NCBI GenBank assembly: GCA_030428255.1
Contig: JAUIBT010000002.1
Location: forward strand, 1 to 64,000
DNA: 64,000 nt
Reading direction: 5' to 3'
Source: Alphaproteobacteria bacterium
Lineage (GTDB): Bacteria; Pseudomonadota; Alphaproteobacteria; UBA7985; JAUIBT01
Both the position numbers and the translations under genes were made by a program. Below the pieces are notes generated by a model, which was not told the DNA's origin, searched no databases, and saw only the letters and a list, made by a program, of their open reading frames with translations. How positions within the stretch are numbered: the first letter of the stretch is position 1; each line of letters begins with the position of its first letter. Shown here in pieces: positions 1-64,000 of the stretch.

Positions 1-2
1 TC

Positions 3-119
3 AACAAGATCAAATACTTCCGCAGAGTGGCAACGCGATATGAAAAACACGCCGCTAACTACCTGGCAATGCTCAAGCTCGCGTCCATTGCCATCTGGCT
101 ACGATTTATGAGTCTGTGA
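3..119 (+). mobile_element. IS5-family transposase, C-terminal fragment cut by the window edge
   Basis: The reading frame entering from the left edge gives 38 residues (NKIKYFRRVATRYEKH...AMLKLASIAIWLRFMSL) and stops with TGA at 117-119. The pattern R-x-A-T-R-Y-E-K followed by Y-L-x-M-x-x-L-A-S-I-x-I-W-L-R is the usual C-terminus of DDE transposases of the IS5 family (IS427-like group), which excise and reinsert the element. The rest of the gene and the left end of the element lie outside the window, so intactness and exact subgroup cannot be judged. I could not place the right terminal inverted repeat with confidence because its partner is missing. Confidence 0.8.
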
Positions 120-367
120 CCTAGCAGGCTGCTTTATGCTAGTTTGGATCTTGGCAGAATCCTGGAGGGATGGTTTTTTTTGCACTCTAGTTCTGTTGAC
201 TAGCTATCCGCCGACTGCCTGGTTTAAGAAGAAACGTGCGCAGAAGGGTTAGATGTTTGATCCCAGATTTTGGTGGTGCATTGTTTTCGCCGCCATTGAA
301 GGCGGCCAACTGCGATCAGGGCCCGACCTAGATCAAGGCTGAACTTTCCTCGCAACCGGCTGCCGAG
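120..367. other. Right flank of the IS element, no gene seen
   Basis: This stretch follows the transposase stop and runs to the end of the convergent cupin gene. It should contain the right end of the IS element. It has a run of eight T at 174-181 and a small GC hairpin (GCCGCC/GGCGGC, about 291-306) without a T tract. No reading frame here resembles a known protein. Confidence 0.5.
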
Positions 368-733
368 TCACTCAAGTTGAACAATGACTGACAAGAAATC
401 CTCGTCACTTATGACCATGGTGTGGTGACCTTTGCCGTGCTTGTCTTCCATGTGCCACACATCGCCAGGCCCAATATCGCGGAACTCTCCATCGCTTGCG
501 GTCACACGAATTGATCCAGCCAGACAAACGAGCTTTTGAGCGACGGGCGTTGGGTGAATTGGCTCATCCCAACCTGGCGGCAGCCTTAGAAAGAGGGTCT
601 GCTTGGCTGGCTCTGGCTCAGAAATCTCAATCGCCTTTGCAGGAGGCGCAAAGCTGCGCTCCTCCAGCGCGACATCAACGGTATCCCAGTGGCTCTCGCC
701 CTCATCGTCCGCATATAGCTTGTGAAATCTCAC
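368..733 (-). CDS. Cupin-domain protein
   Basis: The product is 121 residues. The core pattern P-P-G-W-x5-H-P-T-P, a short L-x-G-S turn, G-D-x-x-x-x-G-P-G-D and a later H-G-K-G-H-H is that of a small single-domain cupin, a beta-barrel often holding a metal through His and Glu residues. I chose the GTG at 733-731 because an AAGGA ribosome site lies 7 bases upstream and the family-like sequence starts there. An ATG at 796 would add 21 residues of low-complexity sequence. It follows the DMGDH-like gene after a 194-base gap on the same strand and could be part of that unit. Substrate and reaction are unknown. Small cupins range from sugar isomerases to dioxygenases and regulators, so no function is assigned. 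Confidence 0.75.
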   Translation of the reverse strand: MRFHKLYADDEGESHWDTVDVALEERSFAPPAKAIEISEPEPAKQTLFLRLPPGWDEPIHPTPVAQKLVCLAGSIRVTASDGEFRDIGPGDVWHMEDKHGKGHHTMVISDEDFLSVIVQLE

Positions 734-927
734 TTTGGCTTCCTTTTGGGCTGGGCAGGTGGCTGGAACGCTCCCGCGATGGCGGCGAACCGCCACGCCT
801 CGCGAACGCGCTCACCATCACTATGACGGTCTCAGCGGCCAGCGGCAAGCCCGCCGCCCGCGCCCATGCTTGAATTGCACCCAGGACGCCGAGCGGCAGC
901 GTGCCCGATGGCACGGCTCGACGACCC

Positions 928-3429
928 TTAGGCCCGCAAGCGTTCGTTTTTAGTGTCGAACAGCGCGTCGCTGGTCACGGTGGCGCCAAAGCGCTGGCCG
1001 AAGATCTCCACCTCGACCCGCTGGCCTTCTTGCGCCGCATCGATTTGCATGGTGGCCATCATGATGCTGCGCCCCAGGCGCGCACCAAAGGCCGAAGATG
1101 TCACCAAGCCCACCGCGCGCGTTCCATCAAACACGGTCGATAGGTAGGGCGCGTCGACCTCCAGCACATCATCGACCAACAGCATGACCGAGGTCTGCTT
1201 GAGGCCCTCCGCCAGCTCGGCTTGCACCGCCGCCTTGCCGATGAAGTCGCCCGGCTTATCGACCTTGATAAAGCGACCGACGCCGCACTCGTGACCGCTG
1301 AAGTCGTTGGTCAGGTCCTGCTTCCAGTTCTTATAGCCCTTCTCCAGGCGCAAGGCGTCCAGCGCATAGCCGCCAAAATCTTCCGCGCCCGCTGCGCTCA
1401 GCGCCTGATAGGCCCCCAGCGCGCGCACCATGGGCACGTGCAGCTCCCAGCCCAGCTCACCGGCGAAGGTCACACGGATCGCCAGCGCCTGGCTGTGGCC
1501 GACATCCACCCATTGGTGGCTCAGCCAAGGGAAGGCCTCGTTGCTCAACTCGCAATCCAGCACCTGGCTCAAGACCTTGCGGGCGGTCGGGCCGGTGACC
1601 ACCAGCGTATCCCAAGCCTCGGTGATGTTGGTCAGGCTCACACTGCCGTCGGCGGGCAAGTGCTGCTCCAGCCAGTCTTGATCGTGCCATTCCGCGCCCG
1701 CTGCACCCAACAGCCAGAAGTGGTCGTCGGCAAAACGGGTCAAGGTAAACTCGGTCAGCATGCGGCCCTTGGGCGTCAGGCAATAGACCAGGCCGATGCG
1801 CCCCGGCTTGGGCATGGCCGAACAGGTAATGGCGTCAAACCAAGCGCCAGCGCCCGGTCCTTTGATCTCAAAGCGAGCAAAGCCCGGCAGGTCCATCAGA
1901 CCGCAGCGCTGCGTTACGATCTCCAACTCGCGGTCTACCAGTGACTGGAAGTCGGGCTTACCCAAGGTATTTTGCGGTTCGGGAAACTGGCCTTCGGGAT
2001 CGAAATAGACCGCCCGCTCCCAGCCCGCGCGCGCGCCAAATCGGGCACCCTTGGCGGCCTGCGCGGCATAGACCGGGGAGGTGCGCACAGGCCGCCCGTG
2101 CGGGCGCTCTTCATGCGGGAAGTGCTGGGCGTATTCGTGGGAATAGACCTCAATCGCCTTGGCCGTCGCATAGGCTTGGGTGTTGGCGTAGGAGGTGAAG
2201 CGGCGCGGATCGCAGGACCACATGTCCCATTCGCATTCGCCGTGGATGATCCATTCAGCAGCCACCTTGCCCGCACCGCCTGACTGGGTGATACCGAAGG
2301 TAAAGACGCAGGCCTCAAAGGCGTTGCGCAAGCCCGGTGCGGGACCGATCAGCGGGTTGCCGTCCGGCGCATAGGGGATGGGGCCGTTAATCACGCGCGA
2401 CACGCCGCCTTTGCCCAAGATCGGCACGCGCGCCATGGCATCCTCGATGTAGGGCTCCAGGCGGTCCAGATCCTCGTCCCAAAGCTGGAAGCTGAAGTCG
2501 TCTGGCATGGGGTCCTTGCGGTGATCCCAGCGCGACTTGCAGTGATATTCATAAGGACCCAAGATCAGGCCGTGCTTTTCCTGACGCAGGTAATAAGAGA
2601 CATCCGGGTCACGCAACAGCGGCAGGCGTTGGTCGCCGCGCTCGCTCAGCTCAGGGATGGCGTCGGTCAGCAAATATTGGTGCTCCAGCGTGGCAATCGG
2701 CAGCTTGCGGCCCATCATGTCGGCGATTTCCTGCGCGCGATAGCCCGCCGCGTTGACGATAATCTCGGCGTGGATGCTGCCTTTGTCGGTGGTCACGTCC
2801 CAGGAGTGATCGGCGCGCTGACCTAAGCCCGTCACCGAGCAGAAGCGCACCACCTTCGCGCCCAAATCGCGCGCGCCCTTGGCGTAGGCCTGGCTGAGCT
2901 GGGCCGGGTCGATGTCGCCATCTGAGGGGTCCCAAATGCCGCCGACCAAATCGTGGCCTTCTAGGAAGGGATAGACGGCCTTCATATCGGCAACGGTCAT
3001 CATCTCCATGCCGATGCCATCCGGCGAGCCGCCCATGTGTTTTTGCATGGAATGGACGTGCTTGAACTCGTTCAGCCGATTGGCATTGTGTGCCAGGCGG
3101 ATCGAGCCCGTGTTGTGGTAGTTCATGGGGTAATCGACGCGCTCGCCCAACACCTTGAAGAGCTGGGTCGAATAGTTCTGCATCAACATGACTGACCAGG
3201 AACCGGAAAAGGAGGGGCAGTTGCCCGCCGCGTGCCAAGTCGAGCCAGAGGTCAGCTCGTTCTTCTCAATCAAAACGCAGTCGGTCCAGCCCGCCAGCGC
3301 TAGATGGTAGAGGATCGAGCACCCCACCGCGCCGCCGCCGATAATCACCACTCGCGCTGAGCTGGGAAAGGTATCGCCGCCAGACATAGGCGTGCTGCTT
3401 GGGCTTGGGGGAGTTGCGAATTCGGTCAT
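928..3429 (-). CDS. FAD-dependent dimethylglycine/sarcosine dehydrogenase-like protein with GcvT domains
   Basis: This 833-residue protein has the architecture of dimethylglycine and sarcosine dehydrogenases: an N-terminal FAD-binding oxidoreductase half (GGGAVGCS at about 31-38), a middle domain, then GcvT and GcvT_C folate-binding domains from about residue 440 to the end. The motif ELTSGSTWHAAG carries His66, aligning with the histidine that binds FAD covalently in mammalian DMGDH. Members oxidise an N-methyl group and pass the C1 unit to tetrahydrofolate. The ATG at 3429 has GGAG 8 bases upstream. It lies 51 bases downstream of the MttB-like gene, so the two probably act on the same methylated amine, with the flavoprotein removing later methyl groups. 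The exact substrate (dimethylglycine, sarcosine or another N-methyl compound) cannot be decided from sequence. Confidence 0.85.
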   Translation of the reverse strand: MTEFATPPSPSSTPMSGGDTFPSSARVVIIGGGAVGCSILYHLALAGWTDCVLIEKNELTSGSTWHAAGNCPSFSGSWSVMLMQNYSTQLFKVLGERVDYPMNYHNTGSIRLAHNANRLNEFKHVHSMQKHMGGSPDGIGMEMMTVADMKAVYPFLEGHDLVGGIWDPSDGDIDPAQLSQAYAKGARDLGAKVVRFCSVTGLGQRADHSWDVTTDKGSIHAEIIVNAAGYRAQEIADMMGRKLPIATLEHQYLLTDAIPELSERGDQRLPLLRDPDVSYYLRQEKHGLILGPYEYHCKSRWDHRKDPMPDDFSFQLWDEDLDRLEPYIEDAMARVPILGKGGVSRVINGPIPYAPDGNPLIGPAPGLRNAFEACVFTFGITQSGGAGKVAAEWIIHGECEWDMWSCDPRRFTSYANTQAYATAKAIEVYSHEYAQHFPHEERPHGRPVRTSPVYAAQAAKGARFGARAGWERAVYFDPEGQFPEPQNTLGKPDFQSLVDRELEIVTQRCGLMDLPGFARFEIKGPGAGAWFDAITCSAMPKPGRIGLVYCLTPKGRMLTEFTLTRFADDHFWLLGAAGAEWHDQDWLEQHLPADGSVSLTNITEAWDTLVVTGPTARKVLSQVLDCELSNEAFPWLSHQWVDVGHSQALAIRVTFAGELGWELHVPMVRALGAYQALSAAGAEDFGGYALDALRLEKGYKNWKQDLTNDFSGHECGVGRFIKVDKPGDFIGKAAVQAELAEGLKQTSVMLLVDDVLEVDAPYLSTVFDGTRAVGLVTSSAFGARLGRSIMMATMQIDAAQEGQRVEVEIFGQRFGATVTSDALFDTKNERLRA

Positions 3430-3480
3430 GATAGGGGCTCCATTGCGCGGCCTGCCGTCCTTTGGCAGACCCCGTTCGGC

Positions 3481-5016
3481 TTAGAATTTGATAGGGAAGT
3501 TGGCCTCAATATAGGCCTGGACGTCCAGCGGAATGTGCTCAGGCTGCGGCTGGGCGAGGATGGCGTCCATGCGCTCGCGTGCCCGCCCCAGCAGGCTGGG
3601 CTTGCCGTGCTCGACCCATTCTTTGGGCGACCAACGCTCTGCCAGCTTGGGATAGAGGTATTCGCTCTCCATCAGGCTCAGGGTCATATCCGAGCCCAAG
3701 TAGTGCCCTGGCCCCTCAAGACAGGTCTTGGTGATGACCTCAACCGCCAGAGATTCCGGTTTAAAATCAATACCCTTAATGATGCGCATGCAAGCGCCCA
3801 GCATGTCATTGTCGATGATGTAGGACTCAAGACAGACGCCCAGCAAAGAGGCATGCATGCCCGCGCTCTCATAGACCATATTGACGCCCGCCATGCCCGC
3901 CAGCACGTTGGTATAGGCCTTTTCATAGCCCGACTGAGCGTCTGGCAATTTCGAATCGGTAATGCCCGCCGCCGAGCCGCCGGTTAGGTCGTAGTACTGC
4001 GCCATCTGACCGCAAGCGGCGGTGATCAGCGCCTGCTCAGGCGAACCGCCCGACATAGCGCCGGTGCGCAGGTCCGAGACAAAAGGCCAGGTGCCGAAAA
4101 TCGCCGGGTGGCCCGGCACGATGGCGTTGACATATACCAGTCCCGCCAGGCACTCGGCCACCGCCTGGGTCACTGCGCCCACGATTGAAGCTGGAGCTGT
4201 GGCACCCGCCTGCCCCGCCGACAACAACAGCACCGGCATGCCCGCGCGCGTTGCAATTTCCAAACAGCCGCAAGCCTCCTGAGCAAAGGTCAAGGGCGGC
4301 ACCACGAAGCAGTTCGACTGAGACACGAAGGGGCGTTTGCGAAAAGCCTCCTCGCCGCCGGCCACATAGTGCAACAGCTCCAAGCCTTGCTGCATGGTCC
4401 AGGCTTCGCAAAACGAGGTGCCGACGTGCTTGGAGGTGCCCTTGATCGCAGCGTAGAGCGTGTTGGTGTCCAAGTCTTGCAAATCGGTCAACTCACGCGC
4501 CACCATAGAGCGCTGGAAGAAATGGATATTGTCCATCTCCTCGACGATGCGCGCCGCCTTATACAAACCGATCGCGCTGGAATCTTCATAGGTGTTGGTC
4601 TCAAGATCAACCAAATGCACCGCCGCACCGGCCGTGCCATAATAGACGTTTGCGCCCCAGGGTTCCAGGTTGTGCTGCTCGTTCTGGGCGTGCAAGACAA
4701 AGCGGCGCGCGGCCTTGGCAAGCGTGTCTTCGACCAGCGCGCGCGGGAACAAGATGCGCCCCTGATCGCTGAGCTGGCAGCCCGCGCCAGTCAGAATCTC
4801 GGTCGCCGACGCGGTGGGATTGCCCATGCCCACGGCTTCAAGCAGGGTCAGGGCGGCCTGGTTGATGGCGTCTTGCTGCGCGGGCGACAGCGGTTGGAAC
4901 TGCCCGCCGGGCAGGCCCCCGCGCACCACATCAGACCGGCGCGGCGTGGCCAGCTTGCCTTTGCGCCCTGATCGCCGTGTGCTGCGGCCTGCCCCTTGGC
5001 TTGCATCGTGTTGCAT
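3481..5016 (-). CDS. Non-pyrrolysine MttB-family (trimethylamine/betaine-type) methyltransferase
   Basis: The 511-residue product matches the MttB family (COG5598) over its length, for example GTSFCEAWTMQQ, GHPAIFGTWPFVSDLRTGAM and the C-terminal LEGPGHYLGSDMTL. Classical MttB reads through an in-frame UAG as pyrrolysine. Here the frame is open with no internal stop, so this is a non-Pyl relative, the group that includes glycine-betaine and other quaternary-amine demethylases. A strong ribosome site (GGGAGGGAGG) precedes the ATG. The next gene downstream is a DMGDH-like flavoprotein with a folate domain. No corrinoid protein or reductive activase is encoded in this window, so the methyl acceptor is unclear: either a distant corrinoid protein, or chemistry unlike the methanogen system. 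The substrate is inferred only by family. Confidence 0.8.
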   Translation of the reverse strand: MQHDASQGAGRSTRRSGRKGKLATPRRSDVVRGGLPGGQFQPLSPAQQDAINQAALTLLEAVGMGNPTASATEILTGAGCQLSDQGRILFPRALVEDTLAKAARRFVLHAQNEQHNLEPWGANVYYGTAGAAVHLVDLETNTYEDSSAIGLYKAARIVEEMDNIHFFQRSMVARELTDLQDLDTNTLYAAIKGTSKHVGTSFCEAWTMQQGLELLHYVAGGEEAFRKRPFVSQSNCFVVPPLTFAQEACGCLEIATRAGMPVLLLSAGQAGATAPASIVGAVTQAVAECLAGLVYVNAIVPGHPAIFGTWPFVSDLRTGAMSGGSPEQALITAACGQMAQYYDLTGGSAAGITDSKLPDAQSGYEKAYTNVLAGMAGVNMVYESAGMHASLLGVCLESYIIDNDMLGACMRIIKGIDFKPESLAVEVITKTCLEGPGHYLGSDMTLSLMESEYLYPKLAERWSPKEWVEHGKPSLLGRARERMDAILAQPQPEHIPLDVQAYIEANFPIKF

Positions 5017-5179
5017 GTCGCCTCCCTCCCTGGCGTTTTTGGGCCGTTTGAGCCCTTTACCGGCAGCTAAATCAGAGGCTTAGGCACTTGTCTTGTGTGG
5101 GAGCGACAGTTTGCAACGGTGAGGCACAACCCGCCACTTTGTGCCCGGTTTGCCGCGGCTGCGAGGCGGTTAGATGCGG

Positions 5180-5521
5180 TCAGAAGTAGTCAGGCTCGCG
5201 GTAGCGCCCGACGTAGAGGAAAAATGCCCCCAAGACGCCCACCAAGAAGACAAAGCCCATGTCAAAGATCGGCGAAATCAAGAAGCGATCGAGAAGGCTC
5301 AAAAGCTCTGAATTGGGCAACTGCGCCATGATGGTTTGGCTGAGCGTCAAGGCAGTGTCTTGACCACCCTCGCCCGCACCCAGGCCCAGCCTCATCCAGA
5401 TCTGATTGCTGGACATAAAGCTCCAGCGCCCCACCGCCAGATAGCTGAAAGAAGAGAAGGCAAAGGCCAAGATTGACAGGCTGGCCAACAGGCTGCCAAG
5501 GGCCCAGAAAATCAGTCGCAT
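5180..5521 (-). CDS. Small membrane protein, unknown function
   Basis: The product is 113 residues starting MRLIFWALG, with TGAGG four bases before the ATG. An upstream ATG at 5569 would add 16 poorly conserved-looking residues. Two hydrophobic segments are seen: residues about 4-28 and 85-104, the second ending in YVGRYREPDYF. The loop between them (about 50 residues, with SNQIWMRLGLG) would lie on one side of the membrane. I do not recognise the family. It stands alone between the methylamine unit and tRNA-Ser, 163 bases from the former, and its role cannot be inferred from context. Confidence 0.6.
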   Translation of the reverse strand: MRLIFWALGSLLASLSILAFAFSSFSYLAVGRWSFMSSNQIWMRLGLGAGEGGQDTALTLSQTIMAQLPNSELLSLLDRFLISPIFDMGFVFLVGVLGAFFLYVGRYREPDYF

Positions 5522-5658
5522 TGCCTCAAATCGCCTTTCGATGATGCTGGTTTTTGGGTGACAGAGCAACCTGCCCTGCCCGCGCCGTCCAAGCGCTTAT
5601 ATCAAAGCATTCTGGGCTTGCCAATTTCTGCCAACATGACTATGCCTAGCCTTCCTGC

Positions 5659-5748
5659 GGTGAGGTGGCCGAGTGGCTTAAGGCGCACGCCTGGAACGCG
5701 TGTATAGGGGAAACTCTATCGAGGGTTCGAATCCCTCTCTCACCGCCA
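5659..5748 (+). tRNA. tRNA-Ser (GGA anticodon)
   Basis: This is a 90-base class II tRNA. The acceptor stem GGTGAGG pairs with TCTCACC (one G-T pair), followed by discriminator G and an encoded CCA. The anticodon stem CACGC/GCGTG holds the loop CTGGAAC, giving anticodon GGA (reads UCC and UCU). A long variable arm (TATAGGGGAAACTCTATC) and the T arm GAGGGTTCGAATCCCTC are clear. A terminator follows immediately. The gene sits at the edge of an unusual, AT-richer segment, as tRNA genes used as integration sites often do. Confidence 0.97.
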
Positions 5749-5773
5749 TTATCTTGTAGCGAACCCGAGATGT

Positions 5774-5805
5774 GGCTCCCGTTGGGGGCCTTTTTCTTTT
5801 TGTTT
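5774..5805 (+). terminator. Rho-independent terminator of tRNA-Ser
   Basis: GGCTCCC-gtt-GGGGGCC forms a 7-bp stem with a 3-base loop, followed directly by a T-rich tract (TTTTTCTTTTTGTTT). It lies 26 bases after the tRNA CCA end. Confidence 0.85.
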
Positions 5806-6497
5806 CAAAGGCGTCTGGCGGAGCCATCTGTCTCTGACCGAGCGAACCTCTCCCGGCCGATACGGCTTCGCGAAAGCCTGCGTTTTCCGCCAGCTCCGAC
5901 CTTCGGATCGGCGCACCTTCTGCGGCCGTTCTCCGGTTGGCGTCGGAGGTCAGAAAAAACGCAGTAGGCGTTCCATGGTTAGTGTGGAGGCAATCGCCCG
6001 CATTGCATCGTAGCTGGCAAGATATGATACCCCTATTCAGCGGGCTTCGATGTCTCTCTCAAACACCGTGCCCATCTGCTCCGCCCAGGGTAGTCTCGCC
6101 ACGCCGCAGAGGTCGAAGATCGACAGCACCGTTGGCACGCGTCGCAGGCCAGGCGTCTCAGCACCTCCGGCGACAGATCGGCGAGCCGCATCATGCGGCT
6201 CACAAACCGGTCGAAGACCTTCTCGGCCTCTGCCAATCGTCTCGCGTCGTGACGATGCGCGATCTGTATGGGCCTGCAATGCAGGGAGCCAAAAAGAGTC
6301 CCAGCAACTTTTGCGCCTTGACAAGGGCGGTGCCTAGTAACTTTATCTGGCACGTTCTGTGCCAGTGTGGGCGCAAACCGGACAAGTGGCGTGGTGAGAT
6401 TGAGGTCATCAAACCCAAAACTCAGGATGCCATGTGCCAGCCGCGACAGAAATCTCAAAGTCAACCGGGGTATCTCTCCGCAATCGAAAAGTGCGAT
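5806..6497. other. Gene-poor segment after tRNA-Ser
   Basis: Apart from the recombinase-like remnant at 6037-6251 this 690-base stretch holds no gene I can support. It contains inverted matches such as TGGCGGA (about 5816) with TCCGCCA (about 5886). A frame that runs through it into the glycosyltransferase is low-complexity and lacks a ribosome site, so I do not treat it as coding. Confidence 0.5.
6037..6251 (-). pseudogene. Remnant of a serine-recombinase-type C-terminal region
   Basis: One frame reads RRLAEAEKVFDRFVSRMMRLADLSPEVLRRL. The text then continues only in a second frame as LRRVPTVLSIFDLC...LPWAEQMG to a stop at 6037. Together these resemble the C-terminal helix-turn-helix block found in many large serine recombinases (AEAEGV-x-x-x-YVSRxLRLAxLSPEV...). 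The frame switch near 6149 and absence of any catalytic domain make it a decayed fragment. Similarity was judged by eye, so the family call is moderate. It lies between tRNA-Ser and an AT-rich glycosyltransferase gene, consistent with an old mobile island. Confidence 0.45.
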
Positions 6498-7274
6498 ATG
6501 ACAGACCAAACAAAACTCCCCATTTCGTGTTTTATCATAGCTTTGAACGAAGCAGATCGCATCGCCGGTGCCATTGAAAGCGTGAAGGAGTGGGTTGATG
6601 AAGTAATTGTCATCGATTCCGGGTCTACCGACGGAACAGTTGAGATTGCAGAAAACCTGGGCGCAAAAACGTTCCACAACGATTGGAACGGCTACGGCCT
6701 GCAAAAGCGCTTCGGCGAAACAAAATGTAAAAACACCTGGATTTTGAACATCGATGCGGATGAGCGAATCTCCGAAGAGTTGCGCGTCGAAATTGCCAAT
6801 TTATTCAACCCACTTCCCACATGCGATATATATAAAATTCATATCTGTGACGTGTTTGCGCACGAAAGCAAGCCGGCACCTTGGGCCTTCGGTTACTGGC
6901 AATATCGGCTCTACAACATCAATTTTGGGCGCTTTTCAGACTCAACGGTCCACGATACCGTGCGGCCGATCCCAACTGCCAAAACGCAGAAATTAAAAGC
7001 AAAAATGCACCATCACTCAATTCGATCGGTGGAGTGGATGATAGCCAAGTGCAACCGCTACTCTGATATGCAAGCAGCCGATATCATCAACAAAAAGCGC
7101 AAGATTTCTGTATTACGACTAATATCAGAATTTCCGATTTCGTTTCTTAAAGCGTATTTCCTGCGACGTTGGTGTTTGTATGGGGTTTGGGGTGTAATTA
7201 TATCGTACAACTTCGCCTTTTGTCGTTTTTTGCGCTTGGCAAAAGTTTTTGAAGCCCGACTTGGGGGCCAATAG
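6498..7274 (+). CDS. Family 2 glycosyltransferase, WaaE/KdtX-like
   Basis: The 258-residue product starts MTDQTKLPISCFIIALNEADRI, the standard GT-A N-terminus, with the nucleotide-sugar loop VIDSGSTDGTVEIA and the metal-binding motif in WILNIDADERI. The DADE form and the following E-E-L-R-x-E-I match the WaaE/KdtX subgroup, which adds a hexose to lipopolysaccharide core or a related glycan. The C-terminal 60 residues are hydrophobic and basic, suggesting membrane association. Its codons are clearly AT-richer than the neighbours, and it is a lone plus-strand gene behind tRNA-Ser beside a recombinase remnant, which suggests horizontal acquisition. No strong ribosome site is seen before the ATG. 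A longer frame reaching upstream to 5937 is rejected. Donor and acceptor sugars are unknown. Confidence 0.8.
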   Translation: MTDQTKLPISCFIIALNEADRIAGAIESVKEWVDEVIVIDSGSTDGTVEIAENLGAKTFHNDWNGYGLQKRFGETKCKNTWILNIDADERISEELRVEIANLFNPLPTCDIYKIHICDVFAHESKPAPWAFGYWQYRLYNINFGRFSDSTVHDTVRPIPTAKTQKLKAKMHHHSIRSVEWMIAKCNRYSDMQAADIINKKRKISVLRLISEFPISFLKAYFLRRWCLYGVWGVIISYNFAFCRFLRLAKVFEARLGGQ

Positions 7275-7292
7275 ACACGGACAGATGCTGAA

Positions 7293-7324
7293 TCTCCCTC
7301 CAGCGGTGGGGAGAGCCCTTTTTT
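7293..7324 (+). terminator. Terminator after the glycosyltransferase
   Basis: TCTCCC pairs with GGGAGA across a 10-base loop, then GCCC and six T. It lies 18 bases past the stop codon. The T run abuts the G12 homopolymer. Confidence 0.65.
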
Positions 7325-7336
7325 GGGGGGGGGGGG
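7325..7336. repeat. Homopolymer of 12 G
   Basis: Twelve consecutive G directly follow a T run. Tracts of this length are hypermutable by slipped-strand mispairing and are also prone to sequencing error, so the true length is uncertain. No gene clearly spans it. Confidence 0.9.
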
Positions 7337-7850
7337 TGACCTCACACCACGGCCAGCCTCTTGAACGTCATTTTCGCCGTGAAGGTCCTGACAGCGAGGC
7401 CTGCGAGCCATAGGAGCTGAGCATATGGTGGTCCCAATCCTCGTCCAGGTTCCACCCACCGAGGCGATCCTGCGCAGACTGCCCGGGCGACCGGTTTCGC
7501 TCAGATAGACGGGTGAGTATTCGAGATCACCGCAGAGCGCCAGGCCGTCACCGGCAGCGACCAATGAGGGCCAAACCGCTGCGCTCGCTTCACGGTGGCT
7601 TGCGGCCTCATTCGCGCGCAGTTGCCGTTGGGCTTTGTTGCCCCTGCAAGCATGCACGCCACGGAATTGCGCATAGCGCGGCGAGTCCTGGCCTCGTACA
7701 AGGCCCGTCGCTCTGGAGCATGTTTTGTTGAATTGCATTCACTCAACACGCTCTACCTATTTGATTTTAACGCAAATCCATGCTCGGAAGTGTTGAGACT
7801 TTCTCGCAGTGTGCTCCGGACTCCGGGTTTTGGTCCGAGGTCCAGAACAC
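7337..7850. other. Unassigned segment with broken minus-strand frames
   Basis: About 510 bases without a supported gene. Two overlapping minus-strand frames (7501-7749 and one entering from 7738) have coding-like stretches (for example SLPVTAWRSAVISN and GDGLALCGDLEYSPVYL) that share codon register only piecewise. This looks like a frameshifted relic of an unidentified gene. I cannot name its family. Confidence 0.4.
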
Positions 7851-7887
7851 AAAAAGGGCGCTGCAAGCAACGCCCCTTTTTGTTTTT
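7851..7887 (-). terminator. Bidirectional hairpin terminator downstream of the XRE regulator
   Basis: AAAAAGGGGCG (minus strand) pairs across a short loop with CGCCCTTTTTG: GGGCG/CGCCC stem with A runs before and T runs after on both strands. It is 145 bases beyond the stop of the XRE gene. Confidence 0.75.
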
Positions 7888-8031
7888 CGGTCACAGAGTG
7901 TCGCAGCCGTCGCGCCAAGATTTCGGGATCTAGCACGGAGCGAGTCCTCCCGCTTTGTCATTGCGCCGACAAAGCGCCCCAGCTCTGGCGAATCAATCCC
8001 AGAACCAGGAACGAGGGGCCAGTTGGCTGAC

Positions 8032-8547
8032 TTAGCCCTCTTTACGAGGGCGACCGCGCTTACGTTTGGGCAGCTCTCCGTCAGGGCCAAGAATAGCGGG
8101 CATGGCATCTTCGCCAGGGCCCAGGCGCTTCATGAAATCGATCAGAGCGCGACGAGTCGCACCTTCTTCGATTTGGAAGAACACCTTCAGCAGTTCTGCG
8201 GCTTGCGGGTGAGCCATGAGGTCAATGCCGTAATCCTGCTTTTCTTCACGCAGCACGCCCTCGCTCGGCTCTTCGCCCGGCAGGACGAAAGCGTGCGCAG
8301 GCAGGCCTTCAAAGAAATACTCCACAGGCACATCAAGGATGCGTGACAGCTTATAGAGCCGCGCAGCCGAGATGCGGTTTTGTGCATTCTCAAACTTTTG
8401 GACCTGCTGGAATGACACTGACATTTTGCCTGCAACCGCAGACTGACTCATATTTTTTTGGATGCGGCGAACGCGCATCCGCTGACCAACGTGTACGTCG
8501 ATTGGATCAGGACCGTCTTCCTGGATCGTCATCACTTCCACCTTCAT
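8032..8547 (-). CDS. XRE-family transcriptional regulator with C-terminal AT-hook-like tail
   Basis: The 171-residue protein has a Cro/CI-type helix-turn-helix at about residues 18-75 (MRVRRIQKNMSQSAVAGKMSVSFQQVQKFENAQNRISAARLYKLSRIL), with the hallmark S-Q-x-x-V-A and Q-K-F-E-N. A linker of about 80 residues follows, then a basic tail KRKRGRPRK near 160-168 with the RGRPRK core of an AT-hook. An internal ATG at 8532 has AAGG 8 bases upstream and may be the real start. A regulator of this kind commonly sits between lnt and metK in alphaproteobacteria. Here it follows lnt after 138 bases, but metK is not beside it. Targets are unknown. Confidence 0.85.
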   Translation of the reverse strand: MKVEVMTIQEDGPDPIDVHVGQRMRVRRIQKNMSQSAVAGKMSVSFQQVQKFENAQNRISAARLYKLSRILDVPVEYFFEGLPAHAFVLPGEEPSEGVLREEKQDYGIDLMAHPQAAELLKVFFQIEEGATRRALIDFMKRLGPGEDAMPAILGPDGELPKRKRGRPRKEG

Positions 8548-8685
8548 TTCAAACTGTGCCTTGCCTCAGGCAAGACCCAAAGTAACCAAACTTTCGTTCA
8601 CTGCCATATAGCTAGACGTATCCAAATCTGAATACCAGCCTAAAGACAAAAACAAGGCATAAATTAGCCGAATGCGCGAGCCACC

Positions 8686-10344
8686 CTATTCCGAAGAACT
8701 ATTTGTTCTAGAAATAAGAATACCCGCCACGAAAAAGAGTAGCGCCACGAGCAACAATGCTGACACGTTACCAAATCTTGTAAAAATGGTCGTTTCCGAA
8801 ACTGATCGCGGTAAAAAACTAACTCTGTGCGATTGCAAACCGAGATCAATCGCGACAAGCTGTCGCCCTAAGCCGTCAAAAACACTCGAGATTCCCGGAT
8901 TCGAAACCCGCACAAGAGGGCGCCGACTTTCCACGGCGCGGATGCGTTGGATAGCTAAGTGTTGATGCGGGCCTGTGGATAACCCGAACCATCCGTCGTT
9001 GGTCAAGTTCAAAATGAAGGCTCCGCCTTGCTTTATTCCTTGAGCGTGAAAATTCGGAACGATTCCCTCATAACAAATCGACGGCAAGATTGCTGGCAGC
9101 CCCTTAACCTTTATAGGGTTTTTGGACGACCCGCTTGAGGTGTTAATAATGCCTCCCGTTACAGAGGGTATGCCATCTAACAAGGACTTAAATGGTACGT
9201 ATTCACCAAATGGCACCAAATATCTCTTGTTATAGTGCGCCACCTCCCGCCCCTGGTGATCTAGAACATCAAAGGCATTGTAGTAGAGAAGCGAGTCGCC
9301 CTCGCCGGCCTCAACCCGCAGGCTGCCCGTGATCAATTTGGTCTCGCGCGGCAGTATGCGGGCTAGGTAGCCTTGCAAAGCAGGGCGACGGTGCAAAACG
9401 TCTGGCACAGCGGCTTCAGGCCAGATCACTGCCATCAGAGGCCCCGCGTCGGGCTGCTCAGCGGCCTCGGCAATCGCAGCGCGGCTCAGGCGCAACATTC
9501 GTTCGATAACCCGCTCTTTCTGCTCAGCCGTTTGCAAGACCCCTTGCGCTGCGTTGGGCTGAATCAATGCAATTCGACCTTGCCCTTCGGTCAGCTCCTT
9601 TAGGCTCGGTTGCGTCAGCAAAACACCCGCGCTAAACCCCAAGTTGGCGAGCAAGGTCGCCCCGCCGAGCGCAAGACCGAGCCACCCGTGGGCCCTGGCC
9701 TGCATCAAACCCGCCCATGGCAAGAGTGCAAACAACAAGGCAATGGCCGACAGCAACCAAATGCCGCCGATGCTCGCGGGCTGCATCAACCAGGGTGTAA
9801 ATGCAAAGCTGTAGCCCAATAAGTTCCAAGGAAAGCCGGTAAACAGCCAGAGCTTGACCCACTCAATCAGCAACCAGGCCCCCGCAAAAGCAAGGGCGCC
9901 AGACCAGGACGCGCGCCGCCATGGCCCAAAATAGGCGACCAAGCTCCCGCCAGCTTGCAGAGCTGCCAAGAAGGCAGGGAGCAGGATCACGGGCACCGGC
10001 AGAAACCACCAAAAGGTCGCCATATCAGTTGTGATCGCGATGCCGATCCAATAGAGGCCAGCAACGAAAAACCCGAAGCTAAACCACCAGAGCCGAGCAA
10101 AAGCCGCCCGCCAGCTCGCCGCCGCCTGCCAAACCACAAACGCGGGCCCTAGGCACAAAGGAAGCAGCCAGAAGAAGAAAGTGGGAGCCATGGCCAGCGC
10201 CATAAGGCCGCCCAGGGCACACATGATTGCTGCCATCCGCCAGCCTGTTTGCTGGCAAAGCCACGTCACCAGATGCGCAAGGTCTGACGCCAACGCTGTC
10301 CCCCCTGTTCGCACAAGGCCCCCAACGCGCGCGGCGCCTGGCAT
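8686..10344 (-). CDS. lnt: Apolipoprotein N-acyltransferase
   Basis: Lnt transfers an acyl chain from a phospholipid to the N-terminal Cys of lipoproteins in the inner membrane. The 552-residue product has about six N-terminal membrane segments (to about residue 245) and a periplasmic nitrilase-type domain. The catalytic Glu310 (IWPEAAVPD), Lys373 (YNKRYLVPFGEY) and Cys424 (SICYEG) are all present. A last hydrophobic segment (LLLVALLFFVAGILI) anchors the C-terminus. The ATG shares a base with the stop of corC (TGATG), indicating translational coupling. The final 30 or so codons, and the region down to 8686, are AT-richer than the rest. It belongs to the miaB-phoH-ybeY-corC-lnt run. Confidence 0.95.
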   Translation of the reverse strand: MPGAARVGGLVRTGGTALASDLAHLVTWLCQQTGWRMAAIMCALGGLMALAMAPTFFFWLLPLCLGPAFVVWQAAASWRAAFARLWWFSFGFFVAGLYWIGIAITTDMATFWWFLPVPVILLPAFLAALQAGGSLVAYFGPWRRASWSGALAFAGAWLLIEWVKLWLFTGFPWNLLGYSFAFTPWLMQPASIGGIWLLSAIALLFALLPWAGLMQARAHGWLGLALGGATLLANLGFSAGVLLTQPSLKELTEGQGRIALIQPNAAQGVLQTAEQKERVIERMLRLSRAAIAEAAEQPDAGPLMAVIWPEAAVPDVLHRRPALQGYLARILPRETKLITGSLRVEAGEGDSLLYYNAFDVLDHQGREVAHYNKRYLVPFGEYVPFKSLLDGIPSVTGGIINTSSGSSKNPIKVKGLPAILPSICYEGIVPNFHAQGIKQGGAFILNLTNDGWFGLSTGPHQHLAIQRIRAVESRRPLVRVSNPGISSVFDGLGRQLVAIDLGLQSHRVSFLPRSVSETTIFTRFGNVSALLLVALLFFVAGILISRTNSSSE

Positions 10345-12002
10345 CAGGCACCCTGTTTGCGGGTTTGACTGACGAGCCCCTTGGCCGCCGCCAGGGACTT
10401 GGCGCGCATGCGCAGGCGCTTGATGCGGCGCGGGTCTGCCTCAACAACCAAAAAGCGCATGCCCGAGTCGTGTTCGATCAGCTCGTTGCGGGTCGGTACG
10501 CGACCGGCGACGTGGGTCACCAAGCCGCCCAGGGTATCCAGATCCTCTTCTCGCTCATCGTCGGTCAAGAATTCGCCGATCCGCTCCTCAAGCTCATCGA
10601 TGCGATAGCGCGCATCAATAATCCAGGTCCCGTCCGTTTGAGGCAGCAAAGCAGGCTCGCGATTGGCATCGTATTCGTCTGAGATGTCGCCGACAATCTC
10701 TTCAACCAGATCTTCAATGGTCACCAGGCCATCAATGCCGCCGAACTCATCCACAATCAGCGCCATGTGGTGGCGCTTGAGCTGCATATCCTGCAAGAGC
10801 TGCAATACCGGCATAGAGGGTGCTACAAACAGCACTTCACGCATAAAGTCCTGTACGCGAAATGCTTGGCTGTCCACATCGCCCCACAACAGATCTTTGA
10901 TGTGGATCATTCCCAGCACTTCGTCTTGCGACTCGCCGATGACGGGAAAGCGGGAATGGCCCGCCTCGCGCGCTTTGGCGACGATTTCATCCAAGCTCAT
11001 ATCATGGTTGATAAAGGCGATATCGGCCCGCGGCACCCGCACATCCTCAACCCGCGCGGTGCGCAGAGCGCGGATGTTATCCAGCAACAAGAGTTCCGCC
11101 GCATCAGCCACCGCCGCTGCTTTGACATCCGGTTCTGCATCCTCGGTGGGACTAACAATTGCCTCACTGGACTCAACGCGACGCCACCGAAGTTCCGGGC
11201 GCGGCAAGCGTGCAAGACCTTCGCCCAAACGACGCAAGGCGGCTGCCAAAACAATCCAAGCCCGCGCACCGGCTCGCGGGAGCTTGGCGTCCGACAAGGG
11301 ACTGGTAGAGGGCGCGCTTTGCGATGTTGGCCGGTTTGGCTCTTGGTCCACCTTTGTCTCTCTGCTCTGCACCAGATCGGCAGCCTTGGCAGCCGCTGAC
11401 GCGTTAGGCATTTCGGGTTGGTTTGCTTGTCTGATAGGGAACGCTGCCGCCCCGGAATCCTCCAGACGATTAGGCCCAGCGTCCTCAGCGGAAAGGGCTG
11501 CTGCCCCACTTGCGGCTTCCAGCACCACCAATTGCTCGGCACCTGGCTGCGGATCATCCACACGCAGGTCGGCAACGCCTTCATTAGGTCGCCCGGCGTC
11601 AAGGACGCATTCATTAGGTCGCCCAGCGTCAAGCAGGCCAGGCTTCAGCTCCGGGTCTTGCGTCACCTCTGGCTCCAGCGCTGGTAGGGCTTCTTGGCCG
11701 TCGCGGGTCAATAACCCGCCGTCGAGCGCGTGCAGCTTGGGGCGTTTGGCGCAGTCCGCGGTTGGCGTTTGCCAAGATTGCAGAGAGGACTCTAGGAGCG
11801 CGACGGTATCGTCTGTGCCGCCGTCATCTTGATCGCGTCTCAGCGCTTGCTCAGGGTCCTGGTCGGACGAAGCGCGCGACGCCCTGATCGATGGAGGCTC
11901 CGAAGGAGCCGGATCTGACGATGAGGCTTCGCTGTTCTGCGAAGATGCACTCGAGGCAGCGCTCGTCATGGGCGCTGAGGGATTTGGACTAGTCATGTAC
12001 AC
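10344..12002 (-). CDS. CorC/HlyC-type CBS-domain protein with a long N-terminal extension
   Basis: The C-terminal 300 residues are a cytosolic CorC: two CBS motifs (about 325-440, ADIAFINHDMSLDEIVAKA and MPVLQLLQDMQLKRHHMALIVDEFGGIDGLVTIEDL) and a CorC_HlyC transporter-associated domain (about 455-530). Such proteins are linked to Mg/Co efflux, with the ybeY-corC-lnt order conserved. The 552-residue length is nearly twice the usual 290-300. The first 240 residues are low-complexity, rich in Ser, Ala, Pro, Asp and Glu, and contain a 10-residue duplication (LDAGRPNE, 124-141). The start could be this ATG or the one two codons later. The extension is read as an intrinsically disordered tail. No ribosome site inside it clearly favours a shorter product. 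Confidence 0.85.
   Translation of the reverse strand: MYMTSPNPSAPMTSAASSASSQNSEASSSDPAPSEPPSIRASRASSDQDPEQALRRDQDDGGTDDTVALLESSLQSWQTPTADCAKRPKLHALDGGLLTRDGQEALPALEPEVTQDPELKPGLLDAGRPNECVLDAGRPNEGVADLRVDDPQPGAEQLVVLEAASGAAALSAEDAGPNRLEDSGAAAFPIRQANQPEMPNASAAAKAADLVQSRETKVDQEPNRPTSQSAPSTSPLSDAKLPRAGARAWIVLAAALRRLGEGLARLPRPELRWRRVESSEAIVSPTEDAEPDVKAAAVADAAELLLLDNIRALRTARVEDVRVPRADIAFINHDMSLDEIVAKAREAGHSRFPVIGESQDEVLGMIHIKDLLWGDVDSQAFRVQDFMREVLFVAPSMPVLQLLQDMQLKRHHMALIVDEFGGIDGLVTIEDLVEEIVGDISDEYDANREPALLPQTDGTWIIDARYRIDELEERIGEFLTDDEREEDLDTLGGLVTHVAGRVPTRNELIEHDSGMRFLVVEADPRRIKRLRMRAKSLAAAKGLVSQTRKQGA
11581..11640. repeat. Tandem duplication of 30 bp inside corC
   Basis: Two adjacent 30-bp copies (11581-11610 and 11611-11640) begin with the same 14 bases and differ at a few positions afterwards. 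They encode the duplicated LDAGRPNE block in the N-terminal extension, and the frame is kept. Confidence 0.85.
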
Positions 12003-12139
12003 AAGTAAAGGTGATGCCTAAGAAGACTGTGAGCCATATGGGAAGAAAATGCCAGCAAGAAAAGGGGCGCAGATGGGCTCAAACTCACCTATTTAGCGCT
12101 GACTTGTGCAAAAGTGATGAAACCTACACGGGTAAACCT

Positions 12140-12667
12140 TCAGCCCTCAATCGCGGCGTAAGGGTCAGGCCAGCCCAGATCGGCCAGCACGGCGCGCTCT
12201 AGCGCCTCCATACGCTCCGCCTCGGCATCCTGCAAGTGGTCATATCCCAAAAGATGCAAACAGCCATGCACGACCAGGTGTTGCAGATGGGCATCCAGAG
12301 GCTTGGCTTGCTGTTGGGCCTCGCGCTGGCAGGTCTCAAAAGCCAGGACGATATCGCCGATCATCCAGGGTGGCGCCGCCGGACCCAGCGCTGGGTCAGG
12401 CAAGAGGCACTCGTCTTGCGGGAAGGACAGAACGTTGGTCGGCTGGTCCTTGTCGCGATAGTCAGCATTCAAGGCCTGAACGCTGGCATCATCGCCCAAG
12501 ACCAAGCTGCCGTCGCCGGTCGCCAGCGCGGCTGCGATGGCCTCATCGTCAAACCCGGCCTCTGCCAGCCCCCGCGCCAAGGCAAGGCGCGCCGCCGCCT
12601 CGCACAAGGTCTCAACCTGGGGCAAAGTGGTCTGCCAGGCCTGATGCTCTAGCAGTATGCTGAGCAT
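12140..12667 (-). CDS. ybeY: Endoribonuclease YbeY (16S rRNA maturation)
   Basis: YbeY is a zinc-dependent single-strand RNase needed for 16S rRNA 3-prime maturation and late 70S quality control. The 175-residue protein carries the metal site H-x3-H-x5-H in [11 protein letters not shown] (His134, His138, His144), preceded by the conserved NVLSFP block at about 78-83. It starts directly after the phoH stop (TAGATG) and is followed 137 bases later by corC, the common alphaproteobacterial order. Confidence 0.95.
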
Positions 12668-13759
12668 CTAAGCCCCCTCGCCCGCAGGCCCTTTGCGCGG
12701 TTCGGCGTGCTGTTCGTAGGCGTTCAAGATCTTGGCCACCAAATCGTGGCGCATAACATCGGCATTGCTGAACTGCATCACGCCGATTTCGTCCAGCCCG
12801 CCCAGCTTGTTGCGCGCATCGCGCAGGCCCGAGATTTGCTGGGGCGGCAGGTCAACCTGGCTCAAGTCGCCATTGATCACCATGCGCGAGCGATGGCCTA
12901 GACGCGTTAAGAACATCTTCATTTGCATGGCGCTGGTGTTTTGCGCCTCGTCAAGGATGACATAGGCATCTTTGAGCGTGCGCCCGCGCATAAAGGCCAG
13001 GGGCGCAACCTCAATCACGCCCGAGTCTAGATCGCGTTGGGTCTCACGCGGGCCAACCAATTCGTTCAGAGCGTCATAGATGGGCCGCAAATAGGGATCG
13101 ACCTTGTCCTTGAGGTCGCCTGGCAGAAAGCCCAAGCGCTCGCCCGCTTCGACTGCAGGTCGCGAGATGATTAGGCGTTGAACCTCGCCCTTTTGCAAAA
13201 GCTGAATGCCCTTGGCGACCGCCAGAAAGGTCTTGCCGGTGCCCGCTGGCCCCAGACCAAACACCAGCTCATAGTGATCCAGCAGGCGCATATAGCGGTT
13301 TTGCGCTGGATTTCCCGCGACCACGGTCTTGTTGCGCAAAGGCCAAGAGGCGCGCTCTTCCTCGCTATCAGGAGCCAAGTTGGCCGCGATAGCTGCGGAC
13401 GTTCGCATCGCCCTGCCCCGCGTCTGTTGCTCCGCTCCACCAATATTTGCAGCCGCTGCTGCGCCCACCGGCGCCCCCGCCGCGCGATCCAGCGCAAAGC
13501 GGTAGGCTGCGTCCACTTCTTCAAGCGAGATTTCCTGCCCCTGGCGCGCACGGTCTTGCAGAGCCTCCAGCATGGCCAGAGCCAACGCCTGCGCTTCACC
13601 ACTGCCAGACACCAGCAACACGGCACCGCGCGAGCTGCAATGTGCCCCGCTGCGATAGTCCAAGCGCGTCAGGTTCTCGTCGTGCGCACCGCAGACCCTT
13701 TGGGCCAGCTCGTTGGTGTCGAATTCAAAGCGCTGTGGCGCGCTCACTCTAGCGGTCAT
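12668..13759 (-). CDS. PhoH-family ATPase
   Basis: The 363-residue protein has the PhoH P-loop GPAGTGKT (170-177) and a Walker B in [13 protein letters not shown], typical of the YbeZ/PhoL group that is almost always next to ybeY and thought to work with it in RNA metabolism. The N-terminal 140 residues carry a KH-like segment and a variable linker. Its ATG overlaps the miaB stop as ATGA, so translation is probably coupled. Family length and context make this call firm, although the exact RNA substrate of PhoH proteins is not established. Confidence 0.93.
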
Positions 13760-15183
13760 GCAGCCTGGGTCTGGGTCGGAGTGTGGGAAAGGTCGTGGGT
13801 CACAACGGTGCCCGAGATAGAGTTAGCTCCGGCATAGGTGACGTCAATATCCACGATCTTGCCGATCAAACGCTGAGGGGCTTCGACGTGGACCGCCTGC
13901 ATGTAGGGGCTGCGGCCAACAAGCTGGCCCTCGACGCGCCCAGCGCGCTCCATCAGTACCGACAGACGGCGGCCCTTTGTGGCGTGGTTAAAGGCTTCTT
14001 GCTGAGCGTTCAGCAGCTCTTGCAACATGGCCAGGCGTTGAGACTTGACCTCTTCGGGCACCTGAGCTGCGATATCAGCAGCGGGTGTGCCGGGGCGCGG
14101 TGAATACTTAAAAGAATAAGCCGCCGCATAAGAGACTTGGGTGACAATATTCAGCGTCTCGGCGAAATCTTGGTCCGTCTCACCGGGGAAGCCAACGATA
14201 AAGTCACCAGACAGGGCCAAATCCGGGCGCATGTCACGCAAGCGCGCAATGACATCCAAGTATTGCTGGCGCGTGTGCTTACGGTTCATGGCGGCCAAGA
14301 TCTTGTCCGATCCCGCCTGCACCGGCAGATGGAAATAGGGCATGAGTTTGGGTTGGTCGCGGAAGGCCTCATAGAGGTCGTCGGTCATATCGTTGGGGTG
14401 TGAGGTCGTGAAGCGGATGCGCTCCAAGCCGTCGATCTCGGCCAGGCCGTTGATCAACTGCCCCAGGCCCCATGTCTGCCCAAAGGCGGTCTCGCCGTGA
14501 TAAGCGTTGACGTTTTGTCCCAGCAAGGTCAGCTCGCACACGCCCTGGTCAACCAGCCGCTTGGCCTCATCCAGCACCTGAGCAACAGGGCGTGAAAATT
14601 CAGCGCCGCGGGTATAGGGCACGACGCAGAAGCTACAGAACTTGTCGCAGCCCTCTTGCACTGTCAAAAAGGCTGCCGGGCCCTGGCTTTCGGTCTCGGC
14701 CACCAACTCGTCAAACTTTTGTTCGACGGGGAAATCAGTATCCACCAGACGCAAAGGCTTGCGCTTGGCGGGCTTGTGGCCAGCCTCGGCGGCGGCGACT
14801 TGCAGGCGATCACGTTCGGCGCGGTCCTGCTCGACCTGGCGCAACAGCTCGGGCAGCCGGTGGTAGGTCTGAGGTCCGAACACCAAGTCAACCGCAGGCG
14901 CGCGGCGCACCATCTCCTGACCCTCTGCCTGGGCGACGCAGCCCGCGACGCCAATGATGACATCGCCACCGTCCTGCTTGAGCTTTTTCAAACGCCCCAG
15001 CTCGGTATAGACTTTCTCGGCCGCCTTCTCGCGGATGTGGCAGGTATTGAGAATGATGAAGTCCGCCTCTTCAGGCGTCTCACCCAGCTCGTAGCCAAGC
15101 GGCTTGAGGGTGTCGATCATGCGCTGGCTGTCATAGACGTTCATTTGGCAGCCGTAGGTCTTGATAAAGAGTTTTTTGCTCAC
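13756..15183 (-). CDS. miaB: tRNA-2-methylthio-N6-dimethylallyladenosine synthase
   Basis: MiaB adds a methylthio group to i6A37 of tRNAs reading UNN codons. The 475-residue protein shows the N-terminal cluster cysteines Cys12 (YGCQMN), Cys48 ([10 protein letters not shown]) and Cys82 (AGCVAQ), and the radical-SAM cluster CDKFCSFC (Cys179, 183, 186). A C-terminal TRAM domain starts near residue 400 ([33 protein letters not shown]). It is the first gene of the miaB-phoH-ybeY-corC-lnt run and lies 166 bases from mucR, with the mucR terminator between. Confidence 0.97.
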
Positions 15184-15268
15184 GAGGTGCTCTAGCTGGG
15201 GGCTTTTCGGGATAGCGCGGACCTAAGGCCGCACGCGACTTCTGACAAACTGGCATAGCTGGCAGAAC

Positions 15269-15298
15269 AAAAAAAGGGAAGCCGCAAAGCCTCCCCTT
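15269..15298 (-). terminator. Terminator of mucR
   Basis: On the minus strand GGGAGGC-tttgc-GGCTTCCC (one mismatch) forms a stem followed by seven T. It lies 50 bases past the mucR stop and separates that gene from miaB. Confidence 0.8.
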
Positions 15299-15349
15299 AA
15301 ATTGTTCGCCCGGCCCAAGACAAAGAATGCCTGGGACGTTGGCAGGCGC

Positions 15350-15772
15350 TTAGCGGCGCTTGCCTTTGGTTTTGCTGCGGTTGCCCAGACCAATGGTCTT
15401 GGCCAGCTCTGAACGCTGCTTGGCATAGTTGGGGGCGACCATGGGGTAATCAGATGGCAAGCCCCAACGCTGACGGTAGTCGTCAGGTGTCATATCATAG
15501 GCCGTCTTCAAGTGGCGCTTGAGCATCTTCAGCTTCTTGCCGTCTTCCAGACAAACAATAAAGTCGGGTTGGATTGACTTCTTGATCGGAACAGCAGGCT
15601 GCAAGATTTCTTCTTCTTCCTCGGGCTCATCATTGATGGCGGCCAGAGTTGCATGCACTTCTTTGATCAAGTTGGGCAAATCTGCCATCGCAACTGAATT
15701 GTTAGCCACATGCGCCGAAACGATCTCCGCAGTCAGCTCAAGAATTCGATCATCTTGGATCATATCTTCCAT
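15350..15772 (-). CDS. mucR: MucR/Ros-family transcriptional regulator
   Basis: The 140-residue product matches MucR/Ros along its length: an N-terminal oligomerisation region (ILELTAEIVSAHVANNSVAMADLPNLI), an acidic linker (EPEEEEEI) and the DNA-binding block DFIVCLEDGKKLKMLKRHL...MTPDDYRQRWGLPSDYPMVAPNYA. MucR proteins bind AT-rich DNA and repress exopolysaccharide, motility and symbiosis genes. The usual second zinc Cys is Asp (CLED) and the second ligand His after RHL is missing (RHLKTAY), so metal binding may be weak or absent, as in some Mesorhizobium homologues. I start at ATG 15772 (MEDMIQ), as family members do. An upstream frame start adds 17 residues. Confidence 0.93.
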   Translation of the reverse strand: MEDMIQDDRILELTAEIVSAHVANNSVAMADLPNLIKEVHATLAAINDEPEEEEEILQPAVPIKKSIQPDFIVCLEDGKKLKMLKRHLKTAYDMTPDDYRQRWGLPSDYPMVAPNYAKQRSELAKTIGLGNRSKTKGKRR

Positions 15773-15866
15773 AATGGGTGATCTCTCTATTAATTTGTTC
15801 TGAGGTTTTGCTAGTGACCGCACGATACTGATCTGATTATTGTCTGTAAAGGGACAATATAGGTCG

Positions 15867-16355
15867 TTAGGCTATTTCTTCGCGAGCCAGTACCAATGCA
15901 TCTGCTTTGGCGCCATATGATGTGTTGTAATAATTCTTTCTTATTCCGACTTGATTAAACGCAAAGCGATCATACAGCGCCCGCGCGGGCAAATTATCCA
16001 CCGAAACGTCCAATATTATTCGCCTAATTCCGCATGCTTTACATATTTCGAGGGTTTCTTGCAGCAGCCAAGCCCCCAGGCCTTGACCCCGCACCTGCGG
16101 CTGGACGGCGATCGACAGCAATTCGCCTTCATCGGCAACGAGCTGGAACAACGCGTATCCCAAAGGCTGATCGTCGCCCATCACCAGCCAAGCGCGATGG
16201 CCCGGCAATGCCAGCAAGCGCGCAAAGGCGTCCTGGCCCCAAGCAGTTTCAAAGCAAGCTGCCTGTAGCTCAGCGAGCACGGGTGCAAAATTGATAGAGA
16301 CTTCGGCAAGCTTGAGTGTGCCTTGCTGGCTTTGCGGGGCTGGCCGGTCAGCCAT
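15867..16355 (-). CDS. rimI: GNAT acetyltransferase, RimI-type
   Basis: The 162-residue GNAT protein has the acetyl-CoA loop QVRGQGLGAWLL (about 87-98) and the RimI-like C-terminal part IILDVSVDNLPARALYDRFAFNQVGIRKNYY, in which N-x-x-A-R-x-L-Y-x-x-x-F and R-x-x-Y-Y are typical. RimI acetylates the N-terminus of ribosomal protein S18. The gene is 5 bases downstream of a glucosaminidase-like gene and upstream of mucR. In many alphaproteobacteria the gene before rimI is tsaB, which is not seen in this window. Confidence 0.85.
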   Translation of the reverse strand: MADRPAPQSQQGTLKLAEVSINFAPVLAELQAACFETAWGQDAFARLLALPGHRAWLVMGDDQPLGYALFQLVADEGELLSIAVQPQVRGQGLGAWLLQETLEICKACGIRRIILDVSVDNLPARALYDRFAFNQVGIRKNYYNTSYGAKADALVLAREEIA

Positions 16356-16360
16356 CCCGT

Positions 16361-17809
16361 TTAGGCCTGCTGCTTAGCGGCAAGTTCGGCCATGATGATA
16401 TCCAATGAACTTCGGTCGAACGACACGTACCAGGCCTCTTGCTGATCGAGTAGACGCGCCGAATTGAATTGATCCAGACGGTTTTCTTTGATCAAGCGTT
16501 TGATGTTGCGGATATACTTGCTGCGTTCGGTCGAATAGGCCTGCAAGTGGGGCATCAGCTCGATACCCGACGGAGTAGCACGTTCCTCCAAAATGACTTG
16601 GCGTTGATAGCGCATGTCCGAATACTTGTGATGGCGGTTCAAATTCAGCGCATAAGAAGCGATGGACTCGTGCAGGCTTTCAAAGCCGCGCACTTTAAAG
16701 CTCTCATCTTCGTCGCGACGATAAGGCACCAGACCGTCGGCTTCATCGCTCCAAACCCTTTGGCCGAACAGCGCGTTGATCTTGAGGGCAAAGCGCGAGG
16801 TGCCCCAGCCGGTCTCTTCAATCGCCTGCGCCAAGATCATATCGACGGGCAAAGGTGCGACCTTTTCCAGCAGGCTTTCGACGGTCCCGTCTTGCTCATA
16901 GTATTTTTCCGCCAGAGCCTGCAGCCAAGGGTCGCCCGTCCGTTCGATCGGCCCTTCATAGTCTAACGACAGCAATTGGCTGCGCTCGGCTTCTATCTCG
17001 GCATTGACCGACAGAGCCAGCGGCAGAACGATGGCGATGAACACCTGCTTGCGCGCTTCCAAATCGGTCATGTCGGACAGATTGTGCGGCAAGCCGTCAA
17101 AGAAAATCGGCTTTACTCCCTGACCAGCGCGCACCGACGCTACGTCTTGCTGAGCGCGGTCAAGCATGGCTTGAACGTCTTGGCGGTCGTTGTGAACCAC
17201 GAAATCGGTGCGTGTATGGGCCTGCGCCGCAGTGGCATCCAAAGCGGAGGTGCCATCAGCACGGCGGGCAAAACGCGGCAGGCTGTCGCTAGCGGACACG
17301 CCCGCTCCTGCGGGCAGACTGCGCGCATCAACCAGCGGCCGCAGGGCTTGCGATGTCGAGTAGGTCAAAGAGGCGGTTTGCAGGTCGCCGCCGCTCTGCT
17401 TGCGGCTCTCAGCCTGGGCCAAAGCGATTTGCGCGCGCGCCAGCGTGTCATTCCAAGTGGGGCGCGGTTGTAAGACGCCCGTCACCAAGGGCGAGCAGCT
17501 TGATGCGACCGTCAGCCAACCCAAAACGCTGACCGTCAGTCCCCAGCGGGTCCAGCGGCCAAGCCTTGATCCGCCGCTGCGAGCGTCTTGCGGCCATTCA
17601 GCGCCGTCATAGCCGCCAAAGTTATCTGCATAATCTGAATAACCAGCAGACTGAGGATAGGCAGGATCATAACTCCAGCCCGCGTGACTTACGGACGCAA
17701 ACCGCCCGCGCTGCGCCATTGGCGCGCGCTGGCGCGTGTTCCATGTGTCCCGTGAATTCCCAGGTGTCGCTGCTTGTTCGTACCGCGATGCCAAGTACTT
17801 GATCCCCAA
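16361..17809 (-). CDS. Membrane-anchored glucosaminidase (Bax-like) domain protein
   Basis: The 482-residue protein has a polar N-terminal tail, one hydrophobic segment at about 89-107 (WGLTVSVLGWLTVASSCSPLV), a variable linker and, from about residue 300, a Bax/glucosaminidase domain: VDMILAQAIEETGWGTSRFA with the presumed catalytic Glu, then INALFGQRVW and FESLHESIASYALNLNRHHKY. Such domains cleave glucosaminyl bonds of peptidoglycan in the periplasm. The start is the first ATG; MAQRGRF 30 residues later is an alternative. It is followed 5 bases later by rimI. Substrate and cleavage specificity are inferred from the fold only. Confidence 0.85.
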   Translation of the reverse strand: MGIKYLASRYEQAATPGNSRDTWNTRQRAPMAQRGRFASVSHAGWSYDPAYPQSAGYSDYADNFGGYDGAEWPQDARSGGSRLGRWTRWGLTVSVLGWLTVASSCSPLVTGVLQPRPTWNDTLARAQIALAQAESRKQSGGDLQTASLTYSTSQALRPLVDARSLPAGAGVSASDSLPRFARRADGTSALDATAAQAHTRTDFVVHNDRQDVQAMLDRAQQDVASVRAGQGVKPIFFDGLPHNLSDMTDLEARKQVFIAIVLPLALSVNAEIEAERSQLLSLDYEGPIERTGDPWLQALAEKYYEQDGTVESLLEKVAPLPVDMILAQAIEETGWGTSRFALKINALFGQRVWSDEADGLVPYRRDEDESFKVRGFESLHESIASYALNLNRHHKYSDMRYQRQVILEERATPSGIELMPHLQAYSTERSKYIRNIKRLIKENRLDQFNSARLLDQQEAWYVSFDRSSLDIIMAELAAKQQA

Positions 17810-17938
17810 TATATTTATTGAGGTTCAAGTTACGGCCTAGCGCGCTTCAGCGTTACTATTGCCCTACAACCCTAGCAAGTAACTCTGCGATCTCGACGTG
17901 CAATGCGTACTAGAGGTTTAGTGGCGATTACCGCAAAC

Positions 17939-18511
17939 CTACACAGGGCGCACTTCTACCACTTCTGGTATGTAATGCTTCAGCATGTTTTCAATGCCAA
18001 TTTTCAAGGTTGCAGTCGAAGAAGGACAACCTTGGCATGCGCCATGCATGCTAAGGTAGACGACTCCAGATTCAAATCCGCGGAAAACGATGTCGCCGCC
18101 GTCCATGGCCACAGCGGGCCGTACACGCGTGTCAATCAATTCGCGGATCTGTGCAACGATTTCGCCGTCCAGGCCATCGCCCTGCTCCGCCGCGTCACCG
18201 CCCTGATTTCCGGGCGCGTCCCCTGTGTTCAACAGGACCGGACGGCCAGCGGTGAAGTGCTCCATGATCGTGCCCAGGATGGAGGGCTTAAGCAGAAACC
18301 ATTCCTTCGTTGGCGCTTTGGTGACAGAGATGAAGTCGTGCCCCAAAAACACGCCCTGCACGCCCTCAATGGCGAACAAAACCTGCGCCAAGGGCGAAGT
18401 GGCGGCTTCATCAACAGTGGCGAAATCTGCAACGCCGTTTTCCATCACCACCACGCCGGGCAAAAACTTCAGCGTTGCCGGGTTAGGGGTCTGTTCGGTT
18501 TGAATAAACAT
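17939..18511 (-). CDS. NifU-like Fe-S cluster carrier
   Basis: The 190-residue protein has an Nfu N-terminal domain (MFIQTEQTPNPATLKFLPG) and a C-terminal NifU domain with the cluster-binding CxxC in HGACQGCPSS near residue 160. Nfu proteins carry 4Fe-4S clusters to target apo-enzymes; MiaB nearby is one possible client. The ATG at 18511 is preceded by AAGGA, 9 bases upstream. Frames reaching further upstream are unlikely. It lies 228 bases after usp in the same direction. Confidence 0.95.
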   Translation of the reverse strand: MFIQTEQTPNPATLKFLPGVVVMENGVADFATVDEAATSPLAQVLFAIEGVQGVFLGHDFISVTKAPTKEWFLLKPSILGTIMEHFTAGRPVLLNTGDAPGNQGGDAAEQGDGLDGEIVAQIRELIDTRVRPAVAMDGGDIVFRGFESGVVYLSMHGACQGCPSSTATLKIGIENMLKHYIPEVVEVRPV

Positions 18512-18739
18512 GCTTTGTGTCCTTTTGCGTCTGCTGGCAGTCACGTGCATCAGCCTGACCAAGCAGAAATGCCCAGGCAGCCCGACTGAGCCCGTTCCGC
18601 CCAGCGCTGTTGGCAAACATGTAAGCGGAGCGCCGCCTTTGGACAAGAGGCGTTTGCAGCATTGCTCCCAAGCGTTGAACGCGCGCAACCCTGTGGTTTC
18701 GCGCTCAAAGCTGAGCTATGGCGGCGGGTCAGGTCGCCA

Positions 18740-19246
18740 CTAGGCGATGGCGTCGATCTGATCATCCGTCAGATTGCCCGGCACCAGTGTGATGGGCACG
18801 CGACAGTGGGCAAACGACCGGCTAGAGAAGGCCGAGACCAGCGGACCCGGACCGCCAGAGCCGCGCGCATCCGCCGCCAAGATCAACGATTTTAGCTGGC
18901 CTTCTTCTTGCAGCAGGCGATTGATCACCTCCACCGGCTCGCCTTCGCGAACGTAGGTGATGGCGGGCTGCCCCGACCAGGCCTCAGCTCTATCGCTGGC
19001 TTCTGCCAACAGAGCTTCGATCTGCGCCCGTGCTTCTTCTTTCATCAGCTCGCCGACGGAGACCCAGTGCGCAAAGCTGTTGGGGGTGATGATGCCCAAC
19101 AGCGCCACACGCCCGCCCACCGATTTTGCGCGCCGCGAGGCAAAGCGCAGGGCTTTGATCATTTCCTCGCTTTTATCCACCACGACCAAAAAGCACTGTT
19201 CTTGGACCAGGGGATCAACGGAAATGGTAAAAGGATCAAGGCTCAT
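18740..19246 (-). CDS. Universal stress protein family
   Basis: The 168-residue product has a single UspA fold: an N-terminal strand (CFLVVVDKSEEMIKALRFASRRAK), a central LLGIITP strand and the C-terminal ADARGSGGPGPLVSAFSSRSFAHCRVPITLVPG, which resembles the G-x2-G-x9-G-[ST] nucleotide loop of ATP-binding members. These proteins modulate stress survival. The target is unknown. It sits between the Alph_Pro_TM gene and nifU, a typical alphaproteobacterial neighbourhood. Confidence 0.9.
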   Translation of the reverse strand: MSLDPFTISVDPLVQEQCFLVVVDKSEEMIKALRFASRRAKSVGGRVALLGIITPNSFAHWVSVGELMKEEARAQIEALLAEASDRAEAWSGQPAITYVREGEPVEVINRLLQEEGQLKSLILAADARGSGGPGPLVSAFSSRSFAHCRVPITLVPGNLTDDQIDAIA

Positions 19247-19296
19247 GAAGGCTCACATGCAAGTTGCAACTAGGGCCGCATGCTCGCCTAGATTGG

Positions 19297-20037
19297 TCAG
19301 CGGCGCAAGAGCCGTGCGGCGGCAAAGCCAGAAATGATCGCCAGCAACACACAGATCAGGCCGTAATAGGCCGGGCTTTGGCTCGCCAAAGCAAAGAGGT
19401 TGGCGTTTAGGCCGGCTCTGCGAATCTCAAGGTAAGTCGTCGAGCTAACGATGATGCGGTCGCTGGTCAGCTCGTGCACCCGCACGCGATAGCGCCCCGG
19501 CGCGACATTCGACGGCAGGCTGAGGCCCGCGCGAAATAATGTCTTGGCTTTCCAGTCCAACGGCTGGGCATCCTGCACGATCAGATCCTTGGCTTCGGCA
19601 GTGTCCAGATAGGCCTGCTGCCAAGGACCCAACTCCTTCAAACGGCGCTCGCTGAGGCGCACGCCGGGCTCCAGCTCAGGTTGGAACATGATCGAGGAGG
19701 CGGCGATGTCGATACCTGCGGTCGTGAAGACTTGGAAATAGGACGAGACATCCTCCAAGACCTGCGACTCCAGATTAAACCACAAGCCCAGCAAGCGGCC
19801 TTTGCGGCGCACCATGGCGTTAACCGGCGGGCCTTCGATCGTCATCAACAGACCTGTTGTCTCGTCGGTCGGGCGCACTGCGCCAAACAGCAGCAACCGC
19901 GTGCCGCCAAAGGTGATCGTTACGTCCACATCGTTGCGGTCTAGGTCCACAACAACGTTCGAGGCCTGGGCTGCGGGAGCCGCAAACCCTAGCGCAACGA
20001 TAACCAGCAACAGTCGAAGGCGCGCGATCATCGTCAT
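19297..20037 (-). CDS. Alph_Pro_TM (TIGR02186-type) membrane-anchored protein
   Basis: The 246-residue protein has a signal peptide (residues 1-25, ending APAAQAS), a periplasmic beta-rich domain starting VVVDLDRNDVDVTITFGGTRLLLFGA, and a C-terminal membrane helix (YYGLICVLLAIISGFAAARLLRR). This is the arrangement of the alphaproteobacterial family PF09608, found almost always beside a TauE/SafE-type exporter, as here (gap of 2 bases). It is presumed to be a periplasmic partner of the exporter. No catalytic residues are evident. Confidence 0.88.
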   Translation of the reverse strand: MTMIARLRLLLVIVALGFAAPAAQASNVVVDLDRNDVDVTITFGGTRLLLFGAVRPTDETTGLLMTIEGPPVNAMVRRKGRLLGLWFNLESQVLEDVSSYFQVFTTAGIDIAASSIMFQPELEPGVRLSERRLKELGPWQQAYLDTAEAKDLIVQDAQPLDWKAKTLFRAGLSLPSNVAPGRYRVRVHELTSDRIIVSSTTYLEIRRAGLNANLFALASQSPAYYGLICVLLAIISGFAAARLLRR

Positions 20038-20039
20038 GC

Positions 20040-20960
20040 TCAGCCTCGCAGCTCAAGGCTATAGAGCGAGTTCGGCGTTAAGACCAAATCAAAGAAGATC
20101 TTGATGGCTACCGCCAGAACGATCAGCGCCAACAAGATGCGCAGTTGATCGCCGCGCATGGCCTTGCCGACCCGCGCGCCCACTTGAGCCCCCACCACGC
20201 CGCCAATAATCAGCAGCACCGACAGCATGATATCCACCGCCTGGTTGGCGTAGGCCTGCAAGAAGGTCACGTTGGCGGTGACAAAAATAATTTGAAACAG
20301 CGAGGTTCCCACCACCACCAACGTCGGCATACCCAGCAGGTAGATCATGGCGGGCACCATGACAAAGCCCCCGCCCACGCCCATCAGCGCGGTCAACATG
20401 CCAATGCCGCAGCCCAGGCCCAAAGGCAGCAAAACAGAGATGTAGCGGCCAGAGACCGGAAAGCGAATGCGGAAGGGCAGACCGTGAATCCAGCCGTGGT
20501 TCTTGCGCTCGCGCTTGGAGGGCTTCACCCAGCCCAGGAAAACCGCATAAGCGCGCAGGCTTTCGATGAACATCAGCAAGCCGACGATGCCCAAGAAGAA
20601 GACATAGAACAGCTTAATCGCCACATCGACTTGCCCCAGCGCAATCAGCAGCTTGAGCAGCATGACGCCAAGGCCTGAACCAACAAACCCCCCGGCGGTC
20701 AGCACCGCACCCATGCGCAGGTCAACGTTGCCCTCTTTCAAGTGCGCCAGCACACCGGAAATCGAAGCCGCCATAATCTGATTGGCGGAGGTGCCAACGG
20801 CGATCGAGGGCGGAATGCCAACCATGAACAACAAGGGCGTTAGCAAGAAGCCACCACCGACGCCGAACAAGCCGGACATAATCCCGATCACCACGCCGAA
20901 GCCAATGATCAAGAAGGGATTGACCGACATTTGTGCGACGGGAAGGTAGAGCTCAAGCAT
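20040..20960 (-). CDS. TauE/SafE-family anion (sulfite/sulfoacetate-type) exporter
   Basis: The 306-residue protein has about eight hydrophobic helices and the two family repeats: GFGVVIGIMSGLFGVGGGFLLTPLL near the N-terminus and GLGCGIGMLTALMGVGGGFVMVPAMI in the middle. Members move sulfite, sulfoacetate or other small organic anions out of the cell. Substrate cannot be assigned from sequence, but sulfite export would be useful given the SuyAB lyase encoded 30 kb away. It lies between trpS (15 bases) and its Alph_Pro_TM partner (2 bases). Confidence 0.9.
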   Translation of the reverse strand: MLELYLPVAQMSVNPFLIIGFGVVIGIMSGLFGVGGGFLLTPLLFMVGIPPSIAVGTSANQIMAASISGVLAHLKEGNVDLRMGAVLTAGGFVGSGLGVMLLKLLIALGQVDVAIKLFYVFFLGIVGLLMFIESLRAYAVFLGWVKPSKRERKNHGWIHGLPFRIRFPVSGRYISVLLPLGLGCGIGMLTALMGVGGGFVMVPAMIYLLGMPTLVVVGTSLFQIIFVTANVTFLQAYANQAVDIMLSVLLIIGGVVGAQVGARVGKAMRGDQLRILLALIVLAVAIKIFFDLVLTPNSLYSLELRG

Positions 20961-20975
20961 GACCGCCTCCGCGCC

Positions 20976-22061
20976 TTATGGTTTCAGGAAGCCGACCCGA
21001 TCATAGGCCCCGCGTAAAATAGGCTCGGCAATGGCCCGTGCCCGCTCAGCTCCGTCCGCCAGAACGGCATCGACGGCGGCTTTATCATTCATCAGCCGCT
21101 GCATTTCCGCACCAATCGGGCCAATCTCGGCCAAGGCCAGCTCGGTTAAATCTTTCTTGAAGGCCGCAAAGGGCTGGCCTGCCTTTTCGCCCACCACGTC
21201 TGCAATCGGACGGCTGGACAGGGCTGCATAAATGCCCAGCAGGTTGGCCGCTTCGGGCCGCTCGGCGCGCAGAGCATCGCCAAAGCCCTGCTGATCCTCG
21301 CTCAACGCCTCAAGGCCCGGCAGCTCAAGCGGATCGGTCTTGGCCTTGCGGATCTTCAGCGCAATGGCGTCGGCGTCGTCGGTCAAGTTGATGCGGCTCA
21401 TGTCCGAGGCATCCGACTTGGACATCTTCTTGGTCCCGTCGCGCAGGCTCATGACGCGTGTGGCCGCGCCTTGAATGATGGGCTCGGTGATGGGGAAGTA
21501 GCCCGGCTGGTCCTCGCCGCAGAAGTCATAGTTGAACTTGGTTGCAATATCGCGGGTCAGCTCTAGGTGCTGCTTTTGATCATCGCCCACCGGAACGTGG
21601 GTCGCTTGATAGGCCAAGATGTCGGCCGCCATCAGCGCGGGATAGGCAAAGAGCCCCAGCGAAACTTGCTCGCGGTTCTTGCCTGCCTTGTCCTTGAACT
21701 GGGTCATGCGGCTCATCCAACCCATGCGCGCAACGCAGGAGAAGAGCCAGCCCAGCTCGGCGTGGGCGCTGACCATAGACTGGTTGAAGATGATTGAGCG
21801 CTTAGGATCAATGCCAGAGGCCAGGTAGGCCGCGGTAATCTCGCGGGTTTGGTTGGCCAGCTCGGCGGGGTCTTGCCAGACCGTGACCGCGTGCAGATCC
21901 ACCACGCAGTAGATGCAGTCCATCTCGTCTTGCAAGCGCACGAAATTACGGATTGCGCCCAAGTAATTGCCCAGCGTCATCGCGCCCGACGGCTGAACGC
22001 CAGAAAAGACGCGGTTGGGGAATTCTGTATTGGCGGAGGCGGTGGTTTTGGTCTGGGACAT
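20976..22061 (-). CDS. trpS: Tryptophanyl-tRNA synthetase
   Basis: This 361-residue class I synthetase charges tRNA-Trp. The HIGH-equivalent lies in [21 protein letters not shown] and the KMSKS signature in [29 protein letters not shown] is the usual Trp-binding region. The length is slightly above the usual 330-350 because of a 12-residue N-terminal tail. It follows murJ after 183 bases in a conserved murJ-trpS pairing. Confidence 0.97.
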
Positions 22062-22244
22062 GTGATGCTGGACTTAAATCTGCGGTCGGTGGTCAAATTG
22101 TTGCGGCAAGCGGGGCTATTAAGGTCCACCCGGCTTAGTCCGCCTTGCTTAGTCCTCATGGCGAGGGCGCGCAAGGCAGATGGCCGCAGCCGTGTCAAAT
22201 TAGCGGCCAGGCTAGCCCCGCCTCTGGTCCATGGCAGGGCGGCT

Positions 22245-23786
22245 TTATCGCCGAAATGCGGCTTTTAGCTCTGTTAGACTGGTCGCACGCAAGATCAAGG
22301 CCAGCAGCGCATAGACCAGCACGCCGCCTAAGACCAGCAGCCCCAAGCCTGCCAGTGACTGGAGTCGCCCGCCGTCGAACAGCCAGGCTGACAACAGCGC
22401 CTGCATGCCCAGCAAGGCCAGCGCCATGCCCAACGCCGCCAAAGTGCTGCGCGCAACACGGCTCCACAGCCGCGCGTCGGGCTGCCAATAGCCCCAACGC
22501 AGCACAGTCAAAGCTTGCAACGTAACCATGGCCCACATGGACAAAGAAATGGCCAGTGCCAGGCCGATGTAGCCCATGACCTGGAACAGCGCCAAGCCCA
22601 AGCCAACGCTGATCACCACCGCCACGACCGCGTGCTTCATGGGGGTTTTGGTGTCTTCGCGAGCAAAGAAGCAGGGCATAAAGACCTTGGTCATCACCGA
22701 GGGCGGCACGCCCAAACCCAACATGAGCAAAGCCCAAGACGTCGCCTGCGAGTCAGCGCGCGAGAAGGCCCCCCACTCGAACAGGCCGACGCACAGTGCT
22801 TGTGGAATGGCCACCAGCGCCAGGGCAGCGGGCAAGGTCAGCAGCAAGGCAAACTCGATGCCACGATTGAGCGAGGTCATGGCCTCCTGCTCGCGGCCTT
22901 CGCGTAAGGCCCGCGACAGGCCCGGCAACAGCACCACGCCGAAAGCCACGCCGATCAGGCCCAGGGGCAACTGATAGAGCCGGTCGGCGTAATAGAGATA
23001 AGACAGCGCGCCATCTTGCACCGAGGCAATGACCGACTGCGCCAGGGTGTTGATCTGCCACACGCCTGCCGAGATGATGCCGGGGCCCATCAGCACCGCC
23101 AGCTTGCCCAGATCACGGCTCCAGCCAAAGCGCGGGGTCATGACCTGCAGGCCCTGGCGTCGCAGACCCCAAACCACCACCGCGACTTGTAAGATGCCCG
23201 CCAGCGCGACCGACCAAGACAGCAAATAGCCGGGCATCCCGACGAAGGGCAGTAGGCCCACCAGCGCCGCTATGATCACCACGTTGAGCATGGTCGGCGC
23301 AGCAGCGGCGGCGGAAAAATGGCCATGAGATTGCAGCACGCCCGAGAACAGCGCCAGCACGGCCATTGCCACCAGGTAGCTGAACATGATACGTCCGAAG
23401 TCTACCGCAAGCGCCACTTTGGCCGGGTCATCGGCAAAACCCGGAGCCATCAAAGCGATCACGACCGGCATGCCCCAAATGATGATCGCGCAGAGCGGCA
23501 GCATGACAACCAGCAGCCCGCCCAGAGCTTGGCGCGCGAAGTCCAGCGCTGCGTCGTCGCCATCGGACTGCCGCACGCGGTTATAGACCGGTACGAAGGC
23601 GGTGGAAAACGCGCCCTCGGCGAAGATGCGCCGGAACATGTTGGGCAGGCGAAAGGCCAAGACGAAGGCGTCGGTCACCGCGCCCGCCCCCACCACGGCG
23701 GCAATCAACTGGTCTCGCAGCAGCCCCAAGATGCGCGACAGGAAGGTGAAGCCACCCACCGTGAACAGGGATTTTAGCGAGACCAT
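22245..23786 (-). CDS. murJ: Lipid II flippase MurJ
   Basis: MurJ moves lipid II across the inner membrane for peptidoglycan synthesis. The 513-residue protein shows the MOP-superfamily N-terminus MVSLKSLFTVGGFTFLSRILGLLRDQLIAAVVGAG, with the conserved R-x-x-G-x-x-R-D, then RRIFAEGAFSTAFVPVYN and about 14 hydrophobic helices. LYQLPLGLIGVAFGVVLLPGLSRALREG in the middle is diagnostic. It is 23 bases downstream of ettA. Confidence 0.96.
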   Translation of the reverse strand: MVSLKSLFTVGGFTFLSRILGLLRDQLIAAVVGAGAVTDAFVLAFRLPNMFRRIFAEGAFSTAFVPVYNRVRQSDGDDAALDFARQALGGLLVVMLPLCAIIIWGMPVVIALMAPGFADDPAKVALAVDFGRIMFSYLVAMAVLALFSGVLQSHGHFSAAAAAPTMLNVVIIAALVGLLPFVGMPGYLLSWSVALAGILQVAVVVWGLRRQGLQVMTPRFGWSRDLGKLAVLMGPGIISAGVWQINTLAQSVIASVQDGALSYLYYADRLYQLPLGLIGVAFGVVLLPGLSRALREGREQEAMTSLNRGIEFALLLTLPAALALVAIPQALCVGLFEWGAFSRADSQATSWALLMLGLGVPPSVMTKVFMPCFFAREDTKTPMKHAVVAVVISVGLGLALFQVMGYIGLALAISLSMWAMVTLQALTVLRWGYWQPDARLWSRVARSTLAALGMALALLGMQALLSAWLFDGGRLQSLAGLGLLVLGGVLVYALLALILRATSLTELKAAFRR

Positions 23787-23809
23787 AGCGTTGCTCGAAC
23801 CCAGCGCGC

Positions 23810-25486
23810 TTAGCGCGACAGGGGCTTGTACTTGATGCGCGTCGGCTGGTCGGCGTCGTCACCCTTGCGGCGGCGCAAATCCTCGGCGTAGTCGCTGTAG
23901 TTGCCCTGGAAGAACACCACTTCAGAGTTGCCCTCGTAGGCGATGATGTGGGTGGCGATACGGTCCAAGAAGAAGCGATCGTGCGAGATCACCAGCACAC
24001 AGCCGATGAAGCGCAGCAGCGCCTCCTCCAAGTTGCGCAGCACCTCCACGTCCAGATCGTTGGTCGGTTCGTCCAGCAACAGCACGTTGTTGCCCGCTTT
24101 CAGCATTTTGGCCAAGTGGACGCGGTTGCGCTCACCACCCGACAGGTCGCCAACGGCCTTTTGCTGATCGCCCGACTTGAAGTTAAAGGCACCGACGTAA
24201 GCACGCGAGGCCATCTGCTTGCCGCCCAGGTCCACCATGTCCAGACCGTCAGAGATTTCCTGCCAGACTGTGTTCTTGTTGTTCAGACCGTCGCGCACCT
24301 GGTCGATGTAGCCGATTTGCACCGTGTCACCGACCTTTATGCTGCCCTTGTCCGGTGTCTCCTGACCCGTCAGCATTTTGAACAAGGTGGTCTTGCCGGC
24401 CCCGTTGGGGCCGACGATGCCGACAATGGCACCGGCAGGAATCTTGAAGCTCAGGTCTTCGATCAACAGCTCGTCGCCAAAGGCCTTAGAGATGTGTTCG
24501 GCCTCGATGACCAGCGCGCCCAGGCGTTGACCAGCGGGAATGTAGATCGAGCCCGCTTGCGGCTTGGCGGCCTTATCCTGCGCCACCAATTCCTCATAGG
24601 ACTGGATACGCGCGCGGGATTTGGTCTGGCGCGCCTTGGCACCCTGGCGGATCCACTCCAGCTCACCCTTAAGGTAGCGCTGCTGGCGGCTTTCTTCTTT
24701 TTCTTCCTGCGCCAAGCGCTTCGTGCGGGCTTCCAGCCAGCCTGAATAGTTGCCCTCAAATGGCAAGCAGCGACCGCGGTCGATCTCCAAAATCCACTCA
24801 GAGATATTGTCCAGGAAGTAGCGGTCGTGGGTAATACAGACCACGGTGCCCGCGTATTCTTCCAAGAAGCGCTCCAGCCAAGCCACCGACTCAGCGTCCA
24901 AGTGGTTGGTGGGTTCGTCCAACAACAGCATGTCGGGCTTTTCCAACAGCAAGCGGCACAGCGCAACGCGGCGCTTTTCACCGCCCGACAAGCTTTCGAC
25001 CTTGGCGTCGGACGGCGGACAGCGCAACGCATCCATGGCAATCTCGATTTGACGATCCAGCGACCAGCCGTCCACGGCATCGATTTTTTCCTGCAGGTCG
25101 CCCATCTCAACGTAGAGATCGTTCATCTCATCGTCGCTCAGCTCCTCGCCCAGCTTGGCCGAGACCTCGTTAAAGCGGTCCATCAAACCTTTGATGTCGG
25201 CCAGCGCCTGCTCGACGTTTTCGCCAACGGTCAGGTTGGGGTCCAACTGCGGCTCCTGCGCCAGGTAGCCGACCTTAGCCCCCTTGGCAGAAAAAGCCTC
25301 GCCCGAGAACTCGGTGTCAACGCCCGCCATGATGCGCAGCAGGGTCGATTTACCCGCGCCGTTCAGACCGACGACACCAATTTTCGCGCCCGGCAAAAAG
25401 GACAGGTAGACGCCTTTCAGGATGTCGCGGCCCGGGAAGGACTTGGACAAGTCCTTCATGGTGTAGATGTACTGGTAAGATGCCAT
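23810..25486 (-). CDS. ettA: ABC-F protein, energy-dependent translational throttle EttA
   Basis: The 558-residue protein has two ABC domains without membrane segments: Walker A GLNGAGKST (about 39-47) with signature LSGGEKRRVAL, and GPNGAGKTT with LSGGERNRVHLA. A basic linker between them (ARTKRLAQEEKEESRQQRYLKGELEWIRQGAKARQTKSRARI) is the P-site tRNA interaction motif region typical of EttA, which gates the first peptide bond according to the ATP/ADP ratio. Length and the N-terminal YQYIYTMKDLSKSFPGRDILKG match EttA closely. Confidence 0.95.
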   Translation of the reverse strand: MASYQYIYTMKDLSKSFPGRDILKGVYLSFLPGAKIGVVGLNGAGKSTLLRIMAGVDTEFSGEAFSAKGAKVGYLAQEPQLDPNLTVGENVEQALADIKGLMDRFNEVSAKLGEELSDDEMNDLYVEMGDLQEKIDAVDGWSLDRQIEIAMDALRCPPSDAKVESLSGGEKRRVALCRLLLEKPDMLLLDEPTNHLDAESVAWLERFLEEYAGTVVCITHDRYFLDNISEWILEIDRGRCLPFEGNYSGWLEARTKRLAQEEKEESRQQRYLKGELEWIRQGAKARQTKSRARIQSYEELVAQDKAAKPQAGSIYIPAGQRLGALVIEAEHISKAFGDELLIEDLSFKIPAGAIVGIVGPNGAGKTTLFKMLTGQETPDKGSIKVGDTVQIGYIDQVRDGLNNKNTVWQEISDGLDMVDLGGKQMASRAYVGAFNFKSGDQQKAVGDLSGGERNRVHLAKMLKAGNNVLLLDEPTNDLDVEVLRNLEEALLRFIGCVLVISHDRFFLDRIATHIIAYEGNSEVVFFQGNYSDYAEDLRRRKGDDADQPTRIKYKPLSR

Positions 25487-25682
25487 GTGTCTTAGAGCTT
25501 TCGTTGCTGCGGCGCTGCGCTTTGGGGCGCTCAGCTTGGGGCGAGCCGCGAGGTGCAGGCCGTAGGGATCAGGGGTGATTTCGCGCTGGTTTAGCTGAAG
25601 CCGCTGCGCCCGGCAAGCCTTGCGGCGGCTTGGCGTGGAATCGCCACGACTTCAACCAGCAATCCCCGGGCGCGGACCGGCC

Positions 25683-27806
25683 CTAGGAGCCATGAAAGTG
25701 ATCATAAATAAGCTGCGCGGTCTTGGCATTGATGCCCTCAACCCCCAACAGATCGTCTATCGACGCCCGGCCTACCGAGCGCGCCGAACCAAAGTGGGAC
25801 AGCAGCGCCTTTTTGCGTGCAGGGCCAATACCCGCGATCTCGTCCAAGGGTGATTTGACCAGCGCCTTAGCGCGTTTGGCGCGATGGGTGCCGATGGCAA
25901 AACGGTGCGCCTCGTCGCGCAACCGCTGGATATAGAACAGCACCGGATCATTGGGCGGCAACTGGAAGGGCGCACGGTCGGGCAGATAGATATCTTCGCG
26001 CCCGGCGTTGCGGTCCGGCCCCTTGGCGATGCCCACCAGCGCCAGGTCTTCGATGCCCAATTCCTGCGCCACCTCCAGCGCCACGTTGAGCTGTCCGCGC
26101 CCACCGTCGATCAGCACCAGGTCGGGCCAGCCGCCCTTCTCGCGGTCCGGGTCTTCTTTCAAAGCGCGGGCAAAGCGGCGGGTCAACACCTCGCGCATCA
26201 TGCCAAAATCATCACCGCCCGCGGCGTCAGTGCGAATGTTGAACTTACGGTAGGCGTTCTTGATAAAGCCCTCGGGGCCCGCCACGATCATGCCGCCAAC
26301 AGCATGGGTGCCCTGAATGTGCGAGTTATCATAGACCTCGATCCGCTGGGGCGGCTCGTCCAGGCCGAACAAATCCGCCATGCCCCGCAGCAGCTTGTTT
26401 TGGGTCGAACTTTCCGCCTGGCGACGCTCCAGCGCCTGGCGCGCATTCAGAGCCGCATTGTCCACCAGCTTGCGCTTTTCACCGCGCTGTGGCACCGCCA
26501 GCTCGACCTTGCGACCGGCCTTCTCGCTCAGCGCCGCGCTCAACAGGGCCGCTTCATCGGGCGTGTGCGAGGCCAAGATCAGCGGCGGGATCAGCTTGTC
26601 ATCATAGAACTGGGCCAGAAAGCTCGCCATGACGCTTTCTAAGGTCTCGCCCTTGGTGTTGGCCGGGAAGTAGGACTTGTTGCCGTAGTTGCGTGCGCCG
26701 CGAAAGAAGAAAACCTGGATGCAGGTCAGCCCACCCGCTTGATAGCCTGCCACCACGTCGGCGTCCTCCAGCACGCCCAAAACGTTGATATCCTGGTTCA
26801 TTTGGATGGCCGACATGGCGCGAATGCGGTCGCGCAGCTTGGCGGCGCGCTCAAACTCCATGGCCTCGGCGGCCTCCTGCATCAGCCTGGCCAAGTTCTC
26901 CTGCACACGGCGCGAGCGACCCCACAAGAAGGCCTTAGCCTCCTCAATCAGCGCGCCATAGTCCTCAGCGGAAATCTTGCCAACGCAGGGCGCCGAGCAG
27001 CGCTTGATCTGGTACAGCAAACAGGGGCGTTCGCGCTGGTTGAAGATGGTGTCCGAACAGGTGCGCAGCAAAAAGGCCTTCTCCAGAGCCGTCAAGGTGC
27101 GATGCACCAGCCCGGCCGAGGCAAAGGGCCCGAAGTAGTCGCCCGGCCGCGTGTGGGCGCCGCGATGCTTACGCATTTGCGGAAAATCGGTATCGCCGGA
27201 GATGTGAATATAGGGGAAGCTCTTATCGTCGCGCAGCAGCACATTAAAGCGCGGCATGAAGCGCTTGATCATGTTGCTTTCCAACAGCAAGGCTTCCACC
27301 TCGGTATTGGTGACGACGATCTCCATGCTGTGGGTCTCAGAGACCATGCGCACCAGGCGGTTGGGCAACCGCTCGATCTGGGTATAGGAGGTGACCCGCT
27401 TCTTGAGGCTCTTGGCCTTGCCGACATAGATGGGATCGCCGCGCCGATCGATGAAGCGATAAACCCCCGGCTTCAGCGGCATGGTGGTCAAGTTGGCCTG
27501 CAAGACCTCAAGCCCGCGCGCGATATTGCTGTCGCGGTCCAGCGCGCTTAGCCCGGCGAAGGCGATTTCTTCTGCCGTCTCAGGGGTGTCTTCGGGGGCG
27601 ATGCAGGGAGCGTTCTCTGCGCCATAGCCCGCGGCGGGCTCGCGCAGGGCCAGGTTCTCCTGCGCGGACATGGCCGCCCGCTTGCCGCCATCCGAGGCAT
27701 CGCGCTCGCGCCGTGCCTTGGGGCGGCGGGCACGGCGCAGCTCGGCCTGCCCTTGCTCGTCAGGGGCGGCGTGATCGTTATCAGAATGCGGCGGGTCGGT
27801 CTGCAT
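25683..27806 (-). CDS. uvrC: Excinuclease ABC subunit C
   Basis: UvrC makes both incisions in nucleotide excision repair. The 707-residue protein has a GIY-YIG nuclease domain (PLKPGVYRFIDRRGDPIYVGKAKSLKKRV from about 112), a UVR motif, the C-terminal RNase H-like nuclease (EVYDNSHIQGTHAVGGMIV...) and a helix-hairpin-helix pair (IAGIGPARKKALLSHFGSARSV). The first 100 residues are a charged, low-complexity tail beyond the usual 600-620 length. A start at the internal Met46 (MSAQENLAL) is possible, as neither site has a convincing ribosome site. It lies alone between ettA and the enoyl-CoA hydratase gene. Confidence 0.95.
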   Translation of the reverse strand: MQTDPPHSDNDHAAPDEQGQAELRRARRPKARRERDASDGGKRAAMSAQENLALREPAAGYGAENAPCIAPEDTPETAEEIAFAGLSALDRDSNIARGLEVLQANLTTMPLKPGVYRFIDRRGDPIYVGKAKSLKKRVTSYTQIERLPNRLVRMVSETHSMEIVVTNTEVEALLLESNMIKRFMPRFNVLLRDDKSFPYIHISGDTDFPQMRKHRGAHTRPGDYFGPFASAGLVHRTLTALEKAFLLRTCSDTIFNQRERPCLLYQIKRCSAPCVGKISAEDYGALIEEAKAFLWGRSRRVQENLARLMQEAAEAMEFERAAKLRDRIRAMSAIQMNQDINVLGVLEDADVVAGYQAGGLTCIQVFFFRGARNYGNKSYFPANTKGETLESVMASFLAQFYDDKLIPPLILASHTPDEAALLSAALSEKAGRKVELAVPQRGEKRKLVDNAALNARQALERRQAESSTQNKLLRGMADLFGLDEPPQRIEVYDNSHIQGTHAVGGMIVAGPEGFIKNAYRKFNIRTDAAGGDDFGMMREVLTRRFARALKEDPDREKGGWPDLVLIDGGRGQLNVALEVAQELGIEDLALVGIAKGPDRNAGREDIYLPDRAPFQLPPNDPVLFYIQRLRDEAHRFAIGTHRAKRAKALVKSPLDEIAGIGPARKKALLSHFGSARSVGRASIDDLLGVEGINAKTAQLIYDHFHGS

Positions 27807-27871
27807 GTCTCAAAGATAGCCAGGCCTGCGGCCAGTACAAGCCAACAACCGCCTTTGCGCGCGAAAACAGT

Positions 27872-28660
27872 CTAGCGGTTTTGCCACTCGGGCGGATTGC
27901 GCTTGTCAATGAAGGCAGCAATGCCTTGCTCAGCATCCATGAAGCCCATGTTCTCAACCATGACCCGCGAGGTGTGGGCGTAGGCGTCGGCCAGACCCAT
28001 TTCCACCTGCTGATAGAAGGCTTCTTTACCGGTCTTCAGCACCAGGCCCGACTTGCTGGCAACCGTGGCGGCCAGTGTGCTGACAGCCTCCTCCAGCGCG
28101 TCGCCCGCGTGGTGGCCGTTGATCAGGCCAATGCGCTCGGCGCGATCAGCGTCGATCATCTGGCCAGTCAGCAGCATTTCCATCGCCAACTTGGGATGCA
28201 CTGCGCGCGACAAAGCCACCATGGGGGTCGAGCAGAACAGGCCGATATTGACGCCCGGCGTGCCGAAGCGCGCGCTCGAGTCCGCCAGCGCCAGATCACA
28301 AGTGGCCACCAACTGGCAGCCCGCTGCCGTGGCGATGCCGTGAACCTTGGCGATCACCGGCTGACGCAAGCCGACAATCGCCAGCATCAGCTTTGAACAG
28401 GTGGCAAAGGTTTGCTCGCGGAACGCTACGCCTGGGTTGGCTTGCAATTCTTTCAGGTCGTGACCCGCGCAAAATCCGCGCCCCGCGCCCTCCAACACTA
28501 CGCATTTGATGCTGGTATCGTCGGTCAGGCGGTCCAGCTCAGCAATCAGGGCCTCCATCATGGCCAAGGACAGAGCGTTATATGCGCCCGGGCGGTTGAG
28601 CGTCAGGCGGGCAACCGGGCCGTCGTCCTGGCGCAGTAGCATTTCTTGGGGATCGGACAT
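27872..28660 (-). CDS. Enoyl-CoA hydratase/isomerase family protein
   Basis: This 262-residue crotonase-fold protein has the acyl-CoA pocket and oxyanion-hole segments LEGAGRGFCAGHDLKEL and TAAGCQLVATCDLALADSSARFGTPGVNIGLFCSTPMVAL. Members add water to or isomerise 2-enoyl-CoA and relatives. The usual catalytic Glu pair is not both evident (GVNIGLFCSTP in place of x-x-E), so hydratase activity is uncertain and a related reaction is possible. It closes a run with the HAD gene (47-base gap) and pyrD. Confidence 0.88.
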   Translation of the reverse strand: MSDPQEMLLRQDDGPVARLTLNRPGAYNALSLAMMEALIAELDRLTDDTSIKCVVLEGAGRGFCAGHDLKELQANPGVAFREQTFATCSKLMLAIVGLRQPVIAKVHGIATAAGCQLVATCDLALADSSARFGTPGVNIGLFCSTPMVALSRAVHPKLAMEMLLTGQMIDADRAERIGLINGHHAGDALEEAVSTLAATVASKSGLVLKTGKEAFYQQVEMGLADAYAHTSRVMVENMGFMDAEQGIAAFIDKRNPPEWQNR

Positions 28661-28707
28661 GGGAGTTCCTTATGGGCAGAGCTGCGCCGCGCTGCCCTGA
28701 CGCGCCC

Positions 28708-29565
28708 TTAGAGGCGGAACAGAGGCGACACAAAATTGGGCGTTACTTGATGCTTATCAAACTCAGCCTGCAAATCAACGTCTCTTGCGCGCGCACCCGG
28801 GCCAAAGCCCAGTCGGGTCGCCAGGACACCGCCCTCAATCAAGCAGGTTGCAAAGCCCGCGCCATGCCCCCCGCGCACATCGGTTTCCACCAGATCGCCC
28901 ACCGCCAGCACCCGCGAAAGATCAGAGGCACCGGTGCGCGCCAGCACCGTTTGATAGACCGCATTGTGGGGCTTGCCAAAATAGATTGCCTGCCCGCCGT
29001 AGTCACGCTCATAGAGCTGAGCGACCAGGCCCGCGCATATCCTCAGCGTATCGCCGACCCGCACCCACAGATCAGGGTTCACGCAGACCATCGGCATACC
29101 TTTTTTGGCCATGGCTGCAAGACGCTCGCGGTATCCGTCCAGGTTCGGGGTCTCCATCGGCACACCGACCACCAGTGCAAAATCGGCCTCGTTAAGGTCT
29201 TTGCTCCACTCGAAAGACAGGTCTTCGTACATCTCCGCTGCGCCGCCAGCGGGCTCGAAGACAAAGCCGCGTGTCCAATTGGCCGGATTGCGCTTGAGGA
29301 ACTGCCAGCCTTCCTCCCCCGAGGTGTGAACGTACTGCGCCGCCTCTTCGTGCAGGCCACGTTCCACCAATTGCCGCTTCACCACGTCGGTACGGCGCGG
29401 CGCATTGGACAAGAACATGTGCAGCTTGCCCGCGCGGCCGATGGCCTCGATCAGCGCTTTGGCTTCGGGCAGGATCTGGCCGCCGTGGTGCATGACGCCC
29501 CAAAGGTCGATGACGAAAGTATCGTAGTCCGTCAAAAGTTCGCCTAAGCCGTCGATGCGATACAT
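28708..29565 (-). CDS. HAD-superfamily class IIA hydrolase (TIGR01459-like)
   Basis: The 285-residue protein has the class IIA pattern: nucleophile motif in DTFVIDLWGVMHHG (with D-x-W-G-V in place of D-x-D-G-T), SNAPRRTDVVKRQL, and the acidic motif VLAVGDLVETDVRGGHGAGF. Small alphaproteobacterial members of this type are annotated only as phosphatases of unknown substrate. The aspartate two residues after the usual nucleophile is Trp here, as in the TIGR01459 group, so classical phosphatase activity is not assured. It starts 2 bases after pyrD. Confidence 0.85.
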   Translation of the reverse strand: MYRIDGLGELLTDYDTFVIDLWGVMHHGGQILPEAKALIEAIGRAGKLHMFLSNAPRRTDVVKRQLVERGLHEEAAQYVHTSGEEGWQFLKRNPANWTRGFVFEPAGGAAEMYEDLSFEWSKDLNEADFALVVGVPMETPNLDGYRERLAAMAKKGMPMVCVNPDLWVRVGDTLRICAGLVAQLYERDYGGQAIYFGKPHNAVYQTVLARTGASDLSRVLAVGDLVETDVRGGHGAGFATCLIEGGVLATRLGFGPGARARDVDLQAEFDKHQVTPNFVSPLFRL

Positions 29566-29567
29566 GC

Positions 29568-30590
29568 CTAGACCTCCTGCCCGATGGCTTGGCTGATGTG
29601 GGTGAGGCCATCGCGCTCCATGTGGTGAAGCAGGCCTTTAAGTATATCGGTCACGAGCCCCGGCCCTTGATAGGTCAAAGCCGAATAGAGTTGCAGCAAG
29701 CTGGCACCCGCTTTCAGCTTGGTATAGGCGGTGTCCGCGTCGTGGATCCCGCCAACCCCGATCAAGGGGAGCTGGCCTTTGGTCAGGCGCGCCACCGAGC
29801 GCAAGACCTGGGTCGCACGTTCAAACAGCGGCTCTCCGGACAGCCCGCCCGCCTCGCCTTTGGCCGCGCCGCGTAGGCTGGCGGGCCGGTCGAGCGTGGT
29901 GTTCGAGATGATCAGGCCGTCCAATTTCAGCGCCACCGCCATATCGGCAATGGCCTCCAGGTCTTCGGGCTCCAGGTCGGGCGCGATCTTGACCAACAGC
30001 GGCGGGCGGTGCGCCAAGGTATCGCGCGCGGCTTGGCAGGCGATAATCAGCGGGCGCAGCAGCTCTTGGCGCTGCACCGCGCGCAGACCGGGCGTGTTGG
30101 GAGAGGAGACGTTCGCCACCAGGTAGGCCGCATGCGGGCCCAAAACGCGGATGCCCTCGCAATAGTCGCGCTCGGTCTCTTCGGTCTGTTTGTTCTTGCC
30201 CAAATTGACGCCCAAGACGCCCTTGGCAGGTCTTGCTTGCAGGCGGCGCAGGGCTGGTTCGATCCCTTGGGAATTAAAGCCATAGCGATTGATTACGCCC
30301 TGGTCTTCGCGCAGGCGAAACACGCGCGGTTTGGGATTGCCCGGCTGGGGCTTGGGCGTGATCGATCCGACTTCCACGAAGCCGAAGCCCAGCGAAAACA
30401 GAGCATTATAGGCCTCGGCGTGCTTATCGAAGCCCGCGGCCATGCCCAGAGGATTCGGGAAATCCAGCCCCCAAAGCTGGCTTTCAAGTCGTGCATCGCG
30501 CAGCCCGGTGCTGCGCACCGGCAAATGCCGCAAGGCCCAAATTGCGCTGGTGTGGGCCACTTCTGGCGGCAAGAGCTGCAGGGGGTTCAC
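29568..30590 (-). CDS. pyrD: Dihydroorotate dehydrogenase (quinone), class 2
   Basis: PyrD oxidises dihydroorotate to orotate at the inner membrane in pyrimidine synthesis. The protein shows FPNPLGMAAGFDKHAEA, NRYGFNSQGIEPALRRL, VNVSSPNTPGLR (with the class-2 catalytic Ser) and LIGVGGIHDADTAYTKLKAGA. I start at GTG 30590, which overlaps the stop of the DUF952 gene as GTGA, giving 340 residues and a normal N-terminus (VNPLQLLPPEVAHTSAIWAL). An ATG at 30641 would add 17 residues inside the upstream gene. Confidence 0.95.
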   Translation of the reverse strand: MNPLQLLPPEVAHTSAIWALRHLPVRSTGLRDARLESQLWGLDFPNPLGMAAGFDKHAEAYNALFSLGFGFVEVGSITPKPQPGNPKPRVFRLREDQGVINRYGFNSQGIEPALRRLQARPAKGVLGVNLGKNKQTEETERDYCEGIRVLGPHAAYLVANVSSPNTPGLRAVQRQELLRPLIIACQAARDTLAHRPPLLVKIAPDLEPEDLEAIADMAVALKLDGLIISNTTLDRPASLRGAAKGEAGGLSGEPLFERATQVLRSVARLTKGQLPLIGVGGIHDADTAYTKLKAGASLLQLYSALTYQGPGLVTDILKGLLHHMERDGLTHISQAIGQEV

Positions 30591-30943
30591 GACAGATCTG
30601 GGAAGATGTGCAAGCCATCCTCCCCCACCGGCAAGGGCCAAGTCCGCAGCGCCTGGCGCGGATCAAGGGCCGCATAAAGGTGCGGAAAAGCCTGGCCGTC
30701 GGGGCTGTTCTTCTCCCAAACCAGGGCCTCGCCCAAACCACTGCAAGACGCTTCGATCAGCACCAGATCGCGCTGACCCGCGCGATGCTTGGCCGCTGAG
30801 CCGACAACCTGCGCAGCGCTGGAAAAATGGATGAAACCATCGCGCTGGTCGTCCGGCGAACCATGGTACAGGCCACTGGCTTGCGCCGCCTGCCAGTCCG
30901 CCGCATGGGCCATATGATAGATACGATCTGGTGTTTGGGTCAT
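30587..30943 (-). CDS. DUF952 family protein
   Basis: The 118-residue product begins IYHMAHAADWQAAQASGLYHGSPDDQRDGFIHFSSAAQV and ends DGLHIFPDLS. The pattern I-Y-H-x-x-x-x-x-x-W...DGFIH-S-x-x-x-Q-V is that of DUF952, a small domain related in fold to ADP-ribosyl-binding or transferase-like proteins but with no proven activity. It is translationally coupled to pyrD (GTGA overlap) and follows a secreted repeat protein by 10 bases. A link to pyrimidine metabolism is only suggested by position. Confidence 0.85.
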   Translation of the reverse strand: MTQTPDRIYHMAHAADWQAAQASGLYHGSPDDQRDGFIHFSSAAQVVGSAAKHRAGQRDLVLIEASCSGLGEALVWEKNSPDGQAFPHLYAALDPRQALRTWPLPVGEDGLHIFPDLS

Positions 30944-30953
30944 GGCACCTGCC

Positions 30954-32051
30954 TTATCGCGTACAGATGTAGGTGTCTAGGCAGTTTCTAGCACAGCGAC
31001 CTGGGGATTTGGGATAGGTCATCGATCCATTGTCGCGGCAGCGGCTCCGGCAGTGTTGAAGCTGAGCATAGCAGCCTGGGTCCTTGTCAACTTGCGGCGA
31101 GAACAGCAGCGGCGCGGCTTGTACTTGAGCCGCTTGGGCGGGCCGAGTCACCTCGGTTGGCTGGGGCGATGGGGCAAGCGCACTGTCTTGGGCCGGCGCG
31201 GGCTGTGTAACGGGCGCGGGCTGGGCGTACTGTGGCAGGATCGACGGGCGACCTTGCGGGCGAATGGCAAAACGGCCAACCGTGCCATCCTTGGCCACAG
31301 GCTCGCTGGAACGGCCAAAGCGGGGCTGGCCAGCTGGGCCGGCGGTCTTCGGCGAAAACGGCAAGCTGCGTTGCGCGAGCACCGGGTCTTGCCGTGCGGG
31401 CGCCGCGCTTGAGCGGCGCGCCACGCGTGGTTGGCCCAGCGTGACTTGACCCAGCGTGACTTGACCCAGCGTGATTCGACCCAGCGTGATTTGACCCTGC
31501 GCCAGTGCAGTGCGCAGGCTCAGGCCATAGCGCCATACCAACTGGCCTGGGTCACCATCCAACAGGGCCAAGTCCTCGACGCCCCCTTTGCCAACCAGTC
31601 GCAAGCCCGCAGGCACGCGCTGGACGCCATAGCAAAGCCGCTGCTTATCTTGTAGGCAAAGCTGGTTCGCAACCACGCCCCAGCGCAGATAAGAAAGATA
31701 GCCGCCTTGCTCGCGATAGGCCGAGCCGCTGGGCAGCAGATAGAGGCGGCTGCCATCGGCGCGCACCAGCGTGCGCCGCACCAAGAGCGCCGCAATCATG
31801 GAGTGATCGAGCGTCCGCCACATCTGGCTTCCAAGCGCCTGACCTCCAAGCGCCTGACCTCCAAGCGACCGGGCATTAAGAGATTGGGCCGCCGCTGGTC
31901 CAAGCGTCGGGGCGACCCCTAAGCCGGTGAGCATCAAGGCAACACCGACCAGCGCCGCGCAGGCCTGCAAGCACTCTGTCCAGCCTTTCAAGCCGGAATG
32001 CTGTAAACTGCGATGATGTAGCAGGTGTGCGGCCACCGGTGGTCGTCCCAA
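30954..32051 (-). CDS. Secreted repeat-bearing protein with a Cys-rich C-terminus, unknown function
   Basis: This 365-residue protein matches no family I know. A basic N-terminus is followed by a hydrophobic signal-like segment (about 31-55, ending GPAAAQS). Then come short repeats (GGQALGGQALG), a central domain of about 110 residues with two Cys (LCLQDKQRLCYGVQ), a stretch of [IV]TLG[QR] repeats, a long Pro/Gln/Ala-rich linker, and a C-terminus with seven Cys in 36 residues (pattern C-x6-C-x3-C-x14-C-x3-C-x5-C), which suggests disulfide bonds in the periplasm or outside. It is upstream of the DUF952-pyrD run. The initiation codon is uncertain. Confidence 0.65.
   Translation of the reverse strand: MGRPPVAAHLLHHRSLQHSGLKGWTECLQACAALVGVALMLTGLGVAPTLGPAAAQSLNARSLGGQALGGQALGSQMWRTLDHSMIAALLVRRTLVRADGSRLYLLPSGSAYREQGGYLSYLRWGVVANQLCLQDKQRLCYGVQRVPAGLRLVGKGGVEDLALLDGDPGQLVWRYGLSLRTALAQGQITLGRITLGQVTLGQVTLGQPRVARRSSAAPARQDPVLAQRSLPFSPKTAGPAGQPRFGRSSEPVAKDGTVGRFAIRPQGRPSILPQYAQPAPVTQPAPAQDSALAPSPQPTEVTRPAQAAQVQAAPLLFSPQVDKDPGCYAQLQHCRSRCRDNGSMTYPKSPGRCARNCLDTYICTR
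31441..31500. repeat. Four 15-bp tandem repeats in the secreted-protein gene
   Basis: Four successive 15-bp units beginning GTGA (31441, 31456, 31471, 31486) differ by one to three bases and encode a TLG-containing pentapeptide. A second array of 15-bp units lies at 31829-31868 in the same gene and encodes GGQAL. Confidence 0.9.
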
Positions 32052-32176
32052 TCGACTTTGACTCAGCGCAGCTTGCCCGACGCCGCGCCAAGATCAAGCC
32101 TCACCGCGTCCTGGTTGCAGATGGGGGAAGGCGCGTTTCGCCACCCATTGGTCGGCGCGACATCTTGGGGCCTGCG

Positions 32177-32968
32177 CTAGGCTTCGTTTTCGTCTGGGAT
32201 TCCCAGCGCCATAGCGTGAAAACCGCCATCGACGTAGTGGATGTTGCCGGTCACGCCGCTGGACAGCTCCGAACAGAAATAGAGCCCCGCGTTGCCGACT
32301 TCCATCAGCTCTGGGTTGCGCTTCAGCGCCGCCTTGTGCGCGCTCTCGGAATACAAGAATCGGCTGTTGGCGACTGCGGTGCCCGAAATGGTGCGCATGG
32401 TGCCCGCCGAAATCGCATTGACCCGCACGCCGTGCGGCCCCAAGTCGCTAGCCAAATACTTCAGCGAGGCTTCCAGCGCCGCCTTGGCCACGCCCATCAC
32501 ATTGTAGTTCGGCATGACCCGCTGCGAACCCAAGAAGGTCAACGTCACCAGTGACCCACCGTCCGCCAACATGCCGTGCGCGGCTTTGGCCACCTCGGTC
32601 AGCGAAAAGGCCGAAATCAGCAAAGCGTTGAGGAAGTCCTGGCGCGTGGTGTCCAGGTACTTGCCCTTCAGCGCGTTGCGGTCGGCATAGGCCAGCGAAT
32701 GTACGATGAAATCGAGCTTGGGCCAGGTCTCTCCCAGCGCGGCAAAGGTCGCTTCCACAGCGCCAGCTTCGGCGACATCACAGGAGAAAACCGGTCCGCT
32801 GCCCAGTGTTTCGACCAGCGGGCGCATGCGTTTGCCGATGGCATCATTCTGACAGGTGAAAGCGAGTTCTGCGCCCTGATCGAACAGGGCTTTGGCCACG
32901 CCGTAGCCAATCGAGCGGTTGTTGGACATGCCCATAACCAGCCCGCGCTTGCCCGCCATCAACGCCAT
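32177..32968 (-). CDS. fabI: Enoyl-[acyl-carrier-protein] reductase (NADH)
   Basis: FabI performs the last reduction of each fatty-acid elongation round. The 263-residue SDR-type protein begins MALMAGKRGLVMGMSNNRSIGYGVAKAL, the FabI form of the nucleotide loop. It has the catalytic Y-x6-K in YNVMGVAK and the downstream AISAGTMRTISGTAV substrate loop. It starts 4 bases after fabB. The fabA-fabB-fabI order links unsaturated fatty acid synthesis with the final reductase. Confidence 0.96.
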   Translation of the reverse strand: MALMAGKRGLVMGMSNNRSIGYGVAKALFDQGAELAFTCQNDAIGKRMRPLVETLGSGPVFSCDVAEAGAVEATFAALGETWPKLDFIVHSLAYADRNALKGKYLDTTRQDFLNALLISAFSLTEVAKAAHGMLADGGSLVTLTFLGSQRVMPNYNVMGVAKAALEASLKYLASDLGPHGVRVNAISAGTMRTISGTAVANSRFLYSESAHKAALKRNPELMEVGNAGLYFCSELSSGVTGNIHYVDGGFHAMALGIPDENEA

Positions 32969-32972
32969 GCTC

Positions 32973-34193
32973 TTAGCCTTCGTAGCGCGCGAAAATCAAG
33001 CTGGCGTTGGTGCCACCGAAGCCAAAGGAGTTCGACAGCACCGTGGCGATGTCATCGCGCTCTTGGGTCTCCAGCAGGATATTCATGCCGTCAAGCTCGG
33101 GATCGACGGTATCGATGTGGGCCGACTTGGTTAGGAAGCCGCCTTCCATCATCAGCAGCGAATAGATCGCCTCGTTGACGCCCGCCGCGCCCAAGGCGTG
33201 ACCGGTCAGCGACTTGGTTGAGGAGATGGCAGGCATATCATCGCCGAAGACATTGCGCACCGCGCCCATCTCCTGCCGATCCCCGACCGGGGTCGAGGTG
33301 CCGTGCGCGTTGATATAATCAATCTTGCGGCCGCCAATGGTCGCCATAGCCTGCTTCATACAGCGCTCCGCACCCTCACCCGAAGGCGCCACCATATCAT
33401 AGCCGTCTGAGGTTGCGCCGTAGCCGATCAGCTCGCCATAGATCTTAGCGCCGCGCGCTTTGGCAACTTCCAGCTCCTCCAGCACCACCAGGCCGCCGCC
33501 GCCCGAAATGACAAAGCCATCACGGTCCGCGTCGTAAGCGCGCGAGGCTACGGACGGATTGTCGTTGAAGTTGCTCGACAGCGCGCCCATAGCATCAAAG
33601 CTGACGGTCAAGCTCCAGTCCAGCTCCTCGCCGCCGCCGGCGAAAACCCGGTCCTGCTTGCCCCATTGGATCAGCTCGGCTGCGTTGCCGATACAGTGCG
33701 CGGAGGTCGAACACGCCGAGGTGATGGAGTAGTTGACGCCCTTGACCTTGAACATGGTCGCCAGCACCGCCGAACAGGTCGAGCTCATGACCTTGGGCAC
33801 TTGGGTTGGGCCAACTTTACGGGGTCCCTTTTCGCGCGCGGTATCCGTCACGAAGGTCTGCCACTTGGTCGATGGACCTCCCGAACCTACGATAATGCCG
33901 GTCCGCTCATTCGAGATTTCCGCCTCGCTCAGCCCAGCATCGGCCAGCGCCTCGCGCATCGCCAGGTAGTTGTAGGCCACGCCATCGCCCATGAAGCGCC
34001 GTTCCTTGCGGTCCAGCACCTCTTCGATATCCAGCTTCAGATTGCCCGCGACGTGCGAGCGAAAGCCATAGTCAATCTGGGGCTGGTTGAGATCGATGCC
34101 CGACTTGGCATGGCGCAACGCGTCCGCCACTTCTTGTTTGTTGTTACCGATGGACGAGACGATGCCCAATCCTGTCACGACGACACGGCGCAT
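32973..34193 (-). CDS. fabB: 3-oxoacyl-[acyl-carrier-protein] synthase I
   Basis: FabB elongates cis-unsaturated acyl-ACP. The 406-residue protein starts [22 protein letters not shown]. The active-site Cys lies in [13 protein letters not shown], and the two His in [11 protein letters not shown] and [13 protein letters not shown] use the ATG at 34193 because GGAAAG sits 8 bases upstream. The in-frame start five codons earlier would be TTG. It follows fabA by 51 bases and precedes fabI by 4. Confidence 0.96.
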
Positions 34194-34244
34194 AGCAAAA
34201 CTTTCCAAATTCGAGCCAAAGACAGTGTTCAGACCAACAGGTGG

Positions 34245-34760
34245 TTAGTCTGCTTCAGGTTTAAACAAGCCAACCCGCATATCTTTGGCTTCATAGATCA
34301 CTTTTCCGTCGGCCAGCATTTGACCATCTGCGATCACCATGATCAAGCGGCGCATGATCACGCGCTTAGGAATAATGCGATACTGTAACAATTTATTGGC
34401 CGGGGTCACCATGTCGGTGAACTTGACCTCGCCAACGCCCAGCGCGCGGCCCTTGCCCTGGCCACCAAGCCAGCCCAGGAAGAAACCGGACAACTGCCAC
34501 ATGGCATCCAGACCCAAACATCCCGGCATTACCGGGTCGCCGTGGAAGTGGCACTCGAAGAACCAACGGTCGGGGGTCACGTCGTATTCCGCAATGATCT
34601 CGCCCTTACCATGCTCACCACCGTCTTCGCTGATGTGGGTGATGCGATCCATCATCAACATGGGCGGCATAGGCAGCTGCGGATTGCCGGGGCCAAACAT
34701 CTCGCCTTTGGCGCAGGAAATCAGGTCGTCGAATGAGAGACTGGAAGGGCGATCGGTCAA
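34245..34760 (-). CDS. fabA: 3-hydroxydecanoyl-[acyl-carrier-protein] dehydratase/isomerase
   Basis: FabA dehydrates 3-hydroxydecanoyl-ACP and isomerises the trans-2 product to cis-3, the branch point to unsaturated fatty acids. The 171-residue protein has the active-site block [23 protein letters not shown] with the catalytic His, and the [13 protein letters not shown]-terminal motif. It is divergent from irr with about 340 bases between, a conserved arrangement in alphaproteobacteria that may let iron status influence membrane lipid synthesis. Confidence 0.96.
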
Positions 34761-35101
34761 GGATGAACTCCGGTTTGTCTGGTCGTGTTGGGCCCAATTG
34801 GCCCGAAGCAGCGGCCCTAGCGGCTGTTATGGCTTGCGTCTGGGTACCGATTTAAGAAGCCAGCAGGCCAAGCGCAAGCCGCCACCAAAATGACGCCTAA
34901 CTGCCCCGTTCTATGGGGCTGCCTCTTTTGACGCAAGAAAAACCAACGCTCTACCGCAGGACAAATCATCTCGTTAGCCCGCCGTTTCCTCTGGCCTCAC
35001 CACTGGCTCGCGTGAAGTTTCCTTGTGTTTTGTGCCGCAATCGGTCACATGTAGAGGTGAAACCCTGCGCCTGCCCTCTCCTCTGCCTGCGAGCCCTTTG
35101 C

Positions 35102-35668
35102 GTGACGTCTGCCCGAACCTCGGCCCCTGAAGGGCCAAAGCCTGAAGCGCCAAATTCTGAAGCACCAAATTCTGAAGCGCCAAATTCTGAAGCGTCGAAG
35201 CCTGTAGCGCCAGTGTCTGATAGCGCTCGGGAGTCTCAGCAAACCCAAGAGACCATCGCTGATCGCTTGAAAGCGCACGGCGTGCGCCTGACCGAACAAC
35301 GCCTGGCCATCTCGCGCTGCCTGTTTGCGCGTGGGCACCGCCACCTGACCGCCGAGCAACTGAAAGACGAGCTGACCCGGCAGGGCGAGAAGGTCGCGCT
35401 GGCGACGGTCTACAACACGCTGCATCAGCTCACCAAGGCCGGCATGATCAAGCAGATCGTCATTGATCCTCAGCGCAGCTATTTCGACACCAACACCCAC
35501 CGCCATCACCACTTCTTCATCGAAGACAGCGGCAAGCTGTTGGACATCCCGCACGAGCGCGTACAGGTGCGGCTGGATGATTGCGACCCGGCGCAGGCTC
35601 TGGGGCCTGAGGGGATGAAGATCACCAGCGTCGATGTAGTAATCCGCGTTCAGCGCGACCCGAAATAA
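35102..35668 (+). CDS. irr: Fur-family regulator Irr (iron response)
   Basis: The Fur-type core begins IADRLKAHGVRLTEQRLAISRCLFARGHRHLTAEQL and continues VALATVYNTLHQLTKAGMIKQI, then YFDTNTHRHHHFFIEDSGKL. The H-x-H-H-H heme-type motif and lack of the full Fur C-terminal metal site identify Irr, which represses or activates iron and heme genes and is destabilised by heme. The N-terminus is atypical: a Pro/Glu/Ser tail with three exact APNSE units. The start is uncertain. I give GTG 35102 (188 residues); an ATG at 34913 would add 63 unlikely residues, and a GTG near 35213 would remove the repeats. No clear ribosome site distinguishes them. Confidence 0.85.
   Translation: MTSARTSAPEGPKPEAPNSEAPNSEAPNSEASKPVAPVSDSARESQQTQETIADRLKAHGVRLTEQRLAISRCLFARGHRHLTAEQLKDELTRQGEKVALATVYNTLHQLTKAGMIKQIVIDPQRSYFDTNTHRHHHFFIEDSGKLLDIPHERVQVRLDDCDPAQALGPEGMKITSVDVVIRVQRDPK
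35150..35194. repeat. Three 15-bp tandem repeats in the irr N-terminal region
   Basis: Units at 35150-35164, 35165-35179 and 35180-35194 (CCAAATTCTGAAGC plus one base) are nearly identical, with degenerate copies on both sides. They encode PNSEA units if translation starts upstream. Confidence 0.9.
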
Positions 35669-35688
35669 GCCCGGTGCGCGATATCAGC

Positions 35689-37092
35689 TCACGGCCCCCA
35701 GGTCGGCGGACTGCTCTTATAAGGCCCGGCGGGATGCCGCCACTTTGGCCCCTTACCATCCAAGGAAAGCGGAAACCGCAGGCGACGCAGCGGTCCCCAA
35801 GCCGTTTGCTCCAAGCCAGCGGCAAAATCCGGTTCGCCAGCCTTTAACATCGCACCCTGCAAGCCATCACGCCGACTGGTCGCCAACACGGTCGCCGTGC
35901 GCGCCAGGCTGAGCCGCGCCGCAAAGCGCTGACCGGAGCGCGCGCGTTCGGCCAACACCTGACAAGCCGCCGCCGCTGCCAGATAGCCCGTCGCGTGGTC
36001 CAACGCCTGCACCGGCAGCATGACCGGCGCTGCATCCTGGTCGCCCTGGCGGCCATAATCCGCCAAACCGCTGGACTGCTGTACCACGGTGTCGAAGCCG
36101 CGGCGCTGCTGCCAAGGCCCGGCCCAGCCGTAGGCGTTCAGCGCAACATCCACCAGGCGCGGGTTAAGGCGCGCCCGCTCCTCAGCGCCATAGCCAAGCC
36201 CCTCCAGCGCACCATCGCGATAGCCATGCACCAGCAGATCAGCCTGGCTCAGCAGGCGCTCGAAACTCAGGCGATCCGCGCGCTGCGAAAGGTCGAGCTC
36301 GGCGCAACGCTTGCCCAAGGCCATCTCAATGGCCACGGCCTCTTCGCCCCACTGCGGCGGGTCGATCCGCAAAACCTCAGCGCCAAAGCCTGCCAGCAAG
36401 CGGGTCGCGGCCGGGCCCGCCAGCACCCGTGTGAGGTCCAGAACCTTGAGCCCCGCCAAGGGCTGGTGGCCGCTGATCTGCTGTCCCGCCGCTGTATCGG
36501 CGGCGCCCGAACCCAAGAGCGTCCAGGCCACCAAAGGCTGTTGCATCACCGCTTGGCCTGGCTCCATGGCCTGCCATTCGTCGAAACTGCGCAGCTTGGC
36601 CGCGCAGCCCCCGGCCTCGATAACTGCGGCCTCCAGCGCCTCGCCGTTCCACCGCGCCACCAACCGCGCCAGCGCAGGCTTGTCCTCAGCGGGGCCCAAC
36701 ACAGACAGGGCCGCCGCGCGGTGGTGGGCGGCGTTGGTGTGCAGCCTCAACCAACCGTCCTGCGTGCGATAGTTGCCCGCCAGCGGGTCCCACATGCTGG
36801 GCAGATCCCAGCCCTGGGCGGCCATGCTTCGGTCGAACCAAAGCGACGCCAAGCGGCGATTCAAGGTGGCAGTTGGCAGGGAAAAACCGCGCGCCTGCGC
36901 CAAGTCCGCCAAGCTGCGCCCCGCTTGCGCCAAGCTGGCACAAGCCAAGTCGGACACGGCAAACCAAGCGCACCAATCTTGGCCGGAGGTGTCTTGGTCC
37001 TGCTCGTCTTGCACAGGCAGTCGCGGATTCAGGCTCAGCGGCGCAAAGGCCTCAGCGATGGTGGTATCAAACAGCAGGCGGGCCGGACTCAC
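35689..37092 (-). CDS. CaiB/BaiF (class III) CoA-transferase family protein, apparently permuted
   Basis: The 467-residue protein carries class III CoA-transferase sequence in an unusual order. Residues about 100-150 (DPLAGNYRTQDGWLRLHTNAAHHRAAALSVLG) resemble the C-terminal half of CaiB. From about 210, LAGLKVLDLTRVLAGPAATRLLAGFGAEVLRIDPP and NAYGWAGPWQQRRGFDTVVQQSSGLADYG resemble the N-terminal half. Members move CoA between carboxylic acids. I could not locate the catalytic Asp with confidence, so activity is uncertain. Its GTG start overlaps the stop of the HPr-like gene as GTGA, so it is co-translated with a regulatory operon (chvI-chvG-rapZ-HPr-like). A functional link is unknown. Confidence 0.8.
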   Translation of the reverse strand: MSPARLLFDTTIAEAFAPLSLNPRLPVQDEQDQDTSGQDWCAWFAVSDLACASLAQAGRSLADLAQARGFSLPTATLNRRLASLWFDRSMAAQGWDLPSMWDPLAGNYRTQDGWLRLHTNAAHHRAAALSVLGPAEDKPALARLVARWNGEALEAAVIEAGGCAAKLRSFDEWQAMEPGQAVMQQPLVAWTLLGSGAADTAAGQQISGHQPLAGLKVLDLTRVLAGPAATRLLAGFGAEVLRIDPPQWGEEAVAIEMALGKRCAELDLSQRADRLSFERLLSQADLLVHGYRDGALEGLGYGAEERARLNPRLVDVALNAYGWAGPWQQRRGFDTVVQQSSGLADYGRQGDQDAAPVMLPVQALDHATGYLAAAAACQVLAERARSGQRFAARLSLARTATVLATSRRDGLQGAMLKAGEPDFAAGLEQTAWGPLRRLRFPLSLDGKGPKWRHPAGPYKSSPPTWGP

Positions 37093-37403
37093 GCCTCGTC
37101 CTCGGTCGGCTCCAGATCAAAGCGACGCGCGATCAGGGCTTGCAGCGCGTCGAGCGCCGGGCCAGCTTGCGGACCTTGGGCGCGGAACATCACCACCGCA
37201 CCTTGCGGAATGCGCAACTCCGTCACGTCCAGCAAGGAATCCGCTTCAGCCTCGCGCCCGTGGCGCTCCAGCAAGATCTGCGCGCGGTACTGCTCGACGC
37301 AGCGCACCATCTGAGTTGCGGCTGCCAGGTCGATGCCACGGCGGTTGAGGATCGTGGCCCGCATGCGGGTAGCGGCGGGTTCGGGCAGGCCGTTAGGCTG
37401 CAT
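37089..37403 (-). CDS. HPr-like protein lacking the phosphorylatable histidine
   Basis: The 104-residue product has the HPr fold pattern: RATILNRRGIDLAAATQMV (HPr has T-x-V-N-x-x-G-L-H-A-R-P/A-A), then ADSLLDVTELRIPQGAVVMFRAQGPQAGPALDALQALI. Asp25 (codon GAC, 37329-37331) stands where the active-site His15 would be, and the following Arg is Ala, so phosphotransfer from Enzyme I is not expected. The Ser region (EADSLLDV) is kept. The ATG at 37403 overlaps the rapZ end by 11 bases and has AAGGA 7 bases upstream. HPr is usual at this place in alphaproteobacteria, with hprK and EIIA, neither of which I find here. It may be a regulator that no longer carries phosphate. Confidence 0.72.
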   Translation of the reverse strand: MQPNGLPEPAATRMRATILNRRGIDLAAATQMVRCVEQYRAQILLERHGREAEADSLLDVTELRIPQGAVVMFRAQGPQAGPALDALQALIARRFDLEPTEDEA

Positions 37404-38427
37404 GCGACGGTCCTTTTTTCTGCTCGTCTTGCGGCGAAGAGGCCTCTGATGAGTGCGACGTGCCCTGGCTATCTGCGGGCGGCTCGAATTTGCTGAACAG
37501 GCCCAGGACCTGATGGCGCAAGCTGACGCGATAGCCGCGCTTGTTGGCCCAAGCCGCCAGGCGCTCAGCCATATAGACAGAGCGGTGCTTGCCCCCACTA
37601 CAGCCTACAGCGACCGTCAGGTAGGACTTGCCCTCCTGACCATAGCGGCGCAGCGATAGGCCCAACAAATCGGTCAAGCGCTTGAAATAGGCCTTAAAAT
37701 CTTCGTCTTCGCTGACGTAGCGCTGCACGGCGGGATCGCGCCCCGTCTGTGCACGCAGGTTCGGGTCATAGTGCGGGTTGCGCAAAAAGCGCACGTCAAA
37801 CACCAGATCGGCCGAGCGCGGCAGCCCGTCTTTATAGGCAAAGCTGATAAAATGCAGCGCCAAATCGCCCTGCAACAGCCCCACCACCCGCGAGGCCACC
37901 ATGTGGCGCAAGTCCGGAATGCCGGTGTGCGAGGTGTCGATCACCAAATCAGCTTGATCGCGCAGGCTGGCCATGAGCTGCCGCTCTTGGCCGATGCCGT
38001 CATTCAGCGGGCGGTCGGGCGCCAGCGGGTGACGACGGCGGGTCTCGTTAAAGCGGCGCTGCAACACCTCGTCGTCGGCGTCCAAGAACAGCAGCGTTAC
38101 TTGCAGACTGGACAAAGAGCGCATGGTGTTGACCAGGTCCAAGATCACCAAAGGCTCAAAACCGCGCGTGCGCACGTCCAAGCCCAAAGCCAGCGGCGCG
38201 CGGCCCGCAGTCCCGTCTTCGCCGCTAGAGCCCGCCAAAGCCTGCCCCCACAGATCCAGCGGCATGTTGTCGATGGCTTCGAAACTCAGGTCCTCAAGCG
38301 CGCGCAGCACCGACTGCTTGCCCGCCCCGGACATGCCAGTGACGATGATGACCTGGCGCTGGCCAGGGCTCACCGCTCGCGGCTCGTCGGCCTCGTCTGC
38401 GCTAGGGTGTGGTTCGGTCATACGCAT
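37393..38427 (-). CDS. rapZ: RNase adapter protein RapZ/YvcJ family
   Basis: RapZ-type proteins bind nucleotides and, in enterobacteria, present small RNAs to RNase E to control amino-sugar synthesis. The 344-residue protein has an N-terminal P-loop domain and the conserved C-terminal domain VAVGCSGGKHRSVYMAERLAAWANKRGYRVSLRHQ. The P-loop is GMSGAGKQ (about 31-38): the residue after Lys is Gln, where Ser or Thr normally helps bind Mg, followed by the usual S-x-L-R-A-L-E-D. Nucleotide handling may therefore differ. It lies between chvG (236-base gap) and the HPr-like gene, which overlaps its end. Confidence 0.92.
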   Translation of the reverse strand: MRMTEPHPSADEADEPRAVSPGQRQVIIVTGMSGAGKQSVLRALEDLSFEAIDNMPLDLWGQALAGSSGEDGTAGRAPLALGLDVRTRGFEPLVILDLVNTMRSLSSLQVTLLFLDADDEVLQRRFNETRRRHPLAPDRPLNDGIGQERQLMASLRDQADLVIDTSHTGIPDLRHMVASRVVGLLQGDLALHFISFAYKDGLPRSADLVFDVRFLRNPHYDPNLRAQTGRDPAVQRYVSEDEDFKAYFKRLTDLLGLSLRRYGQEGKSYLTVAVGCSGGKHRSVYMAERLAAWANKRGYRVSLRHQVLGLFSKFEPPADSQGTSHSSEASSPQDEQKKGPSHAA

Positions 38428-38663
38428 TCACTCAACAAGCAGCAGCACGTCGGTTATTCCGCCAGCTCATGCCACGCGCCCGCGTGCCGTCAGAGGCGAT
38501 GGCTCAGGCGATGGCTCAGGCCGCAATCCGGCGTCAGCGGCTAGGGTGTGAGAAGGGCAGGTCACGTCACAGATCCGGTGTTGGGCGCTCGCTAGGCGGC
38601 GAAAGGCAGGCGGCAAAGGGTCTGGGCATGTTAAGGGCATTGCACGGCCCAGAGCAAGGGGGC

Positions 38664-40463
38664 TCAACGCTCGGGCGCTGAGATTTCGGTTTCATTATTG
38701 CGGTCACGATAGGCCGGCAGCAACACTGAGAAGCGGGCACCGCGCGCCGCGCCACCCTCGTCGCGCAGGGTTTCCGCCCAGATCTGCCCCTTGTGGGCTT
38801 CGACGATCTGACGGCAGATTGACAGCCCCAGCCCCGAATGATTGCCAAAGCCTTGATGGTCCGGGCGGTCGGTGAAGAAGCGGCTGAAGATTTTTTCCTC
38901 TTTGCCATCGGGCAGGCCAGGGCCCTCATCTTCGACCATAATCAGGATTTGGCGGCCCTCGACACGATCAGCAAAGACGCGAATGCAAGACTTCGGTGGC
39001 GAGAAGCTGGCAGCGTTGGTGACCAAATTGCTCAGCACTTGGCCAAGGCGTCCTTCCAGGCCCAAGACGTTCAGCGCGTCACGCTCAGGCAGGTCCAACT
39101 CTAAGACCGGCCAGCCCTGTTTGCGGGTCATGTTGTAGGACTCTGAATAGGTACGAAGCATCTCAACAATCGACAAGCGTCTGCCGTTCGAGCGCGACAT
39201 CTCTGTATCAATGCGCGAGGCGTTGGAGATATCGGTGATCAAACGGTCCAAGCGGTCAACGTCGTTGATGATGATGTCAGCCAAGATTTTGAACTTCTCA
39301 GGATCTTTAACCATTTTGGCGGTCTCAACCGCCGAGCGCAAAGAGGTCAGCGGGTTCTTGATCTCATGGCTTACATCGGCAGCAAAGGACTCAATCGCGC
39401 TCAGGCGTTGCCACAGCGCGTTGGTCATCTCTCGCAGCGCCACCGACAGATCGCCGATTTCATCGTGGCGATAGGACAAGTCAGGAATCGTCACCTGGCG
39501 CGATTTGCCGGTGCGCACCAGGTCGGTGGCCAACGCCAGGCGGCGAATGGGGCGCGCGATGGTCCAGGCCAAATAGGCCGATAGCACCAGCGTCACCAGC
39601 GAGGCGACGGCCAGAATTTGCAAGATGAGCAATCGGACCGCGTTGACCTCGGCCTCGATCTCCGTTTGGTCGCGCGACAGCATCAAAGAGCCCAGCACGC
39701 GGCGATACGCGCGCACCGGCACCCCGACCGACACCACTAGATTGCCGCCATCGTCCACCCGAACTTGCGAGGACTGCACGCCCCTGAGCGCCGCATCGGC
39801 TTCTTCATAGCTGGCCGCGGTCTGGATCACGGGCTCAACATAAGCTGGCAGGTTTGAGCGGCGTGAGCCCAGGTCGAACAACCAGGTCAAGAAGGGCACG
39901 CCTTGATCATCGCGAATGGGCGAGACCTTGATCGGAATTGACGCGCGATGACCCAAGAAGCTGTCGGACAACAGCTCCCCGTCTGGGCGGAAGACCCGCA
40001 GGCGCGCGTTGGTGTTGCGCGCCAAAATCAGAGCCAGATAAGCCACGCGCTGCGATGACAGCTCCTGGCGGCCATCGTCCTGGGCAACCGCCCCGCCCTC
40101 GCCCAGCGAGTTGGCGATCAGCACTGCCTCGCGCCGCAGCGACTCGATTTCGGCTTCGATCAAGGCGTCGCGATAACGATCCGCCCACAAAAAGCCAAGC
40201 ACCGGGATGGCCACCACCACCAGGTTGATCAGCAGGATGCGGACATAGAGAAAAGACAGGCGCGATTCCTGCCAGGCCAAGCGCTTGGACTTGGGTCGCG
40301 CAAGATCGGTCAACAGATCGATGAGGCCCAAGAACTTGTTGCCCGCAAATCTGCTGCCGCCATGCAGGCTGCGCAAGGTTCGCCCGCTTGCGCCGCGCAT
40401 GCCTTGCCAGACGCGCAGCATTCCGCAGCGCGCGCGATCAAGAAAGGGGCGAGAACTGGACAA
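38664..40463 (-). CDS. chvG: Sensor histidine kinase ChvG
   Basis: ChvG senses acid or envelope stress in alphaproteobacteria and phosphorylates ChvI. The 599-residue protein has a first membrane helix near 70-90 (LSFLYVRILLINLVVVAIPVLGFL), a periplasmic stimulus-sensing domain, a second helix at about 275-300 (LLILQILAVASLVTLVLSAYLAW), a HAMP segment, the phosphoacceptor box FAADVSHEIKNPLTSLRSAVE and an ATPase domain with N box (LSNLVTNA) and G boxes (DEGPGLPDG, NHSGLGLSIC). It is separated from chvI by an unusually long 368-base gap that holds tandem repeats. Confidence 0.94.
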   Translation of the reverse strand: MSSSRPFLDRARCGMLRVWQGMRGASGRTLRSLHGGSRFAGNKFLGLIDLLTDLARPKSKRLAWQESRLSFLYVRILLINLVVVAIPVLGFLWADRYRDALIEAEIESLRREAVLIANSLGEGGAVAQDDGRQELSSQRVAYLALILARNTNARLRVFRPDGELLSDSFLGHRASIPIKVSPIRDDQGVPFLTWLFDLGSRRSNLPAYVEPVIQTAASYEEADAALRGVQSSQVRVDDGGNLVVSVGVPVRAYRRVLGSLMLSRDQTEIEAEVNAVRLLILQILAVASLVTLVLSAYLAWTIARPIRRLALATDLVRTGKSRQVTIPDLSYRHDEIGDLSVALREMTNALWQRLSAIESFAADVSHEIKNPLTSLRSAVETAKMVKDPEKFKILADIIINDVDRLDRLITDISNASRIDTEMSRSNGRRLSIVEMLRTYSESYNMTRKQGWPVLELDLPERDALNVLGLEGRLGQVLSNLVTNAASFSPPKSCIRVFADRVEGRQILIMVEDEGPGLPDGKEEKIFSRFFTDRPDHQGFGNHSGLGLSICRQIVEAHKGQIWAETLRDEGGAARGARFSVLLPAYRDRNNETEISAPER

Positions 40464-40831
40464 GCGAGACGGACTTCCTTGGTTGAAGAGCCAGACCGGT
40501 GAGGTTGGACCGCCAAGACGGCAGTATTGCGACCATTGAAGCCCACTTCAAGGCCGACTTTACAGGCCGACTTTACAGGCCGACTTTACAGGCCGAATGA
40601 GAGGGCCAGCCAGGCAGCCTGCTGGGCGCTGCCCGGTTAGGCGCCGGGATAGTGAGCGTCCTGGTCGCCAAAGGCAAACCGGTAAGACCCCAAGGCTTGA
40701 GGTATCAGCCGCTATCACACCCCGCCGAACATGCCCGCGCACCGCAGACCGTCGCGCGGCCAAGCCATGCGTGTCCAAGTCGTAAGAACCCAAACCACCA
40801 AATACCCAACTACAGGGAGCGGCCAGAGATG
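40464..40831. other. chvI-chvG intergenic stretch
   Basis: These 368 bases separate chvI from chvG, where many relatives have a short gap. Besides the 13-bp repeats at 40551-40597 I see no gene. The spacing leaves room for a separate chvG promoter, but I cannot point to clear -35 and -10 boxes. Confidence 0.6.
40551..40597. repeat. 13-bp tandem repeat (3.6 copies) upstream of chvG
   Basis: Three perfect copies of AGGCCGACTTTAC (40551-40563, 40564-40576, 40577-40589) are followed by a partial fourth copy. They lie 88 bases before the chvG start, so they could carry regulator sites or be a neutral minisatellite. Confidence 0.9.
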
Positions 40832-41533
40832 TTAGGCGTCGCGGTAGCGATAGCCTACGCCATAGAGGGTCTCAATCTGATTGAACTCATCGTCGGTCTG
40901 CTTGAATTTCTTGCGCAGGCGCTTAATGTGCGAATCAATGGTGCGATCATCGACATAGATGTGCTCGCCATAGGCCGCGTCCATCAGTTGATCGCGGGTC
41001 TTGACGTGCCCAGGGCGCGCCACCAGCGATTTGAGGATCAAGAACTCGGTCACTGTCAGCGTGACAGGCGTGTCCTTCCACAAGCACTGGTGCTTGATGG
41101 GGTCCAAAGTCAGATGGCCACGCACCAGCGCCTCTTCGCTCTTCTCCGAAGAGGCCGCCTCGCTGGCGGCCTGCTTGCGGCGCAGAATCGCGCGGACCCG
41201 CTCGATCAGTAGGCGGTGGCTAAAGGGCTTGGTGATGTAGTCATCCGCCCCCATGCGCAGGCCCAAAACCTGGTCAACTTCGGTGTCAGCCGAAGTCAAG
41301 AAGATCACAGGAACGTTGGATTGGCTGCGCAGGCGGTTCATGACCTCAATGCCGTCCATACGGGGCATTTTGATGTCCAAGATCACCAGGTCAACCGGCT
41401 GAACGGCAAGGGTCTTCAGCGCTTCGGAGCCATCGGTAAAGCTGCGAACGACAAAGCCTTCGTTTTCAAGACTGATGGCAACAGAGGTCAAAATATTGCG
41501 GTCATCATCGACCAAAGCGATGGTGTGTTGCAC
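40832..41533 (-). CDS. chvI: Response regulator ChvI (OmpR family)
   Basis: The 233-residue protein has a receiver domain ([23 protein letters not shown]; phosphoacceptor Asp in [17 protein letters not shown]; Thr/Lys in VIFLTSAD and [22 protein letters not shown]) and an OmpR-type winged helix ([52 protein letters not shown]), the exact form seen in ChvI. It starts with GTG at 41533, with AGGGA about 10 bases upstream. In relatives pckA is divergent to chvI; it is not present in this window. Confidence 0.95.
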
Positions 41534-41885
41534 GGTAATTTGTCCCTATAGGTGGGCGTTAAAACAAACAAATGGGCCGTAGGCGGCTCAAATACTGCCC
41601 CTCAGGCTTGGGCAAGCGTCCCGCAAAAGCAAGACAATGTGGCAGGACAGCCCCAAATAGGCTGCAATTTCGCCGTCAAAGCCTCTGTCAGCCGGACCCG
41701 CATCACGCTTGAGGTTGATTGCCGATTTCAGTCCTTCAACCAGGACTAAGGTTTGTGCCTCATTTGCTGACCAAGGGGTGGGTTTTGAGGCAACGTCGCC
41801 TGCACGCTCCGCCCCTGAGGTACGGGTTCGACAAAATGGGCGGCTCAGCAGCTGCATGGCGCGCGCCTGCGCATTGGCACACCAT
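41534..41885. other. Intergenic stretch upstream of chvI
   Basis: Roughly 350 bases without a supported gene. The part nearest chvI should hold its promoter and leader. Frames crossing this stretch are fragments or shadows of the monooxygenase-like gene. No repeat or hairpin stands out. Confidence 0.5.
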
Positions 41886-42191
41886 CTAGGGACCCACTGT
41901 TCCCAAGAGTTCAAACTGTTCGAGGCTTGTAGCAGCGATGAGGTGGCGCTCTTCGGGCTCGATCCGCGCTTCGATCCAATTGTCGCCGGCAAAAGCTTTG
42001 ATCGCGTCCAAGTCGCGCCAGGGCATCGTCATGCAAAACGTATTGGGATCGCCCTGCCATGGTTTGCCTGCGGCCACCCAAACCAAGCCGTCTTGGCGCT
42101 TGAGCAGCGGCAGGATGTGGTCACGAAAGATAGGCTCAAACTCTTCGGCTTTGCCATCGTGGACGGTCAAACGGAACTGTCGAAGTAACAT
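41886..42191 (-). CDS. ABM-superfamily small monooxygenase-like protein
   Basis: The 101-residue product (MLLRQFRLTVHDGKAEEFEPIFRDHILPLLKRQDGLVWVAAGKP...) has the ferredoxin-like antibiotic biosynthesis monooxygenase pattern: an N-terminal strand, a helix with F-x-x-x-x-x-x-I-x-P-x-L, G-L-x-W-V, and a late helix (WRDLDAIKAFAGDNW). Such dimeric proteins act on quinones or heme, or have no enzyme activity. The ATG at 42191 is chosen over one 13 codons upstream because a GGGAG site precedes it. It stands alone, so substrate cannot be inferred. Confidence 0.7.
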   Translation of the reverse strand: MLLRQFRLTVHDGKAEEFEPIFRDHILPLLKRQDGLVWVAAGKPWQGDPNTFCMTMPWRDLDAIKAFAGDNWIEARIEPEERHLIAATSLEQFELLGTVGP

Positions 42192-42318
42192 CTGGGCTTT
42201 CTCCCGAATTTCCAGCACCAGCCAAAGCATACCACAGCGCAGTGGGATCGAGCACCCCGATGCGCTCGAGGGCTTGGCGTGGCCGTTGTTAGCGGGAAGA
42301 GCGAGCCGCGCGCGTCGG

Positions 42319-42765
42319 CTAGACCAGCATGTCGTAGGTCACCCAGCTCGTCGCCAAGGCCCGCTTGTCGTACAGACCGCGCGCGCGGTCGTTATCCTGA
42401 GCCGTGATCCAGCGCACCAAGCCCATACCGCGCTCTGCCGCCATGGCCGATAGGGCCTCCAGCAGGGCCTCGCCGATCCCCTGCCCGCGCGCCTCAGGTG
42501 CAGTATAGAGATCGTCCAAAAACAGCCCCATGCCACCCGCCAAGGGCCGCGCAAAGGCGCGGTGATGCGCCAGCGCGATCAAGCGCCCCTCCTGCTCGAC
42601 CACCAGCCCGCCGACCTCGTGCTCGGGATCGATCAGCCAGGACCAGACCAGGGCCAATTTTTCTGGCGTCATCGGCACGTCATAGAAATCGGCGTACCCG
42701 CGATACAGCGCCTCCCACTGGTCGCGATCTGTTTCGGCGGTAATGGGCTGAATGCGAAAGGCCAT
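42319..42765 (-). CDS. GNAT N-acetyltransferase
   Basis: The 148-residue protein starts MAFRIQPITAETDRDQWEALYRGYADFY and has the acetyl-CoA loop EARGQGIGEALLEAL and the C-terminal W-x-T-A-x-x-N-x-x-A-R-x-L-Y-D. The pattern resembles GNAT proteins acting on small amines or amino acids, but substrate is not predictable. ATG 42765 has AGGAG 11 bases upstream. A longer frame from 42846 is unlikely. It is divergent from the Atm1-type exporter gene 143 bases away. Confidence 0.85.
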   Translation of the reverse strand: MAFRIQPITAETDRDQWEALYRGYADFYDVPMTPEKLALVWSWLIDPEHEVGGLVVEQEGRLIALAHHRAFARPLAGGMGLFLDDLYTAPEARGQGIGEALLEALSAMAAERGMGLVRWITAQDNDRARGLYDKRALATSWVTYDMLV

Positions 42766-42908
42766 GGGTAGAGCGCTCCTGTTTGCAGCTTGCTGGCGAC
42801 TGATCGTGCGGCAAGATCTTGCCAAGGCGGCAGCCATACCACACATTAACGCATTGACTAGACCCTGGCGGCGCGCGGCGCGGCCTTCGCATCAAGAAGG
42901 ACCCTTGC

Positions 42909-44738
42909 ATGGCCCGACCTTCCGCCGACGCCCACCTGGGCCCTGACAGCCAGAAAACCAATCAGTGGGGAACGCTGCGTGCGCTGTTTCCCTATCTGTG
43001 GCCTAAGGACAGTTGGTTCCTGCGAAGCCTGGTGATGATCGCCATGGTGGCGCTGGTCATCTCCAAGGCTGCCAACTTGCTGGTGCCGATCCTGCTGGGC
43101 TGGACGGTCGATGCGGTCAGCGCCATTGAGCGCGACTTGACGCTGTTGTTGCCCATTGGCTTGATTTTGGCCTATGGCGTGATGCGCGTTGCGCCGCAGG
43201 CCTTGGGCGAATTGCGCGATGCGGTCTTTACGCCGGTTGCCGCCCACGCCATTCGCGCCATTGCCCTTTCGACCTTCAAGCACCTGCACGCCCTGTCGCT
43301 GCGCTTCCACCTGGATCGCCAAACCGGCGGGCTGTCACGGGTGATCGAGCGCGGAACACGCGGTATCGAATTCTTGTTGAACTTCATGCTGTTCAACATC
43401 ATCCCGACGCTGATCGAGATCATCTTGGCCTGTGGCTATTTGTGGTGGAAGTTCGATTGGCGCTATGCAGCGGTGACCATGATCGCCCTGTCGTCTTACA
43501 TCCTCTTCACCATTGTCGTCACCGAATGGCGGCTGAAATATCGCCGTGAAATGAACAAGCAGGACAACGAGGCCAACACCAAAGCCATCGACAGCTTGCT
43601 GAACTTCGAGACCGTCAAATATTTCAACAACGAGGGGCACGAGGCGGCGCGCTACGACAGCTCGCTGCGCAACTATCAGCGTGCCTACATCCGCTCGCGG
43701 ATTTCTTTGTCATCGCTGAACGTTGGCCAAGGCATCATCATCGCGATTGGCGCTACCTTGCTAATGCTGATGGCCGCCACCGATGTGAAAGCTGGCCAGG
43801 CCACGGCGGGCGATTTCGTATCCGCCAACGTGCTGTTGATCCAACTCTATTTGCCGCTCAACTTCCTGGGTTTTGTCTACCGCGAGATCAAGCAGTCGCT
43901 GGTCGATATCGAGCAAATGATGAACCTGCTTGGCGTCAACCAAGAGGTTGAGGATGCCCCCGGCGCGCAGCCCCTGCACCTGGACGGCGCGGCGCTTGAG
44001 TTCGACGGCGTGCGCTTTGCCTACAACAAAGAGCGCCAGATCTTGCACGATTTGAATTTCCGCGTCGAGCCGGGACAGACCCTGGCCATTGTCGGACCGT
44101 CGGGCTCGGGCAAATCCACCATCGGGCGGCTGCTATACCGCTTTTATGACGTGCAGGAGGGAGCGATTAAGATCGACGACCAAGACCTGCGCGACGTCCA
44201 GCAGGGCAGCCTGCGCGAGGCCATCGGCATCGTACCGCAAGACACGGTTTTGTTTAACGACAGCATTTTCTACAACATCGCCTACGGCAAGGTGGGTGCC
44301 AGCCGCGAAGAGGTAGAGCGCGCCGCCAAGCTGGCCCAGATCCACGACTTTATCTTGGGCCTTCCCGACGGCTATGACACCACGGTCGGCGAGCGCGGCT
44401 TGAAACTGTCCGGCGGCGAGCGCCAACGCGTTGCCATAGCCCGCACCATCTTGAAAGACCCCAAACTATTGCTGTTCGATGAGGCCACCTCGGCGCTGGA
44501 TTCTGCGACGGAAAAAGAGATCCAAAGCGCCCTGCGCCAGGTCTCTCGCGGCCGCACTACCCTGGTGATTGCCCACCGCCTATCCACCGTGGTTGACGCC
44601 GATCAAATCATCGTCCTAAAGGATGGCCATGTGGTTGAGACCGGCACCCACGACGCCTTGCTGGGCAAGGCTGGGGTCTACGCCAACATGTGGTTCTTGC
44701 AGCAAGAAGCCAAGGATGGCGAAACGGCCACGCTCTGA
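42909..44738 (+). CDS. Atm1/ABCB7-type ABC exporter
   Basis: The 609-residue half-transporter has a six-helix ABC membrane domain (about 40-330) and an ATPase domain with GPSGSGKST, Q-loop IVPQDTVLFND, signature LSGGERQRVAI and Walker B LLLFDEATSALD. The segments ERGTRGIEFLLNFMLFNIIPT and NKQDNEANTKAIDSLLNFETVKYFNNE are characteristic of the Atm1 group, which exports glutathione-linked sulfur, Fe-S related species or metals from the matrix or cytoplasm. The cargo here is unknown. It is a single plus-strand gene ending 160 bases before convergent tRNA-Phe. Confidence 0.93.
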   Translation: MARPSADAHLGPDSQKTNQWGTLRALFPYLWPKDSWFLRSLVMIAMVALVISKAANLLVPILLGWTVDAVSAIERDLTLLLPIGLILAYGVMRVAPQALGELRDAVFTPVAAHAIRAIALSTFKHLHALSLRFHLDRQTGGLSRVIERGTRGIEFLLNFMLFNIIPTLIEIILACGYLWWKFDWRYAAVTMIALSSYILFTIVVTEWRLKYRREMNKQDNEANTKAIDSLLNFETVKYFNNEGHEAARYDSSLRNYQRAYIRSRISLSSLNVGQGIIIAIGATLLMLMAATDVKAGQATAGDFVSANVLLIQLYLPLNFLGFVYREIKQSLVDIEQMMNLLGVNQEVEDAPGAQPLHLDGAALEFDGVRFAYNKERQILHDLNFRVEPGQTLAIVGPSGSGKSTIGRLLYRFYDVQEGAIKIDDQDLRDVQQGSLREAIGIVPQDTVLFNDSIFYNIAYGKVGASREEVERAAKLAQIHDFILGLPDGYDTTVGERGLKLSGGERQRVAIARTILKDPKLLLFDEATSALDSATEKEIQSALRQVSRGRTTLVIAHRLSTVVDADQIIVLKDGHVVETGTHDALLGKAGVYANMWFLQQEAKDGETATL

Positions 44739-44899
44739 ACACCGAGGCTTTGCGAGGCGGTGGCCGCTTGTCGCCGCCATGCAGGCCACAGCGGTGCGCG
44801 GCCTTCGCTACCCGAGGTGCACAGCGTCTTGGCAGCGAAAATCACTGACGCTCAGCACGGGCTAGGCGTTTCAATTATTACTGATTTTCGAAGGAATAA

Positions 44900-44975
44900 T
44901 GGTGCCAGGAGGCGGACTTGAACCGCCGACACACGGATTTTCAATCCGTTGCTCTACCAACTGAGCTATCCCGGC
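44900..44975 (-). tRNA. tRNA-Phe (GAA anticodon)
   Basis: On the minus strand the sequence reads GCCGGGATAGCTCAGTTGG...ACGGATTGAAAATCCGT...GGCGGTTCAAGTCCGCC...TCCTGGCACCA. The 7-bp acceptor stem (one G-T pair), D arm, anticodon loop TTGAAAA (GAA) and T arm are intact, and the CCA end is encoded. Length is 76 bases. Confidence 0.97.
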
Positions 44976-45258
44976 ATCCGGCAGGCGCCACATCTGTTAG
45001 CGCCGTGAGCCCCGCTTATAGAAAAGCGCCATACGGCTGTCTAGCTCTTTTTTCGGCCGTGCAGCGAAAGTTGCCGGGCCTCAATTTCTGAGGCGGTTCG
45101 CGCCCCAGCGTTTATCACTTTCGCGTTAAATCAAGTGATCTATAACTTTTGTCTGGTAGTGCTAGAATACGCATGCAAGTCTGAAGGCAATGACCTTGCA
45201 GTGCCTCTGGTCTCGCGAGGCGCGCACCGCACAATCAACAGCTAGATCGGGAGACCCC
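44976..45258. other. Region between tRNA-Phe and the isomerase gene
   Basis: These 283 bases hold the upstream region of tRNA-Phe (minus) and of the DsbA-fold isomerase gene (plus). A TAGAAT hexamer at about 45162 could be a -10 element, but no convincing -35 is at the right spacing. No gene is seen. Confidence 0.4.
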
Positions 45259-45903
45259 ATGCTTACGCTCGACTACTATTTCACGCTTATCTCGCCCTTC
45301 AGTTTTTTGGGCCATGACCGCCTGCGCACGATCGTTGAGCCCTTCGATATCCGCCTGAATTACAAGCCGCTGCGCCTGGGACAGCTCTTTGAACAAACCG
45401 GCGGCCTGCCGCCTGCCAAGCGCCACCCTAGCCGTCAGGCTTGGCGGTTTTCAGAACTTGAGCGCTGGTCCAAGCATCTGGCCACCCCCATCGTGCTGCG
45501 CCCACGGCATTTCCCGGCAAACGACGCGGTGGCCAACGCGATTGTTGGGCTGTTGGGGCAAGACGACCCCAGGCTGGCTGGCAAGCTGGCGCAGGCCTTT
45601 CACGCACTGGTCTGGCAAGACGAGGGCGACATCGCTGACGAAGCGGCGGTCGCCCAGGTGCTTACGCGATTTGAGCTGCCCGCAAGCGACTGGCTGGAGC
45701 GCGCACAGGGCGAGGGTGCCGCTCTGCTTGACAGCAATACCCAAGAAGCCCTTGAGCGCGGGGTGTTCGGCGCGCCCAGTTACATTCTGGGCCAGGAGCT
45801 GTTTTGGGGTCAAGATCGCTTGGATTTCTTGCAGGAGGCCGTGCAGCGGGCGGTGTCCAACTCTTTGGCACATCGGGTCAGCCAATCCAATTCCGCGTCC
45901 TGA
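45259..45903 (+). CDS. 2-hydroxychromene-2-carboxylate isomerase-like DsbA-fold protein
   Basis: The 214-residue protein begins MLTLDYYFTLISPFSFLGHDRL; Ser in SPFSFLG is where the DsbA-type CxxC would be, and glutathione-dependent HCCA isomerases have S-P-x-S. KRHPSRQAWRFSELERWSKHL, and GVFGAPSYILGQELFWGQDRLDFL near the end, are typical. Known members isomerise an aromatic ring-cleavage intermediate with glutathione; many homologues act in unknown thiol chemistry. The ATG is preceded by GGGAGA. No aromatic degradation genes are nearby, so the label is by family only. Confidence 0.85.
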   Translation: MLTLDYYFTLISPFSFLGHDRLRTIVEPFDIRLNYKPLRLGQLFEQTGGLPPAKRHPSRQAWRFSELERWSKHLATPIVLRPRHFPANDAVANAIVGLLGQDDPRLAGKLAQAFHALVWQDEGDIADEAAVAQVLTRFELPASDWLERAQGEGAALLDSNTQEALERGVFGAPSYILGQELFWGQDRLDFLQEAVQRAVSNSLAHRVSQSNSAS

Positions 45904-46093
45904 CGCCGGGGCAGCCTTGGTCGCGGGCGACGCGGGCGGCCTAACGCCTGCGGATCAAAAAATACGGTGAGCAAAGGCTTGCAATACGGCTATCCCAGGT
46001 TGATGAATGGGGCAACCCCATAGCTGGCAAGCTGAAAGCTGGTGCGCCGATCTGCACCCATAACGCCAGCGCCACGGCTCGAACGGAGGCCTT

Positions 46094-46780
46094 ATGAGTT
46101 TGGATCAAGACGCTGTTGTTGTCGTGGTCTTTGATGCCTATGGTACATTGCTTGATGTTCATTCGGCCATTGACAGCCAGCGTGATTTTCTTGGCGATGA
46201 TGCCCAGTCGATCTCTGATCTCTGGCGGCAAAAGCAGCTTGAATACTCTTGGCTCATTGGACTGCGTGGGGACTACCACGACTTCTGGGCGCTGACCGAA
46301 AAGGCCTTGGCTTACGCCTTTAAAGCCCATGACCTGCCGACCGATGCGCCCTTGTTTCAGCACCTTCTGGATGTCTATTGGCGCCTCAGCCCCTATGACG
46401 ACGCCTTGTCTTGCCTGACCTGGTTGAAAGAGCAAGGTTTCCGCACCGCCATTTTGTCGAACGGCAGCCCGGATATGTTGCGTGCGGCGGTCGAAAGCGC
46501 GGGCATCTCTAGCCAGCTCGACAAGCTGCTGTCGGTCGATGAGCTGCAAACCTTCAAGCCCGCACCTCAGGTCTATGAAATGGTTCTGTCCAGTTTTGCG
46601 GTCGAAAAGAACGAGGTTCTGTTCATATCCTCGAACACTTGGGACGTGGCAGGCGCGCGCAACTACGGCTTCCAAGTGGCTTGGCTCAATCGCAGCCAGC
46701 AAGGCCAGCTCGACGAGCTGCCTGGCGAACCAAATGTTGTGATTCCCAATCTAGACAGCCTGCCGGATCTTTTGTTCTAG
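46094..46780 (+). CDS. Haloacid dehalogenase, type II-like
   Basis: The 228-residue HAD protein matches L-2-haloacid dehalogenases: nucleophile Asp14 in VVFDAYGTLLDVHS, then Arg/Leu region ISDLWRQKQLEYSWLIGL, Ser in AILSNGSPDML, Lys in FKPAPQVYEM and the C-terminal ISSNTWDVAGARNYGFQVAWLNR. These displace halide from 2-haloalkanoates, and the W-D-x-x-G-A-x-x-x-G motif separates them from phosphatases. Actual substrate is unproven. It precedes mobA by 20 bases on the same strand and is likely co-transcribed with it. Confidence 0.87.
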   Translation: MSLDQDAVVVVVFDAYGTLLDVHSAIDSQRDFLGDDAQSISDLWRQKQLEYSWLIGLRGDYHDFWALTEKALAYAFKAHDLPTDAPLFQHLLDVYWRLSPYDDALSCLTWLKEQGFRTAILSNGSPDMLRAAVESAGISSQLDKLLSVDELQTFKPAPQVYEMVLSSFAVEKNEVLFISSNTWDVAGARNYGFQVAWLNRSQQGQLDELPGEPNVVIPNLDSLPDLLF

Positions 46781-46800
46781 CGGTTGCAGGAGAGGTGCGA

Positions 46801-47457
46801 GTGACCAAGCTGCAAGCCGAGGCCGTTGCTGGCTTGATCCTGGCCGGGGGGCAGTCGCGTCGAATGGGCGGCGGGCACAAGAGTCTGCTGCCGCTCGATG
46901 GCGCGAGCCTGTTAGAGCGTGCCGTCACACGAATGCGCCCCCAGGTCGCCAGTTTGGCCCTGAATGTCAATCAAGATATGCCGCGTTTTCAGGGCTTTGG
47001 CCTGCCGCTCTTGCCTGATCTTGAGCCCGATTTTGCGGGCCCTTTGGCGGGGGTTGAGGCTGGCTTGACTTGGGCGATGGAGCTGCGTCGCAATGGGCAG
47101 GCGCTGCGCTATTTGGCTTTGGCGTCCTGCGACGCGCCTTTCTTCCCGCGCGATCTGGTGGCGCGCTTGGGCGCAGTGCTTGAGCAGGACGAGACAGCGC
47201 GCATTGCCATGGCGAGCAGCCAGGGGCGACGCCACCCTGTTTTCTCGCTTTGGTCGTTGGATTTGTTGGAGCCGCTGCAGACGGCGTTGCGCGCCGGCAC
47301 TCGCAAGGTCGAGGCCTTTACCGAGCCGCAAGGCGTAGTGGCGCTGGACTGGCCGCTGACCCAAGCCGACGGCGGGCCCTTCGACCCCTTCTTTAATATC
47401 AACCGCCCCGAAGATCTGGCTGAGGCCGAACGGATTGCGGTCAGCTCAGACACTTAG
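46801..47457 (+). CDS. mobA: Molybdenum cofactor guanylyltransferase
   Basis: MobA joins GMP to molybdopterin to form the MGD cofactor. The 218-residue protein has the nucleotide loop GLILAGGQSRRMGGGHKSLLPLDG (the usual D before K is His), LPLLPDLEPDFAGPLAGVEAGL and LASCDAPFFPRDL with the metal Asp. The GTG start at 46801 has AGGAGAGG just upstream, overlapping the spacer after the dehalogenase. Frames beginning earlier lie inside that gene and are rejected. It converges with the lipoprotein gene 21 bases away. Confidence 0.92.
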   Translation: MTKLQAEAVAGLILAGGQSRRMGGGHKSLLPLDGASLLERAVTRMRPQVASLALNVNQDMPRFQGFGLPLLPDLEPDFAGPLAGVEAGLTWAMELRRNGQALRYLALASCDAPFFPRDLVARLGAVLEQDETARIAMASSQGRRHPVFSLWSLDLLEPLQTALRAGTRKVEAFTEPQGVVALDWPLTQADGGPFDPFFNINRPEDLAEAERIAVSSDT

Positions 47458-47478
47458 AGCTCGCGGCGTCAAGCCCCG

Positions 47479-48084
47479 CTACAACAAGGCGCTGAGGCCC
47501 AAGAGCTGCAAACTGCGCCCGGTCAAGGCGTTGGGCACCAGTCCGTTGTCCCGGTTGAAGGCGCGCACCGCAGCACCGGTCTGTGGCCCCATGACCCCGT
47601 CAATGCTGGTAATGCGATAACCGCGGTCCATCAGAGCGCGCTGGATGGCCCGAATATCGGTGCCGCTCAGACGTGACAACACAATGGGCTGATCCAGTTG
47701 GCTGTAGGTCGCCTGTTGCTGGCTGACGGTGGGACTCGCGGCAGGCAGCGCCGGGGCAGTAATTGTGTTAATTTCAATCGGCTGCACCAGAATCGGCGTT
47801 TGTCCCCCAAAACCGCCAGCGGTGGGGATTTGGGCCGTATTGGCCAACGGCGGAGCCGAAGCAGGTTGTTGCTCGACGCTCTCACCCTCGATGCGTGCAA
47901 CGACACGGTTAGCCTTAGAAATCTGATAGTTGGCGGCTGTTTTCGCAGGCGGCGCAACATACTTGTCGCGATAAACCGTCGTGTAGTCAGTCGGCAGGAT
48001 CTTGTCGGTGGCCTTAATCGCGCCGCAGCCCGAAAGGCCGGTCGTGATCAAAAAAGCGATCGCCACAATACTCAGGCGCTTCAT
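47479..48084 (-). CDS. Lipoprotein with a C-terminal peptidoglycan-binding domain
   Basis: The 201-residue product has a lipoprotein signal (MKRLSIVAIAFLITTGLSGC, lipobox LSGC with Cys20), a variable Pro/Ala/Gln-rich middle and a C-terminal PG_binding_1 domain (SGTDIRAIQRALMDRGYRITSIDGVMGPQTGAAVRAFNRDNGL). It should be anchored in a membrane and touch peptidoglycan, with no enzyme domain of its own. Membrane sorting is not predictable here. It is the only gene on its transcript that I can see. Confidence 0.85.
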   Translation of the reverse strand: MKRLSIVAIAFLITTGLSGCGAIKATDKILPTDYTTVYRDKYVAPPAKTAANYQISKANRVVARIEGESVEQQPASAPPLANTAQIPTAGGFGGQTPILVQPIEINTITAPALPAASPTVSQQQATYSQLDQPIVLSRLSGTDIRAIQRALMDRGYRITSIDGVMGPQTGAAVRAFNRDNGLVPNALTGRSLQLLGLSALL

Positions 48085-48449
48085 GGGAGGACTCCCCGGA
48101 AATTCATGTATTAAATTATGAGGCCAAAAAAACGCGCTGGCCCTGCCCGCACTTTATGCGACAAGCAGCTTAAGGTTGCAAGATGGCGACCCGCAATATC
48201 GCAAGAATGCCAAGATTTGCCCCATGTTTTGCCCGTTCTGAGCGGCTTCACAGAGAAATGGGACAAATGTCCAGTTTTTGCATGGCGAAGTCGTTTGCAA
48301 CCATGGCAAGGTCGAGCGCTGGCCAACGAGTTCCGGCCACAGCGGCCAAACGTCGTTTGGATCAGGACGCCATGCGACAAGCCCGCTTGTCTTGGTGCTG
48401 GCCAAGCTGCTCTTGCCGCTGCGCCTGGCGGGCTAGCTGTGGGCTGGAC
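48085..48449. other. Intergenic stretch upstream of the lipoprotein gene
   Basis: These 365 bases lie between the lipoprotein start and the antitoxin stop. A plus-strand frame (48118-48453) has no family likeness and lacks a good ribosome site. Two close copies of TTTGCCC (about 48215-48233) are present. I see no gene. Confidence 0.5.
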
Positions 48450-49079
48450 CTAGGCATTCACTACCGCAGCCACTTGGCGCAGATCGCTGAGCGCCTCGGG
48501 GCTTGGCTGGCTGATGAAATCGCGCTTCACCAGCATGACAACGATGCGCACCAGGCTGGTTTTCTGCCAGCCTGTTTTTTCTTGTAGCTCGACCATTAAG
48601 GCTTGCGTTCGTGGCGTCACCTTGAAGGAAAGCCGTCGTTTTGGAATCGAACAACGCGCATAGATTGACTTGCGTTCTTCCATCCAAATCGGAAAATCGT
48701 GACGCGCGGTCTCCAGCAGCGTTGCATCGGCCTGCAGCCGCTGCAAATAGTAGGCAATCAAGGGTTTGCGAAATCGCGACGTGGCATCTTGATCAATCTC
48801 ATAGGCCGCTGTGTCCAGAATCTCCAGCTCGGGCGCACGCAAATTCACCTCTAAGGGGATACTTGCACTCTCTCTGGCGCGCCGTATGGCCGGGGTGGAC
48901 TGAGCAGGAATTGCCAGATTGGCATCGCAATGATCGCAAACCGAAACCAAGACATTCGGCACGAACCCGCTGCCATCGTTGAAGGCAACGTTTCGATAGG
49001 CAAAGGTTGTAGCGACCAAGCCTTTGCAATGGGGGCAAATGGCCTGGCTTTTATCGCCAGGCTCATAAAATTTGGTCAT
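48450..49079 (-). CDS. Putative antitoxin: YgiT-like zinc finger joined to a ribbon-helix-helix segment
   Basis: The 209-residue protein begins with a two-CxxC zinc ribbon (Cys15, Cys18, Cys48, Cys51) in ICPHCKGLVATTFAYRNVAFNDGSGFVPNVLVSVCDHC, the spacing and V-P-N-V core of YgiT/MqsA-type fingers. No Xre helix-turn-helix follows. The middle (60-145) is unassigned, and residues about 149-188 (RRLSFKVTPRTQALMVELQEKTGWQKTSLVRIVVMLVKRDF) look like a ribbon-helix-helix DNA-binding unit. The ATG at 49079 has GAGG upstream overlapping the toxin stop region, 7 bases after that gene. The long frame extending upstream through the toxin gene is rejected. The order toxin-then-antitoxin matches mqsRA. 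Function is inferred. Confidence 0.65.
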   Translation of the reverse strand: MTKFYEPGDKSQAICPHCKGLVATTFAYRNVAFNDGSGFVPNVLVSVCDHCDANLAIPAQSTPAIRRARESASIPLEVNLRAPELEILDTAAYEIDQDATSRFRKPLIAYYLQRLQADATLLETARHDFPIWMEERKSIYARCSIPKRRLSFKVTPRTQALMVELQEKTGWQKTSLVRIVVMLVKRDFISQPSPEALSDLRQVAAVVNA

Positions 49080-49086
49080 GATGTCC

Positions 49087-49386
49087 TCACTGATGCACGC
49101 TGATGAACATGACAGAGGGATCGCCAAGGACGTAAAACTTGATGTACCAGCCATTGATCTTGAGAATGTGAACCTCGATCCTCGCGTCGAAGTGATGCGC
49201 TGAGCTGGAATGGTTTTGGCCACGACAGGGTGCGACAAGATCAAGGACCTCGTCCGCGCTGACCCGGCCGGTGGCAAGCAAGTTCTTTGTTTCAATAGAT
49301 CCGCGATCAAGTTCGTGGGCGTAATCTCCGCTTTCGAGTGCAGCAACAAGCAAGCGCTTGGCTGTTCTAAATCCGATCTTTGACAT
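49087..49386 (-). CDS. Putative RelE/MqsR-superfamily-like toxin
   Basis: The 99-residue product starts MSKIGFRTAKRLLVAALESGDYAHELDRGSI and ends ARIEVHILKINGWYIKFYVLGDPSVMFISVHQ. The size, an initial helical pair, and a final series of strands with W-Y-I-K-F-Y-V and x-F-I-S-V-H resemble small toxins of the MqsR/DUF4258 type, which cleave mRNA. Similarity was judged by eye and is weak, so another small family is possible. ATG 49386 with GAGG 8 bases upstream is preferred over the ATG eight codons earlier. It is 7 bases before the zinc-finger gene on the same strand. Confidence 0.6.
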   Translation of the reverse strand: MSKIGFRTAKRLLVAALESGDYAHELDRGSIETKNLLATGRVSADEVLDLVAPCRGQNHSSSAHHFDARIEVHILKINGWYIKFYVLGDPSVMFISVHQ

Positions 49387-49417
49387 ACGATCATCCTCGT
49401 ATATTTGCAATCCCTTT

Positions 49418-49431
49418 TATCCGTCAGGATA
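49418..49431. promoter_or_regulatory. Small palindrome upstream of the toxin-antitoxin pair
   Basis: TATCC-gtca-GGATA, an inverted repeat with 5-bp arms, lies 32 bases before the toxin start in an AT-rich stretch. Autoregulated toxin-antitoxin operons often have such operators. It is short, so chance is possible. Confidence 0.4.
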
Positions 49432-49801
49432 GGTGCTGTATGTATAGATGCGGATTTTAGTAATTTGCGCAACTTTAATCAGAATTACGCGTTCTAATCG
49501 TTTGTCGACCTACGACTCGTGGCGACAGCCGGTTGTGGCGGCTTGGCGGCGCGCAGGCGCCCTCACGCCCAGTGCAAGACCTCACGCCCAGTGCAAGACC
49601 TCACGCCCAGTGCAAGACCTGACGCCCAGCGCAAGACCGGACGCCCAACGCAAGACCGGACGCCCAGCGCAAGACCTGGCGGGCAGACGGCTTGATGCCA
49701 GCCGCACAACGCCCTTGGACCGATAAGGCGAAATGCCGAACAGCCCCGGCCAGAGCTGCCTGATGGTCCGCGGGTGCGAATTTCGGGGGAAGAGCGAAGG
49801 C
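49432..49801. other. Stretch between toxin promoter region and the dehydrogenase gene
   Basis: Apart from the 6 x 19-bp repeat array at 49562-49675 this stretch contains the AT-rich presumed promoter of the toxin-antitoxin pair (to about 49500) and about 125 bases of featureless sequence before the end of the Ldh-family gene. No gene is seen. Confidence 0.6.
49562..49675. repeat. Minisatellite of six 19-bp tandem repeats
   Basis: The unit is CTCACGCCCAGTGCAAGAC. Copies 1-3 (from 49562, 49581 and 49600) are identical. Copies 4-6 (from 49619, 49638 and 49657) carry two to four substitutions near the start and middle of the unit. There are no spacers. It lies between the toxin-antitoxin pair and the sulfonate cluster. 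Confidence 0.97.
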
Positions 49802-50812
49802 TTATACGCTCGAGGCGGCGGCGCGCGCGGCCTCAAGATAAACTTTGGGCACCATCAAGCCTTGCTCTTTGGCAACCTTGCGGCTGGCTAGTCGGCGAGA
49901 GCCTGGCAGTCGCGCGCCCTCTTGGGCCTCGATCAAGGCCAAAAGCCCCTCCAGGCGCGGCGCAAAATCAGTGCTGAGCGCGCTGGCGTCCAGCGCCAAG
50001 ATGAACTGCCCCACATCGGGCGCAGGCCCGTCGGCCAAAAAGAAGGAGCTGGCCTCACTGCTCAGCGCGCTGCCAACAACCACCGCCGCTAAGATTTCGA
50101 CCATCAGGGCCAAGCTGGTGCCCTTAGCGTCGCCAATGGGCAGCATGGTGCCCGCCAGCGCAGCGTCAGGATCGGTGGTCGGCTCGCCCTGGCTGTCCAA
50201 AGCCCAACCCTCGGGAATAGCCTCGCCCTTCTTGGCTGCCGCTGACACCTTGCCACGCGCCACCTTGGACAAAGACAGGTCGATCACCAGCGGGGTCTGC
50301 CCGTCGCGCGGAGCCGCAAAAGCGATGGGATTGGTGCCATAGAGCGCTGCCTTTCCGCCCCAGGGCGCGATGGCCTTGGGCGTGTTGGCAAACATGAGCG
50401 CGACCAAACCCTGCTCGGCAAAGCGCTCGACCTGCAAGGACAAGGCCCCGCAGTGATGCGAGTGGCGCACAGCAATGGCCGCCATCCCTTGTTGCTTGGC
50501 CACCGCAACCCCTTGCTCGAAGGCTTGGTCCAGCGCGGGGTAGGCAAAGCCATAGTCCGCATCGACCAAAACCAACGAGGGCTTGGGCTGACTAACCTGG
50601 ATCTTCGCTTGGCCATTGACCTTGCCGCTGCGCAATTGGGCGATGTAGTCGGCCAAGCGACTGAAGCCGTGCCCTCCCTGCCCTTCGGCTTCTGCGGCGA
50701 CCAGGGCGCGTGCGACGGAGGCTGCCGCCTCAGGCCCCAGCCCATTGCTGGCAAATGCAGTTTGGATCACGGCCTCTGCGTCCGCCAGTGTCATGCGTTC
50801 TTTATCGCTCAT
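49802..50812 (-). CDS. Malate/L-lactate dehydrogenase-family oxidoreductase, ComC-like
   Basis: The 336-residue protein has the fold of NAD-dependent Ldh2/ComC dehydrogenases: the H-G-x-x-R-x-x-x-Y motif in GQGGHGFSRLADYI, VRHSHHCGALSLQVERFAEQGLVALMFANTPKAIAPWGGKAALYGTNPIAFAAP and DLSLSKVARGKV. ComC-type enzymes interconvert sulfopyruvate and (R)-sulfolactate. Position next to suyAB supports such a role, perhaps with a second enzyme to racemise sulfolactate, but malate, lactate or ureidoglycolate cannot be excluded. ATG 50812 is chosen; a frame start 27 codons earlier is unlikely. A strong terminator separates it from suyB, so it may have its own promoter. Confidence 0.8.
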   Translation of the reverse strand: MSDKERMTLADAEAVIQTAFASNGLGPEAAASVARALVAAEAEGQGGHGFSRLADYIAQLRSGKVNGQAKIQVSQPKPSLVLVDADYGFAYPALDQAFEQGVAVAKQQGMAAIAVRHSHHCGALSLQVERFAEQGLVALMFANTPKAIAPWGGKAALYGTNPIAFAAPRDGQTPLVIDLSLSKVARGKVSAAAKKGEAIPEGWALDSQGEPTTDPDAALAGTMLPIGDAKGTSLALMVEILAAVVVGSALSSEASSFFLADGPAPDVGQFILALDASALSTDFAPRLEGLLALIEAQEGARLPGSRRLASRKVAKEQGLMVPKVYLEAARAAASSV

Positions 50813-50902
50813 TGCCTTGCTCTCGCGCCCCCAAAATGGGCTGTCATTCAGGGCGGAAGTGGGCAGGGTTGACCTGCTCAGCCGCCTGGTCATTTACAAA
50901 TG

Positions 50903-50937
50903 AAAAAGGGGCGGCCCAAAGGCAAGCCGCCCCCTTT
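50903..50937 (-). terminator. Terminator after suyB
   Basis: GGGGCGGC pairs perfectly with GCCGCCCC across a 10-base loop. On the minus strand it is followed by CTTTTTC. It lies 15 bases past the suyB stop. Confidence 0.9.
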
Positions 50938-50951
50938 CGCAGTCGCCCGAT

Positions 50952-52133
50952 TTAGGCGCTGCGGTACAGCTTGGTCATGGAGAACTCGCGGTGCCCCAGA
51001 GCCTCAGCAGCCGTGTGGCGGCCGTTGGCGGTGCGGCGGATCATTTCGATCAGCTCATCACCCGCCTCGTCGATGGTTTGGTCGCGGCGCAAGATGCCGG
51101 ACACGTCAACATCCACGTGCTCGCCCATGGTACGCACGGTACGCGGGTTCGCGGTGATCTTGATCACTGGTACGATGGGGTTGCCCACCACGTTGCCCTG
51201 ACCGGTTGGGAAGGTGTGGATGACGTAACCGCCAGCCGCCATCAAGGTCACACACTCAGCGGCAGCCGAAGAGGAGTCCATGAAGTAGAGGCCATTGCCA
51301 GATGCGGGCTGCTCAGCAGGCTCCAAGATGTCGATGTACTTTGAGGTACGGCCGATTTTCTCCAGGTTGCCCAGAGCCTTCTCCTCAATGGTAGTCAAAC
51401 CACCCAGGATGTTGCCTTTGGTCGGCTGGCTGTCCGACAAGTCGTCAGTCTGGTGCGCGAAAATCACGTCATCCTGATAGGCCTTCCACATCTTGTACCA
51501 GCGCTCGCCAACTTCAGCGTTGATCGCGCGCTCTTTACAAATGTGCTCTGCACCGGTGATTTCTGAGGTCTCACCGAAACAGCCATAGATGCCTTCAGGC
51601 AGCAGCTTGTCGTACATGTTGCCGACGGTCGGGCAAGATCCCAGGCCGGTGGTGGTGTCGCTCTCGCCGCACTTGGTGGAGACCCACAGCTCGGAGATCG
51701 AGCACTCTTCGCGCTGCAGCTCGGTTGCGTAGTGAACGAACTCTTTGGCCTTCCAGCCAGCGCGACGGATGGTTTCGAAGTCGCCGTTTTGCTCGATCGA
51801 GAAGCCTTCGACAGGCTTGCCGGTCTTGGCAATGCCGTCAACGATGATCTTGGTCCACTCGGGCTCGATACCGATAACCACGACAGCAGCAACGTTGGGG
51901 TTAGAGCCGGTGCCGATCATGGTGCGGAAGTGTACGTCCAGATCTTCGCCAAACTGCAAGCGGCCATACGCGTGAGGAATGGCCAGCGTGCCCTTCACGT
52001 TGTTGGCAACAGCCTCAACAGCGGCGTTTGAGATATCGTCCACGGGCAAGATCAACACGTGGTTACGAACGCCGACGCGGCCGTTCTCACGCCGATAGCC
52101 CTGGAAGGTGATGTTGGAATACTTTGATGACAT
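50952..52133 (-). CDS. suyB: (R)-sulfolactate sulfo-lyase, large subunit
   Basis: SuyAB splits (R)-sulfolactate to pyruvate and sulfite. The 393-residue protein is a UxaA/altronate-dehydratase-type C-terminal subunit: [22 protein letters not shown] at the start, [27 protein letters not shown] in the middle and [26 protein letters not shown] later, with conserved Cys likely at an iron site. Within that superfamily, sulfo-lyase is favoured over altronate, galactarate or other dehydratases because the small subunit is separate and hpsN, hpsO and hpsP are adjacent. AAGGAG precedes the ATG. SuyA ends 12 bases upstream. Confidence 0.87.
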
Positions 52134-52145
52134 GCTTGTCTCTCC

Positions 52146-52436
52146 TTACCAGCGCTTGGTCTTGCAATTGTGCGTATGGACGTGGGCGCCCTTGGGAATG
52201 TCGGCGATGATTTTGCCGATGTCTTCGCCGTACTTGATGGCCGTGTCACCAGCCTTCAGATCTTTCAAAGCGATCTTGTGGCCAATCGGAACATCCGCGC
52301 CAGCGGTCAGATTGAAGGTTGAGTTGTCGTGCGTGACGCAGCAGAACATCTCTGTTCCAGCGGTCAGACCTTCGACAACAACCACACCGACATTGTCTTC
52401 GTGGTCATGCACGAGAAGGTGCGGGATATTGGACAT
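52146..52436 (-). CDS. suyA: (R)-sulfolactate sulfo-lyase, small subunit
   Basis: The 96-residue SAF-domain protein (MSNIPHLLVHDHEDNVGVVVVEGLTAGTEMFCCVTHDN...DVPIGHKIALKDLKAGDTAIKYGEDIG...HVHTHNCKTKRW) matches the N-terminal subunit of UxaA-type lyases, closest in form to SuyA. It pairs with SuyB to form the catalytic complex in the cytoplasm. GGAGAT lies 7 bases before the ATG. The 194-base gap from hpsP may hold a separate promoter, but no clear boxes or terminator were seen there. Confidence 0.87.
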   Translation of the reverse strand: MSNIPHLLVHDHEDNVGVVVVEGLTAGTEMFCCVTHDNSTFNLTAGADVPIGHKIALKDLKAGDTAIKYGEDIGKIIADIPKGAHVHTHNCKTKRW

Positions 52437-52630
52437 GTCATATCTCCATTAGGGTTCGTTGATATCAGATTGCCCGAGCCCGAAGGCCCAGGGAAAGGGT
52501 AGAACGCCACGCCTAGATCTGGCTGCGGGGCTCGCAACGACCTTGGGCAGCGCCGAAAACGATAGCGAGCGCTGAGGCCTAGCCCCTTGGCGGGGAGTGG
52601 GTTTGGTCGATCTTTCGCATGGGACGCTCC

Positions 52631-53662
52631 TTAGCCCCAGGGCCGCAGAATGACCTTCGGCGAGGCCACCTGACCCGCGCGAATGTCAGCAAAGGCCCCT
52701 GCCCCTTGACCCAGCGACCGCGCTTCGATCCAGTTCAGAGCACCAAGGCGGCCATCAAAGATCGCAGCAGCCGTCTGGCGGAAGTCTTCTGCAGTGTAGG
52801 TGTAGGTGCCAATGAAGCTTATCTCTTGCAACGTCATGCGGCGAATATCAAGGCCACCTTCGGGCGAACCCAGACCAATATGCATAATAACACCGCCGGG
52901 GCGCACCTGAGCCGAGGCTTGAGCGCGCGTGGCAGCAAAACCGACGCCATCGACCACCAAATCGAAGTCTCCTGCAGCTCCCAATTCATCTGGAGTCACG
53001 ACCTGTTGACCGCACACCTTCTGCAAGAAAGCACGGCGCAAATCGTTGGGCTCGACCAAGGTGACATCGGCGATGCCCTGGGCCTGGCAGCTCAGCGCGG
53101 CCCCAAGGCCAATAGCGCCGCCACCCATGATCAAAGCGCGCTGCTTGGGCTCATCAATGCGCATATTTGCGCCGGCTGCGGTCCGGTCAGCAAGTCCCAA
53201 GGCGTTTCTGCCAAGGCGCACGGCATGCCAGCCGCAGGCGATTGGCTCAGCCAGCGCGGCCTGCTCAAAGCTGACACCTTCCGGCACAGTGACCAGATTG
53301 CCCTCAGGCATGGTGATCCACTGCGCAAACGCGCCTTCGCGCGGCGGCATAGAGATGATTTGGCGCTCGGCGCACAGATTGTCTTGCCCGTTTTGGCACG
53401 CTCGGCAGGAGCCACAGGTCACCAGCGGATTGATGGTCACCCGGCGGCCGTCATCGGCACCACCGACCACCACACCGGCGGCCTCGTGGCCCAGGATCAG
53501 CGGCGCAGGGCGGCGCTCGTCGTGGCCCAGGTACGCGTGCATGTCCGAACCGCAAATGCCAACCGAGTCGACCCGGATCAACTGTTCGCCATCGCGCGGC
53601 ACAGGCTTTGGGGCGTCCAGAATTTCAAGGCTTTCCTTGCCTGTATACACCAGAGCTTTCAT
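52631..53662 (-). CDS. hpsP: Zinc-dependent alcohol dehydrogenase, likely DHPS 2-dehydrogenase HpsP
   Basis: The 343-residue MDR protein has catalytic zinc ligands in GICGSDMHAYLGHDERRPAPLILGHEAAGVV, a structural zinc loop CGSCRACQNGQDNLC and the nucleotide motif GGGAIGLGAAL. HpsP-type enzymes oxidise one enantiomer of 2,3-dihydroxypropanesulfonate at C2, working with HpsO to convert the other stereoisomer. The assignment to HpsP rather than another polyol dehydrogenase comes from linkage to hpsN and hpsO. Its ATG overlaps the hpsO stop as ATGA. Confidence 0.8.
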   Translation of the reverse strand: MKALVYTGKESLEILDAPKPVPRDGEQLIRVDSVGICGSDMHAYLGHDERRPAPLILGHEAAGVVVGGADDGRRVTINPLVTCGSCRACQNGQDNLCAERQIISMPPREGAFAQWITMPEGNLVTVPEGVSFEQAALAEPIACGWHAVRLGRNALGLADRTAAGANMRIDEPKQRALIMGGGAIGLGAALSCQAQGIADVTLVEPNDLRRAFLQKVCGQQVVTPDELGAAGDFDLVVDGVGFAATRAQASAQVRPGGVIMHIGLGSPEGGLDIRRMTLQEISFIGTYTYTAEDFRQTAAAIFDGRLGALNWIEARSLGQGAGAFADIRAGQVASPKVILRPWG

Positions 53663-54453
53663 TTGGCCGTAAAGCCTCCGTCTACCATCAAGACCTGGCC
53701 CGTCACATAGGCACTGGCAGGTGAGCAAAAGAACAACAAGGGGCCGTCGATGTCTTCAGGCTCGCCGTTCCGCCCGATGCAGGTTTGCGCCGCGTTGCGC
53801 GCTGCCCGCTCGGGGTCGCTGAAGACCGGAGCGGTCAGTTCGGTTCGAAAGAAGCCGGGGCCAATGCCATTGACGTTGATCCCGTCACCGGACCAGGCTT
53901 CCGCCATCGCACGGGTGAGCTGGGATATACCGCCCTTGGAGGCACCGTAGGCGAGGCCGCCCGGGAATGCACGCGAAGATTGCAGTGAAGCAAAGGTGAC
54001 GATCCGCCCCCAGCCCCGCGCCTTCATGCCCGCCACCAGATGTTGGCTGAGGAAAAAGGGCGTGGCCAAATTGAGATTGAGCGTCACATCCCAGCCCTCA
54101 GGCGTCACCACATCGGCGGCCTGACGGGTGTTGATGCCAGCTGCGTGAACTAGGATATCCGGCGCCCCAAAAGGCTGCTGAACTTGGTGCGCCAACTCGG
54201 CCAGGCCGTCGCGTTTCGCCAGGTCATAGCTCACGCTGGCCGTCCGGCTGCCCAAAGGCTCGCCCAGCGATGTTGCCACGTCCTGTTGCCAGTCTGCCAA
54301 AGCCTCAGCGCGGCGGGCAACCCCCACCACCCGTGCCCCCGCAGCGGCCAAGATCGATGCCGCGCGCCGACCTAAGCCAGCGCTTGCACCGGTAACGCAA
54401 GCCACCTTGCCGCTGAGGTCCAGAAAGTTGGCAGGACGGGTGGCGTCAAGCAT
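53659..54453 (-). CDS. hpsO: Short-chain dehydrogenase, likely DHPS 2-dehydrogenase HpsO
   Basis: The 264-residue SDR has the cofactor motif VTGASAGLGRRAA, NAG-equivalent HAAGINTRQ, catalytic Tyr and Lys in YGASKGGI, and the C-terminal MVDGGFTAK. SDR enzymes at this place in DHPS clusters (HpsO) interconvert DHPS and its 2-keto form. Exact stereochemistry cannot be read from sequence. The start ATG lies inside the hpsN stop region (8-base overlap) and the stop overlaps hpsP, so hpsN, hpsO and hpsP are translationally coupled. Confidence 0.8.
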   Translation of the reverse strand: MLDATRPANFLDLSGKVACVTGASAGLGRRAASILAAAGARVVGVARRAEALADWQQDVATSLGEPLGSRTASVSYDLAKRDGLAELAHQVQQPFGAPDILVHAAGINTRQAADVVTPEGWDVTLNLNLATPFFLSQHLVAGMKARGWGRIVTFASLQSSRAFPGGLAYGASKGGISQLTRAMAEAWSGDGINVNGIGPGFFRTELTAPVFSDPERAARNAAQTCIGRNGEPEDIDGPLLFFCSPASAYVTGQVLMVDGGFTAK

Positions 54454-55753
54454 CGGCGGTCAGATCAAAGGTTTCGTTCGGGAAGTACTTGGCCAAGCGC
54501 ACGTCCGCAGCACGCGCGTGGCCTTCCATGCCCTCCAAACGAGAGATGCGCGCGGTGGCTTCAGCAACACCTTTAGAGCCTTCGCGAGTCGCGCGTTGCC
54601 AGGTGACGATCTTCATGTACTTATGCACCGACAGGCCGCCGGTGTAGGACGCCGCGCCAGAGGTCGGCAGCACGTGGTTGGTGCCCGCAGCCTTGTCGCC
54701 ATAGGACACAGTGGTCTCCTCGCCCAAGAACAGCGAGCCATAGCAAGACAGGCGGCCCAGCCACCAATCCAGATCCTCGGCCTGCACCGTCAGGTGCTCG
54801 GGCGCGTATTCGTCCGAAGTGGCGGCCATTTCCTCGCGGCCATCGCACAAGATAACCTCGGCGTAGTCGCGCCAGGCATCAGCAGCGTTCTTGCTGTTGG
54901 TTTCGGGCAGATCGGCGATCATGTCGGGCACCAGGGCCATGACATCCTCGGCCAGCTTGCGGTTGTCGGTCACAAGCCAAACCGGCGAGTTGTAGCCATG
55001 CTCAGCCTGGCTCACCAGGTCGGTGGCCACAATGTGCGCATCAGCGCTGGCGTCGGCCAAAATCAAGCTGTCGGTCGGGCCTGCAATCATGTCAATGCCG
55101 ACACGGCCGAACAAAATGCGCTTGGCTTCGGCGACGAACTGGTTGCCGGGACCGACCAGGATGTTGGCCTTGGGCAGGCCGAACAAGCCAAAGGTCATGG
55201 CTGCCACGCCCTGGACTCCGCCCAGCGCCATAATGGTATCAGCGCCGCAAATGTGCGCGGCATAGACGATCGCCGGTGCAATGCCGACACCTGGACGCGG
55301 GGGCGAACAGGCCACGATGTGGCTGCAACCAGCAACCTTGGCTGTGGTGACGGTCATGATCGCGCTGGCGATGTGGCTGTAACGACCACCAGGCACATAG
55401 CAGCCCGCCGCCTCAACGGGGATGGCCTTCTGCCCAGCGATAAAGCCGGGTTGCACCTCAACCTCGATATCCGCAACGGTCGCCTTCTGCGCTTCGGCAA
55501 AGCGGCGCACGTTGTCGTGGGCAAAGCGGATGTCGGCCTTCAGGCGCTCGGGCACCAGGGCGATGGCCGCCTCGATCTCCTCAGGCGTCAAGATGATGTT
55601 GCCCTCGTACTTATCGAACTTGGCCGCATAGGCCAGGGCCGCCGCGTCGCCGCCGGCTTCGATCTCGTTGAGGATGGTGCTGACGATCTCGCTCACGTCG
55701 GACGCACCAGAAGCAGAGGTCAAGCTTGCCTTTTTGAGGTATTCTCTTGGCAT
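54446..55753 (-). CDS. hpsN: Sulfopropanediol 3-dehydrogenase (histidinol-dehydrogenase family)
   Basis: HpsN oxidises (R)-DHPS at C3 in two steps to (R)-sulfolactate. The 435-residue protein has the HisD fold: CYVPGGRYSHIASAIMTVTTAKVAG, GADTIMALGGVQGVAAMTFG, GPGNQFVAEAKR and the zinc site LVSQAEHG plus DEYAPEHL and the late EGMEGHARA His. Histidine synthesis is not indicated by any neighbour. The TRAP transporter upstream and SuyAB downstream point to sulfonate use. TAGGA precedes the ATG by about 8 bases, and dctM ends 10 bases before. Confidence 0.88.
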   Translation of the reverse strand: MPREYLKKASLTSASGASDVSEIVSTILNEIEAGGDAAALAYAAKFDKYEGNIILTPEEIEAAIALVPERLKADIRFAHDNVRRFAEAQKATVADIEVEVQPGFIAGQKAIPVEAAGCYVPGGRYSHIASAIMTVTTAKVAGCSHIVACSPPRPGVGIAPAIVYAAHICGADTIMALGGVQGVAAMTFGLFGLPKANILVGPGNQFVAEAKRILFGRVGIDMIAGPTDSLILADASADAHIVATDLVSQAEHGYNSPVWLVTDNRKLAEDVMALVPDMIADLPETNSKNAADAWRDYAEVILCDGREEMAATSDEYAPEHLTVQAEDLDWWLGRLSCYGSLFLGEETTVSYGDKAAGTNHVLPTSGAASYTGGLSVHKYMKIVTWQRATREGSKGVAEATARISRLEGMEGHARAADVRLAKYFPNETFDLTADA

Positions 55754-55763
55754 AGTATTGTTC

Positions 55764-57095
55764 CTACTTATAAATTTCAGGAAGCAGCGTGGTTGAGATG
55801 GCCGGAATGTAGGCGATCAACAACACAACAAGCAGCATGAAGAAAACAAAGGGTACGGCGCGGCCCGCGATCTTGAGGATCGACTCACCGGTCAAACCGG
55901 ACACCACGAACAGGTTGAGCCCCAGCGGCGGCGTGATGAAGCCAACGCCCAGCGCGGTGATCATCATGATACAAAACTGAATCTCGTTCATACCGATGTT
56001 GTCCGCCAGAGGCTTGAGGATCGGGGCCAAGATCACGATGTTGGGCGTGGTCTCCATGACGCAGCCCGCAGCAATCAAGATGCCGATCATCAACAGGATC
56101 AACAGCGCCGGATTGTCGGTCAGCGAGGTCACGGCAAAGACGAACCCCTGTGGCACGCCCAAAATAGCCAAGGCCTGAGCCAGCGGCAAAGAGAAGGCAA
56201 TAATCGGCAGAATGACGCCATTGACCTTGGCCGAGCTGACCAGCATGGCCGGGAAATCTGACAGCCGCAGCGTGCCCAAAATGAAGCCCAGTATGATGGT
56301 GACGATGACCGCAGTGGCGCCCGCTTCTGTCGGGGTCAACCGGCCCGAGAAGATGCCATAGAAGATGATACCCGGTACGATAAAGGCGTACCAACCCGAG
56401 CGAAAGGCAACCGCAAGCTGGTCCAGCCACTCGGACCAAGACAGCATGCCGCCGCCCTCATAGGCATAAATGCGGTTCATGATCAAATTGGTCACCAGGA
56501 TTGAAATCAGGATCGCAATGCCCGGAATAAGTGCTGCCAGGAACAAGGTCGAAGCAGAGATACCCAGCACCAAACCGATGATGATGTAGGCAATCGAAGG
56601 CGGGATCAGAATGCCAGTACAGGCACCAGCCGCCACCAGGGCACAGGCGTAAGGACGGGGATAGCCGGACTCGACCAGGCGGTCGATGGTCATGCGGCCC
56701 ACCGCAGCAGCGCCCGCAGCGTCCGAGCCCGAAATGGCCGCGAACATGCCGCAAACCAATACGGTCGCAGAGCCAAAGCCACCCTTGGTCCAGCAGGTCA
56801 GAGCCTCGGCCACGTTGAGGAACTTGCGACTGAGGCCGGTCCGCACCAACACGTCGCCGGTCAGGATGAACAGCGGCACCGCGGTCAGCGCGAAGGCGTC
56901 GATGCCATCAAACAGGCTCTCACCCACCAGACCCAAAGGCAACTCGCCGGACATGACCAGCATGGTGATGGCTGCGACGCCAATCGAGGCCCAAATCGGC
57001 ACGGCGAAACTGACCAGAGCGACAAAGAGCATGACAGGGACGTAGAAGTCCCAACCCAATTCAACGGCTTGATTTTGAAGTTGTTGCCAAAGCAT
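55764..57095 (-). CDS. hpsM: TRAP transporter large permease (DctM), DHPS-type
   Basis: The 443-residue membrane protein has about 12 helices and the DctM hallmarks ALTAVPLFILTGDVLVRTGLSRKFLNVAEAL, FAAISGSDAAGAAAVGRM, LVAAGACTGILIPPSIAYIIIG and MITALGVGFITPPLGLNLFVV. It forms the translocation channel, driven by a sodium or proton gradient, with DctQ and DctP. It sits in a small-protein-dctP-dctQ-dctM-hpsNOP order, so the imported compound is likely DHPS. AAGGAG precedes the ATG. Confidence 0.9.
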   Translation of the reverse strand: MLWQQLQNQAVELGWDFYVPVMLFVALVSFAVPIWASIGVAAITMLVMSGELPLGLVGESLFDGIDAFALTAVPLFILTGDVLVRTGLSRKFLNVAEALTCWTKGGFGSATVLVCGMFAAISGSDAAGAAAVGRMTIDRLVESGYPRPYACALVAAGACTGILIPPSIAYIIIGLVLGISASTLFLAALIPGIAILISILVTNLIMNRIYAYEGGGMLSWSEWLDQLAVAFRSGWYAFIVPGIIFYGIFSGRLTPTEAGATAVIVTIILGFILGTLRLSDFPAMLVSSAKVNGVILPIIAFSLPLAQALAILGVPQGFVFAVTSLTDNPALLILLMIGILIAAGCVMETTPNIVILAPILKPLADNIGMNEIQFCIMMITALGVGFITPPLGLNLFVVSGLTGESILKIAGRAVPFVFFMLLVVLLIAYIPAISTTLLPEIYK

Positions 57096-57106
57096 GTCTG
57101 CGCTCC

Positions 57107-57622
57107 TTAATCGAAGAGTTTGTCGCCTTCGTACACGGAGTTACCGCGGCGAAGGTCGCGCAAGTCGCGCAGGAAAGATTGAATGAGGCGGACGATAATC
57201 AGACCAAAACCGGAAGGCACAGCCATAAGGAACCAGACCATGGAAACCCGCAGGCCATGGCTGACAGAGCCAAATTTGAAGGAGACCATTACGGTTTCGA
57301 AAGAGTAAATGATCGCCACAACGGCAACCCCGAACATGACCAAATCGCCAAAAATGTAGAACAGAGCCTTCAGGCGCGGGCTCATGTAGTGCAGCACAAC
57401 GTCGATGCGAATGTGCGCCCGCTCTTTGACCGCCGCAGCGGCTCCGATCCAAGCCAGGTAAATGAAGGAATAGCGCACGATTTCCTCGCCCCAGATCGAC
57501 GAGTAAGCGAAAATCTCGCGCCGAAGCACCTCGACCGCCATGGTCACGACCAGCATGACATAGAAGAGCAGCAAGGCCCATCTTTCGGCGTTTCGGTCCA
57601 GCGCCTTAATAAAATCGTTCAT
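57107..57622 (-). CDS. hpsL: TRAP transporter small permease (DctQ), DHPS-type
   Basis: The 171-residue protein has four hydrophobic segments and the DctQ pattern EVLRREIFAYSSIWGEEIVRYSFIYLAWIGAAAAVKERAHIRIDVV. It supports the large permease in the membrane. ATG 57622 with an upstream GGGTGG is used; an earlier in-frame start would add 26 unlikely residues. It ends 11 bases before dctM. The 193 bases between dctP and this gene contain a stem-loop. Confidence 0.9.
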   Translation of the reverse strand: MNDFIKALDRNAERWALLLFYVMLVVTMAVEVLRREIFAYSSIWGEEIVRYSFIYLAWIGAAAAVKERAHIRIDVVLHYMSPRLKALFYIFGDLVMFGVAVVAIIYSFETVMVSFKFGSVSHGLRVSMVWFLMAVPSGFGLIIVRLIQSFLRDLRDLRRGNSVYEGDKLFD

Positions 57623-57732
57623 CTGCACCACCCTGTTTCGGCAAGCCGTGTCGCTTGCGCAGACTTCACCCCGCTCCAAGGCTGGGCCCAGAAGTTCCAA
57701 GTTTTAACACGTCGGGGAGATTATAGTTTGGT

Positions 57733-57764
57733 GTCCGCTGCTGCGCACAAGGGCAACAGCGGAC
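57733..57764. promoter_or_regulatory. Stem-loop between dctP and dctQ
   Basis: GTCCGCTG and CAGCGGAC form a perfect 8-bp stem around a 16-base loop. T residues follow on the plus strand, while on the minus (sense) strand A residues precede it. It lies in the gap between the binding-protein and permease genes, where a hairpin commonly stabilises the 3-prime end of dctP mRNA or lowers permease expression. Confidence 0.7.
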
Positions 57765-57815
57765 TTTTTGTGTGGCAAAGGGCGGCCAGGATTGATGGCC
57801 TGACCGCCAATGGCC

Positions 57816-58961
57816 TTAGGCGTCGTGAACGTAGAGACGACCCTGGGTGTTGGCAGCGTCCTCAAGGCGGCCAAAGGCCTCCATAGAGCCAGCCAGATCA
57901 ACTTTGAACTGATCCCACTCTGAACGCTGGTAGCCGCCAGCGGCTTGCCACTCAGCCAACTGGTCGTTGGACAGAGAGTGGAACTCAACGCCAGACTTGG
58001 TCAGCTCTGACATAGCAAAGCTGCGCGCAGCTGGGACTTTCGCCAGGTTCTGCTGAGAGGTGATATCACCGGCAAACATGATGCCGTCCTGAACGTCGCT
58101 CGGCAGACCGTTGAACCACTCCAAGTTCATTGAGTAAACCTGGCTGTCGGGAACGGCTTGGGTGAAGGTCACGTGGCTCAGGATGTCCTTAAAGCCAAAG
58201 ACATACAGCGCACCAACAGACGGATCCAGAGCATCAGCAACACCCTGCTTGATCGCAGAAGGAGTCTCGCCCCAAGCAACCGGCGTGGGGTTTGCGCCAA
58301 CCATGCGGTAGTACTGCTGCAGCATTTTAGAGCCAGGTACGCGGAACTTAACGCCGTCCAGATCGCCCGGAGTGATGACTGCATTGCCGCCCTTGCGAAC
58401 CGCAACAACGCGCGGGTCAATCACGACATAGAACAGGGCTTTAAAGCCAGACGCCTCGACCTTGGGGTGAACTTCTTTCGCCCAAGCGTCTGAGCTCACC
58501 AAGTTGGTGAAGCGCTGGTTGGAACCACAGAAGTAAGGCATGTTGATCAGGTCAACCGCGCTTGCGAAAGGCGCGAAGTTTGACAAAGAGTGCTGAGCAG
58601 CTTGGATGGTGCCAGTTTGAACCTTCTGGGCCAATGCACCGCCTGCGCCCAACTGACCGGCAGGAGCCAACTTGACGTAGACTTTGCCGTTGGTGGCGTT
58701 CTGGATGTTTTCCTTCAGGTCCAACTGCATGATGGGATAGCTGCGAGACGCGCCCAAAACGTAGGCGGTTGCGACAGTCATAACGTGATCAGCAGCTTTT
58801 TCGCGCTCTTTTTCCTCTTTGGCAGTCTGGGCCGCAGCCTCAGACGACCACAAGGTGCCAGCGGCGCCTGCGACCATCGCAGCGGTGAAGCTGCCAGCGC
58901 CAGCCAGTTTCAGAAAATTGCGACGCGTTGCTGACGCCGCTTCTTTACGTTCGTTATCCAT
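57816..58961 (-). CDS. hpsK: TRAP transporter solute-binding protein (DctP) with Tat-type signal
   Basis: The 381-residue protein has a twin-arginine signal (TRRNFLKLAG, Arg13-Arg14, then AAMVAGAAGTLWSSEAAA) and a DctP core with YPIMQLDLKENIQNATNGKVYVKLAPAGQLG, DPRVVAVRK and GDLDGVKFRVPGSKMLQQYYRMVGANPTPVAWGETPSAIKQGVADALD. The basic residue before the RVP segment normally binds an anionic group of the ligand, consistent with a sulfonate. GGAGGAG lies before ATG 58961; a frame start 39 codons earlier is rejected. The Tat route suggests export of a folded or dimeric protein. Confidence 0.9.
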   Translation of the reverse strand: MDNERKEAASATRRNFLKLAGAGSFTAAMVAGAAGTLWSSEAAAQTAKEEKEREKAADHVMTVATAYVLGASRSYPIMQLDLKENIQNATNGKVYVKLAPAGQLGAGGALAQKVQTGTIQAAQHSLSNFAPFASAVDLINMPYFCGSNQRFTNLVSSDAWAKEVHPKVEASGFKALFYVVIDPRVVAVRKGGNAVITPGDLDGVKFRVPGSKMLQQYYRMVGANPTPVAWGETPSAIKQGVADALDPSVGALYVFGFKDILSHVTFTQAVPDSQVYSMNLEWFNGLPSDVQDGIMFAGDITSQQNLAKVPAARSFAMSELTKSGVEFHSLSNDQLAEWQAAGGYQRSEWDQFKVDLAGSMEAFGRLEDAANTQGRLYVHDA

Positions 58962-58974
58962 GGTGTCTCCTCCT

Positions 58975-59166
58975 TCAGGATTTCGAATTGTCTTTTGATT
59001 TGCGCGCGGCCTCACGCTTGAGAATTGCCGCAACGAAGGCGAGCGACGCTGCAAACAAGAGCAGCATTTCGCCCACATCGCCTAAGAAAGGTGTTTTGCC
59101 GAACGAGCCCATGGCCACGTTAGCAGCAAAACTTCCGAACAAAATGATCGCCAAAATTAGGTACAT
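58975..59166 (-). CDS. Small two-helix membrane protein leading the TRAP operon
   Basis: The 63-residue product MYLILAIILFGSFAANVAMGS...FLGDVGEMLLLFAASLAFVAAILKREAARKSKDNSKS has two hydrophobic segments (3-19 and 34-49) and a basic tail, so it is probably an inner-membrane hairpin. A strong AGGAAGG site precedes the ATG. Its stop is 13 bases before the dctP start and abuts its ribosome site. Being the first gene after the operators, it belongs to the same transcript. I do not recognise a named family. It could be an extra TRAP-associated subunit, but there is no direct evidence. Confidence 0.7.
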   Translation of the reverse strand: MYLILAIILFGSFAANVAMGSFGKTPFLGDVGEMLLLFAASLAFVAAILKREAARKSKDNSKS

Positions 59167-59180
59167 GTGTGCCTTCCTCT

Positions 59181-59199
59181 ATCACCGTTGAGCGGTGAT
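59181..59199. promoter_or_regulatory. Stem-loop in the leader of the DHPS operon
   Basis: ATCACCG-ttgag-CGGTGAT has perfect 7-bp arms. If transcription starts about 7 bases after the proposed -10 (near 59200), this hairpin would form at the very 5-prime end of the mRNA, 14 bases before the ribosome-site region of the first gene. Confidence 0.65.
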
Positions 59200-59205
59200 T
59201 AGCGT

Positions 59206-59225
59206 CAATGTAAGCGCTTACATTG
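59206..59225. promoter_or_regulatory. LacI-type operator 1 (perfect 20-bp palindrome)
   Basis: The sequence caatgtaagcgcttacattg is a perfect palindrome with the AAGCGCTT centre typical of LacI-family operators. It overlaps the proposed -10 of the DHPS operon promoter and lies 85 bases before the divergent regulator gene. Confidence 0.9.
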
Positions 59226-59235
59226 AAAAATGCAA
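59207..59235 (-). promoter_or_regulatory. Sigma-70-like promoter of the DHPS operon
   Basis: On the minus strand TTGCAT (59235-59230) and TACATT (59212-59207) are separated by 17 bases. The matches to the consensus are partial (three and four of six bases), but the placement across both operators fits a repressed promoter. Confidence 0.5.
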
Positions 59236-59246
59236 GCGCTTACATT
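59229..59246. promoter_or_regulatory. LacI-type operator 2
   Basis: aatgcaagcgcttacatt matches operator 1 with one half-site mismatch. The two centres are 22 bp apart, two helical turns, so two regulator dimers could bind on the same DNA face. It overlaps the proposed -35. Confidence 0.88.
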
Positions 59247-59309
59247 ATGGTTACGATGATTTGTGAGCAGATCATTCCCTCACACGACGTTTTCGAGTAG
59301 ACAGCAACG

Positions 59310-60353
59310 GTGACTACAGAGCCAATTCCGAGCAAAACCACAAGCTTAGCGCCGACACTCGCGGACGTTGCGCGTTCTGCTGGAGTATCCACGGCGACGG
59401 TTTCACGCTGTCTCAATTCGCCCAGCCAAGTCGTCCCTGCCACCCGCGAGCGGGTTTTGGCCGCCGTGAAGGAGCTGGGTTATGCGCCGAACTTCAGCGC
59501 TCGTGCGCTGGCGGCCAAGCGCACCTTTACCATTGGTGCCGTACTGCCGACTATGGAAAATGCTATATTTGCCAGGGGCATACAGGCCTTTCAGGAAGAG
59601 TTGCACGACCTTGGCTACACCCTGCTGGTCGCCAGCTCCCTGTATCAGAGCCATGTCGAAGAAGAGCAGATTCGCACGCTGGTTGCGCGCGGAGCCGACG
59701 CGCTTTTGCTGATTGGCTACCACCGTGACGCCAGCGTCTATCGCTTCTTGGAAAAACGTGGCGTGCCCTTCATGATCGCTTGGGCCTATAAGCCAGGCGA
59801 ACCGCGAGCCGCCGTTGGCTTTGACAATGTGGCCGCCATGACTGCCTTGGCCCGCACAGCAATCGAACAAGGCCACCAGCGAATCGGCTGCATCACCGCC
59901 GAGCAAGCTGGCAACGACCGGGCGCGCGACCGCGTACTGGGGATTCGTGCTGCCATGCAGAGCTGTGGGCTCGATCCGCAGGATTTGGCTCTGGTCGAAA
60001 CCACCTACTCCATCGATAAGGGTGTGCAGGCGCTTGAAGAACTGATGCAGCGCGCCGAGCCGCCGACCTTGGTGATGTGCGGCAACGACGTGCTGGCGGC
60101 AGGCGCTCTCATGGCCGCCAGGGATTTGGGGCTACGCGTACCCCAGGACCTGTCGATCACCGGGTTTGACGACATCGAGCTCGCAAAGCTGGTTGATCCG
60201 CCTTTGACCACCGTACACGTGCCGCATCGCGACATGGGGCGCCGCGCCGCGCGAGCGCTGGTGGACATGATCCAAGACAGCAGCCAGCCGCAAGCCATCA
60301 ACCTGGACACCTACTTGTGCCTGCGCGGGACGCTGGCGCCTCCACGCGACTAG
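59310..60353 (+). CDS. LacI-family transcriptional regulator of the DHPS cluster
   Basis: The 347-residue protein has a LacI helix-turn-helix with hinge helix (PTLADVARSAGVSTATVSRCLNSPSQVVPATRERVLAAVKELGYAPNFSARALAAKRT) and a periplasmic-binding-protein-like core (TIGAVLPTMENAIFARGIQAFQEEL...PSLVMCGNDVLAAGALMAARDLGLRVPQDLSITGFDDIELA is the usual form of the last part, here with T for S). It is divergent from the TRAP operon and faces two AAGCGCTT palindromes, so it most likely represses that operon until a DHPS-derived ligand binds. Start is GTG 59310 with no strong ribosome site. Confidence 0.9.
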   Translation: MTTEPIPSKTTSLAPTLADVARSAGVSTATVSRCLNSPSQVVPATRERVLAAVKELGYAPNFSARALAAKRTFTIGAVLPTMENAIFARGIQAFQEELHDLGYTLLVASSLYQSHVEEEQIRTLVARGADALLLIGYHRDASVYRFLEKRGVPFMIAWAYKPGEPRAAVGFDNVAAMTALARTAIEQGHQRIGCITAEQAGNDRARDRVLGIRAAMQSCGLDPQDLALVETTYSIDKGVQALEELMQRAEPPTLVMCGNDVLAAGALMAARDLGLRVPQDLSITGFDDIELAKLVDPPLTTVHVPHRDMGRRAARALVDMIQDSSQPQAINLDTYLCLRGTLAPPRD

Positions 60354-60359
60354 CGACGT

Positions 60360-61208
60360 TTAACGCATGAACTGCGGGCGATAGCGAACCCGGCGCCGCT
60401 CGCCCGGCGCGATGTGCCGATTGAGATAGGCATTCACCGTTCCAAACAAGGCGATCAGGATCAAGGTCACCAGGATGAACCAGCCCGCTGCGATCGGGTA
60501 AGCAACGAAGGGGTTGAAGGTCTTTTCCGCAAAATAGTTGGCGTAATACAGCGCATCACCGCTCTGCCGCCAGGTCGGAAAGCTGGAGAAGAACACCAGC
60601 GTTGTCGCGTGGAACAGGAAAATCGCCTCGTTGGTGTAGGCAGGCCAAGCCAAGCGCAGCAACGTCGGCCACACCACGCGCCGAAAGCGGGCAACCGGCG
60701 GCAGGCCATAGGCCTTTGCAGCCTCGACATCGCCATGTGGCACAGAACGCAAAGCGCCATAGAAGATCTCGGCAGCGTAGGCCGAGGTGTTGAGGACCAA
60801 AACGATCAAGGCGCCAAGCCAGGCTTTGGTAAACCAGCGCGTCGAAAAGCCCAGCTCCAACGAGCCCAAAGTCAAGCTGGCGTCTATCTTGGGCAAGGAA
60901 ACCAGCACCGCATAGACAAAGAAGAACTGAATAAACAGCGGCGAGCCGCGAAAGATGAACACGAATCCCGCCGCAGGCTGGCGCAACCAGGGTTGGTCGC
61001 TGGACTTCATCAGCCCTAGGGCCGTAGCGATAAAGAAGCCAATGGCCAGCGCCAAAACTGCAAAATAGAGGTTCCAGATCAAGCCCGAGCCGATCAAGAT
61101 CACCTGCTCGCAAAGGGTAATTTCATCGCCTTTTGGCAAGGCGCGCTGGCCCATGCCAAGCGATCGCAGACCGTATGCGCCAAGCGCCTCCATACACGTC
61201 ATGGCCAT
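60360..61208 (-). CDS. Polar amino acid ABC transporter permease (HisM type)
   Basis: The 282-residue membrane protein has the family block FRGSPLFIQFFFVYAVL and the coupling motif SAYAAEIFYGALRSVPHGDVEAAKAYGLPPVARFRRVVWPTLLRLAWPAYTNEAIFLFHATTL (EAA loop). It forms the channel with the neighbouring permease. The 3-prime end is only 6 bases from the convergent LacI gene. Together with the next three genes it forms an ATPase-SBP-permease-permease set for an amino acid such as arginine, lysine, histidine or an opine. Confidence 0.9.
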   Translation of the reverse strand: MAMTCMEALGAYGLRSLGMGQRALPKGDEITLCEQVILIGSGLIWNLYFAVLALAIGFFIATALGLMKSSDQPWLRQPAAGFVFIFRGSPLFIQFFFVYAVLVSLPKIDASLTLGSLELGFSTRWFTKAWLGALIVLVLNTSAYAAEIFYGALRSVPHGDVEAAKAYGLPPVARFRRVVWPTLLRLAWPAYTNEAIFLFHATTLVFFSSFPTWRQSGDALYYANYFAEKTFNPFVAYPIAAGWFILVTLILIALFGTVNAYLNRHIAPGERRRVRYRPQFMR

Positions 61209-61210
61209 GG

Positions 61211-62125
61211 TCAGGCTCCTCCCTTACCGCCAGCCATGGTCGCTTGCCCGCGCGAGACCTTATCGGTCAAACGCTTAAGCCCAATCTGACTGACCCAAGT
61301 GAACAAGAGGTAGAAGACCAAAAGGCCGGTGAAGTAGTAGATACGCCAATCGCCGTGCGGAAAATCGGAAAATCTCGCTGACTTGGTGCCGCCCAACTCC
61401 TTGGCCCAATAGACGATATCCTCAACGCCCATCAAGAACAGCAGAGGCGTGGCTTTGATTAAGATCATCCAGACATTCGACAGTCCCGGCAGGGCATAGA
61501 TCCAGGTTTGCGGCAGGTGAACGCGCAGCATGACTTGGCGCGGCGACAGGCCATAGGCGCGCGCAGTTTCCAATTGGGTGCGGGGCACAGCATTCATGGC
61601 CCCGTGAATGACGTTGGCGCAAAAGGCCCCGAATACGATGGCAAAGGCAACGACAGCCAGAATAAAGCCATAGGTGTCATGGACCCACTCAGGTGAGGGC
61701 CCGAGCGGCAGTTTCGCCGCAGAGCAGACGACAAAATCATGGCCTATCCACACTGGCCCGGTCTCTTGCGGGCACAACACACGGTGGCGGACGTACTCCA
61801 ACAACTGGTCCATGGCCAAAGGCACAAACAAGAAAAAGATTAGGTCAGGAATCCCCCGCACCATCGAGGTATAGCCCCAGCCCAGGCTGCGGACGACAGC
61901 AAACGGCGAGCGTCGCGCCAAAGCGCCGCTCAAGCCCAAGGCAATCGCCAAGGGGGCCGTGACAGCCAACAGCAGCAACACGGTCAAGATCGACCAATAA
62001 AGCGACTGGTGCTTTAAGGTGGTCAGATAGCAGGCAAGCCATTGCAAATTGGCCAAGCTATCTGAATTGCTGCAGTATTCAAACACGCGGGCGATCCAAA
62101 ATTGGAGCTTATGTATGGGGAACAC
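61211..62125 (-). CDS. Polar amino acid ABC transporter permease (HisQ type) with an inserted loop
   Basis: This permease has SMVRGIPDLIFFLFVPLAMDQLLEY and the EAA loop MNAVPRTQLETARAYGLSPRQVMLRVHLPQTWIYALPGLSNVWMILIKATPLLFLMG. Between them is an extra segment of about 45 residues with two Cys (YVRHRVLCPQETGPVWIGHDFVVCSAAKLPLG), not seen in the short E. coli HisQ. The start is uncertain: GTG 62125 gives 304 residues; GTG 62224 would add 33 and overlap the binding-protein gene by 28 bases. Neither has a good ribosome site. It ends 2 bases before the second permease. Confidence 0.85.
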   Translation of the reverse strand: MFPIHKLQFWIARVFEYCSNSDSLANLQWLACYLTTLKHQSLYWSILTVLLLLAVTAPLAIALGLSGALARRSPFAVVRSLGWGYTSMVRGIPDLIFFLFVPLAMDQLLEYVRHRVLCPQETGPVWIGHDFVVCSAAKLPLGPSPEWVHDTYGFILAVVAFAIVFGAFCANVIHGAMNAVPRTQLETARAYGLSPRQVMLRVHLPQTWIYALPGLSNVWMILIKATPLLFLMGVEDIVYWAKELGGTKSARFSDFPHGDWRIYYFTGLLVFYLLFTWVSQIGLKRLTDKVSRGQATMAGGKGGA

Positions 62126-62196
62126 CTCGCCGGGCGTTGGTATTCCAAAACGGTCGCCCGGCCCGCCTTGAGCGGCGAACCGGGATACCTTCGACT

Positions 62197-62922
62197 TTAG
62201 TAACCGACGTGGCCTGGGAACCACTTTTCGAGCATAGCGTTCAACGTACCGTCAGACTTCATAGTCGAAATGGCCGCGTTCAACTTGTCCTTCAGCTCGG
62301 TGTCGCTCTCGCGAACGCCGATACCGATGCCGCCGCCGATGAATACATAGTCACCGACCATCACCAGCTCACCGCCAGATTCTTCAATCAGCGGATCCAA
62401 GTAGGCCTTGTCTGCAAGCACAGAGTCCGCCTCGCCTGACCGAACAGCCGCAACCGTCTCATCCGGGTTAGCGAACTCCACAAGGGTCATGCCCTCTGCG
62501 GCAGCGACATAGCCGGCTTGGATTGTGTTGGTTTGGGCAGAGATCGTCTCGCCCGGGCCGTCCGCGCCCGCTAACGCCACATAGATCGATGGATCAGCAG
62601 GCATGTATTCTTGGGTAAAATCAATGACTTCATCGCGCTCGTCGGTAATCGACATACCCGCGATAATGACGTCATAGTTGCCGGACACCAAGTTCGGGAT
62701 GATCGAATCCCAGTCGTTGGTCACCCAAGTACAGTCCAGCTCAGCCAGCTCGCACAAGCGGTCGCCCACGTCACGCTCAAAGCCGTCAACTTCACCGGCA
62801 TCGTTGATGAAGTTGTACGGAGGGTAGGCACCCTCTGTTCCCAAACGGACCGAATGGCCAGCGCCAAAGGCTGCACTGGTCGCCAGGACGGACACCAGGG
62901 CTGCAGTCACAAACGTCTTCAT
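62197..62922 (-). CDS. Polar amino acid ABC transporter substrate-binding protein
   Basis: The 241-residue protein has a Sec signal (MKTFVTAALVSVLATSAAFGAGHS) and an SBP_bac_3 core: VRLGTEGAYPPYNFINDAGEVDGFERDVGDRLCELAEL, NYDVIIAGMSITDERDEVIDFTQEYM and SGEADSVLADKAYLDPLIEES. The family binds basic or polar amino acids. The ligand is not predictable by eye, but E-G-A-Y-P-P-Y-N and the Asp in the last motif are usual. Gap from the ATPase gene is 35 bases. Confidence 0.92.
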   Translation of the reverse strand: MKTFVTAALVSVLATSAAFGAGHSVRLGTEGAYPPYNFINDAGEVDGFERDVGDRLCELAELDCTWVTNDWDSIIPNLVSGNYDVIIAGMSITDERDEVIDFTQEYMPADPSIYVALAGADGPGETISAQTNTIQAGYVAAAEGMTLVEFANPDETVAAVRSGEADSVLADKAYLDPLIEESGGELVMVGDYVFIGGGIGIGVRESDTELKDKLNAAISTMKSDGTLNAMLEKWFPGHVGY

Positions 62923-62957
62923 GTCATGCTTCCTTTTCTGTTCTTATCTTGTCGTGT

Positions 62958-63740
62958 TTATACAGCTACGGAGGTCGACAAGAGGAACTGTCGTAGCCGA
63001 TCTGATTTCGGGTTGCCAAAGACCTCGGAGGGTACGCCTTCTTCTTCGATCAGGCCTTTGTGCAAGAACACCACATGTCCTGCAACATCGCGCGCCAGGC
63101 TCATATCGTGCGTGACAATGATCATGGTGCGGCCTTCGGCGGCCAGGTCTTTGATCACTTTGATCACCTCTTGCTCCAGCTCTGGGTCCAGAGCCGAGGT
63201 CGGTTCATCAAACAACATGGCATCCGGCTCCATGGCCAGTGCGCGCGCGATTGCGGCGCGTTGCTGCTGACCGCCCGAGAGCTGCGATGGATAGACCTCG
63301 CACTTATCGCCAATACCAACCTTCTCCAACAGCGCACGGCCCTTGGCCTCCGCCGCTCCCCGCTCCTCACCCAAAACCGTGATCGGCGCTTCGATCACAT
63401 TTTGTAGAACGCTCATGTGGGACCAAAGATTGAACTGCTGGAAGACCATCGACAGGTGGGTGCGGATACCGCGAACTTGCTCTTCAGACGCGGGCACGCG
63501 TTGGCCTCGCTTTTGCTTCCACTCGATTGGGTCGCCCTTGAAGATAATGTCGCCCTGCTGTGCGGTCTCGAGCAGGTTGGCGCAGCGCAGAAGGGTCGAT
63601 TTCCCCGAGCCCGAGGAGCCAATCAGCGCGATCACCTCACCCGCACGCGCCGCGATCGAGACGCCTTTCAAGACTTCTAGATCGCCGAAATACTTATGAA
63701 TGTCGCGCAGTTCCAAGACCGGTTGAGTGTCTGCCGTCAT
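62958..63740 (-). CDS. Polar amino acid ABC transporter ATPase (HisP/GlnQ type)
   Basis: The 260-residue ATPase has GSSGSGKST (Walker A), VFQQFNLWSHMSVLQNV (Q loop), LSGGQQQRAAIARAL (signature) and MLFDEPTSALDPEL (Walker B). I use ATG 63740 (MTADTQPVLELRDIHKYFG), which gives a normal N-terminus with AGGA 12 bases upstream; an ATG 15 codons earlier has GAGG only 2 bases away. It opens the transporter unit, which is unrelated in sequence to the DHPS cluster. Confidence 0.92.
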   Translation of the reverse strand: MTADTQPVLELRDIHKYFGDLEVLKGVSIAARAGEVIALIGSSGSGKSTLLRCANLLETAQQGDIIFKGDPIEWKQKRGQRVPASEEQVRGIRTHLSMVFQQFNLWSHMSVLQNVIEAPITVLGEERGAAEAKGRALLEKVGIGDKCEVYPSQLSGGQQQRAAIARALAMEPDAMLFDEPTSALDPELEQEVIKVIKDLAAEGRTMIIVTHDMSLARDVAGHVVFLHKGLIEEEGVPSEVFGNPKSDRLRQFLLSTSVAV

Positions 63741-63879
63741 CGCGCTGTCTGTTCCTGCCTGCTGGACCGAGCCTCGTTGTACCATGGCCTCTGATCGTTT
63801 GTTTATTTTTTTAAGAAAGGTTTCTTAGCCTCGATAGTAATAATCTGTCTTTCCAGAAAGTCGAGCAGAATCGACACCG

Positions 63880-63915
63880 CAAAAAAAGAGCGCTGCCCCG
63901 GTTGGGACAACGCTC
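63880..63915 (-). terminator. Terminator of the gene at the right edge
   Basis: On the minus strand GAGCGTTGTCCC-aacc-GGGGCAGCGCTC forms a long stem (two mismatches) followed by seven T. It lies 25 bases beyond the stop of the partial gene. Confidence 0.85.
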
Positions 63916-63939
63916 ATTGTCTTGTTTTATTTCAGCATT

Positions 63940-63999
63940 TTACCCCTGAAGAGCAGCAAAATCAGCCACCTGATCCATCGACTGAACCAAGCGCGCCAG
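63940..63999 (-). CDS. C-terminal end of an unidentified gene
   Basis: The last 19 codons read LARLVQSMDQVADFAALQG followed by TAA at 63942-63940. The gene continues past the window edge. The stop is followed by a typical terminator, which supports a real gene end. Family cannot be told from so few residues. Confidence 0.5.
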   Translation of the reverse strand: MARLVQSMDQVADFAALQG

Positions 64000-64000
64000 C

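Follow-up and report, generated by a model that had tools for sequence, protein, structure and literature searches.

Bacillus subtilis Crh is a protein of HPr fold that lacks the phosphorylatable His15, its residue 15 being Gln. It is a paralogue of a coexisting HPr, and HprK phosphorylates it at Ser46. The chvIG-hprK-manX-type operon that is usual in alphaproteobacteria has been described (PMC2937029, PMC13104625), and in the gamma-proteobacterial rpoN operon rapZ adjoins ptsO (PMC13104625). HPr genes without EI have been reported in Bartonella and Ureaplasma (PMC2405797). Replacement of His15 by Asp is known from engineered HPr (PDB 1cm2, 1cm3, and 3ccd; strain in PMC3526391), and in these laboratory mutants Arg17 is kept.

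The HPr-like gene described here lies at 37089..37403 on the minus strand of the window (the whole stretch of 64,000 nucleotides that was analysed) and encodes 104 amino acids. It shares with canonical alphaproteobacterial HPr/NPr (ptsH/ptsO) the family, the position after rapZ, and the Ser46 position, but His15, Arg17, EI, HprK, and EIIA-Man are all missing, and the helix-B stretch is changed. Crh is similar in lacking the phosphorylatable His; here, however, there is neither a second HPr nor HprK, and the residue is Asp. An identity with Crh was therefore rejected, in spite of the retained Ser. The engineered mutants carry the identical substitution at the identical site, whereas the present one is natural and both Arg17 and EI are gone. 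The likeness to the Bartonella and Ureaplasma genes consists in the retention of HPr after the loss of EI; in the genus the His is lost as well. The kind is thus already known (Crh; HPr without EI), but for a natural Asp variant as the sole HPr no earlier report was found in the open-access literature, which yielded only the engineered His15Asp.

Family and active site of the HPr-like protein

The protein matches the Pfam PTS-HPr profile PF00381 at 57.3 bits (cut-off 23; E=1.6e-15) over positions 4-80 of 81, and narrowly passes the cut-off of NCBIfam TIGR01003 (48.9 versus 47.9 bits). With both scores over the cut-off, the match to HPr is far beyond chance. A sequence search of the PDB gave a best E of 2e-07, with solved structures of Crh among the matches. 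When the predicted model (moderate confidence, pLDDT 66) was compared by Foldseek, ranks 1-36 were all HPr or Crh, and the match to another fold that the initial annotation had named as refuting did not appear. As judged from its sequence and predicted fold, the protein belongs to the HPr family, and its gene is orthologous to the ptsH/ptsO gene (HPr/NPr) with which the alphaproteobacterial operon chvI-chvG-hprK-rapZ-manX-ptsH ends. A search of the draft genome of the window for a second HPr, which the same annotation had called for, found none; the gene is the single copy of the genome, and it is kept in three species of the genus.

At the active site the loop sequence is NRRGIDLAAA; most alphaproteobacterial HPr copies show NxxGLHARAA there. 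In the alignment with 70 His-bearing HPr copies, Asp25 (codon GAC, 37329..37331, minus strand) occupies the position of the phosphorylated His15, and Ala27 (GCA, 37323..37325, minus strand) that of Arg17. The initial annotation had proposed an HPr relative with Asp in place of the phosphorylated His and with the neighbouring Arg lost, and the profile match and the alignment agree with it on both residues. Ser56 (TCC, 37236..37238, minus strand) aligns with Ser46, the target of HprK, and is retained despite the absence of this kinase. The helix-B stretch is SLLDVTEL versus SIMGLMML. Given the additional loss of Arg17 and the altered helix-B residues, the protein is not an HPr locked through a single point mutation. 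With Asp25 in three species, Ala27, and no EI in the same (draft) genome, the protein belongs to the HPr family without being a PTS phosphocarrier. The claim that this relative is unable to serve as the usual His phosphocarrier is thereby supported, and all three species of the genus share the Asp.

The replacement is rare. Among the HPr copies read from relatives, 70 of 75 have G[ILF]H[AT]R, and the five without the motif are the three of the genus and two of a sister family (f2). HPr is present in 285 of 387 sampled alphaproteobacterial genomes, and the nine weak-scoring copies, which are those read from this sample, all have GLHAR or GLHSR. Outside the clade, His is therefore found in all 79 HPr copies read (the 70 from relatives and the nine weak-scoring ones). 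Two low-scoring HPr copies of another lineage (L167 and L168, in G366 and G157) still have GLHAR and adjoin rapZ and EIIA-Man.

The three species of the genus permit an estimate of the selection on the gene. Its product in the window shares 88% and 85% identity with those of the other two species, and the dN/dS values of the gene against them are 0.054 and 0.059; between the other two species the value is 0.129, from a pair aligned over a longer frame that includes unconserved upstream codons. The values are rough, because dS is near or above 1. For comparison, dN/dS is 0.08-0.18 for rapZ, 0.08-0.11 for chvG, and 0.15-0.20 for the adjoining CoA-transferase gene, while chvI is far stricter; the 0.05-0.06 of the window gene is below the first three. 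The Asp is encoded by GAC in all three species and stands within the invariant stretch ATILNRRGIDLAAAT. The orthologue alignment thus gave Asp throughout, and the His in close relatives that might have pointed to a mere point mutation is absent from the genus. The HPr-like gene is under purifying selection in the genus. The presence of Asp in all three species, together with dN/dS of about 0.05-0.13, excludes both a sequencing error and decay of the gene.

Gene neighbourhood and loss of the phosphorelay

The gene order, all on the minus strand, is as follows. A chvI-type response regulator gene (40832..41533; Response_reg and Trans_reg_C) adjoins a chvG-type sensor histidine kinase gene (38664..40463; HATPase, HisKA, HAMP, and sensor domains), for which the best NCBIfam match is ChvG, under the cut-off. 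After a gap of 236 bases (38428..38663) comes rapZ (37393..38427; NF003828, 307 bits, over the cut-off), the end of which overlaps the start of the HPr-like gene by 11 nt. The stop of the latter is overlapped by the start of a CoA-transferase family III gene (35689..37092; PF02515, E=9e-49). Both other species of the genus share this order; the 11-nt overlap is conserved in them, and the CoA-transferase gene has an equal position. No link to a defence system was found by PADLOC.

In a third family of the order (f3; G004 and G006), hprK, rapZ, EIIA-Man, and HPr follow in sequence, the HPr with GLHAR, and in G004 chvI and chvG stand ahead of hprK-rapZ-manX-ptsH. Measured against this order, the window lacks the hprK that would separate chvG from rapZ and the manX that would separate rapZ from the HPr-like gene. 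In the chvG-rapZ gap, which is the site of hprK in relatives, no remnant of hprK was found above noise. The locus had been annotated as a chv-rapZ operon lacking hprK, and this holds to the extent that the chvIG operon, apart from the loss of hprK and EIIA-Man, has its genes in the normal order; hprK has no match across the genome and is absent from all three genomes of the genus.

The loss extends beyond the operon. The N-domain of EI (PF05524), HprK (PF07475), and EIIA-Man (PF03610) have no match in the three genus (f1) and the sister-family genomes, while all three are present in f3; the search for ptsP that had been proposed accordingly left EI (PtsP) undetectable in all three genus genomes. 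TIGR01417 gives only partial hits under the cut-off in f1 and f2. Since f3 has similar hits besides its own EI, these are read as another PEP-utilising enzyme, e.g., pyruvate phosphate dikinase. All genomes compared are draft assemblies, and the genus relatives of the window's genome are metagenome bins. An absence in a single genome is weak evidence, because the window's genome, at an estimated completeness of 99%, has no rpoB match, and assembly gaps exist. The claim of absence is carried by the agreement of the three genus and five sister-family genomes; a sixth sister-family genome, G009, is 63% complete and stands outside the five.

EIIA had also been reported as not found. This is correct for EIIA-Man but not for EIIA-Ntr (PtsN), which each of the three genus genomes has, so that the EIIA side is not wholly gone. 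Of these three, the copy read is that of the window's genome (G000:C55:27986-28411, locus L086); despite the absence of a recognisable EI, it retains the phosphorylatable His (GIALPH), and the same is true of PtsN in the sister family.

The rpoB tree, built without the outgroup row G024 (a very long branch, probably in a wrong reading frame), groups the genus with f2 (99/97) and places f3 as sister to both; the grouping of the genus with f3 is rejected (p-AU 0.014). Because the tree unites the two altered families, the simplest account is a single loss of EI, HprK, and EIIA-Man prior to the f1/f2 split. In f2, a much altered HPr-like gene follows rapZ in two genomes (33 and 27 bits), with Leu at the aligned His position, although the alignment is uncertain; the Asp is thus not retained clade-wide. 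The gene was not found after rapZ in three f2 genomes, in one of which the contig ends soon after rapZ. Within the order, the states therefore form a natural series that runs from an intact relay through Asp-HPr and a degenerate HPr to none found.

Possible functions of an HPr without phosphotransfer

Since His15 and Arg17 are lost and the gene is nevertheless under purifying selection, the protein appears to work without the usual carrying of phosphate. The account that we favour, and consider rather probable, is that of a phosphotransfer-dead HPr acting as a binding protein of fixed (constant) state, perhaps for RapZ or PtsN. In the clade, EI-Ntr as the phosphoryl donor, HprK as the Ser kinase, and EIIA-Man as an acceptor have been lost; the genus protein has also lost His15 and Arg17 while still under purifying selection. 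It may thus do permanently what dephospho-HPr/NPr does part-time in other proteobacteria, and the Asp may help to hold one binding state.

Dephospho-HPr and NPr are presumed to have targets of their own, which are hard to separate from phosphotransfer. As the donor, the kinase, one acceptor, and the His are gone but selection persists, anything bound by the present protein would represent a phosphotransfer-independent function of HPr. In E. coli, dephospho-NPr has an effect on LpxD and on envelope stress (PMC4635465), which is a precedent for action in the dephospho state. The likeliest candidate partners would be RapZ, the gene of which overlaps here and adjoins ptsO in the rpoN operon of gamma-proteobacteria, or the retained PtsN. 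In f2, neither of them needs the HPr-like protein, because the gene has decayed or been lost there while rapZ and ptsN are kept.

The loss of the phosphorelay, the degenerate or missing gene in the sister family, and the overlaps with rapZ on one side and the CoA-transferase gene on the other might instead be taken to indicate a functionless relic that persists since its removal from overlapping operon frames would be harmful. The overlaps, however, span only a few bases, dN/dS is 0.05-0.06, and a 15-residue active-site stretch is invariant between species with saturated synonymous sites, so a relic is unlikely. That the change is an artefact of one assembly (point mutation, sequencing error, or contamination) deserves practically no credence. 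The congeners are metagenome bins, but three assemblies with 84-88% protein identity have the same change and the same gene order, and this agreement refutes it. Control by phosphorylation of Ser56 only, as in Crh, would be in keeping with the retained Ser, but as HprK is absent in all three genus genomes it is highly improbable.

The remaining alternatives give Asp25 an active part. His15Asp HPr is able to accept phosphate, and a non-PTS donor, for example ChvG or acetyl phosphate, might phosphorylate Asp25. Asp is a possible phosphoacceptor and chvG lies within the same gene run, but the acidic pocket of response regulators is absent from the protein and no histidine kinase is known to phosphorylate HPr; this is very unlikely, even though the PDB titles of 1cm2 and 3ccd refer to ringed and post-succinimide His15Asp HPr. 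Alternatively, Asp25 could act as a natural phosphomimic and lock the protein in the state that HPr adopts when its His is phosphorylated. The Asp is invariant across three species, and in T. saccharolyticum His15Asp served as a phosphomimetic (PMC3526391), but Arg17, a contact of the phospho-His site, is lost as well, and Leu stands at the (uncertainly) aligned position in the sister family, which makes mimicry quite doubtful. A rewired switch in the wider sense, with Asp25 either a permanent mimic or phosphorylated by a non-PTS donor such as ChvG, is likewise given only a small probability; if true, an abandoned PTS carrier would have been turned into a part of a ChvG/RapZ route.

The P-loop of RapZ (38311..38337, minus strand) reads GMSGAGKQS, with Gln after Lys. 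The GAGKQS is found in RapZ of all three genus species, while in nearly all other alphaproteobacterial copies seen the Lys/Arg is followed by Ser or Thr. The unusual Gln hints at, but does not prove, a joint change.

Elsewhere in the window, the minus-strand ORF at 30954-32051 contains short internal repeats (ALGGQALGGQALGS, TLGQVTLGQVTLGQ).
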